Assembly (NCBI GenBank): GCA_029009115.1 | Contig: JAQXJU010000042.1 | Span: forward strand, 1-64,000 | DNA length: 64,000 nt | Source: Bacteroidales bacterium | Lineage (GTDB): Bacteria; Bacteroidota; Bacteroidia; Bacteroidales; UBA932 | Reading direction: 5' to 3' | Notes under the pieces: model-generated | The model's input: only the letters and a program-made list of their open reading frames with translations | The model's database searches: none | Told to the model about the DNA's origin: nothing | Shown: positions 1 to 64,000 of the stretch, piece by piece | Numbering within the stretch: the first letter of the stretch is position 1 | Layout of the letters: each line of letters starts with the position of its first letter | Position numbers and translations under genes: made by a program

Positions 1-1
1 A

Positions 2-130
2 CGCTCCTACGTCCTGCATCCCTACAAGATGGTCAAGGACCTCAGGACCGGATGGGAGACGGCCGATACCCAGGCAGTTCTCGACGGCGACCTGAACGAT
101 TTTATGAAAGAATACCTGATGAACAATTAG
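2..130 (+). CDS. prfB: Peptide chain release factor 2, C-terminal end (5' truncated by window edge)
   Basis: Reading frame from base 2 gives [42 protein letters not shown], the typical RF2 C-terminus. Confidence 0.82.
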
Positions 131-133
131 CAT

Positions 134-1759
134 ATGGCAGATTTCAACTACGCCCCTATGTTCCAGTTGGGGCCCGATACCACCGAGTATTACAGGATTC
201 CCGGATCCGAAACACTTGTTTCAACTGGCGATTTCGAGGGTAAACCCATACTTAAGGTCAGCCCCGAAGCCCTTACCCTCCTTTCGAACACCGCCTTCAG
301 GGACGTGAGTTTCCTGCTGCGCCGCTCGCACAATGAGCAGGTAGCCGCCATTCTCTCCGACCCGGAGGCCTCGGCCAACGACAAGTATGTGGCCCTGACC
401 TTCCTGCGCAATGCAGAAGTAGCCTCCAAGGGCAAGCTTCCCCTCTGCCAGGATACAGGTACGGCCATAGTCCACGGCGAGAAGGGCCAGCAGGTCTGGA
501 CAGGATTCTGCGACGAGGAAGCTCTTGCAAAGGGAGTCTTCAAGACCTATACCGAAGAGAATCTCCGCTATTCGCAGAATGCCCCTCTGGATATGTACCG
601 CGAGGTGAATACAAGGTGCAACCTGCCCGCCCAGATTGACATCGAAGCCACCGAGGGAATGGAATACCGTTTCCTGTGCGTGACCAAGGGTGGAGGAAGC
701 GCCAACAAGACATATCTCTATCAAGAGACCAAGGCCCGCATCCAGAATCCCGGAACCCTCGTTCCATTCCTTGTCTCGAAGATCCGTTCCCTGGGCACTG
801 CAGCCTGCCCTCCCTACCATATTGCAATAGTCGTGGGAGGAACTTCGGCAGAGAAGAATCTTTTGACCGTCAAGCTTGCAAGCACCCACTACTACGACAG
901 CCTGCCCGTCACTGGCGACGAAACCGGGCGAGCCTTCCGCGACCTCGAACTTGAGAAAGAATTGCTTGAAGAGACCCGCAAGATAGGTCTCGGAGCCCAG
1001 TTCGGAGGCAAGTATATGGCCCATGACGTGAGGGTTATTCGTCTGCCCCGCCACGGAGCATCCTGCCCCATAGGTCTTGGAGTGAGCTGCTCTGCCGACC
1101 GCAACATCAAGGCCAAAATCAACACCGACGGAGTGTGGATCGAGAAGATGGATGACAAGCCCTACGAGCTCATCCCCGAGTCTCTACGCAAGGCTGGCGA
1201 AGGCGATGCCGTAAGAATCGACCTCGACAGGCCTATGTCAGAGGTGCTTGGCGAACTGACCAAATACCCCGTGAGCACTCGCCTCAGCCTCAACGGAACC
1301 ATAATCGTAGGCCGCGACATAGCCCACGCGAAAATCAAGGCCCGTCTCGACGCAGGCGAGCCTATGCCCCAGTACCTCAAAGACCATCCCATCTTCTATG
1401 CAGGGCCTGCAAAAACCCCTGCAGGACTGCCTTGCGGTTCTATGGGACCCACAACCGCCGGACGTATGGACCCTTATGTGGATGAGTTCCAGGAGAAGGG
1501 CGGAAGCCTGATTATGCTCGCAAAGGGCAACCGCAGCCAGGTGGTGACCGATGCCTGCCGCAAGCACGGAGGCTTCTACCTCGGCTCCATAGGTGGCCCC
1601 GCAGCCATACTTGCCCAGGAGAATATCAAGAGCATCGAGTGCGTGGAGTATCCCGAACTCGGTATGGAGGCAATATGGAAGATTCGCGTCGAGAACTTCC
1701 CTGCCTTCATACTCGTGGATGACAAGGGCAACGACTTCTTCAAGACCATTGGCCTGTAG
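134..1759 (+). CDS. Class I (4Fe-4S) fumarate hydratase
   Basis: 541 aa ORF with class I fumarase motifs ([62 protein letters not shown]). Confidence 0.93.
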
Positions 1760-1771
1760 TCCTGCGCCTGT

Positions 1772-4700
1772 ATGCAGTCACGTTTCCTGAAAAGGGCCTC
1801 CCGTGCAGCCGCAGTAGTGCTTACTGCCATTCTTGCAATAATGCTGTTGCTTGAATTTGGGCTCAATACCCCTTATGTCAGGAAGTTTGCCGACAAGACA
1901 ATAGCCTCGGCCCTGAATGCCGATGCTTCTTATTCAAGACTCAGGCTGTCGCTCTTCAGAGCCTTCCCCTCGCTTAGCGTGAGCGTCGAGGACTTTGCCC
2001 TGACCAGAATCCAGGGGCGTCCATCCTTCCTCGACTCCCTTCCCGGGCCCGGAGGAATCATACTCTCTGCCGGACGCGGAGCCTATGCCGGACGCGAAGT
2101 CGATGCCGACACCCTTCTGCTCTTTGACAAGCTTTCGCTTGCCGTGAATCCGTGGTATCTGACGGGCGGAAGGCTGAAGCTGAGCGATGCCCGTCTCGAA
2201 GGGCTCGAACTCTATGCCCACAGTTCAGACTCTATGCTCATAACGGCAAGTCTAGACGACCTTGCCCTGAAGGGCAGCGTAAGGCTGGGAAAACCGCTCA
2301 ACCCCCGCAGAATGCTTCTGAAAGCAGATTCCCTGCGCGTGAACGGGCTACTGCCGAAAGATACTGTCGCATTCTCTCTCGACAGCCTCTGCCTTTCGCA
2401 GAAGCGCAGCCGCTTTTCCCTCGGGGTCAATGCCGGGGCCCTGGTGAGCACCAGGGCATACGGCACTGTGAGTGCCCCCCTGACTCTGAGGGCAGACCTC
2501 GACTTCAAGCAGAACAAGAACCTCTCCCGGCTCGACCTGCATTCGCTGTCGCTCGACCTTGCCCGCATCCCCCTGAGAGCACACGGAAAGGCTCTCTCTT
2601 TTGCAGACAGCACTTCGCTCTCTCTTGATGCAACGATAGACAGTCTCGCTCTCCAGCCCTTGATGAGAGATTATCTCGACCGCTTCATCCCGGCTTTCAA
2701 GGAACTTGACACCGATGCCATTCTTAACGTAACGCTCTCATCAGAAGGTGTTTACGCAGAGGGACGCATCCCTGTTACTGATGTTTCGATCTCGGTGCCT
2801 GCCTGCAGCGTCAGAAGCAGGAGTCTCGATACTGCGGGCAGCCTTGGACTTGAGTGCAACGCCCACGCCGACGAGGATGCTTCGGCAAGGCTCTCCGTTC
2901 AAAGACTCAGAATTGATATCCCCGGTCTGGACACGGACCTTTCTGCGGAAGCCTCAAGGCTTGGCGGAGCGAATCCCCTGTTCTCTGTAAATGGCCGGCT
3001 GGGGACCGAACCGGGCAAACTGCTGCGTTTCTTCCCCGCTGATACAGGACTTGACGCCAGTGGCTCTCTGACACTGGACATTAACGGAAGAGCCTCGCTC
3101 TCGGAACTTAAGGAATATGCAGCTGACCTTGACGCCCGCCTTGTGAGTGACACCCTGTCGCTGAAGCTGGGTAGCGATATGAGCGTTTCGCTTGGAGGAC
3201 TTAGTGCAAGGGTGGGCAACTCTTCTGCCCCGATTGCAGGTTCAGACAACTTCCACCCTCTTGAGGGTAGAATAGACCTCGGGCGTCTGCGTTTTCGCAG
3301 TCCTCAGCTGAGGGCGGGTGTGGTCGGAATGCGCAACAATCTGTCAATCAGCCGTTCGGAGTACAGGGGGAATCCCACCCCGAAACTCTCTGTGAGCAGC
3401 CTTGCCGACAGGCTTTTCGTACGCTCCGACGACAATCGTCTTGCCTTGAAAAACGTGAACGTATCGGCTTCGGCACTGCGTCGCCAGAGATCTGCTTCGC
3501 GCAGAGAGGCTGTCCTCGATTCTCTCCAGAAGGTCTATCCTGATTCCCCGAGAGATTCTCTTTTTGCCCGTATGAGGCTCGATCGCTCCCTTAACGCCCA
3601 GGCCCCCTCGAAGGGGGATATCAGCGTCTCTTTGGATACCTCCGTCACCAAACTCCTCAGGCAGTGGAGCCCCAGCGGGCGTATCAGCGTGGGAGGAGGA
3701 TTCATTGCTGCTCCCGCACTTCCGCTCCGCAATACCATCACCGGGCTCGATGCCGGATTCGATGACAACCGCATATACCTCGACAGTCTGGGTCTTGTCA
3801 TCGGAACATCAGACCTGAGTGCCAGAGGCTCTGTCAGCGGGCTCAGGAAGGCACTTCGCCGCAGGGGGCCGCTTAGAGCTGAACTGTCGCTCCGCTCGGG
3901 CCGCATCAATGCCAATGAACTGCTCGCCGCTTTTCAGGCAGGAAAGCATGTGTCTTCAGAACTATCTGATACCGAGGACTATGAGAAGTATGCCGAATCG
4001 TTTGTGACCGACACCCTCAGCGATGCTGCTCCCGACAGGGACAGCATAGGAGCATTCATTCTTCCTTCAAACCTTGAGATAGCCTTCGACCTTGGCGTTG
4101 ACAGGGTTGACTGGTCGGACCTCGACATCTCTTCCTTTGTCACCAATGCCCGCCTGAAAGACCGCTGTCTTCAGCTGACCGACGCCTCGCTCGTGACCGA
4201 TGCGGGGAGCCTAAACCTCGATGCCTTCTACTCGACTCCGGAGAGGAAAGCTATTTCGGCCGGATTCAACCTCGGCTTCAAGGATATCACTGCCGACAGG
4301 GTCATTTCGCTGGTACCTTCGGTGGACGATCTGATGCCGGCAATCAAGAGTTTCAAAGGCAGGCTCAACTGCACCCTGACCGCCACTTCGCAGCTTGACA
4401 GCAGTATGAATGTCATCATCCCGAGCCTCGAGGGGGTGATGCGTGTCTCGGGTACCGACCTTGAGATAGAAGATGCGGGCGAGCTTCGAAGGATAACCCG
4501 TCTGCTCCTTTTCAAGAACAAGAACATAGGACACATCGATGACCTTGATGTGAGCGCATTCATTCACGACAGCCGCATCGAAGTCTTTCCCTTTACCCTG
4601 GGCATTGACCGTTACAAGCTGGCCTTCTGCGGAATCCAGGGGCTTGACCGCCAGTTCAATTACCACCTCTCGATTCTGAGGACCCCTCTGCCCATACGCT

Positions 4701-5182
4701 TCGGCATCAATATGTACGGAAGCCCCGACAAGTGGCACTTCAATCTCTGCCGTGCCCGATACCGCGACGGGAATGTCCCTGTTTTCACGTCGCAGATAGA
4801 CACAATGCAGATTAACATAGTCAGGTCCATTCGCCAGATCTACCGCAAGGGAGTCAACGCGGCAATCAGGTCCAACGGCAAGACTGCAGCCGAGGTCGAG
4901 CGCTACAAGAAGAGCATAGGCTATTTCACTCCCGACGGGGACTCGGAATTTCTGAGCACAGCCGAATACTGCCAGATCGACTCGGTGCAGTTCGCCCTCG
5001 AAATCGAGGAACTCGACCGGCAGATACTCTCCGAAGTTGACAACATCCTCGACGAGACCTTTGCCTCGGCCGAGGAACTGCGCCGTCAGTTCGATGATAT
5101 CTTCTTCGACAAGAAACAGTTACGCCGCCAGGAAAAGGCAGCCAGACGGGAAGCCCGCCGGGCGGCAAGAAAGAAACTCTAA
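1772..5182 (+). CDS. AsmA-like inner-membrane-anchored protein
   Basis: 1136 aa, N-terminal TM helix, long repetitive beta-rich AsmA-type sequence ending in a basic tail. Confidence 0.7.
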   Translation: MQSRFLKRASRAAAVVLTAILAIMLLLEFGLNTPYVRKFADKTIASALNADASYSRLRLSLFRAFPSLSVSVEDFALTRIQGRPSFLDSLPGPGGIILSAGRGAYAGREVDADTLLLFDKLSLAVNPWYLTGGRLKLSDARLEGLELYAHSSDSMLITASLDDLALKGSVRLGKPLNPRRMLLKADSLRVNGLLPKDTVAFSLDSLCLSQKRSRFSLGVNAGALVSTRAYGTVSAPLTLRADLDFKQNKNLSRLDLHSLSLDLARIPLRAHGKALSFADSTSLSLDATIDSLALQPLMRDYLDRFIPAFKELDTDAILNVTLSSEGVYAEGRIPVTDVSISVPACSVRSRSLDTAGSLGLECNAHADEDASARLSVQRLRIDIPGLDTDLSAEASRLGGANPLFSVNGRLGTEPGKLLRFFPADTGLDASGSLTLDINGRASLSELKEYAADLDARLVSDTLSLKLGSDMSVSLGGLSARVGNSSAPIAGSDNFHPLEGRIDLGRLRFRSPQLRAGVVGMRNNLSISRSEYRGNPTPKLSVSSLADRLFVRSDDNRLALKNVNVSASALRRQRSASRREAVLDSLQKVYPDSPRDSLFARMRLDRSLNAQAPSKGDISVSLDTSVTKLLRQWSPSGRISVGGGFIAAPALPLRNTITGLDAGFDDNRIYLDSLGLVIGTSDLSARGSVSGLRKALRRRGPLRAELSLRSGRINANELLAAFQAGKHVSSELSDTEDYEKYAESFVTDTLSDAAPDRDSIGAFILPSNLEIAFDLGVDRVDWSDLDISSFVTNARLKDRCLQLTDASLVTDAGSLNLDAFYSTPERKAISAGFNLGFKDITADRVISLVPSVDDLMPAIKSFKGRLNCTLTATSQLDSSMNVIIPSLEGVMRVSGTDLEIEDAGELRRITRLLLFKNKNIGHIDDLDVSAFIHDSRIEVFPFTLGIDRYKLAFCGIQGLDRQFNYHLSILRTPLPIRFGINMYGSPDKWHFNLCRARYRDGNVPVFTSQIDTMQINIVRSIRQIYRKGVNAAIRSNGKTAAEVERYKKSIGYFTPDGDSEFLSTAEYCQIDSVQFALEIEELDRQILSEVDNILDETFASAEELRRQFDDIFFDKKQLRRQEKAARREARRAARKKL

Positions 5183-5198
5183 AAATCAATACTCAATT

Positions 5199-5753
5199 AT
5201 GAAACTCATCAGTCGTTTTATTGCCGCCATTGCGGCACTTGCGGTACTCTCATCCTGTTCAATCCTCAAGAGTCAGTCTTCGGATGCCAATTCGACAGGC
5301 CTGACCACCGGAAGTTCTCTTCTGGCCATTTATAATGTCCTGAAGGCCACAGGAGCAATCGACCTCAACAAGGCGAGCAACCTTGTGAACCTCTCCAACA
5401 TAATCAGCGGTGCATCTGCAGTGTCAAGTGCATCCACAGACTATGTCAACCTTTTCTCTAAGGGGCTTGTGAGCGGTTCTCAGAATCTGGTGAACTCAAA
5501 CAACCTCAGCGCAGTCCTCGGCGGCCTGAAAACCCTAACCAATATCGATACCTCGGCCATAACCAAGGCTGCAGCCAGTGCCGCCATCTCAGCGGCCGCT
5601 ACGTCCCAGGCTTCTGCCCAGACTTCGACTTCTTCTGCTTCCGGCTCAGCAAGCGGGGCTGCCGCAGCCATACAGGCTCTTTCGAAGTCCGACCCCAATG
5701 TCTCATCGACCATTTCTGCCATCAGCAGCCTTGTAGGTCTTCTCGGCAAGTGA
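5199..5753 (+). CDS. Ala/Ser-rich lipoprotein of unknown function
   Basis: ATG at 5199 (MKLISRFIAAIAALAVLSSCSILKS) gives a lipobox signal peptide; the longer ORF start at 5037 overlaps the AsmA gene. Confidence 0.7.
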   Translation: MKLISRFIAAIAALAVLSSCSILKSQSSDANSTGLTTGSSLLAIYNVLKATGAIDLNKASNLVNLSNIISGASAVSSASTDYVNLFSKGLVSGSQNLVNSNNLSAVLGGLKTLTNIDTSAITKAAASAAISAAATSQASAQTSTSSASGSASGAAAAIQALSKSDPNVSSTISAISSLVGLLGK

Positions 5754-5798
5754 AAGCCTTGATAATGTAAGGAATAGTCCTTATATTTGCGACGGATT

Positions 5799-5883
5799 GC
5801 GGGCGTGTTGAAATTGGTAGCCAAGCAAGACTTAGGATCTTGTGCCTTCCGGCGTGTGGGTTCGAGTCCCACCGCCCGCACCA
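5799..5883 (+). tRNA. tRNA-Leu (anticodon TAG), CCA encoded
   Basis: GCGGGCG acceptor pairs CGCCCGC; anticodon arm CAAGA-CTTAGGA-TCTTG; GGGTTCGAGTCCC T-arm; encoded CCA; TATATTTG -7 box at 5782. Confidence 0.95.
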
Positions 5884-5919
5884 AAACTCCCTTTCAAGGG
5901 GAGCTAACCTATTTGCCTT

Positions 5920-8223
5920 ATGGAGAGCATCCATCGCCGGATATTCCTGATTCTGTTGTTGCTGCCGGCGATTCTCGCCTGGAGTCCCGTTTTTGCAAAA
6001 TCAACGGAGAAGAACGTTCTCCTGATGTGGAATACCGACGAATCCGACCCTGCCTATCGGAAATGGCAGAAGATGATATCCGGTGAGTTCCGCCGGCAGG
6101 GGGTCAAGGCAAATTTTTTCAACTACTATGGCACAATGGGCTACTCCTTCGAGATGGAGCAGCGCCACCGTATCTCATCAGCGGTCCACTCTCTCGATGA
6201 GCAAGGCATGTGCCCCGACCTTATTCTCGCCCACGGCGACTACATCCACTGGCAACTGCTCCAGAACCCCGATTCTCTGCTCTCCACCATACCTATGGTG
6301 TGCTACGGGCTTAAGACTCCAACCCTTGCCCCCCGAATGAGGTCGCTGCTCAGAAAGTGGGATTCGCCCCGCAAGCATATCGTCGAAATCCACGATACCA
6401 TTCTTCTGAAGGAGAGCCTTGATTTTATGGCCTTTCTCGAGTCAAAGCGCCCCGTCGACTATCAGACTCTCTTCGTGCCATCGTATCGCTTTGTAGGTCT
6501 TCTCGACAACTACCGCATATGGATCGATTCCGTGCTTTTGGCCGGCATTAACGTGCAGATGAACGCCCTTGATACAGTCAATTACCTGAACTGTATGCAG
6601 AAGGTGGTCCCGCACGAGTTGTGTCTTGCCAAGAACCGAAACGGAGTCCGAAGTCTTTCGATGATTTCATTCAAAGACCCCGGACTCTGCGTGCCTGTGC
6701 CCTGGCAGCCTGTGAAGTGGATGCCTTACCGCCAGAAATCTCCGATGCGCTTTGTGCAGATAAAGCACGATGACATCTCGCGTTCGTTGTCCGAGGGCCC
6801 TAACCTGGGACCCTATTACACGATGACCCCCGAGGACTTCCTTGTTAACGACAGTTGCGTGGGAGGGGTCTTCACCGTGGCCGAAGATATGATACGCGAT
6901 GCCGTATCGGTAGGCTTGAGCGTGATCGAAGGGGAATCGCCCGAGAGTTTCCCCAGGCTGATGCACACACCGGGGTATCACGTCAACTGGAACCTGATGC
7001 GCACTGTAGGGGCTACTCCCGATCAGATGCCCTCAAATGTACATCTCTACAATACCCTTTACTCCGATTACTATCCAAACCGGGCACGGGTCATCTACGT
7101 TTTATCCATTTTCGCCTTTGCCCTGCTGATAGCAATATCGATATTCTTCTCTTTACGCAACTACCGTCGTCAGAGGAGGATTCGTATTATGCTCAACGAA
7201 CACGCCCGAAACTCGATAGCCGCCCGCCGCCTGCTGAATCTCGCCATCGAGACCAGCGGTGCCCTTATGTGGGAAGACAATAATGAGAGCACTGTTTCTT
7301 CGCAACTCAAGGTCAGCGACCAGTGGAAAACTATGCTCAGAGCCTTCTATTACCAGACCGAAGAAGGCATTTACCAGGTTCAGCTTCCCGGATCCCTGGG
7401 AAATGGCGAGGAGCATTGGTACGACCTCAGAATGTTGATACACAAAGAGAACGGCAACCTTGTCCGCAGCGGCTTCCTTCTGAACATAGACAAGGTCAAG
7501 CAGGCTCAGGCAATGGCCAGAGAGTCGCACCAACTTCTGATGGATGCCCGGGCCCGCGAGGGTTTCATCTCCTCTATGAGCCACGAAATCCGAACCCCTC
7601 TCCACGCCGTGGTGGGCTTCTCTATGGAACTCGCCCGCAGCGACGTGCAGTTCAGCGACGAAGAACTCCAGATGTTCTCGGGAATCATCGAGTCCAATGC
7701 CTCCCAACTCAAGAAGATAATCAACGATATACTGCTTGTCACCCTGATGAACAATGCCACGGTTACTGCTCATTGCACTCCCTGCAGCATTGCTTCGCTG
7801 CTCAATTCTTCGCTCTGGCCTGATGCTGTGACCGTACTCCGCAACCGCCGCAATGTTCTCTCTATACAGGAAGGAGGACAAGATGTTATGGTAAGTGCAG
7901 ACGCTTCCATGGTTCCGGCGGTAATCGAGAACCTTCTTTTGAATGCATCTTTCTTCTCATCGGAAGGAAGTCAGATACAAATCAGCTGGAAGGCCCATAC
8001 TGATGGACGGGCAAGCATCTCAGTCACTGACGAAGGAACAGGCATATCGGCTCCGCACTGCAAGATGATATTCGACCGTTTCTTCAAGGTAAACAGCTTT
8101 ACACCCGGCTGTGGTCTGGGACTCTTCATCAGCAGGGAGTATATGAACAGGATGGGAGGAGAGATTTCGGTCGAGAGCACTCCTGGAAAGGGTTCAACAT
8201 TCACACTGACATTCTGCAAATGA
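5920..8223 (+). CDS. Sensor histidine kinase with periplasmic ligand-binding-like domain, no receiver
   Basis: 767 aa; signal peptide, TM near residue 390, H-box SMSHEIRTPLHAVVGF, N-box NLLLNASFF, G-boxes DEGTGI and GCGLGL. Confidence 0.88.
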   Translation: MESIHRRIFLILLLLPAILAWSPVFAKSTEKNVLLMWNTDESDPAYRKWQKMISGEFRRQGVKANFFNYYGTMGYSFEMEQRHRISSAVHSLDEQGMCPDLILAHGDYIHWQLLQNPDSLLSTIPMVCYGLKTPTLAPRMRSLLRKWDSPRKHIVEIHDTILLKESLDFMAFLESKRPVDYQTLFVPSYRFVGLLDNYRIWIDSVLLAGINVQMNALDTVNYLNCMQKVVPHELCLAKNRNGVRSLSMISFKDPGLCVPVPWQPVKWMPYRQKSPMRFVQIKHDDISRSLSEGPNLGPYYTMTPEDFLVNDSCVGGVFTVAEDMIRDAVSVGLSVIEGESPESFPRLMHTPGYHVNWNLMRTVGATPDQMPSNVHLYNTLYSDYYPNRARVIYVLSIFAFALLIAISIFFSLRNYRRQRRIRIMLNEHARNSIAARRLLNLAIETSGALMWEDNNESTVSSQLKVSDQWKTMLRAFYYQTEEGIYQVQLPGSLGNGEEHWYDLRMLIHKENGNLVRSGFLLNIDKVKQAQAMARESHQLLMDARAREGFISSMSHEIRTPLHAVVGFSMELARSDVQFSDEELQMFSGIIESNASQLKKIINDILLVTLMNNATVTAHCTPCSIASLLNSSLWPDAVTVLRNRRNVLSIQEGGQDVMVSADASMVPAVIENLLLNASFFSSEGSQIQISWKAHTDGRASISVTDEGTGISAPHCKMIFDRFFKVNSFTPGCGLGLFISREYMNRMGGEISVESTPGKGSTFTLTFCK

Positions 8224-10553
8224 GACGCCTAACCCACATTGTTTTTCTGTTGACTGCCGTTCTCCTTGCGTCTGTCTCCTGCCAGCGGACAGAGAAACCG
8301 CGGTGCCGCATCCTGGTCATTCACGAGTTCCCCTTCCGCGAGCAGCCCTCGAAGATGGTCCGCGAGGCCTTCCTGAAGGAGTACTCCGACACTACCCGGT
8401 ATGAATTCCATTTTGTGACAGGCGCCGATGCCGCATACGATAGGGTGCTGCGTCCCGCTTATTTTGACGACCAGTTCCTATTTCTGGGAAGGACCCTTTC
8501 GAAAATCAAACGCAAGCCCGATATGGTCATTGTTCTCGGAGACCTCCTCTCTCAGACCGCCTGCGGGATGGACCATCCCTGGCTGAACGACCTCCCTGTG
8601 CTCTGTCTTGGGGTTAAGTATCCCGAATGGAGAGATTCATGCCTGTGCAAAAAGAAGAATTTCGTGGTGATGGTCTCCGACCCCGAGCCAAAGAAGAATG
8701 TCGATTTCATTAGGGATCTTGGAGGGAATTCCTGGATTGTCACGGGTATAGACCAAACCTTCATAGACGAGAAGGTACGCTCCTCGATTATGGAAGAAAT
8801 GGGCTCCGACACTGCAAACTACATCACCAATCTCAATTTCGAGGCCTATGAACATCTGGTGGGTCTCTCGGAGCGCGACCAGCGCAAAAGCACCTTCATC
8901 CCCATCAACCAGGAAAATACCGGAGGGGTTCCTTCGGACAGTCTCTACAACGCGCATTTCCGTATCCCTGGCATATTCCAGATAGGCAGCAACCATTCGA
9001 CCTTCCTGCGGCTGAAAGACGATGTTTATATAGACAAGTCTTTCGCCTACAATCTTGGCCCCTATTTCTCCAACTCGGCCAGGTATTTCAATCTGCCCAT
9101 TATAAGTGCCCTCAATGCCAATATCGGAGGCTATCTTACAACCTGGAACGATATGGCCAGACAGGCCCACAGTATTGTTGACCAGCTGCTGGACGGAAAG
9201 GTTCCCGCTTCCATCCCCGTGCAGAAACTCAGCAAGGACTACTGGCTCGACTGGCGTCTTGCAAGACGTCTGCATCCTTTTGCCAGCGATTTCCCTTCCT
9301 ATGTAAAGTTTGTCAACCTTCCCTGGAGTGAGCGCAACCGTATCAATATGGGAATGAGTCGCCATGGAATTCCCGCCCTGCTCCTGCTGATTCTTGTCAT
9401 CGCCTTTACGGTCCCTGTGCTGATGATGTCGCGCAGTTCGCGCATCCACGCCAAACTCGTCGAGGAAGGCCACAAGGCTGAAACAGCCCAGAAGAAGGTC
9501 GAGAACCTGCTTACTGCCATCCACGCTTTCCCCTGGGAAATCATAGCCGGGAATACCGTCCGCTTCGGAGAAGATTTTGCCCGCGCGTGCGGACTCGACC
9601 TTTCGCAATTCCCTCTGGAAATGACTTTGTCGCAGATAGTTGAGGGCAGGGATGAACTTCGTGCGGCCATCTTTGACACCACTCTCCAAAAGAATTCAGT
9701 CGAGGTCGTAATCAATCTGCAGTCTGGGGTCACGCACGCCTTTATAGTGTATGTGAACCATATGACCGACGAGAAAGGCAATCTTCTCTGCAACGGTTTT
9801 GTAGTGTTCAACGACGAGGCTTACGAAGCCGAACAGATACGCAAGGAAGCCTACAGGCTGGCAGAGGAAACTTCGGTAAAGGAGAGTTTCATAGCATCGA
9901 TGAGCCACGAGATTCGCACTCCTCTTAATTCCATAGTGGGTTTTGCCGATCTTCTCTCCAAACAGAACAACACCCTCTCTCCCGAGGACCGTGCTGAATA
10001 TGCCGGGTACATCAATTCCAATATGGAGCATCTTCTGTCGCTTCTTGACGATGTAATCAACTATTCAGACAAGTCCGAGAACATGCTTTCGCTCGAACTC
10101 TCGCGTCATGATGTAGGAAGCCTGATGGAGAATGTCTATTTAACTCATTCGGTCATTATGCCCGATAATCTGGAACTGAGATTCGAGAAGGGTCCTGCCG
10201 CTGCCGTAATGGTGAACCGTTCGGCTTTCCTCCAGATTATGAGCAACCTGATGAGCAATGCCATCAAGTTCACTTCCGAAGGAAGTATTACCATAGGATG
10301 GGAAGTCCGAGAGGGCCCCGACGGTTCCATCGCAAGCCTTTACGTAGAAGATACGGGATGTGGAATCTCTCCTGAAAATCAGGAACTTATATTTAGGAAA
10401 TTCTTTAAGACAGATATTCATACCTCCGGAGCCGGGATAGGTCTGGCCCTATGCCAGAAACTTGCCCGGGGTATGGATGCCAGGATAGAATTGCAAAGTG
10501 AACTCGGAAAGGGGTCCAGGTTCAGTTTGATCCTTAATTGTGTTGATGTCTAA
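8220..10553 (+). CDS. Sensor histidine kinase, paralog of the upstream kinase, no receiver
   Basis: 777 aa; lipobox-like signal, TM, H-box SMSHEIRTPLNSIVGF, DTGCGI, GAGIGLALCQ; ATGA overlap with the upstream kinase. Confidence 0.88.
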   Translation: MRRLTHIVFLLTAVLLASVSCQRTEKPRCRILVIHEFPFREQPSKMVREAFLKEYSDTTRYEFHFVTGADAAYDRVLRPAYFDDQFLFLGRTLSKIKRKPDMVIVLGDLLSQTACGMDHPWLNDLPVLCLGVKYPEWRDSCLCKKKNFVVMVSDPEPKKNVDFIRDLGGNSWIVTGIDQTFIDEKVRSSIMEEMGSDTANYITNLNFEAYEHLVGLSERDQRKSTFIPINQENTGGVPSDSLYNAHFRIPGIFQIGSNHSTFLRLKDDVYIDKSFAYNLGPYFSNSARYFNLPIISALNANIGGYLTTWNDMARQAHSIVDQLLDGKVPASIPVQKLSKDYWLDWRLARRLHPFASDFPSYVKFVNLPWSERNRINMGMSRHGIPALLLLILVIAFTVPVLMMSRSSRIHAKLVEEGHKAETAQKKVENLLTAIHAFPWEIIAGNTVRFGEDFARACGLDLSQFPLEMTLSQIVEGRDELRAAIFDTTLQKNSVEVVINLQSGVTHAFIVYVNHMTDEKGNLLCNGFVVFNDEAYEAEQIRKEAYRLAEETSVKESFIASMSHEIRTPLNSIVGFADLLSKQNNTLSPEDRAEYAGYINSNMEHLLSLLDDVINYSDKSENMLSLELSRHDVGSLMENVYLTHSVIMPDNLELRFEKGPAAAVMVNRSAFLQIMSNLMSNAIKFTSEGSITIGWEVREGPDGSIASLYVEDTGCGISPENQELIFRKFFKTDIHTSGAGIGLALCQKLARGMDARIELQSELGKGSRFSLILNCVDV

Positions 10554-10562
10554 AGCCTTACT

Positions 10563-13538
10563 ATGAATAAACTACAGCTTGCAGCACTGCTTCCATTGCT
10601 TTTTCCGTTGCCGTGTGTCCTCAGCGCCCAGCCTCAGGCAGACAGTCTTGCCAATGAGATTCTCCAAGAGACTGTGGTCGTGGGATTTGCCAGGAGCAGC
10701 AGGCTCAACCTCACGGGAGCTGTCCAGCAGGTGAATATGAAGGATGTCGCAGGCGACAGACCCGTCGTGAGCATCGGTTCCGCCCTCCAGGGGGCCATTC
10801 CGGGCCTCAGCGTTTCGGGCGCGTCTGCCCTCGGACAGCCCAAATCGTTTAATATCAGAGGAATACTGAGTATCAACGATGCCGCTCCTCTGATTTTGAT
10901 CGACAATACCGAAGGCGACATCAATACCCTCGATCCCGACGATATCGAAAGCGTCACCGTTTTCAAGGATGCTGCTTCATCGGCCATTTATGGAGCGCGT
11001 GCCGCCGGGGGAGTGATATACATCACAACCCGCCGTCCCCACGGCAGGCAGGCCCCCAAAGTGGATTACAATTTCAGGATGGGAGTTGTGAACAGCATCT
11101 CCAACCCGGAATTTGCCTCGCTCGACAGCTACCTCGACGCATATTCCGAAGCCGGTTACAGCACAAAGTACTGGGCTGGCAACGGCGATATCTCACGCTG
11201 GAGGCAACTGCTCTCCGATTACCGTGGCGGAACTCTCGAAGGCGTTACCGACAACGGCATCTTCAGAGATTCTGACGGGGCTGTCTATTTCCTGAAGGAG
11301 AACAATCCCCTTGCAAACTCTCTCGAGGCCGGCACTTCTGTAGATCACGGAATATCCGTTTCGGGAGCAGGCGAGAGGATACGCTTCCGTCTGTCGGGCA
11401 ACTTCAACCGCGAGAACGGTCCTATGGCCGGGGGGGGTGATTCTTTCCGGAGGGCGACTCTCGGTTCCTTCGTATCTGCCGATGTCACTCCCTGGTTTAC
11501 TCAGGAGGCATCGCTTGGCTACTCGAACAGGAGTACCACTACCATAATGAGTGTTTTCAGGGATGTCTATTCGGTCCGTCTTCCTTCCTGGTACCCCGAT
11601 GGCTATATGCCAGCCTCCATTCTCGGTACCGAAGAAGACCTCCTGATTGATTCTCCGCGCAACGGATGCCTGTACCAGCCCACCGACCTGAGCGTAGTCA
11701 GCACGCCGAGGCTGACCCTGCGCTCTGTCCTCAAGCCTTTTGAAGGGCTGAGCATAACCGGGGAATACACCTTCCAGAGACAGGACAATGACTATTCGTC
11801 TTATACCGGGCAGATGAAAGTAGCGGATGCATCCCTTTCGGTCCGCTCCCTTCCTGGCGAAGGCAAGGACCTATATGTCCTGAAAAAATCCCGCTCGGTC
11901 TATTCTGCACTGAATGTCTATGCCAACTACGAGATTTATATCGGAGAGCATAGGCTCAAGGCTACTCTGGGATTCAATCAGGAGAGCGGCGAGTACTCGT
12001 TCCTGAACAGTTCCGTACTTGCCCAGGCAGTGCCTTCAGTGCCTTCGATTCAAGGTGGAACGGGCGAGAAGACCCTCAAGGAGGGAATCTCGGAGTATGC
12101 CACCCGCGGTGTCTTCGGACGGCTCAGCTGGAATTGCCTCAACCGTTATCTCCTTGAGGTCAACGGACGCTACGACGGTTCGAGCAAGTTCCCCTCTTCG
12201 AATCGCTTCGGCTTCTTCCCTTCGGTTTCTGGAGGCTGGATACTCAGCGAGGAACCCTTTATGCATTTTTCGCGCAAGTGGATAGATTCCTTCAAGATAC
12301 GTGCTTCGTACGGAAGCATAGGCAACCAGAATATCGAGCCTTACGGCTATATCGCAGGAATGGAAGTCAAGCCCAGCAGCGTGTGGCTCAACGGGGGACA
12401 GAACGTAAGCATCATTACGACCCCCGGCCTTATCAGAGCCAACTACACCTGGGAGAACGTTACCACTTTTGATCTGGGACTGAACCTCAATGCCCTTGAC
12501 TACAGGCTTGATTTCAGCTTCGACTGGTACGACCGCCGCACCAGCGGTATGCTCGGCACTGGCTCGGAACTTCCTTCGGTTATCGGAGCACCCGCCCCCC
12601 TGCAGAACGTATCGGATATGCGCACTACCGGCTGGGAACTTGCCCTAAGCTGGAAAGACCGCATCGGAGACCTCAGTTACCGCCTTGCCTTCAATCTTTA
12701 CGACCACACTTCGCGAATAACGAAGTTCAACAATGTCTCGGGCAACCTCAAATACCATTACGAGGGCGAGACCCTGGGCGAAATCTGGGGATACCGCGCC
12801 GACGGCTTCTATTCCATCGACGATTTCTTCCTCGAAGACGCGCGTGCCGGAAAGTGGATACTGAAGGAGGGGGTTCCTTCGATAAGCGGATGCACCCCGA
12901 AGCCGGGTGATGTCAAGTTCAGGAATCTCGACGACAACCCTGTAATCAACGAGGGCGACGGTTCGCTCTCTAATCCCGGAGACCGTGAGATAATAGGTAA
13001 CACCACTCCCCGTTTCGAATACGGAATCAGCCTCGGCTTGTCCTGGCACGGGTTTGATCTCAGCATACTCCTACAGGGAGTTGGCCGGCGCGACTGTGTA
13101 CTCGGAGGTTCGGCCCTCTTCCCTTTCGGGGCCAACAAGTCGGAAGGTTCCTTCCTGCCTCTGTACTCCAATCAGACCAATTACTGGACAGCCAAGAGCT
13201 ATGATCCCGCATCGGAGGACTATATGGTTGCCGCAAACCCTTCGGCCAGCCTCTTCCGCATCTACGGCCAACTCGATAATGTCTCGTCCAATACCCGCGT
13301 GAGCGATATGTATCTGCAGAGCGGTGCATACCTCAGAGTCAAGAACCTTACTCTGTCTTATACTCTTCCCGAAAGTCTGACAAGGCTCACCCGCATTCTC
13401 GACAATGCCCGCGTATATGTGAGCGCAGAGAACCTGGCTACCTTCAGCTCCCTGCCTTCGGGTTATGACCCCGAGAGCCTCAGGTGGTCTTATCCTTTCT
13501 ACCGCACCGTTGCATTCGGAGCCAGTCTTACCTTCTGA
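10563..13538 (+). CDS. SusC/RagA-family TonB-dependent outer membrane transporter
   Basis: 991 aa; TonB-box-like ETVVVGFA, plug motifs and DDIESVTVFKDAASSAIYGARAAGGVIYITT; lacks the usual N-terminal carboxypeptidase-D-like domain. Confidence 0.93.
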   Translation: MNKLQLAALLPLLFPLPCVLSAQPQADSLANEILQETVVVGFARSSRLNLTGAVQQVNMKDVAGDRPVVSIGSALQGAIPGLSVSGASALGQPKSFNIRGILSINDAAPLILIDNTEGDINTLDPDDIESVTVFKDAASSAIYGARAAGGVIYITTRRPHGRQAPKVDYNFRMGVVNSISNPEFASLDSYLDAYSEAGYSTKYWAGNGDISRWRQLLSDYRGGTLEGVTDNGIFRDSDGAVYFLKENNPLANSLEAGTSVDHGISVSGAGERIRFRLSGNFNRENGPMAGGGDSFRRATLGSFVSADVTPWFTQEASLGYSNRSTTTIMSVFRDVYSVRLPSWYPDGYMPASILGTEEDLLIDSPRNGCLYQPTDLSVVSTPRLTLRSVLKPFEGLSITGEYTFQRQDNDYSSYTGQMKVADASLSVRSLPGEGKDLYVLKKSRSVYSALNVYANYEIYIGEHRLKATLGFNQESGEYSFLNSSVLAQAVPSVPSIQGGTGEKTLKEGISEYATRGVFGRLSWNCLNRYLLEVNGRYDGSSKFPSSNRFGFFPSVSGGWILSEEPFMHFSRKWIDSFKIRASYGSIGNQNIEPYGYIAGMEVKPSSVWLNGGQNVSIITTPGLIRANYTWENVTTFDLGLNLNALDYRLDFSFDWYDRRTSGMLGTGSELPSVIGAPAPLQNVSDMRTTGWELALSWKDRIGDLSYRLAFNLYDHTSRITKFNNVSGNLKYHYEGETLGEIWGYRADGFYSIDDFFLEDARAGKWILKEGVPSISGCTPKPGDVKFRNLDDNPVINEGDGSLSNPGDREIIGNTTPRFEYGISLGLSWHGFDLSILLQGVGRRDCVLGGSALFPFGANKSEGSFLPLYSNQTNYWTAKSYDPASEDYMVAANPSASLFRIYGQLDNVSSNTRVSDMYLQSGAYLRVKNLTLSYTLPESLTRLTRILDNARVYVSAENLATFSSLPSGYDPESLRWSYPFYRTVAFGASLTF

Positions 13539-13550
13539 TTCAGTCCGACA

Positions 13551-15620
13551 ATGAAGAAAAGTATCATTTTGATCATATCCTTTGCGGCAGCTGTTCTGTG
13601 CTCCTGCAACTCTCCGTTCCTCGAGCGTGAACCCAAGGGCACCCTGGTCGAGACCAATGCCTTCACATCGAACGAAAACTTCCGTTCTTATATGTACCAG
13701 TGCTATTCGATGTTCACTGATGCCCGCATACTAACCAACAACAGCGGAACCCAGTACCATCAAAACGGCCAGTACTATAGCGACCACTACAGCGGTCTTA
13801 TGACCGATCGTGACCTCTACCGCAACCCCTATGCTTATCAGGAGGTCAAGCCTGTGGTCTCGAGCAATGTCTGGGATTTTTCGCTCATCCGCACCGTCAA
13901 CATTATGCTCAGTCACCTGGACGACGGGTATCTTACCGACAGCCAGGTGCGTCACTGGCGTTCGGTGGGGTTCTTCTTCCACTCCTGGTGGTATATGGAA
14001 CTGGTGGCCCGCTACGGAGACGTACCCTATGTCACCAAGGTACTAAGCGAGGAGAGCCCCGAGGCCTGGGAGGCCCGAACGCCGAGGGCCGAGGTGGTCA
14101 GCAATATCATCTCGCGCCTCGAATACGCCATCGAGAACATTGGCGACAGCTCCGCAGACGGAGACAATGCCGTCAATGCCGATTGCTGCAGGGCGGCGCT
14201 GAGCCGTTTCCTCCTGAGGGAAGGCACCTGGGCAAAGTATCACGGTCTCGAAGACGAGGACTGGCATGAGATGCTGCGCAAGTGCCTTGCCGTATCCGGC
14301 GAGCTGATGAAGAGCTACCCTTCGCTGTATGAGGGTAATGGCAACGACGCTTATCCGGCAGCCGGTTTTGACAACGAATACACCACAGAGAGCCTCAAGG
14401 GAGTTCCAGGAGTGATTTTCTACAAGCAGTACGAAGACGGCACCCTGACCCACCGCTTCAGCGATTACGTCCACATTGCTGCCCATACCACCGATGCCCC
14501 GCAAGCTACAATCGACCTCTACCTGATGCAGAACGGACGACCTGTTGCGAACGTGGATTCCGGATACAAGGGTGGAAAAGGTCACGACCTCTGGGATGTT
14601 TATGAGGGAAGGGACCCCCGGCTTCCGATTACCTTCGAGCCTCCCGTCCAGGCAAAGATCAAGACTTTTGCAAACCCCGACAATTTACTCACCTTCAAAC
14701 AGTGGACTTTCTGGAGTGTGGGCGAGGACCTGAACGGCAAGGGCAAGCATACCGTAAGCTATGAAGATTCGTTGAAGTTTCGCCGCTACATCGATTGGTT
14801 CGGGCCCAACCTGATGTGTTACGACGGAGGAGGGGTACCCGCACTCGGGAGCAAGCGCCTTCCGGCTCACAACCATACCAGCTCTATGTCGCATTCATCC
14901 CCCAACATCTCGCGCTACTGCCAGACCGACAACTATATGCGCTGCCTCACCGGGTATTACTTCTGGAAGAGCTACACTTCGTGGGAGAAGGGACTCAACA
15001 AGCCTTACCAGAGTTCCGACAAGCCTGTTTTCCTCCTTTCCGAGGTGCTCCTGAATTATGCCGAGGCGGCTTTTGAACTGGGCGAGTTCGACCAGACTGT
15101 TGCCGACAACACCATTAACAAGCTGCGCGCACGCAGTGGGGTTGCGCCAATGAATGTCAGCCTGATAGATGAAAACTGGGACCCTGATCGCGACAAGGGT
15201 GATGCCTCCTGGCTGAAAGGCTATGATTCAAAGACCTGTTATCCAGTCGAGCCTGTGCTGTGGGAAATCAGACGCGAGCGTCTTGTCGAACTGATGGGAA
15301 GCGGTATGTCTTTCTACGATGTGAAGCGCTGGCACAAGGCTCCCTACTTTATCAACCGCCAGCCCTGCGGAGCCTTTGTGACGGCGAAGGACCTTCCGTA
15401 TGGCACTGGAGAATATACGGGCCAGTTTGTTGACTACTATGCCATCAGAACCAGGGGATATGCCGACCCTATGCCTAACAGTGAGGGTCAGGGATGGATT
15501 TATACCTACGAAGGGCCGCTTGCCGTTGGAGCAGGATGGCTTGACAAGTACTATCTTGAACAGGTTCCTCTCGACCAGATCAGACTCAACCCCAATCTGA
15601 CTCAAAACCCCGGTTATTGA
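13551..15620 (+). CDS. SusD/RagB-family nutrient-binding lipoprotein
   Basis: 689 aa; lipobox CSCNSPFLEREPKG, SusD-type architecture (LLSEVLLNYAEAAFELG, IRRERLVELMGSGMSFYDVKRW); follows susC. Confidence 0.92.
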   Translation: MKKSIILIISFAAAVLCSCNSPFLEREPKGTLVETNAFTSNENFRSYMYQCYSMFTDARILTNNSGTQYHQNGQYYSDHYSGLMTDRDLYRNPYAYQEVKPVVSSNVWDFSLIRTVNIMLSHLDDGYLTDSQVRHWRSVGFFFHSWWYMELVARYGDVPYVTKVLSEESPEAWEARTPRAEVVSNIISRLEYAIENIGDSSADGDNAVNADCCRAALSRFLLREGTWAKYHGLEDEDWHEMLRKCLAVSGELMKSYPSLYEGNGNDAYPAAGFDNEYTTESLKGVPGVIFYKQYEDGTLTHRFSDYVHIAAHTTDAPQATIDLYLMQNGRPVANVDSGYKGGKGHDLWDVYEGRDPRLPITFEPPVQAKIKTFANPDNLLTFKQWTFWSVGEDLNGKGKHTVSYEDSLKFRRYIDWFGPNLMCYDGGGVPALGSKRLPAHNHTSSMSHSSPNISRYCQTDNYMRCLTGYYFWKSYTSWEKGLNKPYQSSDKPVFLLSEVLLNYAEAAFELGEFDQTVADNTINKLRARSGVAPMNVSLIDENWDPDRDKGDASWLKGYDSKTCYPVEPVLWEIRRERLVELMGSGMSFYDVKRWHKAPYFINRQPCGAFVTAKDLPYGTGEYTGQFVDYYAIRTRGYADPMPNSEGQGWIYTYEGPLAVGAGWLDKYYLEQVPLDQIRLNPNLTQNPGY

Positions 15621-15633
15621 CCGGGGTTTTGAG
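15601..15633. terminator. Bidirectional hairpin terminator shared by convergent genes
   Basis: Perfect 14-bp stem CTCAAAACCCCGGT / ACCGGGGTTTTGAG with 5-nt loop TATTG, overlapping both stop codons. Confidence 0.85.
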
Positions 15634-16003
15634 TAAATTTCTCGAGAATTTCATAAAGCTGGGCAGGAACCATTGGCTTGGTCAGGTACCCGTCCGCTCC
15701 AATCTCCATTGCCTTTCGTATGTCGTCCTTATTGGCGAGAGCGGAAATCACTATGACTTTGATGTTTTTGGTGCGTTCATTTGAACGCAGTCTGGCAAGA
15801 ACTTCGTATCCGTCCATCACCGGCATCATAATATCCAGGAGTATGATATCGGGGACTCTTTCCTGGGCGATGCCCAGGGCCTCGGCCCCGGACTGTGAAA
15901 GAATTACCTCGTAGTCTTTGCCTTTCAGAAGAGCTTTGATAAGCACATTGTTTGTAGGGATGTCGTCTACGACAAGGACTACAGGCTGATTGTTGCTGTT
16001 CAT
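15614..16003 (-). CDS. Solitary CheY-like response regulator receiver protein
   Basis: 129 aa; VVDDIPTN acidic pair, IILLDIMMPVMDG phosphoacceptor, TKPM; no output domain. Confidence 0.9.
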   Translation of the reverse strand: MNSNNQPVVLVVDDIPTNNVLIKALLKGKDYEVILSQSGAEALGIAQERVPDIILLDIMMPVMDGYEVLARLRSNERTKNIKVIVISALANKDDIRKAMEIGADGYLTKPMVPAQLYEILEKFTQNPGQ

Positions 16004-16047
16004 CTGCTTTGTTGTTAGTCTTACAAAGATATAATAAATATGAATTG

Positions 16048-16085
16048 AATCTTTCCCGCTGCAGCAAAAGTTCGAATAGTATTGC
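16048..16085 (-). promoter_or_regulatory. 38-bp promoter element, copy 1 (upstream of solitary receiver gene)
   Basis: 30/38 identical to copy 2 at 16729-16766; lies 24 bp upstream of the -7 box (TATCTTTG on minus strand). Confidence 0.55.
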
Positions 16086-16114
16086 GGGATTGCTTTTTTT
16101 TGCGAATATTGGAA

Positions 16115-16660
16115 TTAGACGTTAACTTCTTCGAAGTCATTGACTTGCGGATTGAATGTGATTCTTTTGAGACCAAGTACTTCCTCGTTGATACAGAGAA
16201 CATAGCTGTATGAGCATCCGCTCTTCCAGAATGTTTGACCCTTTTCGAAAGTGTAGCTTACGTTCTGTATCTCCAGCGAGCATCTGCCGTCTTCGGCGCA
16301 GACTGTGGCATCGAAGCAGATAGTGATGCTGCCGGCTGCAGAGCCAAGATTTATTTTGTTGAAATCTCCGTTGCCGGTGTCGAAGGTGGGAGCAGCTTCG
16401 AATGAGGAGATGAAGTCCTCTGCGCTGATGTGCGAACCGAAGCCGGGAACATTGAAGCGGATATCGCTGATGCTCACATTGTATCCTTCTATATTTTCAT
16501 ACACCCCTATACGCACGGAAGCGTGTCCGTCGTTGGACTCGGCTCTTGACGCGTAAGAGTTTTGCTGCATCTCGAAGAGGGCTTCAGTATCGGGTTCAAT
16601 CTTGAAGCAGCTGGTGAGTGAGCAGTAAAGGGCGGCGAGGATGATGAGCTTGGCTTTCAT
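16115..16660 (-). CDS. Small lipoprotein of unknown function
   Basis: MKAKLIILAALYCSLTSCFKIEPD lipobox at the internal ATG (16660). Confidence 0.7.
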   Translation of the reverse strand: MKAKLIILAALYCSLTSCFKIEPDTEALFEMQQNSYASRAESNDGHASVRIGVYENIEGYNVSISDIRFNVPGFGSHISAEDFISSFEAAPTFDTGNGDFNKINLGSAAGSITICFDATVCAEDGRCSLEIQNVSYTFEKGQTFWKSGCSYSYVLCINEEVLGLKRITFNPQVNDFEEVNV

Positions 16661-16728
16661 TGTTGTAGGTGTGTGCTTTGTTTGTTCTGTTTTGTTTTGA
16701 CAGTGCAAAGGAACACACTTGAAAATGC

Positions 16729-16766
16729 AATCCGTCCCGCTGTGGCAAAAGCTGAAAAAGTATTGC
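16729..16766 (-). promoter_or_regulatory. 38-bp promoter element, copy 2 (upstream of lipoprotein gene)
   Basis: aatcNNtcccgctgNNgcaaaagNtNNaaNagtattgc shared with copy 1; 23 bp upstream of a CTTTG -7-like box on the minus strand. Confidence 0.5.
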
Positions 16767-16844
16767 TACGCTTGCGCAAATGTATTTTGCAGGATTTTTT
16801 TGCTATATTTGGAAGTTTGCAACACGCACGCTCAAGTATTCAAT

Positions 16845-17663
16845 ATGAATCATTTGACCATTCTTGTAACAAATTTCCTGTATGCGGCAGCCTTCTGCCT
16901 TGCAATTGTTCTCGGTCTGGTGTTTTGCTTGTCCGGGAAAAGGCTTGGCCCGCAATTAAAGGTGCAGAAGATTCTCGGGGCGGTTTTGCTGCTTCTTGCC
17001 CTGAATATAGTAGCCCTTGATATAGTATCTCTGACCTTCAGTTCTCCTGCAGTATGGCTCTCGGTGGCTCTGATCCTGCCCAATATTGCTGTATTCGGCT
17101 GGATAATTGCTGTTGTTTTAAGATCTATTCACTCCAGCCTCCCCGAGCACCCCGGCCATAACGGCAGCCCTAGTGAGGCCCCGGAAAAAAGCTCGATGCC
17201 TGATGAAAATACAACCCTTGAAGAAACCCCGGTTCCGGAAGAAATCGAAGAAGATGACGAAGACGATGATTCCCAGCAGCTCGAAGAGCCCAATATGGAC
17301 GATTTTATCTTCTTCCAGAAGGTTGAGGCTCTGATGGTTAACGAAAAGCTTTTCTGCGAACAGGAACTCTCGAGAGAAGACGTTGCCGCAGCCATAGGAA
17401 CCAACAGGACATATCTTGTCCGCAGCATCAAGACTGCCACGGGCAAAACTTTCTCGTCTTATATCACAGACCTTCGCGTCAACTATGCCGCAAAACTGCT
17501 GACCTCTTCGGACGAACCTCTTGACCTTATCGCCACCCTTGTGGGCTTCCGTTCAAAGAGTGCTTACTACCGGGCATTCTCGGCTGCTTTCAACTGTTCT
17601 CCTGCCGAATACCGCAGGAACTCGGTCAGTTTTCAGACTCTTGAGAATTCGAATCTGCTTTAA
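16845..17663 (+). CDS. Membrane-anchored AraC-family transcriptional regulator
   Basis: TM helices then C-terminal HTH (LIATLVGFRSKSAYYRAFSAAFNCSPAEYRR). Start at 16845 follows a TATATTTG -7 box near 16804. Confidence 0.8.
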   Translation: MNHLTILVTNFLYAAAFCLAIVLGLVFCLSGKRLGPQLKVQKILGAVLLLLALNIVALDIVSLTFSSPAVWLSVALILPNIAVFGWIIAVVLRSIHSSLPEHPGHNGSPSEAPEKSSMPDENTTLEETPVPEEIEEDDEDDDSQQLEEPNMDDFIFFQKVEALMVNEKLFCEQELSREDVAAAIGTNRTYLVRSIKTATGKTFSSYITDLRVNYAAKLLTSSDEPLDLIATLVGFRSKSAYYRAFSAAFNCSPAEYRRNSVSFQTLENSNLL

Positions 17664-18901
17664 GATTGGATATCGTGCAGGGTGAATCTGAATCCCAGCC
17701 CTCCACCTTCACGCTTGTATGCCTGAATCTCTCCCTTGTGGAAGAGAACAGCATTCCTTATTATCGACAGCCCCAGCCCGCTGCCCTCGCAGTTGCGGCT
17801 CCTGTCTCTTGACAACCTGTAGAAACGCTCGAAAATATGTTCGAGCTCGCCCTCTTCCACTCCAACTCCGTTGTCGCTGTAGTCGAAACAGAAGGTTCCG
17901 TCAGGGCTTTTTCTGAAGAGTATCCTCACCCGGGCACCCTTCCCGGCATATCTGATGCTGTTCTCGAGAAGATTGCGCAGTATCGAATGAATCAGCTGGT
18001 AGTTGGCGTGTATGCACACCGGAGGAATATCGCTCTCAATCTCGATTCCGGCTTCGGTCCTCGCTTCGGCAAGTTCCTCGCTCACTTCTTCGAACACGTT
18101 CTTGAGATTGACCGGCTCGGTAGCGAACTGCTGGGGAGCTTCTTCGAGTTTGGTTATTATTGAAATGTCACGTATGAGTTCGCTCAGCCTTACGCTCTGG
18201 AGGTAACTCCTTTGCAGGAAGAGTTCTTTCTTGGCCGGGTCCATATCGGGATGGTTGACCAGGGTCTCGAGGTAGCCTCTGATGCTGCTTACCGGAGTCT
18301 TGAGTTCGTGCGAGATGTTTCCTGTAAGCTCGTGCTTGAGGCGGCTTCTTTCCCTGCGTTCCTGGGCTTCCTCCTGCCTGAGGTAGTGCCGGTAGAGATA
18401 GAAGAATACAATAAGGGCAAGACACAGGGCCAGAGCCAGAGAAATGACGAGCATCCAGTCGAGCCTGAAGAATCTGGCAAGATCGACCTCGTAGGGACGT
18501 GCGCAGCGCACCACAATTCCCGAGCAGTTCTTGGCAAAGTAGAAGTATTTCTTTCCGACCGTGCCGGAGCGCCGTATTGCATAGGCTGTCCCGTCGGTGA
18601 GGCATTTCCTGACCTCGGGCCTTTGGAGATGGTTCTCCATCCCGCTTGCATCGGTGCGGCTGTCCAGCAGCACGTCTCCGCTTTCGCTGATTACGGTAAT
18701 AGACAGATTGCCCGGAACCAGCGACAACGAAGCGCTGTCTGCCCCGCATCGGGCCACGATGTCGCAGTATGCTTCAAGATTTGCCGACAATATGGCCTTT
18801 TTGTTGCGGCTCTCGTTCAGCAGGGCAATAAGGGTCGCAGCAAGTGCAAAGGCAACCATTACACCTGCCCCTGCGATAAGCCTCTTATTCTTAACTTTCA
18901 T
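17660..18901 (-). CDS. Phosphate-type sensor histidine kinase (PhoR-like)
   Basis: 413 aa; NISHELKTPVSSIRGYLETL, NSIRYAG, GSGLGLSII; overlaps the upstream response regulator by 11 nt. Confidence 0.85.
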   Translation of the reverse strand: MKVKNKRLIAGAGVMVAFALAATLIALLNESRNKKAILSANLEAYCDIVARCGADSASLSLVPGNLSITVISESGDVLLDSRTDASGMENHLQRPEVRKCLTDGTAYAIRRSGTVGKKYFYFAKNCSGIVVRCARPYEVDLARFFRLDWMLVISLALALCLALIVFFYLYRHYLRQEEAQERRERSRLKHELTGNISHELKTPVSSIRGYLETLVNHPDMDPAKKELFLQRSYLQSVRLSELIRDISIITKLEEAPQQFATEPVNLKNVFEEVSEELAEARTEAGIEIESDIPPVCIHANYQLIHSILRNLLENSIRYAGKGARVRILFRKSPDGTFCFDYSDNGVGVEEGELEHIFERFYRLSRDRSRNCEGSGLGLSIIRNAVLFHKGEIQAYKREGGGLGFRFTLHDIQS

Positions 18902-19589
18902 ATTTGCCGGGGTCTATGTAATAACCGAAACCGCTGCGGTTGCATATGAGTTTGTGCAGGGGGCCGAGTTTGGAACGTATTCTTGCAATATGTACGTCAA
19001 CCGTTCTTTCGAGCACGTAGGGGGAGTCTTGCCAAAGTTCTCCGATTATTGCAGTCCGAGAAAAGTATTGCCCGGGAGTCCTTGCGAGCAGAACCAGTAT
19101 GTCAAATTCCTTGCGCGACAGAATGACTTCTCTTCCCTGGGCGAGCAGGCGTCCGCTGAGAGGGTAAATTTCAAGCGGCCCGCAGACGATCTTTTCTGAA
19201 TTGGAAGTGTCTTCAGGCCTGGAGGAGGCTCTTCTGAGAACAGCCTTGATTCGGGCATTGAGCTCTCCGAAAGAAAAGGGCTTGGATATATAGTCGTCAC
19301 CTCCCGAGGCGAATCCCTTCAGAAGATTGTCTTCGGTCCCCAACGCGGTGAGAAAAATGATGGGGGTTTTAAGACCCTTCTTCCGCCTCAGCAGAGAGGC
19401 GAAATCGAATCCGTTCATTTCCGGGAGCATTACATCCAGAAGGATGAGCCCGGTTCCGGAATGCACGGCAGGCAAGGCCTCTTCTGCACTGGATGCGCAG
19501 ATTACCTTGTAGCCTTCGCTCTCGAGATTGAAACTGAGAATCTCTCTGAGGTCGGCCTCGTCTTCTATTACAAGTATCTCTTCGTTCAT
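18891..19589 (-). CDS. OmpR/PhoB-family response regulator
   Basis: 232 aa; receiver (LLDVMLPEMNGFD) plus winged-helix C-terminus (LGPLHKLICNRSGFGYYID). Confidence 0.88.
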   Translation of the reverse strand: MNEEILVIEDEADLREILSFNLESEGYKVICASSAEEALPAVHSGTGLILLDVMLPEMNGFDFASLLRRKKGLKTPIIFLTALGTEDNLLKGFASGGDDYISKPFSFGELNARIKAVLRRASSRPEDTSNSEKIVCGPLEIYPLSGRLLAQGREVILSRKEFDILVLLARTPGQYFSRTAIIGELWQDSPYVLERTVDVHIARIRSKLGPLHKLICNRSGFGYYIDPGKYES

Positions 19590-19634
19590 CTCGCCTGCAA
19601 AGATATCACTTCTTGTCCACAGTTGCTCCTCAAA

Positions 19635-19652
19635 CTGTTAAACAATTGTTAA
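19635..19652 (+). promoter_or_regulatory. Pho-box-like direct repeat
   Basis: CTGTTAA-ACAA-TTGTTAA has 7-4-7 geometry; lies between phoB-like and Na/Pi genes, upstream of TTTG(19671)-N19-CAACTTTG. Confidence 0.5.
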
Positions 19653-19725
19653 TTCGTCATCTGCCTGTTTGAAAGAGGGAATACTTGCCCCAACTTTGCA
19701 GCCGGAAATTACAAAAAGAAGACAA

Positions 19726-21438
19726 ATGGTATTAAGTATTCTGACTCTCATCGGCGCCCTGGGACTTTTCCTCTACGGGATGAACCTGATGAGTACCGGA
19801 CTCCAGAAAGCCGCCGGGTCCGGATTGCGCCGCTTCCTCGCATCCATCACATCAAACCCGGTCAAGGGCGTTTTCACCGGTCTGGGGGTGACAGCCGTAA
19901 TACAGTCTTCAAGTGCCACTACCGTTATGGTGGTGGGCTTTGTTAATGCAGGCCTCCTGACCCTTGCGCAGGCAATCAGTGTCATAATGGGTGCCAATAT
20001 CGGGACCACAATGACGGCCTGGATTATTGCTCTATTCGGCTTCAAGGCCGATGTATCGGTGCTGGCCGTGCCCCTGATGGCTCTGGGGTTCATCTTGAGT
20101 ATGTCAAAGAAGAGCAAACTGCGCGACATAAGCCAGGTGGTGGTCGGATTCAGCCTTCTGTTCCTGGGACTTTCGTTTATGAAGGAATCGGTCCCCGACC
20201 TCAAGTCCAGCCCCGAGGTCCTGCAGTTTCTTCAGAACTGGTCGGGCAAAGGAATGCTCTCGGTGCTTCTCTTCGTGCTGGTCGGAACAGTGCTTACACT
20301 TGTGCTCCAGTCTTCGAGCGCCACGGTTGCCCTGACCCTTATCTTCCTTAATATGGGATGGATACAGTTCGATATGGCGGCTGCGATGGTGCTCGGTGAA
20401 AACATAGGAACCACCATAACGGCAAACATTGCTGCCGCGGTGGGCAACGCCAACGCAAAGCGGGCGGCGCTTGCCCATACCATCTTCAATGTGTTCGGTG
20501 TAATATGGGCACTTGCCCTGTTCAGGCCCTTCCTCTCGCTGATTCATCTGATTGTTGACGGGCTCGGCCTCTCGGCCTCGGCGCAGGAGGCTCCTCTCTA
20601 CAGCCTGTCTATGCTCCATACTGTGTTCAACCTGATTAACACCTCTCTTCTGATATGGTTCATCCCCGTAATCCGTAAGGCTGTCTGCAAGCTGATCAAG
20701 GAGAAGGAAAGCGATGAACAATCCGGAAAACTTGTTTATATCAATGCCGGGCTGATTTCAACTCCTGAACTTGCTCTTTCTGAGGCAGAGAAAGAGGTCC
20801 GGCATTTTGCAAACATAATGCGCCGCAGTCTTGGCGCGGTCATATCGGCCGTTGAAGCCTCGGGCGACGAGAAGTCCTTCCGTCCCTGGGCGGACAAACT
20901 GGTCCGTTATGAGGAAATCTCAGACCGTATTGAGTACGAGACAGTATCTTTCCTCAACAAAGTGAGCCGCGACGCGCTCAGCGCCGATTCTATACTGCGG
21001 ATCAAGTCGCTGTACAGGATAGTAGGCGAGATGGAGTCGCTCGGCGACAGCGGCGAGGCTGTAAGCAGGCTTCTCTCAAGAGGGCTGGAACATTCCTGCA
21101 GGCTCTCTGAAGAGCATAAACAGTCGCTGCGCGAACTTGCCGGACTCGTTGACAAGGCATACGATGCTATGGAGTACAATCTTGGCAACTGCACCACCAT
21201 CAGCGACATCGACAATGCCGTCATAGCCGAGGTGGATATCAACCGCAAGAGAGATGCCCTCCGTGATGCCCAGCTGTCAAGCCCCGGAAACGATGGAGAG
21301 AACTATTTCGAAAGCGTACTCTACCTGTCGATGATTGAAAGCCTTGAGAAGATGGGAGACTATATCATCAACATTTCGCAGTCCATAATGAACTGGCGCA
21401 AGGGCCGCCCCGACGGTGCAAGTGCCTGGGACGACTAA
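19726..21438 (+). CDS. Na/Pi cotransporter family protein with PhoU-like C-terminal domain
   Basis: Duplicated GANIGTT/GENIGTT and QSSSAT motifs; C-terminal PhoU-like helices. Start MVLSILTLIGALGLFLYG. Confidence 0.9.
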   Translation: MVLSILTLIGALGLFLYGMNLMSTGLQKAAGSGLRRFLASITSNPVKGVFTGLGVTAVIQSSSATTVMVVGFVNAGLLTLAQAISVIMGANIGTTMTAWIIALFGFKADVSVLAVPLMALGFILSMSKKSKLRDISQVVVGFSLLFLGLSFMKESVPDLKSSPEVLQFLQNWSGKGMLSVLLFVLVGTVLTLVLQSSSATVALTLIFLNMGWIQFDMAAAMVLGENIGTTITANIAAAVGNANAKRAALAHTIFNVFGVIWALALFRPFLSLIHLIVDGLGLSASAQEAPLYSLSMLHTVFNLINTSLLIWFIPVIRKAVCKLIKEKESDEQSGKLVYINAGLISTPELALSEAEKEVRHFANIMRRSLGAVISAVEASGDEKSFRPWADKLVRYEEISDRIEYETVSFLNKVSRDALSADSILRIKSLYRIVGEMESLGDSGEAVSRLLSRGLEHSCRLSEEHKQSLRELAGLVDKAYDAMEYNLGNCTTISDIDNAVIAEVDINRKRDALRDAQLSSPGNDGENYFESVLYLSMIESLEKMGDYIINISQSIMNWRKGRPDGASAWDD

Positions 21439-21641
21439 CGGTTGTAGTCGATTTTGTCCTGCGAAGGGATGAGAAGGGTAATAACCAGGTAGGCGATGAG
21501 GGCACCGAGCACTGCCGTGGGAATGGCGATGAGCACCCAGATGATACGGAAGAGAACAGGGTCGGTATCGAAGTATTCGCCAAGACCTGTGCATACTCCG
21601 GCAAGGACACGGCCTTGTCTTATTCTGCGGAGTTTCTTCAT
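21435..21641 (-). CDS. PspC-domain protein
   Basis: 68 aa: MKKLRRIRQGRVLAGVCTGLGEYFDTDPVLFRIIWVLIAIP. Confidence 0.9.
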   Translation of the reverse strand: MKKLRRIRQGRVLAGVCTGLGEYFDTDPVLFRIIWVLIAIPTAVLGALIAYLVITLLIPSQDKIDYNR

Positions 21642-21726
21642 TGTCTGAAAGTGTTATGGTTCAACAGGGGCAAAGATATCAATTTTTCCATATCTTTGTC
21701 CTTGATTATATAATATAGGTAAAACT

Positions 21727-22548
21727 ATGAAGAGACCGATATTGCTTTCAGCATTGATGCTTGTATCCTCCCTTGTTTTTTCGCAGCCTGCCTCAGGGCA
21801 GTTTCCTCCTCTTGAAGGCGAGGGCAAGACTGCGGTAATCTGTCACCGCGGCTACTGGAACTGCGAGGCCGCAGGCTACAGCCAGAATTCTATCGCAGCC
21901 CTGCGCGAAGCCCAGAGGCTGGGTTTCTGGGGGAGTGAGTGCGACATCCATCTTACCGGCGACAACAGGGTCATAGTCAATCACGACCCCAAGATCAACG
22001 GAAAGTCAATCCACGACGGAAAGTTCGAGGAACTAGCCGCTGAACTCCTGCCCAACGGCGAACGCAGGCCATCGATTGAGGAATACCTGCAGCAGGCAGC
22101 AAAGTCCACTTCAACCCGCCTTATCATCGAGTTCAAGGAAATGCCCTCCGACGAGAGGAATGACCTTCTTGTGGACCTTACCATAGCCGCTCTCAAAGAA
22201 TACGGCCTGTACGACCCCCAGAGGGTGGGCTTCATATCGTTCAGCCATCATATCTGCAAGAAGATAGCCTCGGAGCATCCTCGCTTCATTAATCAGTATC
22301 TCAACGGCAATATCTCGCCTGAAAAGCTTGCTGCAGAGGGTATAAACGGAATGGACTACAACAAGAGCATCCTCAGCCTCAAGCCCCAGTGGATAAAAGA
22401 CTGCGCCAGGCTCGGTATGTCCTCGAACGTGTGGACGGTGAATAGCGCCGATACTATGGACAAGATGATAGAGAACGGAATCGGGGCCATTACCACCAAT
22501 GAGCCAGAACTTCTCCGCTCCCGGCTCGCTGACAAGGAGCTCAGATGA
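21727..22548 (+). CDS. Glycerophosphodiester phosphodiesterase family protein
   Basis: 273 aa; signal peptide, CHRGYWNCEAAGYSQNSIAALREA, ECDIHLTGDNRVIVNHD. Confidence 0.9.
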   Translation: MKRPILLSALMLVSSLVFSQPASGQFPPLEGEGKTAVICHRGYWNCEAAGYSQNSIAALREAQRLGFWGSECDIHLTGDNRVIVNHDPKINGKSIHDGKFEELAAELLPNGERRPSIEEYLQQAAKSTSTRLIIEFKEMPSDERNDLLVDLTIAALKEYGLYDPQRVGFISFSHHICKKIASEHPRFINQYLNGNISPEKLAAEGINGMDYNKSILSLKPQWIKDCARLGMSSNVWTVNSADTMDKMIENGIGAITTNEPELLRSRLADKELR

Positions 22549-23624
22549 AAAAGGCCGTTTACATTTTTCTGGTCAGCATTCTGACTCTGTCACTTCTGGC
22601 TGGATTCGCGGCAAAGGAATTCTCGCTAGACCTCGGGGCTTTGTCCTGGATCGGTTCCTGGGTATCCTCGCCCGTTGCCCTTCTGCTCGGCATAGCATTC
22701 GCCCTTGTATTCGGTTCGGTGTTCGGGAAGTTCAACTCCCTGATGTCCAAGCGTCTGCTTCAGTATTCCGTGGTTGGTCTCGGTTTCGGGATGAATCTCT
22801 CCCAGGCCGTTGCTTCCGGAAAGGAAGGTATGCTCTTTACCATCGTGAGCGTATTCGGGACTCTTGCATTAGGCTATCTCATTGGCCGCAAGCTGCTCAA
22901 GGTCGATTCCCAGACCTCATACCTCATCTCGTCGGGAACCGCCATCTGCGGAGGCTCTGCAATTGCAGCCGTAGGACCAACCATCAAGGCCCGGCCCGAG
23001 TCTATGTCCGTGGCTCTCGGAGTGGTGTTCGTGCTGAATGCCGTGGCCCTATTCATCTTCCCCTGGATAGGAGATGCTATAGGCCTTGGGATGAAGCAGT
23101 TCGGTATGTGGTCTGCAATTGCTATCCACGATACCTCAAGTGTAGTGGGTGCTGCAGGAGCCTATGACCAGATGCACCCCGAACTGATGCTTCAAGAGGG
23201 TGTTTCTGCCCTGGAGGTAGCAACCACCATCAAGCTGACCCGTGCCCTGTGGATAGTTGTGATTGTGCTTGTAACACCCTTCTTCTTCCGCGAAAGCAGC
23301 TCATCGCCAGACTCCGCCCGCAAGCCTTTCTACAAGGCCATACCGATGTTCATAGTGTGGTTCATTGCAGCCATACTTGTCAATACCTACATTCTCTCAA
23401 ACTCCGCTTTCATAGGTGAATCGGCGTCGAGGGTCTGCACTTCAATCAGCCACTCTATCAATGTGCTTGCAAAGCAGATGATAACCCTTTCGCTGTTCTT
23501 TATCGGAGCCAGCCTTACCCGAAAGACCCTCAAGGCCGTGGGATTCAAACCTATGGTTCAGGGTGTTGCCCTATGGATTATCATAAGCGTGGTATCTTTG
23601 GGATACATACTTGTCTTTGCCTGA
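22545..23624 (+). CDS. YeiH family (UPF0324) putative sulfate exporter
   Basis: 359 aa multi-TM; SSGTAICGGSAIAAVGPTIKA, AIHDTSSVVGAAGAY. Confidence 0.88.
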   Translation: MKKAVYIFLVSILTLSLLAGFAAKEFSLDLGALSWIGSWVSSPVALLLGIAFALVFGSVFGKFNSLMSKRLLQYSVVGLGFGMNLSQAVASGKEGMLFTIVSVFGTLALGYLIGRKLLKVDSQTSYLISSGTAICGGSAIAAVGPTIKARPESMSVALGVVFVLNAVALFIFPWIGDAIGLGMKQFGMWSAIAIHDTSSVVGAAGAYDQMHPELMLQEGVSALEVATTIKLTRALWIVVIVLVTPFFFRESSSSPDSARKPFYKAIPMFIVWFIAAILVNTYILSNSAFIGESASRVCTSISHSINVLAKQMITLSLFFIGASLTRKTLKAVGFKPMVQGVALWIIISVVSLGYILVFA

Positions 23625-23631
23625 AGCCAAG

Positions 23632-24042
23632 ATGAAAGACTATATCTACAAACTCGAAATGAAGACCCGGGATTACGAGTGTGATGCCCAGGGTGTGGTT
23701 AACAATGCCAATTACCAGCACTATCTCGAGGCAACCCGCCACGAATGGCTGCAGAGCGAAGGTTTTTCTTTCAGTAAGTGGCACGAGGAGGGCATTGATA
23801 TGATGGTCTCCGAGATTTGCATACGCTACAAGACCCCGCTGCGCGGACAGGAGGTTTTTCTCTCCTGCCTTAATATCAGAAGGGAGGGGGCAAGGTTCAT
23901 CTTCGAGCAGGACATCTACCGCAAGAGTGACCTTCGGCTCTGCGTGAGCGCAGAAGTCACTACCGTCTGTCTTGTTGACGGACGGCTTTCGCGAGGTGAC
24001 GGTATTGCCTCTTACTTCGAGAAGTATTTGAGATTGTCGTAG
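23632..24042 (+). CDS. Acyl-CoA thioesterase (4HBT/YbgC-like)
   Basis: Hot-dog motif RDYECDAQGVVNNANYQHYLEATRHEWL. Confidence 0.85.
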   Translation: MKDYIYKLEMKTRDYECDAQGVVNNANYQHYLEATRHEWLQSEGFSFSKWHEEGIDMMVSEICIRYKTPLRGQEVFLSCLNIRREGARFIFEQDIYRKSDLRLCVSAEVTTVCLVDGRLSRGDGIASYFEKYLRLS

Positions 24043-25019
24043 CCGGGCTTCAACTCTCCGCTCTCACACTTGTGGATGACTTCTACCACGGCGTCGTTCA
24101 TAGGTGTGGGGACTCCCACCTTGCGACCGTATGCACATACCGAACCGTTGATTGAGTCAACCTCGGTAAGTTTACCGTTCTCGAGATCCTGCAGCATACT
24201 TGCCTTTAGAAGGGCGTGCTTGCGTATGGCTATGGGGATAATCATAAACGAGAAAGCCTTCTTGACAGGATTGCCGTAGTCGAGAAGTTTTACGATGTCC
24301 TTGCCCTGGACAGGCTCTATCCGGATACCGGCCTTGCTGCATACGTCTATGCATTCCTTTATTATAGCCTGGACTATCTTGCGTGAGGCCTTGTTGCCAG
24401 CAGCCTCGCCGAAGGTGGTTCCCAGCACCGCGCTCATTCCCGAGAAGGAGGCGTTGATAAGGAGCTTGCTCCAGCGTGTCCCAATGAAATTTTCTTCGAT
24501 TGAGGCTTCTCCCATAAGGTCGAGAAGAGCCTTTACCTGTGCTGTTTTGGGATTGGGTTTCGCCGACAGCGAGCCGAGTCCGAAGGTCAGGGCATCGGCC
24601 GAACTTGTGAGTTCGCATTCGCCGGGGCCCTTCATTGTGGCACCCCAGGCCACGGTGCAGCCAAGGACCCTGTCTTCGCCCACGATTTCTGCGATTCCAA
24701 TCTCGGGAAGCCCGTTCTGGAAGGTGACTATTACTCCATCCTCGGCAAGATAGTCCTTCAGGAAAGTCACCACTTCGGGGTTCTTCTGCTGCTTTGTCAT
24801 CAGGAAGATGATGTCATAAACCTCGCTCATCTCGCTGTCTGTCAGGGCGTTGACTTTCTGTACGAAATCAACGGTTCCACTCACATGCGCACCCTTGGCT
24901 TTCAGGGCCTCGACGTGGGCCTTGTTATGGTTGATCAGGTCAATGCTTCCACCGCCCCGGGTGATGTATGCGCCGAGTATCGTTCCGAGTGAACCGGCGC
25001 CATAGATGGCTGCTCTCAT
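24012..25019 (-). CDS. 2-dehydropantoate 2-reductase family protein
   Basis: MRAAIYGAGSLGTILGAYI Rossmann start; KLLINASFSGMSAVLG. Internal start at 25019 preferred. Confidence 0.85.
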   Translation of the reverse strand: MRAAIYGAGSLGTILGAYITRGGGSIDLINHNKAHVEALKAKGAHVSGTVDFVQKVNALTDSEMSEVYDIIFLMTKQQKNPEVVTFLKDYLAEDGVIVTFQNGLPEIGIAEIVGEDRVLGCTVAWGATMKGPGECELTSSADALTFGLGSLSAKPNPKTAQVKALLDLMGEASIEENFIGTRWSKLLINASFSGMSAVLGTTFGEAAGNKASRKIVQAIIKECIDVCSKAGIRIEPVQGKDIVKLLDYGNPVKKAFSFMIIPIAIRKHALLKASMLQDLENGKLTEVDSINGSVCAYGRKVGVPTPMNDAVVEVIHKCESGELKPGYDNLKYFSK

Positions 25020-25103
25020 TGTGTGTTCAGGTTTTGTTTTTTGCGGCTCAAATATAGCCAAAAGTTCTCAATTCGCCGGTTCTTTTCGTATATTTGCCCG
25101 GTT

Positions 25104-25670
25104 ATGGAAATCTTGTTACTTGCTGTCGCTCTTGCGATGGACTGCTTTGCCGTAAGCGTAATCTGCGGCGTGATTCTAAGAAAGCCCGATGCTCCCTCAA
25201 TGCTGCGTCTAGCTGTGCTTTGCGGTCTTTTTCAGGCCCTTATGCCATTTGTGGGCTGGTCTCTTACCACCCACTTCAGCGAGTACCTTGAGGCTGTCGA
25301 TCACTGGGTAGCCTTTGCAATGCTCGCCTTCATAGGTGGACGTATGATAGCCAGCGCCTTCAAGCCCGAAGAATCAAAGGACCATATCAATCCCAGGAAC
25401 CTGCGTTCGCAGGTGGCCCTTGCCTTTGCTACGAGCATAGATGCAATGGCAGTGGGAATCAGTTTTGCCTGCACGGGATACTCGACTCTTTCTTCTCTCG
25501 TAACACCTCTGGCCTCGATAGGCATAGCCTCCTTCTCGCTGAGCATCCTTGGCTCTCTTTTGGGAATCCGTTTCGGAGAGACTGTCAACAAGAAGGTCCG
25601 TCCCGAACTTCTCGGCGGAATTATTCTCATCCTGATAGGTGTCAAGATTCTGATAGAGCATCTATGGTAA
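25104..25670 (+). CDS. mntP: Manganese efflux pump MntP
   Basis: MEILLLAVALAMDCFAVSVICG, ATSIDAMAVGISFA. TATATTTG -7 box ends 7 nt before the ATG. Confidence 0.9.
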   Translation: MEILLLAVALAMDCFAVSVICGVILRKPDAPSMLRLAVLCGLFQALMPFVGWSLTTHFSEYLEAVDHWVAFAMLAFIGGRMIASAFKPEESKDHINPRNLRSQVALAFATSIDAMAVGISFACTGYSTLSSLVTPLASIGIASFSLSILGSLLGIRFGETVNKKVRPELLGGIILILIGVKILIEHLW

Positions 25671-26473
25671 TACTCGTCACCGGAGCCAGCAGCGGAATAG
25701 GCTACAGCGCGGCACTGAGTCTTGCAAGGCGTGGCCACACCGTTTATGGCGCTGCCCGCAGGCTCGAACGAATGAGCCCTCTGGCCGAAGAAGGGGTAAT
25801 CCCGGTCAGGCTTGACGTGACCGACTCCCAGGCCTGCCGCGAACTCGTAGAGAGAATAGCCTTGGAGCAGGGCAGGATTGATGCCCTTGTGAACAATGCC
25901 GGATACGGTTATTTCGGGGCCATCGAAACGGTTTCCGACGAGCAGGCACGCCGCCAGATAGAGGTTAACCTCTTTGCTCTGGCCTCTCTGACCCGCCTTG
26001 TGCTGCCTTTGATGCGAACTCAGGGCAGAGGACGCATTGTGAACATATCTTCTGTTGCAGGTAAGGTAGTGCTGCCCTTCGGAGGCTGGTACCACGTTTC
26101 GAAGTTTGCTGTCGAGGCTTTCAGCGATGCCCTCAGAATGGAGGTGCGTCCCTTCGGAATAAGGGTGTCCCTGATAGAGCCCGGCGGAATCAAGACCGAC
26201 TGGGGAGGAATTGCCGCGGACAATCTCGAATCCTCCACAAGGGGGACGGTATATGAAAAAGCTGCCGCAAAAGAGGCTGCTCTTCTGCGCTACGGCTATT
26301 CCGGCAACTTCCTTTCACGGCCCGGGTACATAGCGCGTTCGGTTGTACGCGCCGTAGAGTCAAAGCGGCCCCGCCTCAGATACCGCAGCGGCAGGGGAGC
26401 CTCGCTGCTTGTGTTTTTCCACTCCATCCTACCGGCCCGCTGGTGGGATGCCCTTATGAGACTATTCATATGA
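25664..26473 (+). CDS. Short-chain dehydrogenase/reductase
   Basis: VTGASSGIGYSAALSLARRG, NNAGYG, YHVSK. Confidence 0.93.
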   Translation: MVILVTGASSGIGYSAALSLARRGHTVYGAARRLERMSPLAEEGVIPVRLDVTDSQACRELVERIALEQGRIDALVNNAGYGYFGAIETVSDEQARRQIEVNLFALASLTRLVLPLMRTQGRGRIVNISSVAGKVVLPFGGWYHVSKFAVEAFSDALRMEVRPFGIRVSLIEPGGIKTDWGGIAADNLESSTRGTVYEKAAAKEAALLRYGYSGNFLSRPGYIARSVVRAVESKRPRLRYRSGRGASLLVFFHSILPARWWDALMRLFI

Positions 26474-27894
26474 AAGCCAAAACAATAAGACAAATAGCAG
26501 CAGGCCTGTTTTTCGCCGGGATAACGCTTCTGCTCTCAGGTATTAACCACCATCTTGCCGGCTCTCTGGGCTGGATGGCAGATTTGCAGTTCCTTCCCGC
26601 GCTTCTTGCCCTGAACCTGGCAGTTGTAGCTGCTCTTGTGCTTCTGACCCTGCTTTTCGGACGTATATACTGTTCGCTTATCTGTCCTCTGGGCATATTC
26701 CAGGACATCCTTGCCCGGATAGTTGCAAAACGCCGCAAGCGCTCCGCAGGCTTTCGCAAAGAACTCAAATGGCTGCGCTACCCCCTGTGGGTGCTGTATG
26801 TTGCCGCTTTGCTGGCCGGCTTTCAGGTTTTCGTGGCCATACTTGCCCCGTACAGCACCTGGGGCAGGATAGTGGGGAGCATCTTTTCCCCTTCTTCCTG
26901 GGGAGTCGTAGCCATCGCCGCAGGGGGATTTGTCGTTGTGGGTAGCCTTGCCGTGCTCGGAGGTCTGGGGATAATCGGAGGGCGGAGCTGGTGCAATGCC
27001 GTATGCCCCGTCGGAACCACCCTGAGCTTCTTCTCTCGCTTTGCCCTCTTCCGCCCCGTAATTGATGCGTCCAGATGCAGAGAATGCCGCCAGTGCGAGC
27101 GCCTCTGCCGTGCTTCCTGCATAGATATCGCGTCAAAGTCAATAGATTACAGCCGATGTGTGGATTGCTTCGACTGTCTTGATGACTGCAGATTCGGTGC
27201 ATTGAGCTACCGTTTCGCCTACTCCCGAAAGAACCCCTCACCGGAGGCTCCGGCCACTTCGAACGCACAGTCTTCGCGCCGCGCCTTTCTGCTTGCATCG
27301 GCTTTTGCCGCCGGAAGCGTTCTTCGTGCCCAGACTCCCAAACTCGACGGAGGAAAGGCCCCGATAGTGCCAAAGAAGGAGCCTCGTCGCCGAGTTCCCA
27401 TCACTCCGCCGGGCTCGCAAAGCGCCGAAAATCTCTATTCAAAGTGCACTGCCTGCCAGCTTTGCATCTCAAACTGCCCCAACGGGGTTCTTCGCCCTTC
27501 GCTTGACCCTGAGCACTTTATGCAGCCTTATTCTTCTTATGAGAAAGGATGGTGCCGCCCTGAATGCACGTCTTGCGGCGAACTCTGCCCCACCGGGGCG
27601 ATACTCCCTCTGACTCGCGAACAGAAAACGGCAGTGAGCGTAGGCAGGGCCGTATGGCACAGGCACCACTGCCTGCCTGTCCGCGACGGGGTCAGCTGCG
27701 GCAACTGCGCCAGCCACTGCCCTTCGGGAGCCATAGTGATGGTCCCCTTGAATCCCGATGACAAATCCTCGCTGAAGATTCCTTCGGTACTCGAGGACAG
27801 GTGCACGGGCTGCGGAGCCTGCGAGTATCTCTGCCCTGTCAGGCCCATCAGCGCAATAAGGGTCGAAGCCAATACCAAACATATACTCCGTTAG
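26470..27894 (+). CDS. Membrane 4Fe-4S binding protein (NapH/NosR-like)
   Basis: TM helices, CSLICPLGIFQD, several CxxCxxCxxxC clusters. Confidence 0.85.
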   Translation: MKAKTIRQIAAGLFFAGITLLLSGINHHLAGSLGWMADLQFLPALLALNLAVVAALVLLTLLFGRIYCSLICPLGIFQDILARIVAKRRKRSAGFRKELKWLRYPLWVLYVAALLAGFQVFVAILAPYSTWGRIVGSIFSPSSWGVVAIAAGGFVVVGSLAVLGGLGIIGGRSWCNAVCPVGTTLSFFSRFALFRPVIDASRCRECRQCERLCRASCIDIASKSIDYSRCVDCFDCLDDCRFGALSYRFAYSRKNPSPEAPATSNAQSSRRAFLLASAFAAGSVLRAQTPKLDGGKAPIVPKKEPRRRVPITPPGSQSAENLYSKCTACQLCISNCPNGVLRPSLDPEHFMQPYSSYEKGWCRPECTSCGELCPTGAILPLTREQKTAVSVGRAVWHRHHCLPVRDGVSCGNCASHCPSGAIVMVPLNPDDKSSLKIPSVLEDRCTGCGACEYLCPVRPISAIRVEANTKHILR

Positions 27895-27895
27895 T

Positions 27896-29230
27896 ATGAA
27901 GAGAAGAGAATTCCTCAAAGACAGCCTTCTTGCAGGCGCCGGTCTTGTCGTCGGAGCGTCCTGCGGCAGTCCTTCGCGCAAAGCGTCCGGGTCCCGGATG
28001 GAATACCGCCAGTTCTGCGGCGACCAGGTTTCGCTTCTGGGATACGGATGTATGAGATGGCCCTCGACCAAGGGCCCTGACGGCAATGCTCTATACGACC
28101 AGGATAGCATCAACACCCTCGTTGACTATGCCATTGAGCACGGGGTGAACTATTTCGATACCGCTCCGGTCTATTGCCAGGGGCTTTCGGAGGAACTTAC
28201 CGGCAAAGCCCTTTCACGGCATCCCAGGGAGAAGTATCTGATTGCCACCAAACTTTCGGCAGCTATGCGCGACAACGGAGAGCGCCAGCTCGAGAAGTGC
28301 ATAGAGATGTATCACAATTCGCTCGAGAAACTCCGTACCGACTATATCGACTACTATCTCCTGCATTCCCTTGGGGGAGGCAAGGGCCTGAGCTCACTAC
28401 AGGAGAGGGTGCTCGACAGCGGGGTGCTCGATTACTTCCTCGGGGAGCGCCGCAAAGGAAAGATACGTCATCTCGGATTCTCCTTCCACGGCTCGGTAGA
28501 GGTCTTCGACCATCTTCTTTCTCTTCACGACAAGGTTCACTGGGACTTTGTGCAGATTCAGATGAACTATGTCGATTGGAGGCACGCATCGGGGCGTAAT
28601 GTCCGTGCGGACTACCTCTATTCCGAACTCGAAAAGAGGGGCATTCCGGTAGTGATTATGGAACCCCTGCTGGGAGGCCGCCTTGCCAAGTTGCCTTCGC
28701 ATCTGGCCGAAAGGCTCAAGTCTGAGCGTCCCGAAGACAGCATCGCCTCCTGGGCATTCCGCTTCAACGGTTCTTTCCCCGGGGTTATGTCGGTTCTGAG
28801 CGGTATGACCTATATGGAGCATCTGCAGGACAATATTGCAACCTTCTCGCCTCTCGAGCCCTGCTCCAGGAAAGAATTCACCCTGCTGGAAGAGGTCGCC
28901 ACCTCCCTTAAAAAGTATCCGCTCGTCCCCTGTAATGCCTGCGACTACTGTATGCCCTGCCCTTATGGCATTGATATTCCGGGTATTCTCACGCACTACA
29001 ATTCCTGTGTTACTGAAGGAGTTATGGGCTCGGGACCCGGCGAAGACGGATACCGGAGGGCTCGCAGAAAGTATCTGCTGAGCTATGGCCGCTTGGTAGA
29101 GCGCGAACGTCAGGCTGACCACTGCATAGGCTGCGGCATCTGCAACCGCTACTGCCCGCAGGGAATAGACATTCCCCGCGAACTCAGGCGCATCGACAAC
29201 TACGTCGAATCGCTGAAACTTCAGGACTGA
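27896..29230 (+). CDS. Aldo/keto reductase with C-terminal 4Fe-4S clusters, Tat-like signal
   Basis: MKRREFLKDSLLAGAGLVVG; FDTAPVYCQGLSEELTGKAL; CIGCGICNRYCPQGI. Confidence 0.9.
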   Translation: MKRREFLKDSLLAGAGLVVGASCGSPSRKASGSRMEYRQFCGDQVSLLGYGCMRWPSTKGPDGNALYDQDSINTLVDYAIEHGVNYFDTAPVYCQGLSEELTGKALSRHPREKYLIATKLSAAMRDNGERQLEKCIEMYHNSLEKLRTDYIDYYLLHSLGGGKGLSSLQERVLDSGVLDYFLGERRKGKIRHLGFSFHGSVEVFDHLLSLHDKVHWDFVQIQMNYVDWRHASGRNVRADYLYSELEKRGIPVVIMEPLLGGRLAKLPSHLAERLKSERPEDSIASWAFRFNGSFPGVMSVLSGMTYMEHLQDNIATFSPLEPCSRKEFTLLEEVATSLKKYPLVPCNACDYCMPCPYGIDIPGILTHYNSCVTEGVMGSGPGEDGYRRARRKYLLSYGRLVERERQADHCIGCGICNRYCPQGIDIPRELRRIDNYVESLKLQD

Positions 29231-30624
29231 GACTCGTAGTCCTTGAGTGCCTTTATGGCCTGAGGGCAGAGAATCAGAATCGCGATGACATTGATCCAGG
29301 TGGTAAGACCAACACCTATGTCTCCGATCTGCCATACAAGATTGGCTTCTTTTGCCGCTCCGAACGCCACTGCGGCAAGAAGGATTATCCTGTATATCCA
29401 GGTTACGGCCTTTTCGGCCCGTAACTTCCTTCCTTTTCCACTGAGAGAAAAGAGATACACTATGCTTGACTCGGCATAGAAGCAGTAAGCCATTATGGTT
29501 GTGAACGCAAAGAAGAACAGTGCCACGGTGATGAAAGCGCTTCCGAAGCCGCTGAATACCGAATCTACGGCAGCCTGGGTGAATCCCACATAGTTGTTTC
29601 CAAGTTCGGGGGCTCCGGCGTGAATCATCTCTCCTGCAGGCGAGAATACGTTGAAGCTTCCGCTGCTCAGAATCATCAGGGCAGTTGCGGTGCACACGAG
29701 TAGGGTATCCACATACACCGAGAATGACTGCACCAGACCCTGGACTGCAGGATGTCTGACCTCGGCGCTTGCAGAGACAATGGCTCCTCCGCCCTGTCCT
29801 GCCTCGTTCGAGAAGAGCCCCCTCTTGACTCCCATTGCAATGGTGCTTCCCAGAATCCCCGAGCACAAGGGATTGATTCCGAATGCATTGCTGACTATGC
29901 TCGCAAAGACTGCGGGAATCGCATCCCAGCGTGTCACCAGAACTACAATTGAAATCAGTATGTATCCCAGGGCCATAAAGGGAGTGACTATCGAGGCAAC
30001 CTTTGAGATGCTCTTGAGGCCTCCTATGACTACAAGCGCAAGTATGACCGCGAGTATCAGGCCACCGGCCAGAGGACTGATGTGAAGAGTGTTATGCATT
30101 GCCGATGCTGCTCCATTGGCCTGCACCGTAACGAGAAGGCAGCCGTATCCGAGTATTGTAAGCAGGGCGAAGACTATGCCCAGAGCCTTGCTGTGAAGCC
30201 CCTTTGAAATGTAGCTGAACGGCCCTCCACACCACTGCCCGTTGTGAGGGAACTTGTACATCTGAGCAAGGGTCGATTCGATAAAGGCCGTTGAAGCCCC
30301 GAAAAATGCTATAACCCACATCCAGAAAACAGCCCCCGGGCCGCCCATTGCTATTGCAGTGGCCACACCCACGATATTGCCTGTACCTACACGTCCAGAG
30401 AGAGCGACGCAGAATGCCTGGAAAGAGGATATTCCCTTTGCTCCCCCTGACGGGTCCTCGTTGGAAGCACCGCCCTTGAATAGCAGACGGCACATCTGCC
30501 TGACTTTACGCACCTGGACAAAGCGTGTCCTGAAACTGAAATAAAGTCCTGCGCCTATCAGAAGAACAATCAGGGCAGGACTCCAGACTATATCGTTTAC
30601 AGAAGAAACAATTTGCTCGAGCAT
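29221..30624 (-). CDS. Alanine/glycine:cation symporter (AGCS) family protein
   Basis: 467 aa; GVATAIAMGGPGAVFWMWV, GVKRGLFSNEAGQGGGAIVSASA. Confidence 0.92.
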   Translation of the reverse strand: MLEQIVSSVNDIVWSPALIVLLIGAGLYFSFRTRFVQVRKVRQMCRLLFKGGASNEDPSGGAKGISSFQAFCVALSGRVGTGNIVGVATAIAMGGPGAVFWMWVIAFFGASTAFIESTLAQMYKFPHNGQWCGGPFSYISKGLHSKALGIVFALLTILGYGCLLVTVQANGAASAMHNTLHISPLAGGLILAVILALVVIGGLKSISKVASIVTPFMALGYILISIVVLVTRWDAIPAVFASIVSNAFGINPLCSGILGSTIAMGVKRGLFSNEAGQGGGAIVSASAEVRHPAVQGLVQSFSVYVDTLLVCTATALMILSSGSFNVFSPAGEMIHAGAPELGNNYVGFTQAAVDSVFSGFGSAFITVALFFFAFTTIMAYCFYAESSIVYLFSLSGKGRKLRAEKAVTWIYRIILLAAVAFGAAKEANLVWQIGDIGVGLTTWINVIAILILCPQAIKALKDYESQS

Positions 30625-30661
30625 TCACAAATATAATTAAAAAATGTAACTTTGCGGCCCT

Positions 30662-32050
30662 ATGGCTCCCGGAAAAGACATACTTCTGGCCCGGCTTCGC
30701 TCGGGAGATGCGTTAAGCGGAATCGAACGCCTGAGGCTGACCTTCCTGCTGGCCCTTCCGGCAATACTCGCCCAACTGTCGATGTGCCTGCTGAGCTATA
30801 TCGATTCGGCAATGGTAGGCCGTCTGGGAAGTGCCCAGGCCGCTGCAGTCGGGCTTGTGAGCACTACCGCGTGGATTTTCGGCAGTTTCTGCTATGCCAA
30901 TTCTTCCGGTTTTACAGTGCAGATTGCTCACCGCTGCGGTGCCGGCGACAGGGCCGGAGCCCGCAGGGTCTTCCTTCAGGGCCTTGGAACCACCCTTGCC
31001 GTGAGCGCAGGTTTTGCCGCCCTGGGAATAGCCATAAGTTCGCGTCTTCCTGTCTGGCTCGGCGGAGGACCTGACATAATTGCCGATGCATCAGATTATT
31101 TCAGGATTTACTCTCTCTTCCTGCCGTCTTTTCAGCTTGCCGTTTACTGCGAGTCTGCACTGATTGCCAGCGGAAATATCAAGATTCCCAGCATCACGAG
31201 CATTGCTATGTGCGTTGCAGATGCGGCCTTCAACTATATCTTTATCTTCCTCTGCGCTTGGGGAGTCAGAGGCGCTGCCGTCGGTACTGCACTTGCCACC
31301 CTGCTTGCAGGCCTGTTCCTGCTGTTCTACCTCAGGCGCTTCAGCAACGAACTCGGCCGCCGCGCCTCGGGTGAAGTTGACCATCAGAGCCTGTCTTCCT
31401 CGAAACAGGTGCTCTCGAAGGCTATCGGCATAGCCTGGCCCCTTTGGATACAGAATCTTGCAGTGCGAGGTGCCTACATAGCCGCAACAGTCATAATCGC
31501 CCCTCTGGGGACCATTGCCATAGCCGCCAACTCATTTGCAATCATCGCAGAAGGATTCTGTTATCTGCCCGGATACGGGATGCAGGATGCGGCAACCACT
31601 CTCGTTGGACAAAGCCTCGGCGCCGGGCGCAAGGACCTTGCCAGACGCTTTGCCGGTATCACCATACTCAGTGGCTCGTCGATGATGTTTGTCCTCGCTG
31701 TTCTGATGTGGATCTTTGCACCCCAGCTTATGGGTATGCTCACACCCGATGCCGAGGTAGTAAGCCTAGGTGCCCGCTGCCTCAGAATCGAAGCCTGGGC
31801 GGAGTTCTTCTTCGGAGTCGGGATAGTTGCCAACGGATGCTGCGTCGGTGCCGGTGACACGCTCTTCCCTTCGATACTCAATCTCTTGAGTATGTGGGTG
31901 ATACGTATAGGCGTCGCTCTGTTGCTGATTCCCCGCTTCGGACTCGAAGGCTATTGGTATGCAATGGCCGCGGAGCTGACTGCCAAAGGAATTGTCTTCG
32001 CAGCCCGCATCCGCGGCACACGTTGGATGAGAAAGAATCTTGCTATTTGA
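30662..32050 (+). CDS. MATE family efflux transporter
   Basis: 462 aa, 12 TM pattern, SYIDSAMVGRLGSAQAAAVG; -7 box TAACTTTG at 30647-30654. Confidence 0.9.
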   Translation: MAPGKDILLARLRSGDALSGIERLRLTFLLALPAILAQLSMCLLSYIDSAMVGRLGSAQAAAVGLVSTTAWIFGSFCYANSSGFTVQIAHRCGAGDRAGARRVFLQGLGTTLAVSAGFAALGIAISSRLPVWLGGGPDIIADASDYFRIYSLFLPSFQLAVYCESALIASGNIKIPSITSIAMCVADAAFNYIFIFLCAWGVRGAAVGTALATLLAGLFLLFYLRRFSNELGRRASGEVDHQSLSSSKQVLSKAIGIAWPLWIQNLAVRGAYIAATVIIAPLGTIAIAANSFAIIAEGFCYLPGYGMQDAATTLVGQSLGAGRKDLARRFAGITILSGSSMMFVLAVLMWIFAPQLMGMLTPDAEVVSLGARCLRIEAWAEFFFGVGIVANGCCVGAGDTLFPSILNLLSMWVIRIGVALLLIPRFGLEGYWYAMAAELTAKGIVFAARIRGTRWMRKNLAI

Positions 32051-32870
32051 CGCAGTCCATGACTCCCCTCAGGTAGCCTACCGACTCGGCAACTCCAATG
32101 AGAGGATTAGCAGGGTTCTTCTCGAATTCTATAGAGATGACACCCTTGTAGCCGCTCTTCTTGATTGCTTTTACGATGGCGGGGATGTCCATCTTTCCGC
32201 GCCCCATCTCCCAGGTCTTGCCTTGCTTTGAAGGGTCGGTTTCATCCTTGATGTGGATGTCGTAAATCCAGTCTTTGTATTTGACAAGGTCCTTGGCAGG
32301 GTTCTTCCCGAAGCGGAAAGAGTGTCCGAGGTCGATACAGCAGCCTATTCCAATGGTGGGGTCTCCAACCATCTCTACAATCTTGCGTACATCGGGGAAT
32401 GGAGCCTTGTCGGGACCGTGGGTATGGATGGCAAGCTTGATTCCGGTGCTCTTCACCTTCTGGATGCAGTAGTCAAGAAGCTCGTAGTTAGGGACACCCA
32501 TAAACATTTTGGCCCCGAAACGTGATGCGTAGTCAAAAGCGCGGTCAACATCCTCGACACTCCTCATATATATAGGTCCGAGGATATAGGGCTCGACACC
32601 ATATTCGGCACACTTTGCCTTGAAGGCTTCCATATCCAGAACGCTTGCGTCGAGCGGAAGCTGGAAGTCCTTGATGGACATATACTTGACATCGATGCTC
32701 TTAAGAAATGCCAGGGCATCCTCGAAGGGAAGCTTGCGGAAGGTATAACCCGCTACTCCAATCTTGTAGTTCTCTGAAGGGTGCTGGACCTTTTCCTGAG
32801 CCATTGCGGCGAAGTTGAAGGCAGTTGCTGCGAACGTTGCGGCAAGTGCAATTTTCAGTAAGTGTTTCAT
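32043..32870 (-). CDS. Sugar phosphate isomerase/epimerase family protein (secreted)
   Basis: 275 aa; signal peptide, AP-endonuclease-2-like TIM barrel (LAIHTHGP, GIGCCIDLGHSFR). Confidence 0.85.
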   Translation of the reverse strand: MKHLLKIALAATFAATAFNFAAMAQEKVQHPSENYKIGVAGYTFRKLPFEDALAFLKSIDVKYMSIKDFQLPLDASVLDMEAFKAKCAEYGVEPYILGPIYMRSVEDVDRAFDYASRFGAKMFMGVPNYELLDYCIQKVKSTGIKLAIHTHGPDKAPFPDVRKIVEMVGDPTIGIGCCIDLGHSFRFGKNPAKDLVKYKDWIYDIHIKDETDPSKQGKTWEMGRGKMDIPAIVKAIKKSGYKGVISIEFEKNPANPLIGVAESVGYLRGVMDCVK

Positions 32871-34177
32871 AATGTTTGTAGTTGTGTAATACGAATTATT
32901 CTTGAGGTTTCGGGGGTGACCTTCGTGGAGTCGTCGATGCGCTCTCCCAGGAGAGCTGCAACGTGAGAGGCGCTTCCGTCGCCGGCAACGGCAAGTACGG
33001 CCTTCCTTTTCTGCGAGGGCGTATATGACAGGTCGGTGAAAAGGTCGCTGAGTTTCTTGCGTCCCTTCATTCCAAGTGGAACAAGCCAGTCTCCCTGCTT
33101 CCAGCTCCTCAGAGTAAAGGGGAAGGGGAGTGCCCGCTCGTCGAAGATGAGTGTGCCGGCGCTCTGTTTAAGCTTTTGGGGAGTGTCCTCCAGTTGTATC
33201 GAAATCAGTTTCCCGTCCACTATGTACTCACCCGGAGCATTGACTGTCAGCGAGAAAGATTCACGCATCTCTTCGGGGGAAATGAGCTCTATATGTCCTC
33301 GCGAGAGTTCGGCAGTCCAGCCGCTGCGCGATTCGAAGCGCTTGCCCCGGGAAGTCTCTTCTCCGGCGGCCTTGCAAATTGCAGCGATGCTCTCTGTGGA
33401 GAATCCCTTTCCTTCCACAAAACGGGCTGTCAGATATTCATGATGGCCAAGCGAGTTCAGGATGTCGAGATGCAGGACTTTTGCGTCGCTGCTCGTCAGT
33501 CCTGCTTTGCGGGCGCTCTGCCAGTATTCTTCTGCAATTCCGTCAACCTGACTTATATGCTGCATATCAGAGCGCAGGGTTGAAAGGAACGAGGGGTTGA
33601 TCTTCTCGAAGAGGGGCAGGACCCCGGTTCTCAGCAGATTGCGCTTGTATCTGGTATCGGAATTGGTGCTGTCCTCTCTCCACGACTTTCCGTTCGATTT
33701 CATCCAACTGGTGATTTCGTCTCGGCTGATGTCGAGCATAGGCCTGAGGACCCTTGCACCTTCAACGACAGAGTCGGGTGACATACCCTTGAGACCCCTT
33801 GTTCCTGTGCCTCTGAGTAGGTTCAGAAGGAAGGTTTCGGCCTCGTCGTTGGCATTGTGTGCCACAGCCACTGCGTCGAAGCCCTCTGAAGAGCAAAGCT
33901 GGGCAAACCAGCGGTAACGCAGTCTCCGTGCTGCCATTTCGATGCTTTCTCCTGCCGATTCGGCTTCGGATGCAGTGTCAAAACGGCGGCAGTACAGGGT
34001 CAGCCCCTTGTCGGAGCACCATTTGCGGACAAAGTCCTCGTCGGCGTCCGATTCGGCCCCCCTGAGCGAAAAGTTGCAGTGGGCAACTGCGAAAGAAGCC
34101 TCCGGAAACAAGTCTGAAGCCCTTTCGGAGAGGTACATCGAGTCGATGCCTCCGCTCACTGCAAGCAGTATTCTCAC
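32867..34177 (-). CDS. tilS: tRNA(Ile)-lysidine synthase
   Basis: 436 aa; AVSGGIDSMYL P-loop, AHNANDEAETFLLNLLRGTG. Confidence 0.93.
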   Translation of the reverse strand: MRILLAVSGGIDSMYLSERASDLFPEASFAVAHCNFSLRGAESDADEDFVRKWCSDKGLTLYCRRFDTASEAESAGESIEMAARRLRYRWFAQLCSSEGFDAVAVAHNANDEAETFLLNLLRGTGTRGLKGMSPDSVVEGARVLRPMLDISRDEITSWMKSNGKSWREDSTNSDTRYKRNLLRTGVLPLFEKINPSFLSTLRSDMQHISQVDGIAEEYWQSARKAGLTSSDAKVLHLDILNSLGHHEYLTARFVEGKGFSTESIAAICKAAGEETSRGKRFESRSGWTAELSRGHIELISPEEMRESFSLTVNAPGEYIVDGKLISIQLEDTPQKLKQSAGTLIFDERALPFPFTLRSWKQGDWLVPLGMKGRKKLSDLFTDLSYTPSQKRKAVLAVAGDGSASHVAALLGERIDDSTKVTPETSRIIRITQLQTL

Positions 34178-35247
34178 TTTTTCTCGCGGGGTCTGAAGGT
34201 GTATGCGAAGCTGAATGAGATGAATTCCTTGAGCTGGATTCTCTGGCGGGCATTGCTGCCGTCTTCATCAGCAATCATCACGATAGGGTCGTAGATGAGC
34301 CAGGTGTTGAAGGCGATGTTGAAGTTGCGGGCAAACTTGAAACTGATCTTATTGTCCCAGTTCACACGGGTCCACTCGAATGGATGGTCGAGGTAGTCTG
34401 TGAAGAGTACCAGCTGAGTCTCGTATTTGAGGTTGCTGTTGATGACAAACTTCATATCAGTTTTAATCTGGGCACCAAACTGGAACTTGGCTTTGCGGTA
34501 GAAACTGCCTATCAGGGCGTCGTCCTTGGCGGCCACGGCCTCCAGATACCCGGGGTCATCGGCCTCGCAGGCGAGTTCCATACCGTAGTTCTTGCGAAGA
34601 AGGGCGTTTCTGACAATTGTGAAACCTCCGGTGAGGGGAGCCATATTGAGGTCGAACCAGCTCGTAGGTTTCCACTCGAGACCGAGTGCCAGATTTGTGT
34701 AGGCCGGCGAAAGGAATCCCGATTTAATCCCGTCCGGCGACCACTTTCCGCTTTCGGCATCCTGGATGTACTTTTTCGGAGTGTCGGTGAACTGCGAGCG
34801 GAAGTCGAACGACGCGGCATAGTCCCATTTCGAATCCTTCTTGGTCTGGTATGCCCACTTGCTTTCAAAGTAGATACGGTCGTTGCTCTTCTGGAGTATT
34901 CCCTTCTTGTCCGAGGAGTGCAGGAAGCCATAGTTCAGCTGGATTCGGTTGTTCCAGCTCATAAGGTCTTTCTTGTAGTTGGCCTTTCCGTCGATTCCTG
35001 TGCTCAGGGTCGCGGTGTTGTATCCTCCTGCAGCCCAGTTGCTCAGCGAGGTCTGGTTGAATCCTATGCTCAGGTCCACCGAGTTGGTCCAGTAGTTCTT
35101 CTTGGGGGCTGCAGAGTTTGTCTTGGGGGCGTTGACTATGGCCTCGGCGGCTTCTGCCGCAGTCTTCTGTACATTGCTCTGGGCCGATGCCGACAAGGCG
35201 GAAGCCACAATAAGGGCGGATGCGGTAATCCGGAATAAGCTCTTCAT
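34174..35247 (-). CDS. DUF3078-like outer membrane protein
   Basis: 357 aa; signal peptide, NYWTNSVDLSIGFNQTSLSNWAAGGYNT typical of DUF3078. Confidence 0.8.
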   Translation of the reverse strand: MKSLFRITASALIVASALSASAQSNVQKTAAEAAEAIVNAPKTNSAAPKKNYWTNSVDLSIGFNQTSLSNWAAGGYNTATLSTGIDGKANYKKDLMSWNNRIQLNYGFLHSSDKKGILQKSNDRIYFESKWAYQTKKDSKWDYAASFDFRSQFTDTPKKYIQDAESGKWSPDGIKSGFLSPAYTNLALGLEWKPTSWFDLNMAPLTGGFTIVRNALLRKNYGMELACEADDPGYLEAVAAKDDALIGSFYRKAKFQFGAQIKTDMKFVINSNLKYETQLVLFTDYLDHPFEWTRVNWDNKISFKFARNFNIAFNTWLIYDPIVMIADEDGSNARQRIQLKEFISFSFAYTFRPREKK

Positions 35248-35256
35248 AATAGATAA

Positions 35257-36735
35257 TCAGTATGCAATTGCAAATACTACTCTTCTGTGCGAAGGCTTGC
35301 CGGAGAAAATGTCGGTGCCTTCCTCTTCGCACACGAAACTGTCTTCGGGTATGCAGCGTATGGTTGCCTTGGTCTCGTCCTTGATTTTTTGCTCGGTTTC
35401 GGGGGTCCCGTCCCAGTGGCAGAGAAGGAAGCGTCCGGTTTGAATCTTTTCCTTGAATTCTTCCCAGTTGTCGCATTTCTCGACCCTCGATTCTCTGAAG
35501 TCTGCAGCCTTGCGGTAGATATTGGCCTGGATGTCATCGAGCAGGCTGTGGATATGGGCGCAGATGCCTTCGAGCGCCATAGTCTCCTTGGTAAGGGTAT
35601 CGCGGCGGGCAACTTCGACCGTGCCTGCAGCAAGGTCTCTGGCTCCCATTGCAATCCTTACGGGTACACCCTTGAGCTCCCATTCGGCAAACTTGAATCC
35701 GGGGCGCAGGGTGTCTCGGTCGTCGATCTTGACACTGTGTCCCATCTGCTCAAGTTCAGTTTTGATTGCTTCCATCTTGCCAAGAACGGCAGCACGCTCC
35801 TCCTGGGTCTTGTAGATGGGAACCATCACAACCTGGATGGGGGCAAGTGCAGGAGGAAGAACGAGGCCTTCGTCGTCGGAATGGGCCATGATCAGGGCTC
35901 CCATAAGGCGGGTGCTGACTCCCCAGGAAGTGGCCCAGACATATTGCAGAGAGCCGTCCTTGTCGGCAAACTTCACGTCGAATGACTTGGCGAAGTTCTG
36001 GCCGAGGAAGTGGGATGTACCTGCCTGAAGGGCCTTGCCGTCCTGCATCATAGCTTCGATTGTGAGTGTGTCGAGGGCTCCGGCGAACCTCTCGTTGGGA
36101 CTCTTGTGACCCACGATTACGGGAAGAGCCATATAATTTCGGGCGAAGTCTGCATACACCTCGACCATCTCCCTGGCCTTGGCTTCGGCCTCTTCGGAAG
36201 TAGCGTGAGCGGTGTGCCCTTCCTGCCAGAGGAACTCCGCGGTGCGGAGGAACATTCTTGTGCGCATCTCCCATCTGACCACGTTGCACCACTGGTTGCA
36301 GAGTATGGGCAGGTCTCGCCACGAATTAATCCAGTTCTTGTAGGTGCTCCAGATAATGGTTTCGGAGGTAGGACGGACTATCAGTTCTTCTTCGAGCCTG
36401 GCCTCGGGATCCACTACAACACCCTTTCCGTCGGGGTCGTTCATAAGACGATGATGAGTCACCACGGCACATTCCTTGGCGAATCCGGCAACGTGCTCGG
36501 CCTCGCGGCTGAAGAAAGATTTTGGAATGAACAGGGGAAAGTAGGCATTCTGGACTCCGGTCTTCTTGAACATAGAGTCAAGTACGGACTGCATCTTCTC
36601 CCATATTGCATAGCCGTAAGGCTTGATTACCATACATCCGCGGACTGCTGACTGCTCGGCCAGCTCAGCCTTCACCACAATGTCGTTATACCATTGTGAG
36701 TAGTTCTCGGCGCGTTTAGTTACCTCTTTTGCCAT
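35257..36735 (-). CDS. proS: Prolyl-tRNA synthetase
   Basis: [27 protein letters not shown] start; [17 protein letters not shown]; the longer ORF start is not conserved-looking. Confidence 0.94.
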
Positions 36736-36841
36736 ATTTTTGAAATTTTTTCTGCGTTTTTTCCCTTTTTTTGCATCTATGTATTCAGACAAGTACGGAA
36801 TTTGCCACGGCAAAGATACAAATAAACTTGGGTATAAAATT

Positions 36842-38002
36842 ATGATTGAGATGAAACTGAAAATGATTACTCTGCTGACATTGCTGTGCGCGGCAGTGTC
36901 CTGCGGAACGCTCGGACAGGTTTCTTCCAACCAGAAGTATACTGACGGAATCTACTCCACACCATCGGAGCAACCTGAAAGCGTTCTGAAAGCCAATGAC
37001 AGCCGGTTCGAGCAGCTTGCCCTGCGCACCGGCGGAAGTCGCATCTATCTTCGCGGCAACAAGGTCGATACCCTTGTCATTCCCGAGAGGATGAATGCTA
37101 CGGTCCAGGTTCGCGATTCTCTTACAATCGTTGACCTTTATGACTCCGAGACTGCCTGGCGCAGCCCCTACGAATGGAACTATTGGAATTTCGGCTGGGC
37201 CACTGCTTGGATGTACCGGCCATATATGTGGCACTCGCCGTATTACTACGGCTGGCACGATCCCTGGTACGCCTGGCACAGTCCCTGGTACGGCTTGTAC
37301 GACCCCTGGTACAGTTGGCACAGTCCCTACTACGGCTGGTATGACCCTTGGTACGGCTTGTACGACCCCTGGTACGGCTGGTATGACCCCTTCTTCGGGC
37401 CTGCATTCTATCCTCCTCATCACCACCATCACCATCATTACTACGATCCCCAGGGACGCAACTATATGCCGAGGAATGTAGCAATGGGCGGTACAGTGGG
37501 CAGCCGGGGTGCTTCGACCATAGTAAACAGGAGCGCCATATCGCGCAGCGGAGCGCACTTGGTAAGCCGCACTTCCGCTTCGAGGAGCGTGGCTGCCGGT
37601 TCGAGGGCATCTTCCAGTAGGATTGCATCATCCTCGCGCAGCACTGTCTCAGGCGTCTCCACAAGCCGTCCGGCATCTTCAGTGTCAAGAAGCCAGGCAT
37701 CGGGCAGCCGTTCATCCGCGCAGACAGGCTCTGTGAGCCGTCCTTCAACGGCCACTTACTCCAGACCCCGTCCTTCATCGGGCGAGAGTTACCGCTCTTC
37801 GGAGAGTTACTCCAGTAGTTCTTCGTCGTCCTCTTCTTCTTCGTCCTACTCACGCGGAAGTTCCTCACAGTCTTATTCCCGCGGCTCATCCTCGGGAAGT
37901 TCATACAGCGGTTCCAGAGGCGGTTCCTCGTACAGCGGCGGGGCATCCCGCAGTTCAGGCGGCTCCTCGTACAGCGGTGGCAGCCACGGTTCCCGCAGAT
38001 AG
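36842..38002 (+). CDS. Lipoprotein with aromatic WY repeats, His tract and Ser-rich tail
   Basis: Lipobox [27 protein letters not shown] repeats; HHHHHHHYY; Ser/Gly-rich C-terminus. Confidence 0.75.
37253..37399 (+). repeat. 21-bp in-frame tandem repeat (7 units), WYG(L/W)(Y/H)(D/S)P
   Basis: tggcacgatccctggtacgcc-type 21-mers seven times within the lipoprotein ORF. Confidence 0.85.
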
Positions 38003-38025
38003 CATTTCACTTTATCCGTTGAATT

Positions 38026-39720
38026 ATGCGCAAATCTTTAATATCCATATGTCTTATGTTCTCCGGTATTCTTGCCGGAGCTCAGACTATGTATGACGCT
38101 ATGACCTTCAGCGAGGTCAATTATTACGGCACCGCCCGTTCGATGTCGCTCGGAAACGCGATGACGGCTCTCGGGGGAGACCTCGGTTCGGTGGGCATCA
38201 ACCCTGCCGGCTCGGCTGTGAATCCCTACTGGCAGTTTACACTTACCCCTGGGTTCAGCATCGCCTCGTCCAACTCCAGATGGTCAACTCTCGATAACGG
38301 GATTTACGATTACCGGAACAATTCGTCCAAGACCCGCTTCATCTTCCCCAACACCGGGCTTACGATGAATTTCGAGACAGGCAACAGGCACGGACTCAAG
38401 CGTTACACCTTTGGATTCGTGGTCAACACTACCGCCAATCACCTTGCTGTTGACAATATCTTTGCCACGGGCAATTCAAATACTTCAATGGCAGGATGCT
38501 TTGCCAGCGGCGCCTATGGTATTGACGCCACCGAGTTCGATGCTTCCAACCCTTACAAGGGGAACATTCCTTGGAATACCGTTCTTGCCCAGCAGTCCGG
38601 GATGATAGCTACCTTCGGAGGCAAAACCGACGAATATATTGGAATCAACGAAACCATTGATTCAGAAAACAATATCTACATACCGGGCCCGCTCAAGCAG
38701 AGGTCTTTCACTATGTCGTCGGGGAGCAAGTCTGATATCATAATGAACTTTGGCGCCGACATCAACGACAAGCTTTATTTGGGATTCAATTTGGGTATTC
38801 CCACTTTGCAATACGTCTATTCCGAAACCTTCAGCGAAGCGGCTCTCGATCCTGCCGACTTCCCCGTGACCATGGGGATAATTTCAACCAACTACGACAG
38901 TTCGCTCTACCGCTACGGCTATCAGGCCGAGATGGACGGAATTTATGCCAAGTTCGGTCTGATTTATGTGCCTGTCAAGGGTGTTCGTCTGGGAGCCGCA
39001 ATCAAGACTCCGACTCTCCTGACCGTAAGGGAGACCTGGCAGCTGGACGCTACAGTCAACTACACCTCTCTCAAGTCCACCCAGTCCAGTTCACCTGTAG
39101 GTGAATGGAGCTACGACTTGCGCACACCCTGGGAAGCCAATTTCGGCGCCGCCTTCACTTTCGCAGACAAGGGCTTTGTAAGTCTCGATTACGAAATGAT
39201 GGACTACAGCATCATGAAGTTTGTCGAGCATACTATGGATGACAGCTTCTATGCCGACGACCCCTACTACCAGCAGAACAGAATCAACCGTCTGTTCTGC
39301 GGAGTCAGCCATTCGCTCAGACTTGGCGCCGAGTACAAGATTATCCCCTCGGTTTCAGTCCGTGCAGGATTTAACCTGACCACATCCCCCGAAAAGATTT
39401 ACAAGGACAATCTTGGACTGACGGTCACGGCAAGCGATTATAGTAACTTTTTCGATGATTTCGAGAGCGGACGCTACAGGCTCGGGGACTGGACATATTC
39501 AGACTCGCGCAGATCTTACGCCCTGGGTCTGGGTTATTCCTCGAACGGTTCATTCTTTGCCGACGCGGCCTTCAGGCTGAATAGGTATCCTGCATCATAT
39601 CGCAAGCCTTATGCAGACTACATATACGACAACGACGGAGTGCTTGATACTGCGTCTCCCGTTATCAGGACAGACAGAACGCTCTGTGACCTGCTGTTTA
39701 CATTCGGCTGGAGATTCTAA
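38026..39720 (+). CDS. Outer membrane beta-barrel protein (FadL/PorV-like)
   Basis: 564 aa; signal peptide, SEVNYYGTARSMSLGNAMTALGGDLGSVGINPAG, aromatic C-terminus TFGWRF. Confidence 0.75.
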   Translation: MRKSLISICLMFSGILAGAQTMYDAMTFSEVNYYGTARSMSLGNAMTALGGDLGSVGINPAGSAVNPYWQFTLTPGFSIASSNSRWSTLDNGIYDYRNNSSKTRFIFPNTGLTMNFETGNRHGLKRYTFGFVVNTTANHLAVDNIFATGNSNTSMAGCFASGAYGIDATEFDASNPYKGNIPWNTVLAQQSGMIATFGGKTDEYIGINETIDSENNIYIPGPLKQRSFTMSSGSKSDIIMNFGADINDKLYLGFNLGIPTLQYVYSETFSEAALDPADFPVTMGIISTNYDSSLYRYGYQAEMDGIYAKFGLIYVPVKGVRLGAAIKTPTLLTVRETWQLDATVNYTSLKSTQSSSPVGEWSYDLRTPWEANFGAAFTFADKGFVSLDYEMMDYSIMKFVEHTMDDSFYADDPYYQQNRINRLFCGVSHSLRLGAEYKIIPSVSVRAGFNLTTSPEKIYKDNLGLTVTASDYSNFFDDFESGRYRLGDWTYSDSRRSYALGLGYSSNGSFFADAAFRLNRYPASYRKPYADYIYDNDGVLDTASPVIRTDRTLCDLLFTFGWRF

Positions 39721-39723
39721 TCT

Positions 39724-40713
39724 ATGAAACTGACTGCAAAAGAACTCGCTGCGATCCTTGAAGGCACGGTTGAGGGCAATCCCCAGGAAACCGTCACTTC
39801 CTTCGCCAGAATCGAAAACGGAAAGAGCGGACAGCTCTGCTTTTTCGCAAATCCCAAATACGAACATTATGTGTACACCAGCAAGGCTTCGATCTTGCTG
39901 GTGAATGCTGATTTTCATCCCCGGCAGGAGATTACGCCCACGCTGATACGTGTCAAGGATGCCTATTCGGCTGTGGCACAGCTGCTCTCTTATGTATCTG
40001 AGCAGAAGAAGAAATACCGTCGGCACAGGGGCTTCCTGAGCCGCATAGCCTTCTCTGCCAAAATCGGGAAGAGGGTGTGGATAGGTGACTTTACCCGAAT
40101 TGGAGCAAAGTGCCGCATCGGCGAGAGAACCATCATCCACGACAATGTGTCGGTCGGAGACGGAACCGTCATAGGCTCCGGATGCATTATCTACCCCGGA
40201 GTGCGTATCTATCCCGGTATGGTGATAGGAGACAATGTCATCCTGCACGCCAATTGCGTCATCGGAAGCGACGGCTTCGGCAATGCGCCCCAGGAGGATG
40301 GAAGTTGGAAGAAGATAGAGCATCTGGGCAATGTCATCATCGGCAACGACGTTGAGATAGGAGCCAATACCACCGTTGACCGTGCCGAGATGGAATCTAC
40401 CGTCATAGGCAACGGAGTAAAGATCGACAACCTCTGCCAGATTGCCCACAATGTGTATCTCGGCGACAATACGGTTATGGCTGCCCAGTCGGGAGTGGCA
40501 GGCTCTGCACACATAGGCAGGAACTGCATCTTCGGAGGTCAGACCGGAGTTTCCGGGCACATCAAGATTGCTGACAGGACCACGGTCGGAGGACGCTCCG
40601 GCGTAATCGGCAATGTCCGCAGGAGTGGCGAGGTCCTGGTTGGTTTCCCCGCCATCGACCACAAGGTGTATATGAGGGCATACGCAAAGTTCAAACAGTC
40701 CGGACAGGAATAG
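39724..40713 (+). CDS. lpxD: UDP-3-O-acylglucosamine N-acyltransferase
   Basis: Left-handed beta-helix hexapeptides; [44 protein letters not shown]. Confidence 0.95.
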
Positions 40714-40719
40714 ACAGAT

Positions 40720-41625
40720 ATGAAACAACAGACCTTACTTAAAACCTATGACTTTGAGGGCAAGGGGCTTCACACAGGCAAGTACGCCCACGTCACCCTT
40801 CGTCCAGCCCCTGCAGATACGGGAATTGTATTTGTGCGTACTGACCTCGGAGGTTTGAGAGTACCGGCTCTCGCAGAGAATGTCTCAAGCACATCCAGAA
40901 GCACCACAATATCCTGCGGCAAGGCTTCGGTGGGCACCATCGAGCATCTGATGTCCGCTTTCACGGGCCTTGGGGTTGACAACGCCATAGTAGAGATTGA
41001 CAACAAGGAAATGCCCATCCTTGACGGGTCGGCCCGTTTCTATGCCGAGGCCATTTCTGCCGACGGTCTTCAAGAACAGGATGCTGAGAGGCGCTGGCTG
41101 ACTTTTGACCACGAAATCCGGATCGAGAACAAGAAGACAGGTTCCTATATCGTCATAACTCCCAGCGAGGAGCCTTCGGTCCAGCTTACCATCGACTTCA
41201 ATTCAAGGGTTCTGGGCGTGCAGACGGTTACCTGGACCCCCGGCACAGACTTCAGCACAGAAATCGCCCCCTGCAGGACTTTCTGCTTCCTGCACGAGGT
41301 GCAACTGCTAGCCACTCTAGGCCTTGTCAAGGGTGGAGATGTGGAGAACGCGATAGTCGTGGTTGAGAAGCCTATCTCTGAAAAAGCTCTCAGAAGACTT
41401 GCCAGAAGGTTTGGACAGCCCCTCCTGTCTGTTACCCCCGAAGGGTATCTGAGCAATCTTACCCTGCGTTTCAGCGACGAATGCGGCCGCCACAAGCTTC
41501 TTGACCTGCTGGGCGACCTGCGCCTCGCCGGAGCTTTCCTCAAGGCCAAGGTAGTGGCGTACAAGCCAGGCCACGCCCTCAACACCGAGGCGGCCAGACA
41601 AATCAGAAAACAATCAATCCAATAA
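40720..41625 (+). CDS. lpxC: UDP-3-O-acyl-N-acetylglucosamine deacetylase (LpxC only, no FabZ domain)
   Basis: 301 aa; GKGLHTGKYAHVTLRPA, TIEHLMSAFTGLGVDNA, EIDNKEMPILDGSA; ends 9 nt before lpxA. Confidence 0.95.
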   Translation: MKQQTLLKTYDFEGKGLHTGKYAHVTLRPAPADTGIVFVRTDLGGLRVPALAENVSSTSRSTTISCGKASVGTIEHLMSAFTGLGVDNAIVEIDNKEMPILDGSARFYAEAISADGLQEQDAERRWLTFDHEIRIENKKTGSYIVITPSEEPSVQLTIDFNSRVLGVQTVTWTPGTDFSTEIAPCRTFCFLHEVQLLATLGLVKGGDVENAIVVVEKPISEKALRRLARRFGQPLLSVTPEGYLSNLTLRFSDECGRHKLLDLLGDLRLAGAFLKAKVVAYKPGHALNTEAARQIRKQSIQ

Positions 41626-41634
41626 TATCCCCAT

Positions 41635-42450
41635 ATGAACAACATTTCTCCTCTTGCCACCGTGCACCCCGGAGCCAAACTGGGCGACAATATCGAAATC
41701 GGTCCTTACGCCTTCATTGATGACAATGTCGAAATCGGTGACGGATGCAAGATTTATCCCCACGCCACAATCTTCCCCTATGTTAAGATGGGATGCGATT
41801 GCAACATCTTCCCCGGTGCGGTAATCGGAGCAATACCACAGGATCTCAAGTTCGATGGTGAGATTACCTATGTCGAGATTGGTGACAGGGTGAATATTCG
41901 TGAGTGTGCTACCATCAACCGCGGAACCAAGGCCAGCGGCAAGGGTGTCACCAGAATCGGCAGTGATACACTTATTATGTCATACGTTCACGTCGCACAC
42001 GACTGCACCGTAGGAAAACACTGTATTCTTGTGAGTTATGTGGGTATCGCCGGTGAAACCGACGTGGATGACTGGGCTATTCTCGGCGGAAGCACGGTAG
42101 TGCATCAGTTCTCTCACATCGGCAAGCACGCTATGGTTGGCGGAGGCTCAAAGGTCAACAAGGATATTCCACCCTTCTCACTGTGCGGTCGCGAGCCTAT
42201 CTGCTATGCGGGGGTGAACATCGTAGGACTGCGCCGTCGCGGCTTTGACTCCGATGTCATCCGCAATATCAAAGATATGTACGATGTCCTTTACAATCAG
42301 GGATACAACATTACTGACGGTTGCGCCCGCATAGAGGCCGGATTCCCTGATTCTCCCGAGAAGGAAGAAATCCTGTCCTTCATCCGCAAGTCCAAGAGAG
42401 GTATCGTGCGCGGGAATGATTCTGCACACGAAAAAGGAGCCATTGAATAG
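41635..42450 (+). CDS. lpxA: Acyl-ACP--UDP-N-acetylglucosamine O-acyltransferase
   Basis: 271 aa; hexapeptide repeats, INRGTKASGKGVTRIGSDTLIMSYVHVAHDC. Confidence 0.95.
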   Translation: MNNISPLATVHPGAKLGDNIEIGPYAFIDDNVEIGDGCKIYPHATIFPYVKMGCDCNIFPGAVIGAIPQDLKFDGEITYVEIGDRVNIRECATINRGTKASGKGVTRIGSDTLIMSYVHVAHDCTVGKHCILVSYVGIAGETDVDDWAILGGSTVVHQFSHIGKHAMVGGGSKVNKDIPPFSLCGREPICYAGVNIVGLRRRGFDSDVIRNIKDMYDVLYNQGYNITDGCARIEAGFPDSPEKEEILSFIRKSKRGIVRGNDSAHEKGAIE

Positions 42451-43037
42451 TGCTCCTCTCCATTGCCTATTTCCCTACCGTCGGATACTTCGCCCTGCTG
42501 GCGAAGAGTCCGACGGTTTTTATTGAGGCGAAGGAGAATTATATCCGCCAGACCTGGCGTAACCGTTGCCGCATTCTCTCTGCCAACGGTCCTCTGGACC
42601 TGAACTTTCCGATAGTGCACGACGGGAGTCGCCTGATAACTGAGGTGAAGGTCGATTATAGCACTCCCTGGCTTGAGAAGACTATGCAGGCCATAGATTC
42701 AGCCTATTATTCTTCACCCTTCTTCGAGTATTACAGGGATGAACTCTATTCTGTTCTGAAAGAACGCCCCGAGAGGCTCTGGGATCTTGATATGAGGATA
42801 ATGCGATTTTTTGTCGGGAAAATCGGACTTGCCGTCAATCTCTGCCCGACTTCAGAATTTCTGAGCCCAGGAACAGTTGAAGACGATTACCGTTACAGCC
42901 TGTCTCCTAAGCGTCCTTCGGATTACGCAGGCAGGGCATACTGGCAGGTATTCCGCGACAGATTCGGCTTTGTATCGGATCTGTCGGTAATGGACCTCCT
43001 GTTCAACGAGGGGCCCGAGTCAATCTGCTGGCTCTGA
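42450..43037 (+). CDS. WbqC family protein (GTG start)
   Basis: 195 aa; AYFPTVGYFALLAKSPTVFIEAKENYIRQTWRNRCRI; 1-nt overlap with lpxA stop. Confidence 0.82.
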   Translation: MLLSIAYFPTVGYFALLAKSPTVFIEAKENYIRQTWRNRCRILSANGPLDLNFPIVHDGSRLITEVKVDYSTPWLEKTMQAIDSAYYSSPFFEYYRDELYSVLKERPERLWDLDMRIMRFFVGKIGLAVNLCPTSEFLSPGTVEDDYRYSLSPKRPSDYAGRAYWQVFRDRFGFVSDLSVMDLLFNEGPESICWL

Positions 43038-43040
43038 TTC

Positions 43041-44060
43041 TTATTTGTTCCTGACGCAGCGGACTGGTGCGGCTATGTCTTCCTTGCTGAAAGTTCCTGC
43101 GAAGAGGGAGTCGTTGTCCTCGTATAGATAGCGCGCCACTCCCATCCCCTCATAGCTGTCAGATGTCCACCACAGGCCGTATTTGTCGGACTTGAAGTTG
43201 TAAACTCCGTTGGAAATGGTGGCATAAGTCGTGGGGATTGCCGAGAAGAGGCTCTCGTCGGTAACCTGAACGGCGGGCCAGTAGGTCCAGACTGCCTTTC
43301 CGTTGAAGCTGGCATCTGCCATCATCTTTCCGGCGACAGACTCGAATTTGCTGAAGCCTTCGCCAGGGTCGGTTCCATATACGCGCGCAATCTCACGCCA
43401 GTCGGCATCGGAGGGAACCCTCCATCCTTCGGGACAGGCTGTCTGGGCTTCTGTCCAGCTGTAGTAATGTCCGTAGATGTCGGTCATTGCCTTGCAGCGG
43501 GCATAGGGCTGTCCTGCCTGCTCCCAGGCAAGATTCTGCCGGAAGAAGATGAGATTGCCTATTTCGGTTGTGAGGTATTTCTTTCCGTCTCGGGGGTCGG
43601 TGAACGAGGGTGACGATGCATCGAAGCGTATCCCCCTGATTGAACCGGTTCCGGGCGTAGGGTCAACTATTGTGGAACTCACGCTGCTCGAGATGCTCAC
43701 ATAATCCTTGGCATAGGCTGTGACTACGATTGAGATGTTGCAGAGGGTATCGGGCGGAACCGTGAAGGAGAATTTGGTGCTTTTCCCGGCAGGGTCGTTC
43801 TCGTAGCGGAGGGTATCCTTTGTGGTCTTGAGGGGAGTGCATACCCAGTAGTATCCGACAGGTCCGTTGTCGTCTTTGTATGCTCCCGAGGCTTCGAAAT
43901 TGTATTTTTCGCCGGCAAGTACATATTCGGGCATGGTTCCGAATACGACTTCTCCCGATACGTAGTTGTAACTTGTGCTGTCTTCGTCGTCATCCTTGCA
44001 GGAAGCGAGGGCAAGCGCCGCGACAAGAAGGGGAAACAGAATTAGTTTTCTCTTTTTCAT
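43041..44060 (-). CDS. FISUMP-domain lipoprotein
   Basis: Lipobox ALASCKDD; YLTTEIGNLIFFRQNLAW...CPEGWRVPSDADWREIARVYG. Confidence 0.85.
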   Translation of the reverse strand: MKKRKLILFPLLVAALALASCKDDDEDSTSYNYVSGEVVFGTMPEYVLAGEKYNFEASGAYKDDNGPVGYYWVCTPLKTTKDTLRYENDPAGKSTKFSFTVPPDTLCNISIVVTAYAKDYVSISSSVSSTIVDPTPGTGSIRGIRFDASSPSFTDPRDGKKYLTTEIGNLIFFRQNLAWEQAGQPYARCKAMTDIYGHYYSWTEAQTACPEGWRVPSDADWREIARVYGTDPGEGFSKFESVAGKMMADASFNGKAVWTYWPAVQVTDESLFSAIPTTYATISNGVYNFKSDKYGLWWTSDSYEGMGVARYLYEDNDSLFAGTFSKEDIAAPVRCVRNK

Positions 44061-44149
44061 TAGTCCAATTCAATTATGCAAATATGAGCATTTTTGCCCG
44101 AAATCCCTTAACTTTGTACAAATACTTTGCCGAAGTCCGGCCCGATTGT

Positions 44150-45226
44150 ATGAAAGCATATGTGTTTCTAATAGCGGCTTTTTTGTTGTGTGCCTGCAGC
44201 AGCGACCGATATGTCAGCTTCAGCGGCTATGCCCAGGGGGGAGTATGGACGGTCAAAGCCAATCTGAAGGGAGCGAACTGCCCGCGTGAGGAGATTGCCT
44301 CACATATCGAGGCCCTGCTCGAGGATATAGATTTTTCGCTTTCCGGATACAATAAGGGATCACTTCTGAGCCGCCTCAACTCCGGCGAGAGGATATTCCC
44401 CGATTCGCTGCTCATCCGCGCATACGACGAGTCATACCGCTATTATCTCGCGAGCGGAGCTGCTTTCGACATCGCCGCTGCACCTCTATACGATGCCTGG
44501 GGATTCGGCTTCAGCTCGGGGCAGATGCCCTCCGATTCCGAAGTGACCGCCCTGCTCTCTTGCAGCAGTTCGTCTCGCCTGGTGCCAAGGATGGAGGATG
44601 CCCTCGGAGCGGACGGGAGCCTGTGCGCGGAGGACCTTCTTCGCTGCAAGCACGGCGCGAATCCCTCACAAACAGGCCTTCGGGCCGAAGAACAGAGCCC
44701 CGGACCAGTTGCGCCGAAACTTAACTTCAACGCAATAGCCCAGGGCCTTACCTCGGATATCATTGCCGAATATCTCCGGAGCGTTGGTATCAGGGATATG
44801 CTTGTCGATATTGGCGAGATATACTGCTGCGGCCTGAATCCTTCGGGCAAGCCATGGACGATAGGTATCGACGCTCCAATCGACGGCAATGACACCCCGG
44901 GCGAGCATCTGCAGGGCATCTGGAATTCTGGGGGACTGCCGCTGGGAATCGTAACCTCGGGCAACTATCGCAAGTTCTATGTCCGCGACGGAAAGAAGTA
45001 TGCCCACACAATCGATCCCCGGAGCGGCTATCCTGTGTCGCATTCACTTTTGAGCGCAACGGTAGTGGCCCCGAGCGCCACACGGGCAGATGCTCTTGCT
45101 ACCGCCTGTATGGTTCTCGGCCCGGACAGGGGGCGTGAACTTATTCTGTCCGATCCTGAGCTCGAGGCCTGTTTCATAATGGATGCCGACAGTGTCTGGA
45201 CATCTCCCGGCTTCCTTCTCAGATAG
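44150..45226 (+). CDS. apbE: FAD:protein FMN transferase (ApbE), lipoprotein
   Basis: MKAYVFLIAAFLLCACSSDRY start; LVDIGEIYCCGLNPSGKPWTIGI; YAHTIDPRSGYPVSHSLLSATVVAPSATRADALAT. Confidence 0.9.
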   Translation: MKAYVFLIAAFLLCACSSDRYVSFSGYAQGGVWTVKANLKGANCPREEIASHIEALLEDIDFSLSGYNKGSLLSRLNSGERIFPDSLLIRAYDESYRYYLASGAAFDIAAAPLYDAWGFGFSSGQMPSDSEVTALLSCSSSSRLVPRMEDALGADGSLCAEDLLRCKHGANPSQTGLRAEEQSPGPVAPKLNFNAIAQGLTSDIIAEYLRSVGIRDMLVDIGEIYCCGLNPSGKPWTIGIDAPIDGNDTPGEHLQGIWNSGGLPLGIVTSGNYRKFYVRDGKKYAHTIDPRSGYPVSHSLLSATVVAPSATRADALATACMVLGPDRGRELILSDPELEACFIMDADSVWTSPGFLLR

Positions 45227-45343
45227 GCCGCTGCGCGGCGGGTTTAGCCGTATTGGAGCAGTCCAGGCCGTTCTCCGGCAGGTTCAGCCGTATTGGAGCA
45301 GTCTAGGCCGCTCTCCGGCAGGCTCAGCCGTTCTGGGGTAGCT
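45224..45343. repeat. 40-bp tandem repeat, 3 units, between convergent gene ends
   Basis: Units (t/c)aggccg(c/t)tctccggcaggttcagccgtattggagcagtc at 45224, 45264, 45304. Confidence 0.85.
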
Positions 45344-45857
45344 GCCCGGGCAGTACGAGTTTCTCCTTTGCTGGGAATCCGGCCTCATACCTTTCGAATC
45401 CTTCAGGGTCATCAAGCGCCGCATAGTAGCCTCTGGGGGTGAAGTAGGTGCCTTCTTTTCCGGCCAGAAAGCCTTTCTGAAGTTCGAGACCGAGGAAGTA
45501 GGGAACTTCGCTCTCGCGGGGTTCGGCGTGGTAATGAATATTGAGGCTCGAAGCCAGAACAAAACCTGCGTGCCTGTAGAAATCGATATTCCCTTCCATA
45601 AACACTGCTCCGAATCCCATTTCCCTGGCTTTGTCGAGGGCATAGCGGAGGAGGGTTATCCCATAACCTTTGCGCTTGAACTCGGGTGCAATGCTGATTG
45701 GCCCGAAGGTCAGGATGGGGATTGAACTGCTGTCATCGGACTTGATTTCGGCTCTTGAGAACATTACGTGCCCCATAATCAGGCCGTCGATTTCCATTAC
45801 AAAATCAAGTTCGGGGATGAACTCGGGCCTGCTGCCATAAAGGTCGTGGGCTTGGGG
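45324..45857 (-). pseudogene. GNAT N-acetyltransferase, probably 5'-truncated
   Basis: 157-aa ORF begins inside the conserved region; GNAT-like sequence (HDLYGSRPEFIPELDFV) continues upstream of the first ATG to an in-frame TAA at 45858-45860 with no start codon. Confidence 0.6.
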
Positions 45858-45866
45858 TTAAATCCT

Positions 45867-45901
45867 GCATCTCATGGCCGGCTTGCGGCCCTGTGAGATG
45901 C
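45867..45901. other. Isolated strong hairpin
   Basis: GCATCTCA-T-GGCCG-GCTTG-CGGCC-CTG-TGAGATGC; no U-tract. Confidence 0.6.
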
Positions 45902-45981
45902 TACAGGACAATATCCGTACTAAGATTACGCATCCAACACTTTTACGCCTGTAAAGATAGCATAAGTTTTGGATAATTGTG

Positions 45982-46548
45982 CTATGCCTTCTTGTATCCG
46001 CACTTGGGGCACACTCCGTTCTCGTTGAGTGCTATTCCGCACAGAGGGCAGCGCTCGATGGAGGTGTGAGAAGGGAATTCCGGGCTTGCTGCATTGACAC
46101 CGCTGGTGAAGGTAAGCTTGACGATGTTCAGTTTGTCCTTCAGAAGGTCATAGACAATCTTGATCATTCCCTCTACAGTCATAGTCTCCTTTGTGACAAC
46201 CAGCCGGCATTCGGGATAGGCCTGGCAGAGCTCGGTCTTGAAGGCTTCGCCCTTCATCTTGTTCTGAGGGGTGCCGTTCCTTATACCTGTCTTCTCATAG
46301 ACATCGAGGATGGCTGGCAGCAGGGGGTCGTCTTCGCGAAGGACGAGAGCGTGGTCGAAGTTCTTGAGCACTTCCCAGGCAACTTTCTGAATCTCATTGC
46401 AGGGATAGGCCATGTTGACTCCCTCGTTGATGGGTTCTTCAACCTCAATGGTCAGAACTCCTGTGTGTCCGTGAAGGTACTGGGCTTCGCCTTTGAAACC
46501 GTAGAAACGGTGGGCGTACTGTAGATCCAATTTTGCAATACTTCTCAT
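45982..46548 (-). CDS. 6-pyruvoyl-tetrahydropterin/6-carboxytetrahydropterin synthase-like protein with C-terminal zinc ribbon
   Basis: AHRFYGFKGEAQYLHGHTGVLTIEVE, NFDHALVL, TKETMTVEGM; C-terminal CPLCGIALNENGVCPKCG. Confidence 0.8.
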   Translation of the reverse strand: MRSIAKLDLQYAHRFYGFKGEAQYLHGHTGVLTIEVEEPINEGVNMAYPCNEIQKVAWEVLKNFDHALVLREDDPLLPAILDVYEKTGIRNGTPQNKMKGEAFKTELCQAYPECRLVVTKETMTVEGMIKIVYDLLKDKLNIVKLTFTSGVNAASPEFPSHTSIERCPLCGIALNENGVCPKCGYKKA

Positions 46549-46697
46549 AATAGTGTGGTTTTAAGTTCTCAGCAAATATATGCAGATTCCTTGCCAAAGA
46601 CGAAGATATTAATGATTATCAATGGTAAAAACGTTACCTATGGAGATATGTTTCAATCTAAGGTTTGTTATTTACCATAAAATGCTATATTTGCCGT

Positions 46698-47588
46698 ATG
46701 GAAAACCTTAAAAAGACATTCTGCCGCTTCGATATGGTATGCGACGACCCTGCCGGAGTGGGGCTTGAAGTGATTCGTATGCCTCAGTTCTTCAGCCGTG
46801 CGCAAGAGATGGAAACAGACCGTTTCCATATGCACGGTTTCTATGAGATTGTATGGTTCAAGGACGGTGGGGGTGTGCACCACATTGATTTCAACGACTA
46901 TCCTGTCGAGCCCGGAAGAATTTTTTTCGTTTCCGTGGGGCAGGTTCATTCCTTCGACGCTTGCCGCGAACGAGAAGGCGTCGTTATCAAGATCTGCCCG
47001 GAACTGATTGGCGGCGACTGCGGCTCATCCGACGGCGGATATCTGCGTTTCAATGTCTTTGATGCCACTGACAGCCTGCCCTACTGCGATGTCCCCAAGG
47101 AGGGGGTCCCCCTGCTCGATTCGCTTGTTGCTGCAATAGAAGAAGAGCTTAAGCAAGATACCGCAATAGGGCACAAGGAGTACCTTCAGTCTCTTCTGAG
47201 GATGTTCCTAATCACCGTACAGCGCCAGTCGGGAGGGAGGCAGCACAGCGTCATGAATCCGGCCCGCAATTCCCACAGGTCGTTCCTGGCTTTCCGCAAA
47301 CTGCTTGAAGAGAATTATCCCCGTCTTCACACGGTCAAGGACTATGCCTCAATGCTCAGCATCACCCCAAAAACGCTCACTCAATACGTGAACGAGTGTT
47401 CTCCTATGACCCCTCTGGAGATGATCAACTCCAGAATCGTTCTCGAAGCGAAGCGTCTGTTGAGGTATTCAGTATTGTCTGTCAAGGAGATAGCCTTCCG
47501 CCTCGGCTTCGATGACCCTTCCTACTTCGTGAAGATGTTCAAGCGCATAGTCCACCAGTCTCCGGCCGACTACCGCGAATCATTTTGA
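46698..47588 (+). CDS. AraC-family transcriptional regulator
   Basis: Cupin-like N-terminus and C-terminal HTH (VKEIAFRLGFDDPSYFVKMFKRIVHQSPADYRESF). TATATTTG ends 4 nt before the ATG. Confidence 0.88.
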   Translation: MENLKKTFCRFDMVCDDPAGVGLEVIRMPQFFSRAQEMETDRFHMHGFYEIVWFKDGGGVHHIDFNDYPVEPGRIFFVSVGQVHSFDACREREGVVIKICPELIGGDCGSSDGGYLRFNVFDATDSLPYCDVPKEGVPLLDSLVAAIEEELKQDTAIGHKEYLQSLLRMFLITVQRQSGGRQHSVMNPARNSHRSFLAFRKLLEENYPRLHTVKDYASMLSITPKTLTQYVNECSPMTPLEMINSRIVLEAKRLLRYSVLSVKEIAFRLGFDDPSYFVKMFKRIVHQSPADYRESF

Positions 47589-47642
47589 AGATGTTCAATC
47601 GCATAGTCCACCAGTCTCCGGTCGACTACCGCGAATCATTTT
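47531..47642 (+). repeat. 56-bp tandem duplication of the AraC gene 3' end
   Basis: gaagatgttcaa(g/t)cgcatagtccaccagtctccgg(c/t)cgactaccgcgaatcatttt twice, 2 mismatches. Confidence 0.95.
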
Positions 47643-47683
47643 AAGGCGAGTCGCCGCTTCTCTCCCAATACCCTCTCCAGGGT

Positions 47684-48460
47684 TCAGATTCCCGCACCGT
47701 CTTCGAAGGCCGGTCTCAGAACGGCTTTCGACTGGAGTATCTTCGAATGGGGAGGCACGTCGCTCGTGAGCCAGACATTACCTCCTACAACAGTATCGTG
47801 ACCGATTCTGACCCTTCCGAGGATGGAGGCATTCGAATAGACAGTCACATTGTCTTCGAGAATGGGATGTCTGGGCAGGTCGAGAGGAAGGCCTTCTTCG
47901 GAGTAACTGAAATTCTTGGCCCCGAGGGTCACTCCCTGATACAGCATTACGTGGTCGCCGATTATCGTAGTTGCTCCAATCACTATGCCTGTTCCGTGGT
48001 CGATGCTGAAGTATTTCCCTATTTTGGCCGCTGGATGTATGTCTATTCCGGTGCTGCTGTGAGCCATCTCCGTAATCATCCTCGGAATGATAGGCACTCC
48101 TAGCAGGTACAGGGCGTGGGCAACACGATAATGAAGCATCACCGTAACTGCAGGGTAGCAGAGAATTATCTCTTCCCTGCTGGTAACGGCGGGGTCATTG
48201 TGCGCGATTGCGTCAACGTCGGTTTCGAGCAGAATGCGTATCTGGTCTATTCCGGAGATGAAACTGTCACAGACACTGTGGGCCTCATTGTCAGGGAGTA
48301 CGGCTTCGAGCTGCGATCTCAGCACCTTGTCAAGCTTCCTTAGGCAAGGCCCTTCTGCATCTTCTTCCTCAAAGCAGTGAGGAAAGAAGATGCTTCTGAG
48401 GGACCCCATCATTTGGGAAAGCTTACGTGTCGAAAGTGGTTTTCTCATTAGTTTTCTCAT
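47684..48460 (-). CDS. cysE: Serine O-acetyltransferase
   Basis: 258 aa; IDIHPAAKIGKYFSIDHGTGIVIGATTIIGDHVMLYQGVTLGA. Confidence 0.93.
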   Translation of the reverse strand: MRKLMRKPLSTRKLSQMMGSLRSIFFPHCFEEEDAEGPCLRKLDKVLRSQLEAVLPDNEAHSVCDSFISGIDQIRILLETDVDAIAHNDPAVTSREEIILCYPAVTVMLHYRVAHALYLLGVPIIPRMITEMAHSSTGIDIHPAAKIGKYFSIDHGTGIVIGATTIIGDHVMLYQGVTLGAKNFSYSEEGLPLDLPRHPILEDNVTVYSNASILGRVRIGHDTVVGGNVWLTSDVPPHSKILQSKAVLRPAFEDGAGI

Positions 48461-49371
48461 TAGTCGAAAATTCCGGTGGATAGGTATCTTTCGCCAGTGT
48501 CAGGGAGAATTGCGACTATCAGTTTTCCGGAATTCTCCTCCTTTGCCGCCAGAAGGCTTGCCGCGTAGAAGGCTGCTCCCGACGATATCCCGACCAGGAT
48601 TCCTCTCTGAGCCAGTATGCGTGCCGCTCCAAGAGCATCTTCGTCGCTGACCCTTTCAATTCCGTCAATGACATTTGGATTGTAGTTATCTGGGATGAAT
48701 CCGGCACCTATCCCCTGAATCCTGTGCTTGCCGGGGTTTCCGCCAGAGAGAACGGGAGACAAAGCAGGTTCTACCGCAATTGCCCTGATGCCGGCCTTGT
48801 GCTCCTTCAATCTGAGGGCGGTCCCGCTGACTGTGCCACCTGTTCCTACTCCTGAAACAAGAATATCCACCTCACCTTCAGTGTCGGTCCAGATTTCTTC
48901 GGCAGTGGTTTCAGCGTGGATTCTGGGATTTGCAGGATTGGTAAACTGTCCCAGGATGACTGCTCCGGGAATCTCATCTCTGAGTTCTTCAGCCCTGCGA
49001 ATAGCTCCTTTCATTCCTTCTGCTCCCGGGGTCAGTTCGAGTTGGGCTCCATAGGCTTTAAGCAGACGCCTGCGCTCTATGCTCATTGTGTCGGGCATAG
49101 TCAGAATAGCCTTGTAACCCTTGGCTACAGCGACCCACGCAAGACCTATGCCGGTATTCCCGCTTGTCGGCTCGATAATGACTGACCCGGGTTTTAGTAT
49201 ATTTCTGTTTTCGGCATCTTCAATCATTGCGAGGGCAACTCTGTCCTTGACGCTTCCACCGGGGTTGAATGATTCCAGTTTCACGGCAATTCTTGCCTTC
49301 TGCCCGGGGAGCCCGGCAATCTCAAGCAGGGGAGTCTTTCCTACGAGTTCAGTAAGAGATTTGTGGATCAT
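48460..49371 (-). CDS. cysK: Cysteine synthase A
   Basis: MIHKSLTELVGKTPLLEI start; KLESFNPGGSVKDRVALAMI; EPTSGNTGIGLAWVA; overlaps cysE start. Confidence 0.95.
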   Translation of the reverse strand: MIHKSLTELVGKTPLLEIAGLPGQKARIAVKLESFNPGGSVKDRVALAMIEDAENRNILKPGSVIIEPTSGNTGIGLAWVAVAKGYKAILTMPDTMSIERRRLLKAYGAQLELTPGAEGMKGAIRRAEELRDEIPGAVILGQFTNPANPRIHAETTAEEIWTDTEGEVDILVSGVGTGGTVSGTALRLKEHKAGIRAIAVEPALSPVLSGGNPGKHRIQGIGAGFIPDNYNPNVIDGIERVSDEDALGAARILAQRGILVGISSGAAFYAASLLAAKEENSGKLIVAILPDTGERYLSTGIFD

Positions 49372-49394
49372 AGTAAAATTGTGTTGGGGGTGGT

Positions 49395-49426
49395 AAAAAA
49401 AAGAGGTTCGCCGGGCGGCAAACCTC
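49395..49426 (-). terminator. Intrinsic terminator in the cysK 5' leader (attenuator)
   Basis: Minus strand GAGGTTTGCC-GCCC-GGCGAACCTC (one G-U) followed by TTTTTTTT, ending 23 nt before the cysK ATG. Confidence 0.88.
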
Positions 49427-49460
49427 ATTGTACTTGTTGGTATCTTCAATACTGGCGATA

Positions 49461-49532
49461 CTACGACAATGCGACTGCGCCTCCGGGAGTATAGCAATCA
49501 CAACAGCAGCAAGCAGTATTGTTTCGTTTCAT
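49461..49532 (-). CDS. Cys-rich leader peptide MKRNNTACCCCDCYTPGGAVALS (putative attenuation leader)
   Basis: 24-codon ORF in the cysK leader; codons 8-13 are TGC TGC TGT TGT GAT TGC; stop 34 nt upstream of terminator stem. Confidence 0.82.
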   Translation of the reverse strand: MKRNNTACCCCDCYTPGGAVALS

Positions 49533-49591
49533 TGTCATATCAAGATTGCCAACCCGACCTCAGCAAAGGCCTCCTGTGGCAATTGTCCCTG

Positions 49592-49621
49592 CAAAAATAC
49601 ACAATAATCCGAAACTCCAAA
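49592..49621 (-). promoter_or_regulatory. Bacteroidetes-type promoter for cysK leader
   Basis: Minus strand TTTG-N18-TATTTTTG. Confidence 0.65.
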
Positions 49622-49640
49622 CATTTCTTTTGAGATTTTG

Positions 49641-50584
49641 AGGGCATTCTGGAGGGGGTAGTCTCAAAAGGTGAATATCACGAGATTGCTCAATCGGTCT
49701 CTGAGGTACTTCTGGAAGGGGCAGCGCCAACCGGTGAAATTCACCTCGCGAACCGATATGCCTCTGAGGGCATTCTGACGGGGGTCCGTCCCGAAGGTGA
49801 ATTTCACGAGATCACCCAATCGGCCTCTCAGGTACTTCTGGCAGGGGTTACCCCAACCGGTGAAATTCACCTCAAAACACAATGTGCCCCAGAATGCCCT
49901 GTAGAGGGGGTAAGGCTCTGAGGTGGACACAAAATCGTTCCACCTCGAAGGCTAACCTGCCCCAGAAGGCCTTCTGATGGGGGTCCGTCCCGAAAGGTGA
50001 ATTTCACGAGAACTCTCAATCGGCCTCTCAAGTACTTCTGGCAGGGGTCTCCCCAACCGGTGAAATTCACCTCGAAGAGCAATGTGCCTCTGAGGGCCTT
50101 CTGAAGGGGGGCGCCTCGAAAGGTGAATTTCACGAGATTACCCAATCGGCCTCTCAAGTACTTCTGACAGGGGTTGCCCCAACCCGTGAAATTCACCTCA
50201 AAAGGCAATGTGCCTCTGAGGGCATTTTGAAGGGGGTCGGCTCTGAAGGTGAATTTCACGAGTCATCCCAATCGGCCTCTCAGGTACTTCTGACAGGGGT
50301 AGCCCCAACCCGTGAAATTCACCTTGAAAGTCAATGTGCCCCAGAATGCCCTGTGACGGGGGTAAGGCTCTGAGGTGGACACAAGATAGTTCCACCTCGG
50401 AAGACAACCTGCCCCAGAAGCCCTTCTGAAGGGGGTCCGTCCCAAAGGTGAATTTCACGAGATCGCCCAACCGGCCTCTCAGGTACTTCTGACAGGGGTT
50501 ACCCCAACCCGTGAAATTCACCTCGAAAGACAATGTGCCCCTGAGGGCATTCTGGAGGGGGTCGCCTCGAAAGGTGAATTTCAC
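49641..50584. repeat. 63-bp tandem repeat array with dyad GTGAAWTTCAC in nearly every unit
   Basis: Dyads start at 49671, 49734, 49797, 49860, 49997, 50060, 50123, 50186, 50249, 50312, 50448, 50511, 50574; wide palindromes at 49920-49946 and 50372-50398. Confidence 0.93.
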
Positions 50585-50621
50585 GACAGAATAGTCGAAT
50601 CTCATCCCAGTGACAAAGAAT

Positions 50622-50735
50622 GCTACCACAAACATTATAGCGAGCAAGTGCCACATTATGCTAACCACAAACATTATAGCGAGCAAGTTCAACATTTGCT
50701 AACCACAAACGCTGTTGCAAGCCAGTGGACACTTG
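50622..50735. repeat. 38-39-bp tandem repeat, 3 units (third diverged)
   Basis: gcta(a)ccacaaacattatagcgagcaagt... at 50622, 50660, 50698. Confidence 0.8.
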
Positions 50736-50904
50736 ATAATGAGCAGGGATAGAGAGCAATTGGGCTGTAGGGGGACCTTGTTTCGCAATGCGAAAATAAC
50801 AGAAAGTGACATTTCTCTCAAAGATGCAAAGAATAAATAACAGAGAGTACAATTGAACGAAGTTGGATTGACCTATATTTGCATAAACTGATAACCAACT
50901 TACT

Positions 50905-52242
50905 ATGAATCGCAAGCTGATCATAGCCGCGCTCTGTCTGCCGGCCTTTATCTCTTGTACAGAAGAAGGCAATCTTTTCGAACCGACTCCTTTTCTGGAA
51001 GTGCGACAGGTCACTGAAACCCCGCAACAACTACCGGAAACCCTGCAACAACTATCGGGAACCATGCAACAACTTCCAGGAACCCTGCAACAACTTCCGG
51101 GAACCCTGCAACAACGTCCGGAAACCGCGCTACAACTTCCGGAAACCGCGCTACAACTTCCTGGAACCGAAAGCCGTTCTCCAAGAGTCGAAGTTACTCA
51201 ACTGCAAGGTGGTGAAGAATCCATACTCTATTTCGACCCTGAAGAATCCGAGATTGTGCTTGAAGTCATCTCGAACAGGTCGTGGAGCCTGACCGGGAAT
51301 AAAGAATGCGAATGGATTTCGGCAGACCGTAAGGAATTCTTGAACCTCGGCGGTTCCACCCAGTCAACGCTGCTACGCTTGAAGGCATCTCCCAACCCGA
51401 TTCGGGAGGTACGGAACACGGCAATTGCTATCAGCGGAGAAGCAGGCACCAGAAATTTCACATTATCCCAAAAGCGAGCAAAGCCCACGGTATCTTTTGC
51501 CTTTGAGGATCGCAATAGATACCTTGACCCGCAGTATTTCAGTTCACTCGGCGGCAAAAGATGGGGCAAAATCACCTGCAATTCTTCGTGGACGGCAGAA
51601 ATCGATACCGATCTTACTACTGCCGAGGAAGTAAGTCTTGAAACAAGCAGTGGAGAAGGGAATCTTGATGTCTTCACAGTCGTGGTCGGAAAAGCGAATC
51701 TGGATTTCGACAACACCAAAGACATTGTCGTTCGGTTCCATATGGAAGACGACACTGAAGGAACAATATCATTCAAGCAACAGAAAGGCTCTATTCTGAC
51801 CTTTGAGTTCATGGGGCAGGACTGCAATGCAAAGAACTGGCTGTTCGAGGGAACTAACCCCGGAAGCAGCAACAAGGGACAAGGCAGTTTCTTCACTCCG
51901 GGCAAAGAATATGAGTTGTCTTACTCTGCCACAACAGCCTGCTACCTGTACAGCAGCGGGATGCAGTGCGGCTCAGGAGCCTCAGACTACTTCGAGTTGC
52001 CTGCAATCGAAGGGAAACGTCTTGTCAGAATTACCGATACAGATGCCAATGGCTCCACAAAGCCTTATATCTGCGACCGGAATATGAATCCCGTTAAGGG
52101 TGGCGAGTACAACAGCGCATTCACAAAGCATGTTCCCTTCACCTGGAATCTCGAAGAAACCCTGCCGGGAGAGAGGTACCGCATTGTCAGCGGCCATACC
52201 AAAACACAAAGAATCAACACATTGGAACTTGAATACGAATGA
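50905..52242 (+). CDS. BACON-domain lipoprotein with N-terminal heptapeptide repeats
   Basis: Lipobox CLPAFISCTEEG; BACON-like IVLEVISNRSWSLTGNKECEWISADRKE...RNTAIAISGEAGTRNFTLSQKR; TATATTTG -7 box upstream. Confidence 0.75.
   Translation: MNRKLIIAALCLPAFISCTEEGNLFEPTPFLEVRQVTETPQQLPETLQQLSGTMQQLPGTLQQLPGTLQQRPETALQLPETALQLPGTESRSPRVEVTQLQGGEESILYFDPEESEIVLEVISNRSWSLTGNKECEWISADRKEFLNLGGSTQSTLLRLKASPNPIREVRNTAIAISGEAGTRNFTLSQKRAKPTVSFAFEDRNRYLDPQYFSSLGGKRWGKITCNSSWTAEIDTDLTTAEEVSLETSSGEGNLDVFTVVVGKANLDFDNTKDIVVRFHMEDDTEGTISFKQQKGSILTFEFMGQDCNAKNWLFEGTNPGSSNKGQGSFFTPGKEYELSYSATTACYLYSSGMQCGSGASDYFELPAIEGKRLVRITDTDANGSTKPYICDRNMNPVKGGEYNSAFTKHVPFTWNLEETLPGERYRIVSGHTKTQRINTLELEYE
51016..51171 (+). 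repeat. 21-bp in-frame tandem repeat (~7.4 units), (E/G)TxQQLP
   Basis: ETPQQLP ETLQQLS GTMQQLP GTLQQLP GTLQQRP ETALQLP ETALQLP GTES. Confidence 0.9.
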
Positions 52243-54785
52243 AAAGACTGTCTTTGTTCCTTTCCGCGATATGTGTCTGCACCTGTCTTTGGGCCCAGGC
52301 ACCTTCCAGCGTTGAAGAAAAGTTGATGTGGACTACATCAGGAGTGGATATCGTGTCTCAAGACGGCTCTGTATTGGGTGAGATTATGGTATATCTTAGG
52401 GGTAAGAACGGAATCTTCTCGAACGGAAAGCCGCTCTGGGTCATCGATGGAGTGTTCATCAACACCGATTCGTCGGAGGATATGCCTTTCTGGAACGACA
52501 ATGGCGCGTTGTACTGCGGAAGGCAGAACACGCTGCTGGGAATCAACCCGGAGGACATCGAGTCGGTCGAAATCCTGAAGAATCTGACCGCTACGGCTGT
52601 CTATGGTTCGAGAGGGGCCAATGGGGTTATAATAATAAGGACGAAGAGGCCTAATAAGAATTTTGCCAGATTGTCGTTGTCGGGGGCTGGTGCTTTTGCA
52701 AGCGGCAGTAGCCAGAGCGGAGGAGCGAGCCCGGTCAGCGGTGCCAGCCAGAGCGGAGGAGCGAGCCTTGCCAGCGGTGCCAGCCAGAGCGGAGGAACGA
52801 GCCCTGCCAACGGTGCCAGCCAGAGCGGAAGGTCGAGGGGAGTTGCGGGATGCGGGAGTGCGTTCGGAGCGGCGGGATTCTTCCGGAACGGAAACAGCCT
52901 CTACCTCTCCGCAGGTCTGAACAGCATCTGCGCTCCCGGGACATATGCTGGAGCTGGGGCCTCTTCCGGAGCTGGGACATCTGCCGGAACTGGGGCATCT
53001 GCCAGAACCGGAGAATCTGCCGGAACAGGGTCATTCCGGCTAAATTTCCAGAGTTCGGCAAACAGCAAGATTGACTTTGCCCTGAACTGCGCCGCCAGCC
53101 TGGGGAATCTGAGCCAGGACAACTGGAGAAACATCACCAACGGCGACTTCGACGACTCCTCCCGCGAACTGAGGACTTCTGACGGAATCAGCCTCGGGCT
53201 GCATCTGGGACGATACGTCACTTTGATGGCCAATCTGGGACTTGACTACCGGATGAAGAGAAGATACGTGTGGGCTGGTCCCGAGAGCAAGTTCGGGGAA
53301 ATCAAAAACGGAGCCGCATCTGTCTCAAACACAAACACTTTCCAATACAACGCAAAGCTTGCTTCGAACTATGAGAAGCACTTTGGAAAGCACCATCTTC
53401 ACACTTCTCTGTTTGCTGACTGCATAAGTGGGACTCCCGATTACAGCGTTCTCTGCGGATACGATTTCTTCAACTATAGCCTTGGAGCAAAGGGTATAAG
53501 CCTTGCTGCCGAAACGAGCACGAACCGAAGTTTCAACTGGAACTTCCAAGAAATCGGCCTCGGGGCAAGCGCCAGTTACGAATACGACTCCGGCCTGTTC
53601 GGAGCCAATCTTCTCTACAAAGCCGGATGCAATACCTCATACGACTCCGGCCTCCAGAACAGTTATCCGGCAGTGGAGGCGTACCTCGACCTGGCAAAAC
53701 TTCTGAAGGGTTCCAGGTCTTCCGGTCGTACTGACAAGTCCTCAGGTTCCACCAAGTCCGGCCAGGGGGCAAATGCCTCTGGTCCCGCTTCTCCCCTGTC
53801 GTCGCTGAAGTTCAGCGCGGGATGGGCAATAGCGGGATACGACCGGAGTATGCCCTACCAGTGGGCAGCCCTGCTATCAGAGCAGATTCCCTCTGTTGCC
53901 ACTGACTTTCAGGGATTCTACGATGCTCTTCTGAGGCAGAATTCCGCTGAGACAAGGGCAGGTATGCATCTCGGACTGTTCGGCGAAAGAATAACTCTGG
54001 ATGCCGTTTGGTACCGCAAGAGCACCTCAGAAACCCTCTCTCTCTACTGCTACGGCCGGGAGTTCGGCGAGAACGGATTCTGGAAGGAAGCTCCTCAGAG
54101 TCAGGTCTTTGAGCAGGAGGGAAGGCTTGTGAACACAGGCGTCGAAATCGACCTCCGGACTGTAATAATGAATACCCCCAGGATACACTGGGAGATGAGC
54201 GCGGGAGCATCTTTCAACTCGAGTCTGGTCGCAAGTCTGCCCGAGCAGGTGCTCTTAAGAGATGGCGTAACAGGCTCGAAGTCAATCGCCTACGTAGAAG
54301 GCTACCGCCCCGGAAAGATTATCGGATACCTGTCCGCCGATGCGGGGCTGCCTGGCGGAACGGGGGTGCCAGGCGGAACTGGGGTATCTGGTGACACTGG
54401 AATGTCCGGAGGAACGGGGGTGCCCGGCGGAACAGTTCTGAAGGATCTGACTGGCGACGGGGTCATTACCGAAGCGGATCTTACGATAATAGGCGACAGC
54501 CTGCCCAAAGCTCTGGCATATATAAGCACATATCTCAAGTGTGGCAGTTTTGAGTTGGATGCCAAAGCCGGAATCAGAATCGGATGCGACTATGTCGATT
54601 ACTCACAACTCTTCCCCTGCGAAGGACCAGTCGCATTGACCGAGAAAATGATTGCAAGAAGGGCCCCTGTCACTTACAGTTTGAGCGCATCCTACTCATT
54701 CTCAGGCAAAAAGGTCATTTGGGAACCTTTCCTCAGGGCTTCCACATACCGTACCCTCATAGCAGGAATTCAGTTGGGCTTCTAA
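52239..54785 (+). CDS. SusC-like outer membrane protein lacking N-terminal domain and recognisable TonB box
   Basis: NGKPLWVIDGVFINT, INPEDIESVEILKNLTATAVYGSRGANGVIIIRTK plug motifs; beta-barrel C-terminus; ATGA overlap with BACON gene. Confidence 0.82.
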   Translation: MKRLSLFLSAICVCTCLWAQAPSSVEEKLMWTTSGVDIVSQDGSVLGEIMVYLRGKNGIFSNGKPLWVIDGVFINTDSSEDMPFWNDNGALYCGRQNTLLGINPEDIESVEILKNLTATAVYGSRGANGVIIIRTKRPNKNFARLSLSGAGAFASGSSQSGGASPVSGASQSGGASLASGASQSGGTSPANGASQSGRSRGVAGCGSAFGAAGFFRNGNSLYLSAGLNSICAPGTYAGAGASSGAGTSAGTGASARTGESAGTGSFRLNFQSSANSKIDFALNCAASLGNLSQDNWRNITNGDFDDSSRELRTSDGISLGLHLGRYVTLMANLGLDYRMKRRYVWAGPESKFGEIKNGAASVSNTNTFQYNAKLASNYEKHFGKHHLHTSLFADCISGTPDYSVLCGYDFFNYSLGAKGISLAAETSTNRSFNWNFQEIGLGASASYEYDSGLFGANLLYKAGCNTSYDSGLQNSYPAVEAYLDLAKLLKGSRSSGRTDKSSGSTKSGQGANASGPASPLSSLKFSAGWAIAGYDRSMPYQWAALLSEQIPSVATDFQGFYDALLRQNSAETRAGMHLGLFGERITLDAVWYRKSTSETLSLYCYGREFGENGFWKEAPQSQVFEQEGRLVNTGVEIDLRTVIMNTPRIHWEMSAGASFNSSLVASLPEQVLLRDGVTGSKSIAYVEGYRPGKIIGYLSADAGLPGGTGVPGGTGVSGDTGMSGGTGVPGGTVLKDLTGDGVITEADLTIIGDSLPKALAYISTYLKCGSFELDAKAGIRIGCDYVDYSQLFPCEGPVALTEKMIARRAPVTYSLSASYSFSGKKVIWEPFLRASTYRTLIAGIQLGF
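52701..52833 (+). repeat. 36-bp in-frame minisatellite (~3.7 units), SGASQSGGASPA
   Basis: agcggtgccagccagagcggaggagcgagccctgcc-type units. Confidence 0.9.
52941..53035 (+). repeat. 18-bp in-frame minisatellite, (A/T)G(A/T)SAG
   Basis: AGASSG AGTSAG TGASAR TGESAG TGS. Confidence 0.85.
54344..54433 (+). repeat. 18-bp in-frame minisatellite (5 units), collagen-like GVPGGT
   Basis: GLPGGT GVPGGT GVSGDT GMSGGT GVPGGT. Confidence 0.92.
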
Positions 54786-54798
54786 CTTTCAGAGAACT

Positions 54799-57700
54799 AT
54801 GAAGAAAACGATACTTTCAATAATCTGCATACTGCTCAGCATAGCTCTCAATGCCAGAAAGACTGGTATCTCCGGAACGGTCAGGGACGAAAACGGAGAC
54901 CCCGTGCCTGGAGCGGTGGTAATCGCCATAAGCAGCCAGCGTTCGACGACAGGGAGTCAACAGCAATCCAACCCCCAGGCGACCAGCACGGATGCGGCAG
55001 GGCGGTTCAGCCTCAATATCGACGACAACTGCGAGATTATCAGCGTGCAGTGCCTAGGCTTTGTTACCCAGACCGTAAAGCTCTACCCCTCCAGACTGGA
55101 ATACGAAATCACCCTCAAGAGCGACAACATCGCCCTCGAAAGCATTGTCGTAGTAGGTTACGGCTCGGTAAGGAGCAGCGACATAACCGGTTCCATCACC
55201 CAGGTCAAGGTGGACGAAATGGAATCGACAAGGGCGATTTCAGCCGAGCAGATGCTCCTCGGAAGGGCTGCCGGTGTTCAGGTCACCACTACCTCAGGCG
55301 CTCCCGGAGCAGGAATGAACATCAGAATCAGAGGCAATAGCTCGTTCAACGGAGGCGGAGAACCCCTGTACGTGGTAGATGGAATCATTCTCAACTCCGA
55401 CAACAGCAACATCGACGTCATGAGCAGGGCCACGGGAATGGAAGAAGAGGAAACCAGCGGACTTCTCGGAATCAACCCTCAGGATATCAGCTCGATGGAG
55501 ATTCTCAAGGATGCCTCGGCAACAGCCATATACGGAGCCCTGGGTGCCAACGGAGTCGTTCTGATAACCACCAAGAGCGCAAAGAAAGAGAAACCCGTAA
55601 TCAGCTTCAGCACAGGCTTTGACATTGCCAGACGCTCGAACAGCATAGACGTTATGGACCTTGACACCTTCGTCAGCTACGCCGATGCCAACGGATTCAC
55701 GGGCCTTAACAACAGAATCTGGAAGGACCCTTCCGACAGGTCTCAGGGCTACAAGGTAAAGCCTGTCTTCTGGCAGGACAGGCTGATGCGTACCGCTGTA
55801 AACCAGAGATATTACTTCTCGATAGCCAACAAGCGGAAAGGCACAGGCTATCTGATGTCGCTGGGTTACAAGTCGAATCAGGGCATACTGAAGAACAGCA
55901 ATCTCGACCAGCTCAACGCAAGACTCAATCTCGACAGGAGCATCAGCGACAAACTCCAGCTTGCCCTTAAGTTCAACATCTCACGGGTCAATTCAAGCAT
56001 AATGCAGGGAACAAGTTCGGCATCGATGACAAGCGCCACGTCTGCAATAAGGAGTATGATTAACGCACTGCCATTTGAGAGCGACGACGAGGAAGACGAC
56101 GACCCTATGGAAGAAGACAACGACGATATGGGCTCGCGAGCCGACCGCTGGCTGAACGACTACTCCAACAAAAGAAGCGAAACCAGAATCATCCCCAACC
56201 TGAGCCTCAGCTACAAGCCTCTGGACTGGCTGACAGCGAAATTGGTTGCCGGTTCGGACTACAGGGTCAAGAGCAGTTCAAAATGGAAGGGCCCCTTTGT
56301 CACAAGCAACACAGACTGGGCTCTGGCCGGCAAGGGAACAGTAGAACAGCTCAATTTCAACTTCGACGCCCTGCTCCTCTTCGACAAGAGCCGTGGCCAA
56401 CACAACATCTCTGGCACGGCGGGAGTCACCTACTTCAATTCCTCTTCGCGCTCTGATGTCAGGGAAGGCTGGAACATACCCCAGTACAACGGCCAGGACA
56501 AGAACATCAACTCGGCCCCCATCACGAGCACACGCTTCAGCTATTACGAGCAGGCAGCCTCGACCCTGTCCTTCCTTGCCAGAGTAATATACTCATACAA
56601 AGGAAGATACATCGTAACCGCCACATTCCGCCGCGACGGAAGTAGCCGCTTTGCCAGAGAGTTCCGCTTTGCCAACTTCCCTTCTCTGGCCCTTGCCTGG
56701 CGCGTCAACGAAGAGCCCTGGTTCCCCACCGATGCTATCTCGAACCTAAAGCTGAGACTCGGCTGGGGCCGGGTCGGAAACCAGGCAATCTCGTCATACC
56801 AGACCCTGTCGAACTACGAATCCATCTTTTACCCCGACCATTCTACAGGTAACGAGAACAAGGTAATAGTCGGACTTGCCCCGTCAAACCTCGCCAACAA
56901 AGGGCTCAAATGGGAAACTACAGAGCAAAGCAACGCAGGCCTTGACTTCGGGCTTAACCGCAACAGGCTCAAACTGAGCTTCGACTGCTACTCCAAGAAC
57001 ACTTTCGACCTGCTCCAGAGCCTGACTGTACCTGCCACTACAGGATATACCACAATGTGGACCAATATCGGAACCATACACAACGAAGGCATTGAACTGA
57101 GCATCGAGACCGTGCCCCTGAGGACATCCAATGCCGAATGGTCGCTTTTCGGGAACATCTCGCGCAACCGCAATAAGATAGTCTCAATTGGAATACCCTC
57201 GTCCGACGAGCTGGCTCCTTACTTCCTCGGAGCCGAAATCGGGAATGCAAACTATTGCAAATCAGCGGTAAACATCTTTATGGAAGGACAGCCTATGGGG
57301 CTTTTCTACGGGCTTGAGACCGACGGAATCATCCCCATTGGCGAGACAGGTCCCGGACTTACCCGGGACAATCCCCTCGGCCCAGGCTCAATCAAGTACA
57401 TCGACCATAACGAAGACGGAGTCATAGACCTTGAAGACAGGCAGATAATAGGCGACCCCAACCCTGATTTCACCTACGGATTCGGGAGTTCCTTCAAATG
57501 GAAGAGCCTCATGCTGGATATACAGTTCGAAGGTTCATACGGCAACGACATTGCCAACCTCAACCTTATCCAGGAGTGGGACAGCAGCCGCAGACGCTCC
57601 AACATCAGGACCGAGGCTTTCACCGACGCCTGGTCGGAGGACAATCCCGGCGGACGCTTCCCCAAACTCGGCTCATACAGCTACGAAGAGAACAAGTTCT

Positions 57701-57963
57701 TCACCGACAGGCACGTCATCGACGGCTCGTACCTGAGGCTCTCCTCGGTATCGCTGTGCTGGACGGTTCCCATCCCGGCGAAGAAGGCCATCAAGGGCCT
57801 TGACATCACCCTCGGCGGGCAGAACCTCCTGTGTATTACCCGGTACAACGGGTGGGACCCCAACGTAAACGTATATGGTGGCAATATGATGAAGATGGGT
57901 GTTGACTTTGCTTCATACCCCAAGGCAAGAACTTTCTCGCTTGACGTCAAAATGAGATTCTGA
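54799..57963 (+). CDS. SusC/RagA-family TonB-dependent outer membrane transporter (full length)
   Basis: 1054 aa; CarboxypepD-like N-terminus, LESIVVVGYGSVRSSDITGSI TonB box, ATAIYGALGANGVVLITTK. Confidence 0.95.
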   Translation: MKKTILSIICILLSIALNARKTGISGTVRDENGDPVPGAVVIAISSQRSTTGSQQQSNPQATSTDAAGRFSLNIDDNCEIISVQCLGFVTQTVKLYPSRLEYEITLKSDNIALESIVVVGYGSVRSSDITGSITQVKVDEMESTRAISAEQMLLGRAAGVQVTTTSGAPGAGMNIRIRGNSSFNGGGEPLYVVDGIILNSDNSNIDVMSRATGMEEEETSGLLGINPQDISSMEILKDASATAIYGALGANGVVLITTKSAKKEKPVISFSTGFDIARRSNSIDVMDLDTFVSYADANGFTGLNNRIWKDPSDRSQGYKVKPVFWQDRLMRTAVNQRYYFSIANKRKGTGYLMSLGYKSNQGILKNSNLDQLNARLNLDRSISDKLQLALKFNISRVNSSIMQGTSSASMTSATSAIRSMINALPFESDDEEDDDPMEEDNDDMGSRADRWLNDYSNKRSETRIIPNLSLSYKPLDWLTAKLVAGSDYRVKSSSKWKGPFVTSNTDWALAGKGTVEQLNFNFDALLLFDKSRGQHNISGTAGVTYFNSSSRSDVREGWNIPQYNGQDKNINSAPITSTRFSYYEQAASTLSFLARVIYSYKGRYIVTATFRRDGSSRFAREFRFANFPSLALAWRVNEEPWFPTDAISNLKLRLGWGRVGNQAISSYQTLSNYESIFYPDHSTGNENKVIVGLAPSNLANKGLKWETTEQSNAGLDFGLNRNRLKLSFDCYSKNTFDLLQSLTVPATTGYTTMWTNIGTIHNEGIELSIETVPLRTSNAEWSLFGNISRNRNKIVSIGIPSSDELAPYFLGAEIGNANYCKSAVNIFMEGQPMGLFYGLETDGIIPIGETGPGLTRDNPLGPGSIKYIDHNEDGVIDLEDRQIIGDPNPDFTYGFGSSFKWKSLMLDIQFEGSYGNDIANLNLIQEWDSSRRRSNIRTEAFTDAWSEDNPGGRFPKLGSYSYEENKFFTDRHVIDGSYLRLSSVSLCWTVPIPAKKAIKGLDITLGGQNLLCITRYNGWDPNVNVYGGNMMKMGVDFASYPKARTFSLDVKMRF

Positions 57964-57964
57964 T

Positions 57965-59797
57965 ATGAGCAAGATAATCCGAAACCTGACAATTCTTACA
58001 GTTGCAGTCCTGCTGTCTTCGTGCAGCCTTCTGGACGAGCGCCCTACCACATCTCTGTCAGAGACGGCAGTATTCAAGACCGAAGAAGGCCTGGAGTCGC
58101 TGATTACGGGATGCTATCAGGCATTCAGAGAAAAGTACCTCTGGTGCGGCCAGCTTTACGAATTTCTCCAGGAAGCCTCACTTCTGGTCCACTGGAAAGG
58201 AGACCGCACCACCGAGAACTTCCAGCAGTGTCTCGATATGACCTTCTATTCGACCAATACCGTCAACCAGGAGGCATTCAAGGACTTGTACGCTGCAATA
58301 AACCGTTGCAACAACATACTCACGAACATAGGCGACAGCCCTGTGAGCGAGGACTTCAAGAACGAAATCAAGGGCGAAGCCCGCTTCTTGAGGGCAGTCC
58401 TGTACTTCAACGCCGTGCGTATGTGGGGAGACCTGCCTCTTGTCCTGAGCTCGCCGAGGAACCTCGAGGAGGCCAATATTCCGCGCTCTTCCTACCTTGA
58501 TGTTTACAGGCAGATACTCGAAGACCTCGACTATGCCGAGACCAATATGCGCGACTTCGACCGCCAGGTGGAGGCTACAGGCGAGAGGGGGCGTGCCTGC
58601 AAATGGGCGGCATCTTCATACAAGGCCCTTGTCTATCTGCAGATAGCATCGATACTCTATTCGCCTGATGACCAGCCTTTCAGAGACCGTCCCGACTTCA
58701 AAAACTGCGGTGTCGAGGACGAAAAGGCAGCCTGGACAAAGGCCTTGGAATGTGCCGAGAAGGTAATCGAAAAGGGTCCATACCGGCTCGCCGACAACTA
58801 CTGCGATCTCTTCAAATGGGAGACCACCGCCGACCATCTGCTCCGCGAGAGGATATTTGCCCTGAACTCAAGCAATCTCAAGGGCTACTCCTCCTACTGC
58901 CAGTACACCCTCCCCAACTATCCGGCCGGAACGGCACAGGTCTCGGCAAAAGCGAGCAACTACGGTCGTACCCGACCGGAGAGGTGGGTGTTCCAGACCT
59001 GGGCTTCGCGATACGGCGGAATGCTCGGAAGCGGGCGTGGAGACGGCCTGACTGGGGTATTCGTATCCTGCGGTGATCCCCGCTTCGATGCAAGTTACAT
59101 CCACACGTCGTACTACAACCAGAACAAGCAGGCAAACGTAAAGATTTACCCTTCTTCGGGATGCGTCAGCGGGATAGTTGCAGGCAGCGACCAGGACAAG
59201 TTCGCCCCCTATTTCAAAAAATACCTGCACCCTGCATACAATGCCAACAATGGCGAGGCCGATTTTTATATGATGCGCTTCGCCGAGCTGTATCTAATTG
59301 CAGCAGAGGCAGCGGCATCGCTCAGCACCAGCGTCGGAGACTCATTCTGGAACAAGGCATTGCAGTATGTAGAGGTGATCCACGCCCGGGCAAGGAAGAG
59401 CGTAGCCGAGGGGCGAGAGGAGGCCCTGTTCCCCAGCTGGGAAGATAAGGTATTCTCCTCAAAAGAGGAACTGGTAAGCGCCATTTTCTGGGAGAGACTC
59501 TTTGAGATGAGCGGAGAAGGACACGAGTTCTTCGATATGCGCAGGCGCGGCGCGCAGTGGGTAATTGACAACATCACCCGTCCTTTCAACGAATTCCTGC
59601 AGAAAGAAGAGCAGGGTCCGAATATCAAATCTCCGGTAGAAGGCACAGGGTACTGGCAGACAAGCTATTTCGGGAGGGTCTTCCCCACCGATGTCGAAAG
59701 TGTACGCAAGAGCCTGCTTCTGGCCTTCCCCGACCAGGAAATCAGGACCAATGCAGCAATTGACTACAAAGACCAGAATCCATATATAATAAGATAG
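57965..59797 (+). CDS. SusD/RagB-family lipoprotein
   Basis: 610 aa; lipobox LLSSCSLLDERPTTSLSE; RFAELYLIAAEAAA; FWERLFEMSGEGHEFFDMRRRG. Confidence 0.94.
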   Translation: MSKIIRNLTILTVAVLLSSCSLLDERPTTSLSETAVFKTEEGLESLITGCYQAFREKYLWCGQLYEFLQEASLLVHWKGDRTTENFQQCLDMTFYSTNTVNQEAFKDLYAAINRCNNILTNIGDSPVSEDFKNEIKGEARFLRAVLYFNAVRMWGDLPLVLSSPRNLEEANIPRSSYLDVYRQILEDLDYAETNMRDFDRQVEATGERGRACKWAASSYKALVYLQIASILYSPDDQPFRDRPDFKNCGVEDEKAAWTKALECAEKVIEKGPYRLADNYCDLFKWETTADHLLRERIFALNSSNLKGYSSYCQYTLPNYPAGTAQVSAKASNYGRTRPERWVFQTWASRYGGMLGSGRGDGLTGVFVSCGDPRFDASYIHTSYYNQNKQANVKIYPSSGCVSGIVAGSDQDKFAPYFKKYLHPAYNANNGEADFYMMRFAELYLIAAEAAASLSTSVGDSFWNKALQYVEVIHARARKSVAEGREEALFPSWEDKVFSSKEELVSAIFWERLFEMSGEGHEFFDMRRRGAQWVIDNITRPFNEFLQKEEQGPNIKSPVEGTGYWQTSYFGRVFPTDVESVRKSLLLAFPDQEIRTNAAIDYKDQNPYIIR

Positions 59798-62700
59798 TGA
59801 AGATACTGAATTGCATATTACTTGGAGTCGTTTGTGCCGCTACGCTGAGCGCAAACCCTTCGTTCCGTTCCTACACGCCCAGAGAGGGACTCTCGCACAG
59901 GACAGTTCTCCTTTCTGTTCAGGACAAAGAAGGGGTGATGTGGTTCGGGACCGAAGACGGGCTCAACAGCTTCGACGGATACAACTTCAAGGTGTACAGG
60001 CACCGCGACAACGACAAAACTTCGCTGCCGGGAGACAGAATTGCATCGATTGAGGTTTGTTCCGACGGAACTCTCTGGGTATCAGTCGGAAAGAAGATAG
60101 TCCGCTACAATCGCGAGAGCGACACTTTCGAGAGCTGGGAGCACCCCACTCTCGGGAGGCAGATACGCAACATCTTCGAAATCAGACCCGGAAAGATAGG
60201 AATCAGCTATGCCACCCAGATGTGGTGCTTCGACACTTCCGAAGGCACTTTCGGAACCTCGGAGATACCTTCGGAACTCGTGAACTCAACCATCATCTGC
60301 TGCAGCAACACTCCAAAGGCAGTGGCTCTGGGTTCGGAGGACGGGCGGATATTCATCTGGGACAAAACTTCGGGAGAAGTACGCACCGTCGGAGGACTGC
60401 CCGAGGGCATCAGGCCCAAGAGCCTGCTGCTGGGCGCCAATGAACTCTGGATAGGAACCGAGGGCTCGGGACTACTGAAGGCCGAACTCAAGACTGGCCT
60501 GGTATCCGACTATCGCGAAGAAAGAAACGAAATCTGCTCCAACCACGTCAGGGCACTGTGCTACGACAATTCTGCAAGGCTCTGGATTGGAACCTACAAG
60601 GGGCTCGACATACTCGACCACGGAAAGTTCACACACTTCAGCCACGACTCCTCAGACAAGGGAAGCCTGAGCGACAACTCCATCAGGACTATCACCCGAG
60701 ACAGCCAGGGAGGAATGTGGCTCGGAACCTTCTACGGAGGCATCAACTACTGGCATCCCGGCTACGACCACTTCGCTCCGGTCAAGACCGAAGGCTACAG
60801 CTTTTCGCCCGAAGGGACTATGCAGGCAATGGCCGAGGCTCCCGACCGCTCGATATGGATGGGGGCCGACTATCAGACGGTAGTCAGGTATGACCCTTCC
60901 ACAGGAAAGGCACGTCCTTACCGGATTGACGCAGGAGTCCCCTTGAATATCAAGGACATACACTTCGACGGAAAGAAGGTGTATCTGGCCTCGCACCTGG
61001 CAGGACTCACAGTTCTCGACATCCCCACCGGACGATACCGCGTATTCCGCGGAGGCGAAATCTCAGACAACATATCCTGCATACTACCCAAGGACAACAA
61101 TAACGTCTATCTCGGGACCTCCGAAGGGCTCTGTATATTCAACAAGCAGAACAGTACGGTCGTGAGAGTTCCGAGTCCGCTCAGCAATCCCACCACGACC
61201 AGCATTATTCGCAACAGCGACGGCAGCATCTGGGCGGGAGGCAACGGAGGAATTGCCATCTACAAAGAGCAGGGCGGAGACATCAGCCCCGTCGGGGTGA
61301 AAGGCAAGCTCAGAAAGATTCGCAAGGTCAAACGTCTGTTCCTCTCTTCGGAGGGCGATGTATATATCTGCGCCGACAGGCTGTGCCGATACTCCCCTGC
61401 CGATTCCTCGCTGGTGTACTTCTCGGTCGATGACGGGCTTCCGACGAACATCGTAAACGACATTGTCGAAGACGAACTTAACAGGCTGTGGCTGTTCACT
61501 GCCAATGGTCTTTGCTGCTACAACCCGTCCACAGGCACATTCAAGCAGTATCGCGACGACGGAGGTATGGCATACTCGAATCTTGGATCGTCGAGTATGT
61601 GCAAGAGTACGTCGGGACAGGTTTACATAGGTACCCAGGACGGGGTCATCAGCTTCAATCCTGTTCTCGTCGAAGACAACCCCTTCAACCCGGCGCCGGT
61701 GATTTCAAACGTATTCCAGTCCGGAAAGGCAATAAAAGGCGATGTGGTAGTTCCATACGACGGCAATACCCTCAGCTTCGAGTTCAACACCTACAACTAT
61801 CTCTCTGGAGGAGAGGACCTTTTCTCGTTCCGTCTAAAGGGATACGACAAAGAGTGGCGAAGCCAGAGGGGACAGAATACCGTAACCTACTACAACATTC
61901 CTCCCGGACGCTATGTCTTCGAAGTCAGGGCTGCCAACAACGACGGAATCTGGAACCCCGTGACAGCCTCGAGGCCAGTCAGGGTAAAACCTTTCTTTGC
62001 CTACACTCCCCTGGCGATTGCCATTTATGCCTTTCTGGCACTGCTGATTATCTGCGGAGCGTTCTACATACGGCTCCAAAGACAGGAGCAGAAGCACAGC
62101 GAAGAAGTCCACGAACTCAAGGTCAACTTCTTCATCAACTTCCTGAACGAGATGAAGACTCCCCTGACCCTCATCAATTCTCCCCTGCAGGAGATGATAC
62201 CCCGTGCGGAGAGCAACTGGATGCGTTCGCAGCTGCGCTATGTCGAGAAAAACTCTCGCAGGCTCATTCATCTTGTCTCGCAGATGCTCCTGTTCCGCAA
62301 GGCCCAGCTGGATGTCATCAGCCTGAAAGTGAGGTCTTTCGATGCCGACAGGATGATTGGCGAAATAGTCGGAACCTTCGCACGCTTCACACGGCAGCGC
62401 GGGGTTCAGTGCAGCTACTCTTCGGGGATTGAAGGAAAGGAAATACTCGCAGATCCTCAGTATCTTGAGATAATCCTGAACAATCTGCTGTCGAACGCCG
62501 TAAAGTTCACTTCCGAAGGTGCGATAAGCGTTCGCTCGGCAATATGCTCCGACAGTCTCAACATTCAGGTCGAAGACAGCGGCTGCGGTATGAGCGAAGA
62601 CTATCACAGAGGGCCGGGGCATCTGGGGACAGGACTCGGACTGGCAATCGTGGAGCAACTCCTTGAGCACCACCACGGAAGTCTCAGCGTTGAAAGCGAA

Positions 62701-63627
62701 AAAGGTAAAGGTTCGGTATTTACCGTCTGCATACCACAGAACAGAGATGCCTACAAGAGCGAAGAGTTCTCCACAGAGGAGGGCTACGACTACAGGCCGG
62801 CGGAAGAGCCTGATTGCGAGGACTATGACACAGAGCCCGAGATTGAGGTTTACAGCGACGCCCTCAACAGCACCGGACGTATTCTTCTGGTCATATCCGA
62901 CAAGGATATGCAGAAATACCTCAACGAAGGGTTGTCGCGAAACTTTGAGGTTATGCTCTGCTCCTCGGAGGCTGAAGCTATGTCTATGGGGCTCTCAAAC
63001 GAGATTGACGCCGTGCTGGTTTATGACAGCAAAGATATAGATGGCCTGAGGCTCTGCGTCAAAATTAAGGAAGAAGACAGGCTGAGCCATATTCCTGTTG
63101 TAATTCTGTCGTCGCGTGACGGAGCCGACGAACAGCTCAAGGCCTTCAGGGCCGGTGCCAGCGACTTCTTCACCAAGCCCTTCTCTCTGGCTGTTCTTAC
63201 CGTGAAGATAGGAAATATAATATCTGAGCGGCGCAAGAACTCGATGTCGGTATCGGGTGCTCCTGACAGCGACGAAAGCAAGGTGTACAGCGACCCCGAC
63301 GAGAGATTCCTCGAAAGGGTGAATGCGGCAATTATGCGGAGGATTGACGATATCGACCTGTCAATCAACGATATAGTAAAGGAGATAGGAATGTCCCGTT
63401 CGAGTTTCTTCCTCAAGCTCAAGGCCCTTACGGGACTCGCACCACAGGACTACGTCCGCAAGATCCGCTTCAGGCAGGCCTGTCAGCTGCTCCTTGAAGG
63501 AGACAGGCCAATAGCCGAAATTGCGGCGATGACAGGATTCAACTCGGCCTCGTACTTCTCACGGGCATTCAAGAAATACTACGGAATACTACCATCTAAT
63601 TACAAATCAAGCAATGAGAATCAATAG
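59797..63627 (+). CDS. Hybrid two-component system regulator (HTCS), degenerate phosphorelay sites (GTG start)
   Basis: 1276 aa; propeller repeats, Y_Y_Y-like region, TM, kinase, receiver and AraC HTH (IAAMTGFNSASYFSRAFKKYYGILPSNY). Confidence 0.92.
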   Translation: MKILNCILLGVVCAATLSANPSFRSYTPREGLSHRTVLLSVQDKEGVMWFGTEDGLNSFDGYNFKVYRHRDNDKTSLPGDRIASIEVCSDGTLWVSVGKKIVRYNRESDTFESWEHPTLGRQIRNIFEIRPGKIGISYATQMWCFDTSEGTFGTSEIPSELVNSTIICCSNTPKAVALGSEDGRIFIWDKTSGEVRTVGGLPEGIRPKSLLLGANELWIGTEGSGLLKAELKTGLVSDYREERNEICSNHVRALCYDNSARLWIGTYKGLDILDHGKFTHFSHDSSDKGSLSDNSIRTITRDSQGGMWLGTFYGGINYWHPGYDHFAPVKTEGYSFSPEGTMQAMAEAPDRSIWMGADYQTVVRYDPSTGKARPYRIDAGVPLNIKDIHFDGKKVYLASHLAGLTVLDIPTGRYRVFRGGEISDNISCILPKDNNNVYLGTSEGLCIFNKQNSTVVRVPSPLSNPTTTSIIRNSDGSIWAGGNGGIAIYKEQGGDISPVGVKGKLRKIRKVKRLFLSSEGDVYICADRLCRYSPADSSLVYFSVDDGLPTNIVNDIVEDELNRLWLFTANGLCCYNPSTGTFKQYRDDGGMAYSNLGSSSMCKSTSGQVYIGTQDGVISFNPVLVEDNPFNPAPVISNVFQSGKAIKGDVVVPYDGNTLSFEFNTYNYLSGGEDLFSFRLKGYDKEWRSQRGQNTVTYYNIPPGRYVFEVRAANNDGIWNPVTASRPVRVKPFFAYTPLAIAIYAFLALLIICGAFYIRLQRQEQKHSEEVHELKVNFFINFLNEMKTPLTLINSPLQEMIPRAESNWMRSQLRYVEKNSRRLIHLVSQMLLFRKAQLDVISLKVRSFDADRMIGEIVGTFARFTRQRGVQCSYSSGIEGKEILADPQYLEIILNNLLSNAVKFTSEGAISVRSAICSDSLNIQVEDSGCGMSEDYHRGPGHLGTGLGLAIVEQLLEHHHGSLSVESEKGKGSVFTVCIPQNRDAYKSEEFSTEEGYDYRPAEEPDCEDYDTEPEIEVYSDALNSTGRILLVISDKDMQKYLNEGLSRNFEVMLCSSEAEAMSMGLSNEIDAVLVYDSKDIDGLRLCVKIKEEDRLSHIPVVILSSRDGADEQLKAFRAGASDFFTKPFSLAVLTVKIGNIISERRKNSMSVSGAPDSDESKVYSDPDERFLERVNAAIMRRIDDIDLSINDIVKEIGMSRSSFFLKLKALTGLAPQDYVRKIRFRQACQLLLEGDRPIAEIAAMTGFNSASYFSRAFKKYYGILPSNYKSSNENQ

Positions 63628-64000
63628 AGCAACAATTCTTCTGAGCCTGGCGGCAGTGCTGCTTGCCGCGTGCCAGGAGAAGGAGCCCCAGACGAAGCCG
63701 GAACCCGGTGGCGAAGAGCAGAGTCCGCTTTGCTTCAAGGCAAGCCTCGACGGCACAAAGACTGTGCTCGCAGGAAAGAACACTCTCCATTGGACAGCAG
63801 ACGATGCCATTGCCCTTTTCGCAGGAGAAGGGAAAGCAGCCGCAAAGTACACTAATGAACTGGTTTCCAATTCACCCGAGGCCAGTTTCAAGGGTAGCGG
63901 AGCTGTGAAGGACGGCGAACTCTACAGGGCGGCTTCACCCTTCGGGGCCGTACAGGAGTTCTCGGGCAGCACGGTAAAGATGCTCCTCAAGAGCAGCCAG
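63614..64000 (+). CDS. Lipoprotein, N-terminal part (runs off window)
   Basis: ATG at 63614: MRINRATILLSLAAVLLAACQEKEPQTKPEPGG; open to the window end; overlaps HTCS by 14 nt. Confidence 0.75.
   Translation, partial: MRINRATILLSLAAVLLAACQEKEPQTKPEPGGEEQSPLCFKASLDGTKTVLAGKNTLHWTADDAIALFAGEGKAAAKYTNELVSNSPEASFKGSGAVKDGELYRAASPFGAVQEFSGSTVKMLLKSSQ

Follow-up and report, generated by a model that had tools for sequence, protein, structure and literature searches.

The hairpins associated with RAYT transposases are well described in Proteobacteria, whereas for Bacteroidetes the part of the source available to us speaks of just 'atypical secondary structures' (PMC6006769). According to the same part, the subclass 2.6 TnpA_REP (RAYT) genes of Bacteroidetes, which correspond to Bertels group 5, are flanked by such structures, which lack GT[AG]G and have copies elsewhere in the genome; neither arrays nor the architecture of the elements are given in the available main text (Quentin et al. 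2018, PMC6006769). In Pseudomonas fluorescens SBW25, REPs and REPINs form ordered tandem clusters and 71-bp doublets (Bertels and Rainey 2011, PMC3116915), and RAYT-like genes flanked by inverted repeats have been described as TIRtrons, or TIRYT (Di Nocera et al. 2013, PMC3733652).

Here we describe an array of palindromes in a 64,000-nucleotide stretch of a Bacteroidales genome (the window). It probably consists of hairpin elements of an atypical REP/REPIN-like (BIME-like) family that are clustered in tandem and associated with RAYT transposases. Comparison across species revealed a family of hairpins that are dispersed and extragenic, with a stem kept between species, a fixed unit length and a RAYT neighbor in several species. 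The unit of this family, a 56-bp hairpin (ACC...GGT), occurs singly or doubled through a palindromic linker of 16–17 bp.

Palindrome arrays in the window and its genome

The window contains 13 matches to GTGAAWTTCAC with at most one mismatch, every one of them within 49671–50584. Shuffled windows gave 0.94 ± 1.04 such matches, and 13 was reached in none of 100 shuffles. The dyads start at 49671, 49734, 49797, 49860, 49997, 50060 and 50123 in the first half of the array and at 50186, 50249, 50312, 50448, 50511 and 50574 in the second half, the first one being the variant GTGAATATCAC (49671–49681). Ten of the intervals are 63 bp, one is 137 bp and one is 136 bp. Direct reading also identified two wide palindromes, GAGGTGGA-N11-TCCACCTC, at 49920–49946 and 50372–50398, and the half-sites stay in register, with GGT-N7-ACC at a narrow junction and GGT-N17-ACC at a wide one. 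An earlier interpretation made from the letters alone (the sequence-only reading) had reported these dyads, intervals, wide palindromes and half-site register, all of which are present as it described them.

Oriented arrays of this genome are built from two kinds of unit, type B (GTGAAATTCAC..GTGAATTTCAC) alternating with type A (GTGAATTTCAC..GTGAAATTCAC), and a wide palindrome is the junction of two B-like units. The spacers of A and B are approximately 60% alike in direct orientation; the homology among spacers that had been noticed before is thus real, with the refinement that it comprises two alternating types. In the window, the whole array, with 13 narrow dyads and two wide palindromes, spans 49641–50584 and lies on the minus strand in the family orientation, with matches across it to R2, a model that includes the hairpin stem. 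It begins with a B unit at 50511–50584 (R2 score of 76.8 bits), followed by an A unit (50448–50521) and a B-wide-B double element at 50312–50458, which contains the wide palindrome at 50372–50398 and gives R2 matches at 50312–50382 and 50385–50458. Next come an A unit (50249–50322), a B unit (50186–50259, 80.8 bits), an A unit (50123–50196), a B unit (50060–50133, 73 bits) and an A unit (49997–50070). The second B-wide-B double element, at 49860–50007 with R2 matches at 49860–49932 and 49933–50007, is laid out like the double elements found in relatives, its wide palindrome (49920–49946) forming the GGT-N17-ACC linker. A linking A unit (49797–49870) and a B unit with its two dyads, together a 74-bp hairpin element (49734–49807, 72 bits), precede the partial unit that ends the array at approximately 49641. 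In the linking unit, the stem is lost.

The array is flanked by divergent genes. A Bacteroidetes-type promoter match upstream of cysK, TTTG-N18-TATTTTTG, adjoins the array outside the element at 49592–49621 on the minus strand, which fits the earlier statement that the array starts some 20 bp upstream of a cysK promoter. Any host function of the arrays, including an effect on cysK or on the BACON/SusC genes, is putative. The window also holds other repeats. A distinct 39-bp tandem repeat (2.4 copies, 92% matches) lies between the array and the BACON gene at 50620–50710, and seven in-frame 21-bp repeats encoding (E/G)T(L/A)QQLP-like heptads are found at 51016–51168, near the N-terminus of the BACON-type lipoprotein. 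A TonB-dependent-receptor-like gene, which adjoins a second, SusC-like gene, carries in-frame 18/36-bp repeats (SQSGGASPASGA-like) at 52710–52829, 52936–53034 and 54343–54433. Elsewhere, 6.9 copies of the 21-bp repeat TACGGCTGGCACGACCCCTGG, YGWHDPW-like if coding, occupy 37247–37391, and a 56-bp direct duplication (96%) is present at 47530–47642, at the 3' end of an AraC-type regulator gene (46665–47588).

The assembly from which the window comes comprises 2.04 Mb in 116 contigs, and the dyad counts cover 1.89 Mb (93%) of it. This sequence holds 297 exact dyads, grouped in 59 essentially intergenic clusters, as expected of a short extragenic palindrome of the REP kind in high copy number; using a simple gene caller, only 2 of the 59 clusters touch a predicted gene end or start. 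Intervals of 63 bp (180) and 136 bp (42) prevail, most of the others being sums (126, 199, 272) or slips by one base (64, 137), so the 63-bp spacing is kept across the whole genome. When the 11-bp narrow and 21-bp wide junctions are pooled, 266 of the 282 gaps that separate neighboring junctions measure exactly 52 bp; each of the 50 wide palindromes in the genome has a core of 11 bp. The arrays are spread over dozens of contigs, where their gene contexts are unrelated, and gene 3' ends border them more than 5' ends; for clusters of at least three sites with genes on both sides, the same gene caller gave 11 convergent, 6 tandem and 4 divergent placements. Array orientation showed no significant relation to GC skew (21 of 34). 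Because many arrays sit at contig ends, they may also be breaking metagenome assemblies.

This distribution does not support the proposal of the sequence-only reading that the array is an iteron, centromere or local operator array, and a single operator is rejected. Tandem palindromes at fixed spacing would suit an iteron, centromere or replication-origin array, for which one or few loci per replicon are expected; with 59 clusters counted at dozens of unrelated intergenic loci, such a role is contradicted and we regard it as extremely improbable. Just as little can be said for protein-coding repeats of 21 amino acids (63 bp being 21 codons) that are partly broken by now. Long open frames do run over the array on both strands, but in the best forward frame 12 of 97 A units and 19 of 83 B units contain stops, the N/S ratio of 0.8 in A and 1.1 in B is near or above neutral in B, and the 136-bp steps break the frame; nor did the unit alignments show a clear excess of third-position variability. 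A coding origin therefore has almost no likelihood left, and the frame, which is free of coding constraint, favors a real DNA element. The genome-wide spacing and the conservation pattern, two further tests named by the sequence-only reading, point the same way, with a perfect dyad at 130 of 137 narrow internal register positions and a single mismatch at the other 7, whereas spacer columns are off consensus in approximately 16% of cases.

A hairpin family in the genus

The genus, which has over 400 sampled species and belongs to a family with few sampled genera, may be Cryptobacteroides. Searches across the genus with the exact pattern and with blastn matched the window genome alone. A sequence-only profile built from BA dimers (R1) detected diverged copies in four further genomes of the genus, as isolated 74-bp single elements and double elements of about 147 bp, with half-sites in the same register. 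The elements of these relatives align over 74 columns without gaps, and 80.8% of their stem cells pair, compared with 24–41% when the partners are slid; stem cells changed on both sides number 44, against 17.2 in shuffles. Because these elements were found with a model of sequence only, the pairing was not selected for. Searching with R2 extended the family to 85 of 300 sampled genomes of the genus (E ≤ 1e-3). At the order level and a stricter cut-off (E ≤ 1e-4), the window genome was matched and none of the 197 others in a sample of 198, which included one other genome of the genus. In a further 15 loci, which had not been used for training, pairing extends to 88.7% of stem positions, versus 22–44% with slid partners; this is a weaker test because R2 itself favors pairing. 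Complementary changes, as in REPs and REPINs, have thus kept the stem in relatives, whereas in the window species the inner stem is decayed in B and lost in A, and the hairpin function may no longer be selected there.

The sequence-only reading had also considered an array of structured RNAs. The element might be maintained as a transcribed RNA stem-loop at gene ends, where it would stabilize or terminate transcripts; the compensatory stem changes in relatives and the favored convergent placement (11, versus 6 tandem and 4 divergent) are in line with this. Placement at 3' ends is, however, expected of harmless insertion too, the window copy lies between divergent genes, and the element is near-palindromic, so that the profile matches on both strands. 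In addition, a search with the Rfam 15 covariance models gave no match for the element (one tRNA and a sub-threshold microRNA match were found elsewhere). Within the species, where the stem has decayed, mutual information is confined to neighboring columns, and alifold predicts a hairpin without covariation support (a covariation term of -0.52 of -19.86). The earlier idea of structured RNAs is thus half right: a hairpin is kept between species by compensatory change, but it lacks a match to an Rfam family, and the RAYT-type transposases beside it suggest a REP-like hairpin of single-stranded DNA; we judge a maintained RNA function to be quite unlikely.

The preferred reading, a RAYT-associated hairpin element, is supported by the common grammar of the family. 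The unit runs over 56 bp from ACC to GGT (55 bp in some genomes), and a linker search allowing 4–34 bp recovered the family at one length only. The palindromic linker is 16 bp in G239, G264 and G060 and 17 bp in L228-type loci and in the array of G181. In these terms, the wide palindrome of the window is the 17-bp linker form, and the narrow dyad corresponds to a linker of 7 bp, in which two element ends have merged into one. Doublets have a pitch of mostly 71 bp (G239 and G264) or 73 bp (G180 and G181), and of 63 or 73 bp in the window genome. The 10-bp step in the window genome is therefore real, and the helical phasing first proposed for the array holds in that genome at 63 and 73 bp; with doublets mostly at 71 bp (about 6.8 turns) in G264 and G239, whole-turn phasing is not a rule of the family. 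A true tandem array was also observed in another species (L241, contig C23 of G181, approximately 1479–1725), with 73-bp steps and 17-bp linkers of varied sequence. In contigs of other genomes, a set that may have lacked the window species, and in viral contigs, the search gave scattered dyad pairs only. GTGAAWTTCAC pairs recur in an Azoarcus sp. MAG (L172 and L182, with 126-bp steps) and in a Phycisphaerales MAG (L159, L164–L167, L174 and L179), and these are probably independent repeat families.

The same spacing raises the question of whether the arrays work as duplex DNA, the hairpin being a mere origin. The 11-bp dyad would then be a cooperative site, used genome-wide, for a dimeric nucleoid-type or regulatory protein, and a spacing of 6 or 7 turns would put the dimers on one helix face. 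The dyad is almost invariant among variable spacers, the 52-bp gap is held at narrow and wide junctions despite their difference of 10 bp in length, and the inner stem has decayed in the window species with no covariation left within it. A fixed length is likewise expected of a copied element, though, and the pitches of relatives are 71–73 bp, the first of which is not a whole number of turns; no candidate binding protein was identified, and the arrays are bordered by more 3' than 5' gene ends. We find it unlikely that such binding sites account for the arrays. A related scenario is that a RAYT-type hairpin has been turned, at about 60 loci, into phased duplex sites bound by a dimeric protein with an architectural or regulatory role, and for this, too, the chance appears small. 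The decayed stem, the near-invariant 11-bp dyad and 52-bp spacer, and junctions that differ by one helical turn fit such a conversion, to which we give the same low weight.

RAYT-type neighbors and a proposed mechanism

In at least 10 genomes, far above chance, a copy of the element lies beside a gene for a RAYT-type (HUH, Y1) transposase, as REPs and REPINs do. G060 has a 320-aa RAYT-like gene with elements on both sides. RAYT homologs adjoining an element were identified by sequence in G060, G264, G184, G001, G306, G287 and G023 and by coordinates in G239, G012 and G119. Outside the window genome, at least 7 of 14 close RAYT homologs have an element within 262 bp, with approximately 0.2 expected (P ~1e-9 on a rough uniform model). 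The proteins share the invariant residues H79, H81, Y138, N142, Y155, W157 and S158 (HxH, Y...N, YxWS), which supply the HUH motif and the catalytic tyrosine of a Y1 transposase. REP_Tyr_transpos is the best NCBIfam match in 6 of 7 of them, below the curated cut-off, and the best PDB match is E. coli TnpA_REP (4er8) with a weak E-value of 0.089.

The window genome encodes one intact RAYT, on contig C12 (1576–2532), which matches REP_Tyr_transpos with an E-value of 1.4e-8, again below the curated cut-off. This RAYT is not flanked by the dispersed repeat: no GTGAAWTTCAC dyad is present on its 3.5-kb contig, and the element closest to the gene lies at a distance of 264 bp from the 3' end, at 1145–1312 of C12 (L017). 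It is a different double palindromic element, with two 67-bp units that have another, AT-rich core and are joined by the same 17-bp linker; it is flanked by CTCGAGCAAATCACC/GGTGATTTGCTCGAG, and no second copy of it was found in the genome sequence covered. What connects the C12 RAYT with the arrays is its subfamily, because in G264 and G060 its relatives are flanked by elements whose ends are GTGAAATTCAC or GTGAAATTTAC, the sequence of the window dyad. By this sequence relationship, the C12 RAYT may have made the arrays of the window genome. The position of the genome's own RAYT away from the dyad arrays, the RAYT profile scores below cut-off and the lack of a GTAG/GTGG foot all count against the RAYT/REP interpretation. 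As to the foot, reading alignments A1–A3 revealed no conserved GTRG at the ends of the hairpin, which is why we file the element as REP-like and not as a canonical REP.

We propose that the RAYT would recognize the hairpin as single-stranded DNA, cut and rejoin it, and so spread the element, as has been proposed for the REPs of E. coli and Pseudomonas. In the window species, the element ends would have become the perfect palindrome GTGAAWTTCAC, which is simultaneously a direct and an inverted repeat. Because of this double nature, neighboring units could share one 11-bp end (the 7-bp linker) and be gained or lost in exact 63-bp steps, either by the RAYT or by recombination, while older doublets (B-wide-B, with a 73-bp step) would remain embedded in the arrays. 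The dyad may stay intact because copying is restricted to units with working ends, or because a protein binds it. Mobility alone does not explain its extreme conservation, which raises the question of why the dyad is conserved so far above its surroundings.

Comparison with known systems

The family now has a concrete definition, namely a 56-bp hairpin unit with a 16–17-bp or 7-bp linker, a conserved core and a RAYT neighbor, which spans one species-rich Bacteroidales genus. The window genome is its extreme case, where shared palindromic ends appear to have yielded satellite-like arrays at about 60 loci in a 2-Mb genome. A modular tandem layout is also known from BOX elements, which are intergenic stem-loops with a variable number of internal tandem units and for which we know of no link to a RAYT. 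The BOX elements of Streptococcus pneumoniae (PMC3049150, of which a part was available) are among the closest known systems; the layout is alike, whereas sequence and host are unrelated. Enterobacterial BIMEs are likewise mosaics of palindromes at regular spacing, extragenic and linked to TnpA_REP (PMC2817692), but their sequence is unrelated, and the present units neither have a GTAG foot nor alternate in orientation. Dimeric or grouped repeat families are also formed by the inverted repeats that flank the RAYT-like genes of TIRtrons (PMC3733652); as read by eye, the GGGGWSAS motif of TIRtrons is not conserved in the present units.

No published description of the GTGAAWTTCAC element was found in a search limited to open-access papers, and the earlier statement that no described element matches was nearly right. 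The closest description is that of the 'atypical secondary structures' of subclass 2.6 TnpA_REP, as given in the available part of its source (PMC6006769). Both cases involve a Bacteroidetes RAYT-type gene flanked by weak hairpins without GT[AG]G, with dispersed copies. The distance between the HuH motif and the tyrosine has a median of 82 aa in subclass 2.6 versus about 57 aa in the RAYTs described here, whose long C-terminus resembles subclasses other than 2.6 (PMC6006769, same part). As both features differ, these RAYTs are at most candidate members of subclass 2.6.

In architecture, the REPINs of P. fluorescens SBW25 are similar in their short-spaced doublets, their ordered tandem clusters, the position of clusters beside RAYT genes and their extragenic location (PMC3116915). 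They differ in having REPs of the GTRG type in inverted orientation (PMC3116915), whereas the arrays described here, with up to 13 narrow dyads each, repeat a 56-bp hairpin in direct orientation, keep a conserved core and share ends between units. The kind of element is known, and the version with strict 52-base spacing is new.
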